Source: Candidatus Zhuqueibacterota bacterium (GTDB lineage Bacteria > BS750m-G25). Taken from it: DNA of 6,085 nt. How positions within the stretch are numbered: position 1 is the stretch's first letter; the number at the start of each line of letters is the position of its first letter. The stretch lies in NCBI GenBank assembly GCA_016783505.1, contig JADHWK010000084.1, positions 1-6,085 on the forward strand, written 5' to 3'. Below the pieces are notes generated by a model. It saw nothing but the letters and a program-made list of their open reading frames with translations, ran no database searches and had not been told where the DNA came from. A program made the translations under genes and the position numbers. Of this stretch, positions 1 through 6,085 are shown in pieces.

Positions 1-40
1 CGCAGGATATAGCCCGTCCATCTTCATGCCTTTGTTATGT
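1..40 (-). repeat. attC site of cassette E, truncated by the window edge
   Basis: Read on the minus strand, positions 40-34 are ACATAAC, the R'' box of an attC, followed by AAAGGC and the start of an arm containing GACGGGC. The box is the complement of TTATGT, the first bases of cassette E at 540-535, as expected for a cassette's own attC. The second arm and the R' box lie beyond position 1, so the full length and folding cannot be judged. The stop codon of the cassette gene is 8 nt away. Confidence 0.7.
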
Positions 41-48
41 CATATGTT

Positions 49-525
49 TCACAGTGTTGATTGGATCCTTGCTATTCTTTCTTCCAAATCAGCAATAAAT
101 TCGTCCGGTATCCTATCTTTTGCTAATTCATTAAAATGCCGGGCTTCTTCAAACATTGTCTCATAACTGAGTTCTAAAGATTTCAACACATCCGTCCAAA
201 ATCTTTTACGTACGTCAGGTGGGTTACATGGACCATCCGCATCATTTTTGAATCGATCAGGTGCTATAACTAACAAGTCTTCATATGGAATCCCAAGTTT
301 TTCCGCTTGATCCTTTAACAATTCCCGCCCTTCCCAATTATCAAACCAGTGTTCACCATAGTCATTGTCCAGCGTGAACAGTCTCCCGATCCAGACCACA
401 GGGTTCCATTCAATCAACCCAAGAATTTCAGAGATGCGTCGGTATTCATTTGTAACAAGAAAAGCATCAAGTTGATCAATATACTTGAACACTTTGACGG
501 TTTTCATGCTAATTATCTGCCTCAT
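49..525 (-). CDS. Cassette-encoded hypothetical protein, soluble and acidic
   Basis: A 158-residue protein that I do not recognise. It has no signal peptide, lipobox or membrane segment, so it is probably cytoplasmic. The middle is rich in aromatics (EWNPVVWIGRLF, then EHWFDNWEG near residues 60-66). The C-terminal half is charged and probably helical, ending in a run like FIADLEERIARIQS that could form a short coiled coil. It fills cassette E. The first ATG (525) is only 10 nt from the attC core and has no Shine-Dalgarno sequence. The second Met (residue 7, at 507, MKTVKVFKY) is preceded by GAGG with a long 12-nt spacer and may be the true start. The function is unknown; a single-gene cassette gives no partner to infer it from. 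Confidence 0.75.
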   Translation of the reverse strand: MRQIISMKTVKVFKYIDQLDAFLVTNEYRRISEILGLIEWNPVVWIGRLFTLDNDYGEHWFDNWEGRELLKDQAEKLGIPYEDLLVIAPDRFKNDADGPCNPPDVRKRFWTDVLKSLELSYETMFEEARHFNELAKDRIPDEFIADLEERIARIQSTL

Positions 526-534
526 CTGAGTTGG

Positions 535-596
535 ACATAACGTCTCTTTTCAGCGGGCGCGCTTTTTTGCGTTCCGCTGCAAAAGCATTGTTAGCC
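535..596 (-). repeat. attC recombination site of cassette D (62 bp)
   Basis: On the minus strand the site runs from the R'' box GGCTAAC (596-590, followed by AA) to the R' box GTTATGT (541-535). The inner arms CAGCGG and CCGCTG, with GCGC/GCGT-rich inner parts, fold around an A-rich loop, giving the imperfect hairpin with extrahelical bases that integron integrases bind. The R'' box matches the start of cassette D (TTAGCC at 1302-1297). The extended match ATGGCTAAC/GTTAGCCAT is 9 nt. Confidence 0.92.
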
Positions 597-1302
597 ATTT
601 TAATATTGTGTAAAAGTCTCAACCCCACTACAAAATTGATATCTCATAAAATCACTAAACCCGGTCCATAAAAAATGCTGTGATGTATAGGCGCACTGGA
701 AAATAGATGTTTTCTTTGCAAGTATGGCTGGGTTTAGAAAGGTGGACTCAATATGTTTGCCAACCTCTTTCTTCCGAGGATTTTGAACACCAGGGCATAG
801 AAAATGCCAAATATTAAGACCATCCTTGCTTTTATTCTTAAAATAATCTCCTAAGATTTTGTGATTGATATGACCATATTCTCCATCAATGTTATGTGTA
901 AAAATAATGTCAAAATTGTCAATACTGACTTTATTCAATTTTTGAGTTACCTCAGAAATATTTATGTGGTTTTCATTTTGTGTGTCTACCATAATATTGA
1001 TAAATTCATATTCTAACTTCAGATTATCTGATTGGATCTTATATTCATAAACAGCTTTTTGTAGCTCAATTCCTCGGTCATCATTTTCTTTGTGAGTCGA
1101 AATGAATATCTTCCAATTCCAATCGCTTCTTGAGAGTATGGTTCCCCCCATCCAGATAGTTTCATCATCAGGATGTGCCGAGAAAATCGCAGCTTTTATT
1201 GGCTTTATGTCACTACTTGGTATCAGGAAATTATGTTCTTCGTTATATTTCATCATAGATTTTACCGATTATATCGCACAGTTTCTCGTTGCGGATGGCT
1301 AA
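541..1302 (-). mobile_element. Integron gene cassette D (762 bp, PIG-L deacetylase)
   Basis: The cassette is bounded by the G^TT points at 1303/1302 and 541/540. It holds one gene (1256-600) and its attC (596-535). The stop codon lies 3 nt before the attC R'' box, while a 40-odd-nt leader separates the preceding attC from the start codon. This is the compact single-gene build of classical cassettes. Confidence 0.88.
600..1256 (-). CDS. PIG-L / LmbE family zinc-dependent N-deacetylase
   Basis: A 218-residue protein, about the usual length for a bacterial PIG-L domain. The N-terminal motif AHPDDE (residues 27-32) supplies zinc ligands His28 and Asp31 and the catalytic Asp30. The second motif, TH at 120-121 followed by GEYGH at 125-129 and His132, supplies the third zinc ligand and a catalytic His. 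The end (residues 195-218, FMRY then VETF) resembles the family C-terminus. Known members remove N-acetyl groups from GlcNAc-containing substrates such as GlcNAc-PI, GlcNAc-inositol or sugar-linked intermediates. The substrate here cannot be told. There is no signal peptide, so it is cytoplasmic. Two ATGs stand in tandem (1256 and 1253); neither has a good Shine-Dalgarno sequence. An in-frame stop just upstream (1271-1269) rules out a longer protein. The neighbouring cassettes give no pathway partner. Confidence 0.88.
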   Translation of the reverse strand: MMKYNEEHNFLIPSSDIKPIKAAIFSAHPDDETIWMGGTILSRSDWNWKIFISTHKENDDRGIELQKAVYEYKIQSDNLKLEYEFINIMVDTQNENHINISEVTQKLNKVSIDNFDIIFTHNIDGEYGHINHKILGDYFKNKSKDGLNIWHFLCPGVQNPRKKEVGKHIESTFLNPAILAKKTSIFQCAYTSQHFLWTGFSDFMRYQFCSGVETFTQY

Positions 1303-1368
1303 CGACAGGATCACTTGCGGCTATGGAGCAACAGCGGAATAGCCGTCAAGTGCATCCATTGGTTGGGC
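1297..1368 (-). repeat. attC recombination site of cassette C (72 bp)
   Basis: On the minus strand the site runs from R'' GCCCAAC (1368-1362) to R' GTTAGCC (1303-1297). The inner arms CACTTGACGGCTAT and ATAGCCGCAAGTG pair with a single extrahelical base, around a loop rich in GCTGTTGCTCC. R'' complements the TTGGGC that opens cassette C at 3585-3580, 2.2 kb away, which ties the three intervening genes into one cassette. Confidence 0.92.
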
Positions 1369-1390
1369 GAATTAAGTATTGTCCCCAGAA
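1369..1390. repeat. REP-like inverted repeat, copy at the 3' end of cassette C
   Basis: The 22-nt sequence, beginning GAATTAAGTATTGTCCCC on the plus strand, matches the reverse complement of 3544-3565 at 21 of 22 positions. On the transcribed strand it ends exactly where the attC R'' box of cassette C begins (1368). From memory, GGGGACA...TTAATTC motifs of this kind are dispersed REP-type repeats in many environmental proteobacteria, often linked to IS200-like/RAYT Y1 transposases. No such transposase is present here. Confidence 0.7.
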
Positions 1391-1492
1391 TTTAGGGATT
1401 GGATCATTTTCGGGAATCGCCTCCTGGAGAAAGACCTTCAGGGAATTCCAATTGCAACTGCTCGGGTCGGTGACAAGTTATCAATCATAACC
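1391..1492. other. Noncoding 3' region of cassette C
   Basis: About 100 bp between the last lipoprotein gene and the repeat abutting attC. No minus-strand gene or clear terminator is visible. On the plus strand, a TTG at 1379 opens a frame reading SPEFRDWIIFGNRLLEKDLQ that runs into the opposite strand of the lipoprotein gene. It lacks a Shine-Dalgarno sequence and starts inside the repeat, so I do not call it a gene. Confidence 0.5.
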
Positions 1493-2086
1493 TCATTTTT
1501 TAATAAACTCAACCAGTTCTGTATCCGTAGATATTTCCTTGATCATAGCCACGAGGGCCTGATTCAGCGAGCTCTTCCATCCTGCTAATCCACCGCCCGT
1601 AGTATATGCTCCTTCGTATGACTTCATAAAAACACCTTTTTCTGTGGGTATACAGCTAATCATTATTTTCACACCAGTATGAGCAGTTTGGTTAGTAGAA
1701 AAAAGGCGTTGCTGAACTCTATATGTAAAATCGTAGATACTTCCTTCAACGATGAAATCTGCCTTAACATCCGACGAAATATTGACAAATTTGTGACCGT
1801 TTCTTTCCAATTCTTTTCTTATCTGATTGGCTACAAACGTTGTTATCGGTTGATCTAATACCAATGTATGCGCACCCACTTGTGCCACTAAAGCTGGATC
1901 GTCAACATTTCTGACACGCTTAAATTCTTTGAAAGCAAAGGTTTTGGAAGGCACGCCACGCAATGGGCTACCCGTCTGCAATGTAGAGAAATCACTGGTT
2001 TTCAGAATATGGGTACATCCCGTAACTAATAAGATTGCGACCATTAATGATACGATACTATGTGGGTAACTGCTGCGACCTTTCAT
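1493..2086 (-). CDS. Putative lipoprotein, YajG-like (third gene of cassette C)
   Basis: A 197-residue protein with a signal peptide (hydrophobic core about residues 10-21) and lipobox LVTGC, so it is probably lipidated at Cys24 and membrane-anchored in the periplasm. The mature part has a strand around FAFKEF (50-55), then a long helix with IRKELERNGHKFV (89-101), then the strand ADFIVEGSIYDF (109-120), and a final region with a TTGGGLAGW turn and a C-terminal helix. This order (helix, G-x-x-F, D-x-I-V-x-G) resembles YajG-type and TolB-N-like periplasmic lipoproteins; the family match is by pattern only. The start is firm: AAGGAGG at 2099-2093 with a 6-nt spacer. That Shine-Dalgarno overlaps the stop codon of the upstream gene (gap 11 nt), which favours co-translation. 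The molecular role is unknown. Confidence 0.85.
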   Translation of the reverse strand: MKGRSSYPHSIVSLMVAILLVTGCTHILKTSDFSTLQTGSPLRGVPSKTFAFKEFKRVRNVDDPALVAQVGAHTLVLDQPITTFVANQIRKELERNGHKFVNISSDVKADFIVEGSIYDFTYRVQQRLFSTNQTAHTGVKIMISCIPTEKGVFMKSYEGAYTTGGGLAGWKSSLNQALVAMIKEISTDTELVEFIKK

Positions 2087-2092
2087 TTTTCA

Positions 2093-2099
2093 CCTCCTT
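2093..2099 (-). promoter_or_regulatory. Consensus ribosome binding site overlapping the preceding stop codon
   Basis: AAGGAGG on the minus strand lies 6 nt before the ATG at 2086. It overlaps the TAA (2100-2098) of the preceding gene, so ribosomes ending there are placed on the next initiation site. This supports an operon and fixes the start. Confidence 0.85.
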
Positions 2100-2865
2100 A
2101 CTTAAGATATACGAAATCATAAGCCAGGTTTTGCCCGGCCTTCTCTATGATCGCGTCGAGCTCTTTCAATCCGTTTTCTTTATAATAGTTAAGTGTATGT
2201 ACTTCAGGAGATGACAGAACTTCCTCTCGGTCCCATACTATTTTCCCTGAGCGCAGGTACGTCAATTGACCCTGCACGTGGATCTGGAGGCCAAAATTAT
2301 CACCAGCAAGGTGAGTAAGGGAAATATTTTTGATGACCAACCGGATTACGGCATTATAACCTGCGTCCGATAATTGGTGGTCGTCATTAATCTTGTTCTT
2401 TATATAGTCAACACGATCAAAGCACGAAGCCTTTCTGATGGGTGTGGTAAAAGCTTGAACAATTTTATCTTCAATGCTGCTTATATCGATTTTGGTTCCT
2501 ATTTCTTTAGCAGATGCACTGTCTGTGTGCGCCCTTTCTGCGGCAGTCCCAATAGCAACATAAGGCAATATAAGAAGAGGTGCGAGTACTGCAATCGCAA
2601 GACCTAGACCGGCTGCGCCCGTACCTTCCTGCGTGGCAGGAGTTACATCCAGGGCGTTGGCTGAAGCAAGAATTGCCACTTTTTTGATGCTCGAAAGGCT
2701 GTTGCTCGTCAGGTAAGTTTCTTTTGGAGGAGCCGATGCGCAGGAAACAAGGAGCAATGCCATGCAGATACATAGACATCGGCGCAATCGCATTTTCATC
2801 AAGGCATTCATCCTGGGAACACGGGTTGAATCGTTAGCTTTAACTATAAACCAGATGAGCCTCAT
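2098..2865 (-). CDS. Putative lipoprotein with internal hydrophobic segment (second gene of cassette C)
   Basis: A 255-residue protein. The lipobox LLVSC puts the lipidated Cys at residue 42, preceded by a Leu/Met/Cys-rich core (about 30-41). After it come the strand IKKVAIL (60-66) and a Gly/Ala-rich hydrophobic stretch (83-109, GAAGLGLAIAVLAPLLILPY) that could insert in a membrane or form a glycine-zipper hairpin. Then follow a helix, CFDRV (148-152), a strand around VIRLVIKNISL (173-183), a turn GKIVWDREE, and a C-terminal helix. I do not recognise the family. The start at 2865 has AAGGGAG with an 8-nt spacer, which gives an unusually long 29-residue N-region. Met19, Met23 or Met25 would give a conventional signal peptide but lack good ribosome sites. 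It lies 62 nt after the first gene of the cassette and 11 nt before the third. Confidence 0.85.
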   Translation of the reverse strand: MRLIWFIVKANDSTRVPRMNALMKMRLRRCLCICMALLLVSCASAPPKETYLTSNSLSSIKKVAILASANALDVTPATQEGTGAAGLGLAIAVLAPLLILPYVAIGTAAERAHTDSASAKEIGTKIDISSIEDKIVQAFTTPIRKASCFDRVDYIKNKINDDHQLSDAGYNAVIRLVIKNISLTHLAGDNFGLQIHVQGQLTYLRSGKIVWDREEVLSSPEVHTLNYYKENGLKELDAIIEKAGQNLAYDFVYLK

Positions 2866-2873
2866 CTTTTTAT

Positions 2874-2880
2874 CTCCCTT
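2874..2880 (-). promoter_or_regulatory. Ribosome binding site favouring the far upstream start
   Basis: AAGGGAG on the minus strand, 8 nt before the ATG at 2865. It is the only good Shine-Dalgarno near the alternative starts of this lipoprotein gene, so it favours the long N-terminal form. The start codon sits inside a 15-bp near-palindrome (2853-2867, AGATGAG and CTCATCT around one base). Confidence 0.65.
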
Positions 2881-2910
2881 CTTTTATGTGATCCTTCCTC
2901 AATAGTTCAG

Positions 2911-2928
2911 ATGCAGACTCCTCTGCAT
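2911..2928 (-). other. Intercistronic hairpin with GGAG loop
   Basis: On the minus strand ATGCAGA and TCTGCAT form a perfect 7-bp stem around the 4-nt loop GGAG. It starts at the stop codon of the first gene of cassette C (TAA at 2930-2928) and lies in the 62-nt gap before the second. No T-run follows, so it is not a standard terminator. It could be an mRNA processing or stability element that sets unequal levels of the two proteins. Confidence 0.5.
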
Positions 2929-3467
2929 TACTTGGCACGTAAGTTTTGTGCTTGTTGATTGAGTTCATCGAGGAAGGCTTCAGTACGTGGAACTCCTTGG
3001 GGTTTGTTTTTATCAAGCATCACCGGTAATATTAGTAATTTGCTTTTCCCTTTGATGAACCAACCATCGACATCACTGAATATAATAAAATCGCTATTAC
3101 CAATAGGATAGGATGCCGGGTTGCCATTATGGCGCGCGACAGAAACAGAATCAAATATGCGTCGTTTGGCTATAGCATCTACATTGAATTGATAAGCATT
3201 TCGACTAACAGCGGTGAAGAAATCGATTTGTTCTTGGCTAACTCTGGTCCCGCTAAAAGCTTTGATCAAACGTTTCTGTATTTCAACGTCCGATGGGATA
3301 ATAATCAGGGCTGCACCTCCCACAGGATTTTGATTAGGCTTTATCTCTTTGATAATGTTAGAATATATTTCTGTATTCTTTTGAAGTAGTTCGGAATGAT
3401 TCAAACCGCAGGCAATTAAAAACATGAATGTTATAACTATAAAAGTAACCAGAGTTAATCTTCTCAT
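2928..3467 (-). CDS. Putative lipoprotein (first gene of cassette C)
   Basis: A 179-residue protein with a short signal peptide and lipobox FLIAC, lipidated Cys20. The mature protein has a helical stretch (about 25-42), then the strand AALIIIP (52-58) and a helix (61-71). The region around RIFDSV (103-108) is followed by the strand SDFIIFSDVDGWF (125-137), a further strand KSKLLILPVML, and a charged C-terminal helix. No family is recognised, but the strand-helix-FxxV-strand order is shared with the other five lipoproteins of the window. The start is well supported by GGGAGGGG at 3480-3473 just upstream. It is the first gene of the three-lipoprotein cassette, 112 nt after the preceding attC. 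That leader holds one copy of the REP-like repeat. A subunit of a complex with the next two lipoproteins is possible but unproven. Confidence 0.85.
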   Translation of the reverse strand: MRRLTLVTFIVITFMFLIACGLNHSELLQKNTEIYSNIIKEIKPNQNPVGGAALIIIPSDVEIQKRLIKAFSGTRVSQEQIDFFTAVSRNAYQFNVDAIAKRRIFDSVSVARHNGNPASYPIGNSDFIIFSDVDGWFIKGKSKLLILPVMLDKNKPQGVPRTEAFLDELNQQAQNLRAK

Positions 3468-3543
3468 GGAGTCCCCTCCCTACTTTATGTTATCTCCTGT
3501 CGGGCTGGATGCCTATCAGCGGTTGGCCCCATAATAAGAATAG

Positions 3544-3565
3544 TTCTGGGGACAATACTCAATTC
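3544..3565. repeat. REP-like inverted repeat, copy at the 5' end of cassette C
   Basis: The plus strand begins TTCTGGGGACAATACTCAAT. It is the inverted partner of 1369-1390, differing at one position of 22. It lies 14 nt inside the attC R' box (3586-3580), in the leader of the three-gene operon. With the other copy it brackets almost the whole cassette, about 2.2 kb. Confidence 0.75.
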
Positions 3566-3579
3566 AACCATTTCTTTCG

Positions 3580-3670
3580 GCCCAACGACCTAAATCAGCG
3601 GCGGGGCTACGACATTTGCTGAAAATCGCACCGCGGCTTATTCCCCGTCCGCTGGATTTGCTTGTTAGGC
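3580..3670 (-). repeat. attC recombination site of cassette B (91 bp)
   Basis: On the minus strand the site runs from R'' GCCTAAC (3670-3664, followed by AA) to R' GTTGGGC (3586-3580). The outer stem CAGCGGACGGGG pairs with CCCCGCCGCTG with one extrahelical base. A longer central loop contains GCCGCGGTGCGATTTTCAGC. R'' complements the TTAGGC that opens cassette B at 4484-4479. The outer-stem sequence is nearly the same as in the attC at 4479-4541. Confidence 0.92.
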
Positions 3671-3694
3671 ATTTAATACTGTTCATTTGTCAAA

Positions 3695-3740
3695 TGTTAA
3701 GACTTGACACCAATCTCTTCTCATGTCAAGACCTGACACC
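3695..3740. repeat. Direct repeat pair, TGTCAAGACCTGACACC type
   Basis: TGTTAAGACTTGACACC (3695-3711) and TGTCAAGACCTGACACC (3724-3740) match at 15 of 17 positions, 29 nt apart start to start. A 9-nt inverted partner GTCTTGACA lies at 3780-3788, just after the stop codon of the cassette B gene, and could pair with 3724-3732. From memory this motif is another dispersed REP-type repeat. Its position in the 3' region suggests an mRNA 3'-end stability or transcript-end element, but no standard terminator is evident. Confidence 0.65.
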
Positions 3741-3793
3741 TTTTCCACCTTTATTGGTTATGCTTCCTGATTCATTCTTGTCTTGACAAAAAC

Positions 3794-4420
3794 TTACTTA
3801 CTCGCGCTTAGAATCTGGTCATTCATTTTTTCCAAGGCATACACCAAGCTACCCCTGACTGATTCGATAAGTTCAAATTTCCCGGCGCTTCCGGCTTGGA
3901 AACCTCCCATAGCACCGCCGCCGCCACCACGATAACCGATCTCTTTAGAATATTGCCCAACAGATGATCCCTCCGTTAATACGGACCAATTCTTATCATA
4001 TAATTTATAGACTAATTCTGTTGTGCTTGACCATTCTTTTACCGCAAGGGGGAAAATTTTTGTCGTCCTCAACTCAATGTCAGTCTTCTGACCAAATTCA
4101 ATTGTAATGATTCTGTCAATATCTTGAGGTGCTTTGTTTTTATCTATAAAAAGAGAAACAGATGAAAAGACTTTTCCCAAAGATGCAACAGCTTCCGATT
4201 CAATAGCTTCACCTAGCAAAGCTTTATTAATACCTACTCCCACAGGCATCATATAAGCCTTCGTTTTATCGCTGAGGTAGAGGCCTGCTTTAAGAGGTAT
4301 TATTTCTGATCTGCCCGTATACGAAGCTAAGTCGCGCTTAATGACGTATCTTTCTCCCTGACAGCTCATTAAAAAAGTTAAAATCATTAACACTAATAAA
4401 CCGATATTTTTTAGTTTCAT
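3794..4420 (-). CDS. Putative lipoprotein with Gly-rich loop (cassette B)
   Basis: A 208-residue protein with signal peptide core IGLLVLMILTFL and lipobox LMSC, lipidated Cys20. The mature part has a strand AGLYLSD (45-51), a helix ALLGEAIESEAVASLGKVF (67-85), VFSSV (84-88), the strand IDRIITIEFG (101-110), and the strand TTELVYKLYDK (133-143). Next comes SSVGQY, then a run of five glycines (165-169) in GGGGGAMGGF, and a C-terminal helix. The Gly-rich turn before a last helix recalls the VGFMGGFGGDS segment of the DUF4410-like protein of cassette A, so the two may be distant relatives. No named family is recognised. The start is clear: GAGGAGG at 4435-4429 with an 8-nt spacer. It is the only gene of its cassette. 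Confidence 0.85.
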   Translation of the reverse strand: MKLKNIGLLVLMILTFLMSCQGERYVIKRDLASYTGRSEIIPLKAGLYLSDKTKAYMMPVGVGINKALLGEAIESEAVASLGKVFSSVSLFIDKNKAPQDIDRIITIEFGQKTDIELRTTKIFPLAVKEWSSTTELVYKLYDKNWSVLTEGSSVGQYSKEIGYRGGGGGAMGGFQAGSAGKFELIESVRGSLVYALEKMNDQILSASK

Positions 4421-4478
4421 CGTCGCGTCCTCCTCACCTTATTATTTCAAAGTAATTATGCAAAAATTAATCTTGCGG

Positions 4479-4541
4479 GCCTAACGCATAAGGTCAGCGG
4501 CGGGCAGCTTTTTGCCCGTCCGCTGTAGTGAGTTGTTAGGC
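4479..4541 (-). repeat. attC recombination site of cassette A (63 bp)
   Basis: On the minus strand the site runs from R'' GCCTAACAA (4541-4533) to R' GCGTTAGGC (4487-4479). The stem CAGCGG-A-CGGGC pairs with GCCCG-CCGCTG around an AAAAAGCT loop, with one extrahelical A, a textbook short attC close in form to those of mobile-integron cassettes. R'' complements the TTAGGC opening cassette A at 5948-5943. Confidence 0.95.
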
Positions 4542-4558
4542 AAAATAAATCTGTCCCC
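4542..4558. repeat. REP-like GGGGACAGATTTATTTT motif abutting attC
   Basis: On the transcribed strand GGGGACAGATTTATTTT ends exactly at the R'' box of the cassette A attC (4541). Its outer ten bases (4542-4551) are the inverse of 4600-4609, which overlaps the stop codon of the last gene, so a long AT-rich stem with a 48-nt loop is possible. It has the same GGGGACA core and the same position relative to attC as 1369-1390 in cassette C. Confidence 0.65.
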
Positions 4559-4602
4559 TTTTACGTTTTATAGATACAAGTCACAAAGAACAAATGATCG
4601 AT

Positions 4603-5253
4603 TTATTTTGACAAAACAGAAACATAATCATGCATAAAGTCATTCATCATTTCTGTTGCTAGGTTGTTACAGGCAATTTTGAGCATGACTTCATGAATTT
4701 GCTCCTGTGGAATTACACTCTTATCCTTCTCCTCACTCATTATAGTATGTTTTTTCTCCCAAATACTCTTTGAAGTTCTTGCATCAACGATTTTCAAATT
4801 TGCTGATGCAATAGCATAACCTTCCCAATTAGTATTGGCAAAACCTAGTGCTATGGGTGAGGTTACAATAAAGGCAGTAAAATAGGCTATAGCTATATTC
4901 CTATCACCTGCATTTGAACCAGCTACAAACTTGTCTATTTCACCAGTGATAATATAATCAATACTTTCCTGTACTGATGAGTCGATATCTTCATTCACTG
5001 AACGATTATAAATAACCTGAAATCCCTTAGATCCTTCTAAGCATTCTTTAACCGTCTGCTTGAAACATTCCCCGCCTTGGTTCTTGAATCCTTTTATTAA
5101 TACATTTTTTACTTTTGTAAATCCGCTCAGATATTTCCGTTCCGTTAATTTCGTCGTTGGTTGAAAATTCGTGGAACAACCATATAAAGAAATCAGGATT
5201 AAAATTATGAACAACCTTAAGTTTCTCAAATACTTATAATTATTCACATTCAT
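4603..5253 (-). CDS. Putative lipoprotein with internal hydrophobic segment (second gene of cassette A)
   Basis: A 216-residue protein with a signal peptide (core LFIILILISLYG) and lipobox LYGC, lipidated Cys26. The mature protein has the strand VKNVLIKGF (48-56), a helix with Cys63 and Cys71, GFQVIYNRS (77-85), then the strand IDYIITGEIDKF (98-109). A hydrophobic stretch follows (120-139, IAIAYFTAFIVTSPIALGFA), then a strand ASANLKIVDA with a SIWEKKH turn (compare KIVWDREE in the second gene of cassette C), and a C-terminal helix. The D-x-I-I-x-G-x-I strand is typical of TolB-N/CsgG-like and related periplasmic lipoproteins; no exact family is recognised. The start is the only Met before the signal peptide, with GGTGG at 5262-5258 and a short 4-nt spacer. 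It follows the DUF4410-like gene by 25 nt, probably co-transcribed. Confidence 0.85.
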   Translation of the reverse strand: MNVNNYKYLRNLRLFIILILISLYGCSTNFQPTTKLTERKYLSGFTKVKNVLIKGFKNQGGECFKQTVKECLEGSKGFQVIYNRSVNEDIDSSVQESIDYIITGEIDKFVAGSNAGDRNIAIAYFTAFIVTSPIALGFANTNWEGYAIASANLKIVDARTSKSIWEKKHTIMSEEKDKSVIPQEQIHEVMLKIACNNLATEMMNDFMHDYVSVLSK

Positions 5254-5278
5254 ATATCCACCAGTTGTTAATCCTATA

Positions 5279-5914
5279 TTATTGTGCCTTCTCTATCTTT
5301 CCACCAGTCGAAATACGTTTCATAAATGAAGCTTGACCTTCCGCAATCAGATTTAGAAAGTTTATTAGAAAATCTTTACTATCGCCACCGAATCCGCCCA
5401 TAAATCCGACACGTCTATCAGATGATTTATAAAGGATCTTTTTTGTTTCTGGTGCTCGGATATCTATTTCAACTTGAGCCTTTGCTGCTCCTGCACCAAA
5501 ACCGACAAAATATCTTAATGCTCTATTACCAGGTTCTAATTCTGAAAGAGATGACTCCAAAACAAGGGTTTTTCCAGTCTGCTTATTAGGGTCTGAAATA
5601 GCAGCGGTGTCATCAGTAACTTTAGTAAATAATCCGGTATTATTCATATTTTTGATTAATTGCTTTATAAAATAAATATTTAGCTCTTCAAGATCAATAT
5701 CAGTTTTTGGTATATTTGGCGAAATAGGTAAGCCAGATATGATTAAAGTTTCATACCCTTTAAAATCAAAACCTGGGGATAAATATACCATCCCAGCATC
5801 TTTATCTTCTATCATCTGAAAATCTTTATGAGAAATATTTTCTACGGGAGTCATTCTATGAGCACCACAACCAATAAGTGACAACAACAATAAAGCTAAA
5901 ACAATCTTTTTCAT
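5279..5914 (-). CDS. DUF4410-like lipoprotein (first gene of cassette A)
   Basis: A protein of 211 residues from the chosen start, with signal peptide MKKIVLALLLLSLIG and lipidated Cys16. The segment FDFKGYETLIISG starts the folded part, then come a helix ending in GLFTKV (94-99), the strand TLVLESSLSEL (116-126), and GNRALRYFVGFGAG (129-142). That last motif, followed by a strand VEIDIR and the K-I-L-Y-K-S-S turn, is characteristic of DUF4410 proteins, small periplasmic lipoproteins of unknown function. DRRVGFMGGFGGDS (166-179) and a C-terminal helix complete it. Three in-frame ATGs exist (5932, 5920, 5914). I chose 5914 because AAGGAGA at 5927-5921 lies at proper distance only from it; the first ATG has no ribosome site. 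It is probably translated first in the two-gene cassette and may act with its neighbour. Confidence 0.87.
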   Translation of the reverse strand: MKKIVLALLLLSLIGCGAHRMTPVENISHKDFQMIEDKDAGMVYLSPGFDFKGYETLIISGLPISPNIPKTDIDLEELNIYFIKQLIKNMNNTGLFTKVTDDTAAISDPNKQTGKTLVLESSLSELEPGNRALRYFVGFGAGAAKAQVEIDIRAPETKKILYKSSDRRVGFMGGFGGDSKDFLINFLNLIAEGQASFMKRISTGGKIEKAQ

Positions 5915-5920
5915 TTTCAT

Positions 5921-5927
5921 TCTCCTT
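5921..5927 (-). promoter_or_regulatory. Ribosome binding site that decides the start of the DUF4410-like gene
   Basis: AAGGAGA on the minus strand; its AGGAG core (5926-5922) is 7 nt from the ATG at 5914. It lies inside the frame opened by the ATG at 5932 and almost touches the ATG at 5920, so it excludes both as main starts. Confidence 0.75.
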
Positions 5928-5942
5928 TTCATTTTTATTAGG

Positions 5943-6070
5943 GCCTAACGGGCAGCGAGATGAGCCGCCGTCGGTTGGGGGCGGAAATTGCATGCTAATG
6001 CAATTTTCCGTGCCAACCGACCGAGCGGAGCGAAGCCCGGAGGGGGTCGGCTCGATTGAGTTTGATAGGC
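5943..6070 (-). repeat. Long, degenerate attC-like site preceding cassette A (about 128 bp)
   Basis: On the minus strand it ends in a good R' box GTTAGGC (5949-5943), which opens cassette A. The opposite box is GCCTATC (6070-6064), with T where RYYYAAC needs A, followed by AA. The arms share GAGCCG/CGGCTC. Nested inside is a strong hairpin: CGGTTGG with CCAACCG, and CGGAAATTGCAT (5982-5993) with ATGCAATTTTCCG (5998-6010), one bulged base, TAGC-type loop. The extra 30-odd bases around 6018-6050 are GC-rich and unpaired in this scheme. The upstream cassette it belongs to lies outside the window. Confidence 0.7.
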
Positions 6071-6085
6071 GGAGCGCCTTTGGCG

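Follow-up and report, generated by a model that had tools for sequence, protein, structure and literature searches.

The analyzed window, i.e., the whole stretch of 6,085 nucleotides, carries six lipoprotein genes, designated here as A–F, which all lie on the minus strand in the same orientation and are distributed over three adjoining attC-bounded cassettes: the first contains A and B, the second C alone, and the third D, E, and F. The PIG-L cassette (600–1256) follows the D-E-F cassette. Five attC sites, with RYYYAAC...GTTRRRY-type ends and foldable stems, are located on the minus strand between the co-oriented open reading frames. The site preceding the A-B cassette (5940–6072) is about 130 nt long and VCR-like, with GCCTATC...CGTTAGGC ends and a long stem (plus strand), and it gave only a weak, partial match to our attC model. 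The sites of the A-B cassette (4477–4543; GCCTAAC...GCGTTAGGC), the C cassette (3578–3672; GCCTAAC...CGTTGGGC), and the D-E-F cassette (1297–1372; GCCCAAC...CGTTAGCC) form hairpins, and that of the PIG-L cassette (533–598) has the ends GGCTAAC...CGTTATGTC. The repeats D1 and D2 were found among the attC sites of the window. Because the attC model was derived from the window's own sites, matches within the window confirm their form only; attC-like sites on eight further contigs of this genome are independent of those used to build the model. The cassettes form a true integron array. No integron integrase was found in the window, which stops at the end of the contig, or above the cut-off across the genome; one further contig of this genome (C44) encodes a broken IntI-like N-terminus. 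The source genome is a 60% complete bin, and the binning of the 6-kb contig is uncertain. An Rfam search gave no match, and promoter and terminator scans remained at chance level.

All six proteins possess a signal sequence bearing an LxxC-type lipobox (LIGC, LYGC, LMSC, LIAC, LVSC, and VTGC) and lack Asp at position +2. This combination is the one expected of outer-membrane lipoproteins, and the missing Asp makes sorting to the outer membrane probable. The preliminary description of this DNA, which reported six lipoproteins of low overall identity in three adjoining cassettes, was confirmed by the open reading frames, the lipoboxes, and the attC boundaries, and neither pairwise BLASTP among the six proteins nor profile comparison between their families gave a significant match. 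No match to any of the six was present in the plasmid collection.

Protein A (5279–5914, minus strand) belongs to the DUF4410 family (PF14366; E = 2.3e-9, 37.8 bits, above the Pfam cut-off of 26). DUF4410 proteins of Methylomirabilota/Rokubacteria share with A the motifs EDKDAG, PGFD, GLFxxV, and GAGxAxAQ as well as the lipobox position, and are 29–34% identical to A over the whole protein. An AlphaFold2 model of A (pLDDT 77.7) exhibits, in order, a strand (56–60), a helix (75–93), strands at 98–101 (FTKV), 116–127 (TLVLESSL), 144–154, and 159–170, and a helix (179–202). Foldseek matched this model to PelC (E = 1.6e-8) and also to HpaA, CsgG, FlgT, XCC0632, and GNA1162. Structural Z-scores were 11.9 for PelC, 10.3 for FlgT, 9.8 for PqiC, and 9.5 for CsgG; TraT was among the best structural matches (Z = 10.4, 10.0, and 9.9), and LptE and TolB-N were matched further. 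Sequence searches of solved structures with A alone and with a profile of A gave nothing significant. From the model, A is predicted to adopt the alpha/beta domain fold common to PelC, TraT, CsgG, FlgT, PqiC, and HpaA, a match that indicates neither oligomerization nor function; this assignment is confined to A, the sole protein with a usable model. PelC (5t10, 5t11, and 5t0z) resembles A in its fold as predicted and in being an outer-membrane lipoprotein, whereas its identity to A is about 10% and Pel genes are absent near A. An alternative in-frame start of A is located at 5932, and AGGAGA precedes the ATG at 5914.

Protein B (4603–5253, minus strand), the partner of A, has a hydrophobic segment, IAIAYFTAFIVTSPIALGF, between predicted strands 3 and 4 and matched no family above the cut-off. 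Its best match, to the GNA1162-like family (PF05643) in the strand 4–5 region, was below threshold (0.0034, 17.4 bits vs. a cut-off of 25.9). GNA1162 structurally matches A, and B aligns weakly but in register with A over strands 4–5 and the last helix. A sequence search of solved structures gave nothing significant for B. In a genome of Methylomirabilota (G387), a distant phylum, a homolog of A (34% identical) is directly followed by a homolog of B (28% identical, E = 1.3e-16), the two genes overlapping; the hydrophobic segment of B is conserved in this homolog, which had no family match at all and no match in the plasmid collection. No attC was found at that locus, and the pair is surrounded by ordinary chromosomal genes. 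As judged from these sequences, A-B is a conserved gene pair that predates its capture and was taken up as a unit, and apparently such a DUF4410-plus-partner pair has not been described so far. The six proteins would thus correspond to approximately three capture events, so that the proposal of repeated gathering by one array is weaker than the number of proteins suggests. Around the five Rokubacteria homologs of A from the genome contig collection, the available DNA contains neither B nor an attC-like site, unlike the integron cassette in which A accompanies B; A can therefore occur without B.

Proteins C, D, and E had no detectable relatives. C (3794–4420, minus strand; lipobox LMSC), the sole open reading frame of its cassette, had no Pfam, NCBIfam, or PADLOC match and no homolog in the genome contig collection or in 82 genomes outside the window, and its single-sequence AlphaFold2 model (pLDDT 33) was too poor to use. 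In viral contigs, C matched a phage-type protein with which it has the peptide DKTKAYMM in common, and this was judged to be due to chance; B, D, E, and F had no matches in these contigs. D (2928–3467, minus strand; lipobox LIAC) likewise matched nothing in Pfam, NCBIfam, or PADLOC. E (2098–2865, minus strand; lipobox LVSC) carries an internal stretch, LGLAIAVLAPLLILPYVAI, that is strongly hydrophobic (hydropathy 2.47 over 19 aa), and had no Pfam or NCBIfam match and no homolog outside the window in searches of 2, 80, and 1 genomes. F (1493–2086, minus strand) belongs to the Lipoprotein_16 (YajG) family (PF03923; E = 2.5e-8, 34.3 bits, above the Pfam cut-off of 25) and shares the C-terminal DTxxxEFIK with E. 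coli YajG; however, it is 25% identical to YajG, and its gene shares a cassette with two other lipoprotein genes instead of neighboring bolA. No homolog of F was found in 153 genomes outside the window, and sequence searches of solved structures gave nothing significant for E and F. The suggested DUF4410/YajG/TolB-N-like superfamily is therefore matched in part: A is a DUF4410 protein whose model resembles GNA1162 and TolB-N, and F is a YajG relative, while B falls below the threshold of its best family and C, D, and E lack relatives. Structure prediction, the check proposed for this idea, gave a PelC-type fold for A and an unusable model for C.

It had also been claimed that the six proteins follow one structural plan with an F-x-x-V turn. 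This motif is exact at the claimed place in A, C, D, and E but not in B (GFQVI) or F (GHKFV), and FxxV occurred in shuffled versions of the six proteins with a probability of 0.23–0.64; being at chance level, it is not evidence for a shared plan. In a leave-one-out ordered-block test, B was supported (z = 3.5; 0 of 76 unrelated proteins reached its score), whereas A, C, D, E, and F were not. The test is low-powered, and PqiC, LpoB, and TolB, which are known members of the fold, were also inseparable from the controls; thus, failure in it cannot rule the other proteins out. The plan is confirmed by the strand and helix order of the A model, B is supported by the block test, and the common fold of the six is partly borne out, with one protein displaying it in prediction and two more giving support for it.

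We estimate a probability of about one half that the three cassettes are ready-made outer-membrane lipoprotein units, in which A and B form a joint assembly to which F, and probably some of C–E, are related. The integron would have captured three such units: A together with B, C by itself, and D, E, and F as a trio. After export, each protein would receive its lipid at the lipobox cysteine and then probably be sorted to the outer membrane. There, A would take the alpha/beta fold of PelC, TraT, CsgG, FlgT, PqiC, and HpaA, a group in which several members assemble into outer-membrane rings or docks; TraT (PMC11733297), PqiC (PMC10897342), and PelC (PMC12141448) are ring-forming outer-membrane lipoproteins. 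B may join A in one outer-membrane assembly, in which its conserved hydrophobic segment would enter the membrane in a manner similar to the extra helices of TraT, and F and probably some of C–E may be related pieces. Most likely, these are outer-membrane lipoproteins, captured as ready-made small operons, that would oligomerize at the outer membrane and act in the envelope. For most genes in integron cassettes no function is known, and exported proteins recur among their products without an explanation; the present analysis ties one cassette protein to a predicted PelC/CsgG/TraT-type fold, shows that a cassette can carry a whole small operon, here a two-gene lipoprotein unit also present outside integrons, and provides the testable hypothesis that outer-membrane oligomers are delivered as cassettes.

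It is quite conceivable that the six are instead a mixed set of lipoproteins, in which membership of the PelC/CsgG/TraT-type superfamily is limited to A and perhaps B and F. C, D, and E would then look alike only through the generic alternation of strands and helices seen in any small alpha/beta protein, and the proteins would be clustered because integron cassettes are known to be enriched in genes for exported proteins. The lack of pairwise and profile similarity, the failure of C, D, and E in the leave-one-out test, and the chance-level FxxV are consistent with such a set, as is the report that 11–13% of cassette proteins bear signal peptides (PMC9668308, PMC12444791). However, the failure in the block test is uninformative given that PqiC, LpoB, and TolB are missed too, and finding lipoproteins in three cassettes in a row is more than the published signal-peptide rate would predict, even when they are counted as three events.

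The best structural match of A being PelC, with PqiC, CsgG, LptE, and FlgT matching as well, the proteins might by analogy be accessory parts for export or envelope transport (PelC, CsgG, PqiC, LptE, or LpoB-like), forming rings or docks that serve an exporter of polysaccharide, lipid, or protein whose genes lie at another place in the host genome. PelC and PqiC rings do serve transport (PMC12141448, PMC10897342), but no gene for an exporter, a beta-barrel, or a glycosyltransferase was found in the window or recognized beside the G387 pair, and a mobile cassette would need to fit the partner of any new host, which leaves this role rather unlikely.

Surface exclusion or envelope defence, in which TraT-like plugs against conjugation, phage adsorption, or contact toxins would be exchanged as cassettes because specificity matters, appears improbable. 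TraT, a lipoprotein of mobile elements whose exclusion is plasmid-specific (PMC11733297), shares with A the predicted fold, lipidation, and location on mobile DNA, and its membrane helices recall the hydrophobic internal segments of B and E. However, TraT is about 6% identical to A, A has no strongly hydrophobic internal segment, no conjugation genes lie nearby, and PelC scores equally well or better. Moreover, the TraT family was absent from the Pfam matches of all six proteins at E up to 1, PADLOC anti-phage defence profiles gave no match at the same limit, and the G387 pair sits among ordinary chromosomal genes; the envelope-defence suggestion of the preliminary description thus found no matching defence family, and no sign of immunity or of selection for variability emerged. 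We regard as still less credible the combined proposal that integrons circulate multi-subunit lipoprotein assemblies of one diverged superfamily, in two- and three-gene cassettes, and that these serve as interchangeable plugs of the TraT type that block conjugation, phages, or contact toxins.

Integron cassettes coding for exported proteins are attC-bounded, co-oriented, mostly of unknown function, and enriched in signal peptides (PMC9668308, PMC12444791). The cassettes described here are of this kind, but differ in that one holds two closely packed lipoprotein genes and another holds three.

The six lipoprotein genes, designated A–F, are divided into three cassettes by attC sites that begin with RYYYAAC or a close variant, end with GTTRRRY on the coding strand, and enclose an imperfect stem; these genes, the sites, and the other genes discussed all lie on the minus strand. 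att6 (6072–5940) precedes the cassette of A (5914–5279) and B (5253–4603), att5 (4543–4477) separates B from C (4420–3794), the sole gene of its cassette, and att4 (3672–3578) separates C from the cassette of D (3467–2928), E (2865–2098), and F (2086–1493). att3 (1372–1297) lies between F and a PIG-L-type deacetylase gene (1256–600; PF02585, 2e-9), which occupies its own adjoining cassette, and att2 (598–533) separates the latter from an ORF (525–49), followed by the partial att1. The gaps within cassettes, calculated from the coordinates, are 25 nt (A–B), 62 nt (D–E), and 11 nt (E–F), and Shine-Dalgarno-like sequences are found upstream of A (at 5914), C, D, E, and F, as in small operons. The window is one entire contig of a metagenome-assembled genome that comprises 89 contigs totalling 2.5 Mb and is 60% complete; this 6 kb contig could have been misbinned in the incomplete bin, which would leave the conclusions on the array unaffected.

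Each of the six proteins carries a lipobox-containing signal sequence, and the +2 residues are G, S, Q, G, A, and T, respectively, with Asp in none. In E. coli, lipoproteins without Asp at +2 are sorted to the outer membrane, and this rule points to the same location for A–F. Signal peptides are enriched in cassette proteins (13.2% and 11.6%; PMC9668308, PMC12444791), and lipoproteins as six of six products across three consecutive cassettes are notable, with the six counting as about three events because genes of one cassette travel together. Cassettes of two and three lipoprotein genes are new.

The preliminary description had tentatively placed the six in one diverged superfamily resembling DUF4410, YajG, and the N-terminal domain of TolB. 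This placement holds for A, a DUF4410 protein (2.3e-9), and F, a Lipoprotein_16/YajG protein (2.5e-8), both over the curated Pfam cut-offs. F aligns over its full length with E. coli YajG, and a C-terminal DTxxxEFIK is common to both. B matched the GNA1162-like family under the Pfam cut-off (0.0034), C, D, and E had no Pfam match, and searches of the six with NCBIfam and PADLOC profiles gave no useful match. DUF4410 and Lipoprotein_16 occur in 4 and 2 of 153 diverse genomes, respectively, and within the present genome both are confined to this array. DUF4410 was not mentioned by name in the literature searched.

An AlphaFold2 model of A, built from an alignment with five Rokubacteria homologues (29–34% identical), had a pLDDT of 77.7 and a pTM of 0.73. 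The predicted order, namely strand 56–60, helix 75–93, a short strand at FTKV, a strand at TLVLESSL, two further strands, and a final helix, is that proposed from the sequence, and the model thus shows the shared plan for A. Foldseek matched the model to PelC (1.6e-8), HpaA, CsgG, FlgT, XCC0632, and GNA1162, among others. VIA-align Z values were 11.9 for PelC, 10.4 for decameric TraT, 10.3 for FlgT, 10.2 for HpaA, 9.8 for PqiC, 9.5 for CsgG, about 8.5 for LptE, and 7.6 for TolB, where values below about 8 may mean a common arrangement only; the top matches exceeded this level and covered most of the domain. Placing a cassette lipoprotein, by structure prediction, in the PelC/CsgG/TraT-type fold is new.

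Whether B–F follow the same plan was judged mainly from sequence. Identity among the six had been described as low, and indeed neither pairwise comparison nor comparison of family alignments detected any similarity; the F-x-x-V motif, noted in them in exact or similar form, carries no weight, being present in 23–64% of shuffled versions. C modelled on its own sequence gave a pLDDT of 33, too low to use. The plan was also tested by leaving out each protein in turn: the other five served to build an ordered series of five blocks (strand 1, helix with turn, strand 3, strands 4–5, and final helix), on which the omitted protein was scored, with shuffles and 76 other proteins for comparison. B alone was set apart (z 3.5; none of the 76 controls reached its score), which supports the plan for B. 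A, C, D, E, and F were not set apart, which says little because the known fold members LptE, TolB, PqiC, and LpoB were also poorly separated. The single plan is thus shown for A, has support for B, and is suggested for F by its family, whereas C, D, and E have neither a family match nor separation in this low-power test.

A and B form a conserved pair, which is also new. Among 95 genomes of the phylum holding A homologues, B had one relative (E 1.3e-16, 28% identical), which in the Methylomirabilota genome G387 directly follows and overlaps an A homologue with 34% identity to A, the two having GCGAHRMTPV and ALRYFVGFGAGAAKAQ in common. A 17 kb stretch at this locus yielded no attC-like site, and those genes beside the pair that can be recognised seem to be of an ordinary chromosomal kind, so the A–B cassette carries a two-gene unit that also exists apart from integrons. 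B was absent from the surrounding DNA examined for five other A homologues. Between predicted strands 3 and 4, B and its homologue both have a hydrophobic segment of 19 residues (hydropathy 1.9), and E also has a hydrophobic segment (hydropathy 2.5). In TraT, three amphipathic membrane helices from each subunit anchor the ring (PMC11733297), and by this precedent it is reasonable to infer that B and E may insert into the membrane.

PelC, TraT, and PqiC form outer-membrane rings of twelve, ten, and eight subunits, respectively (PMC12141448, PMC11733297, PMC10897342). A–F are probably exported, receive their lipid anchor, and reach the outer membrane, where A, with B, would probably form an oligomer. 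This oligomer may serve an exporter, like PelC and CsgG, stabilise a transport bridge, like PqiC, or plug the surface against incoming DNA or phage, like TraT. No exporter gene lies nearby, and this, with the mobile setting, slightly favours a self-sufficient surface assembly, but PelC matches A at least as well as TraT does, and A itself lacks strongly hydrophobic helices.

A covariance model built from the attC sites of the window (lengths evened and apical loops trimmed in the training copies) recovered these sites by construction and also detected attC-like sites elsewhere in the genome, on eight other contigs. The latter are single or paired, scattered, and often amid ordinary chromosomal genes (e.g., beside a dnaB-like gene on contig C2). 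Nearby proteins include a methyltransferase, an HNH protein, membrane proteins, and one lipoprotein, and this mixture indicates that cassettes of this genome carry more than lipoproteins. No complete integron integrase was found in the genome; a remnant on contig C44 (L043, 2866–3190) consists of a broken IntI-like N-terminus with C-terminal homology directly after it in another frame, and an attC-like site lies 5.7 kb away.

Several small elements accompany the cassettes. A 27-nt inverted pair (1364–1390 and 3544–3570; TTCTGGGGACAATACT core, 89% complementary) brackets D–E–F just inside the attC sites on either side, as though these three genes once formed a separate insert; no copies were found in the eight other contig stretches examined. 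A GACTTGACAC / GACCTGACAC-type repeat occurs twice in tandem between att4 and C (3695–3740), and AAATCTGTCCCCTTTTA directly follows att5 (4549–4566), resembling the short dispersed TGTCCCC repeats that are frequent in environmental genomes. On another contig (L045), two near-identical small ORFs (PMTFEGKDYEIRVLYDDTTINVAAFLNNHPANCFRHQLKIPKNFNVK...; 4348–4614 and 5906–6166), about 1.5 kb apart and the first adjoining an attC-like site, probably represent a duplicated cassette gene.
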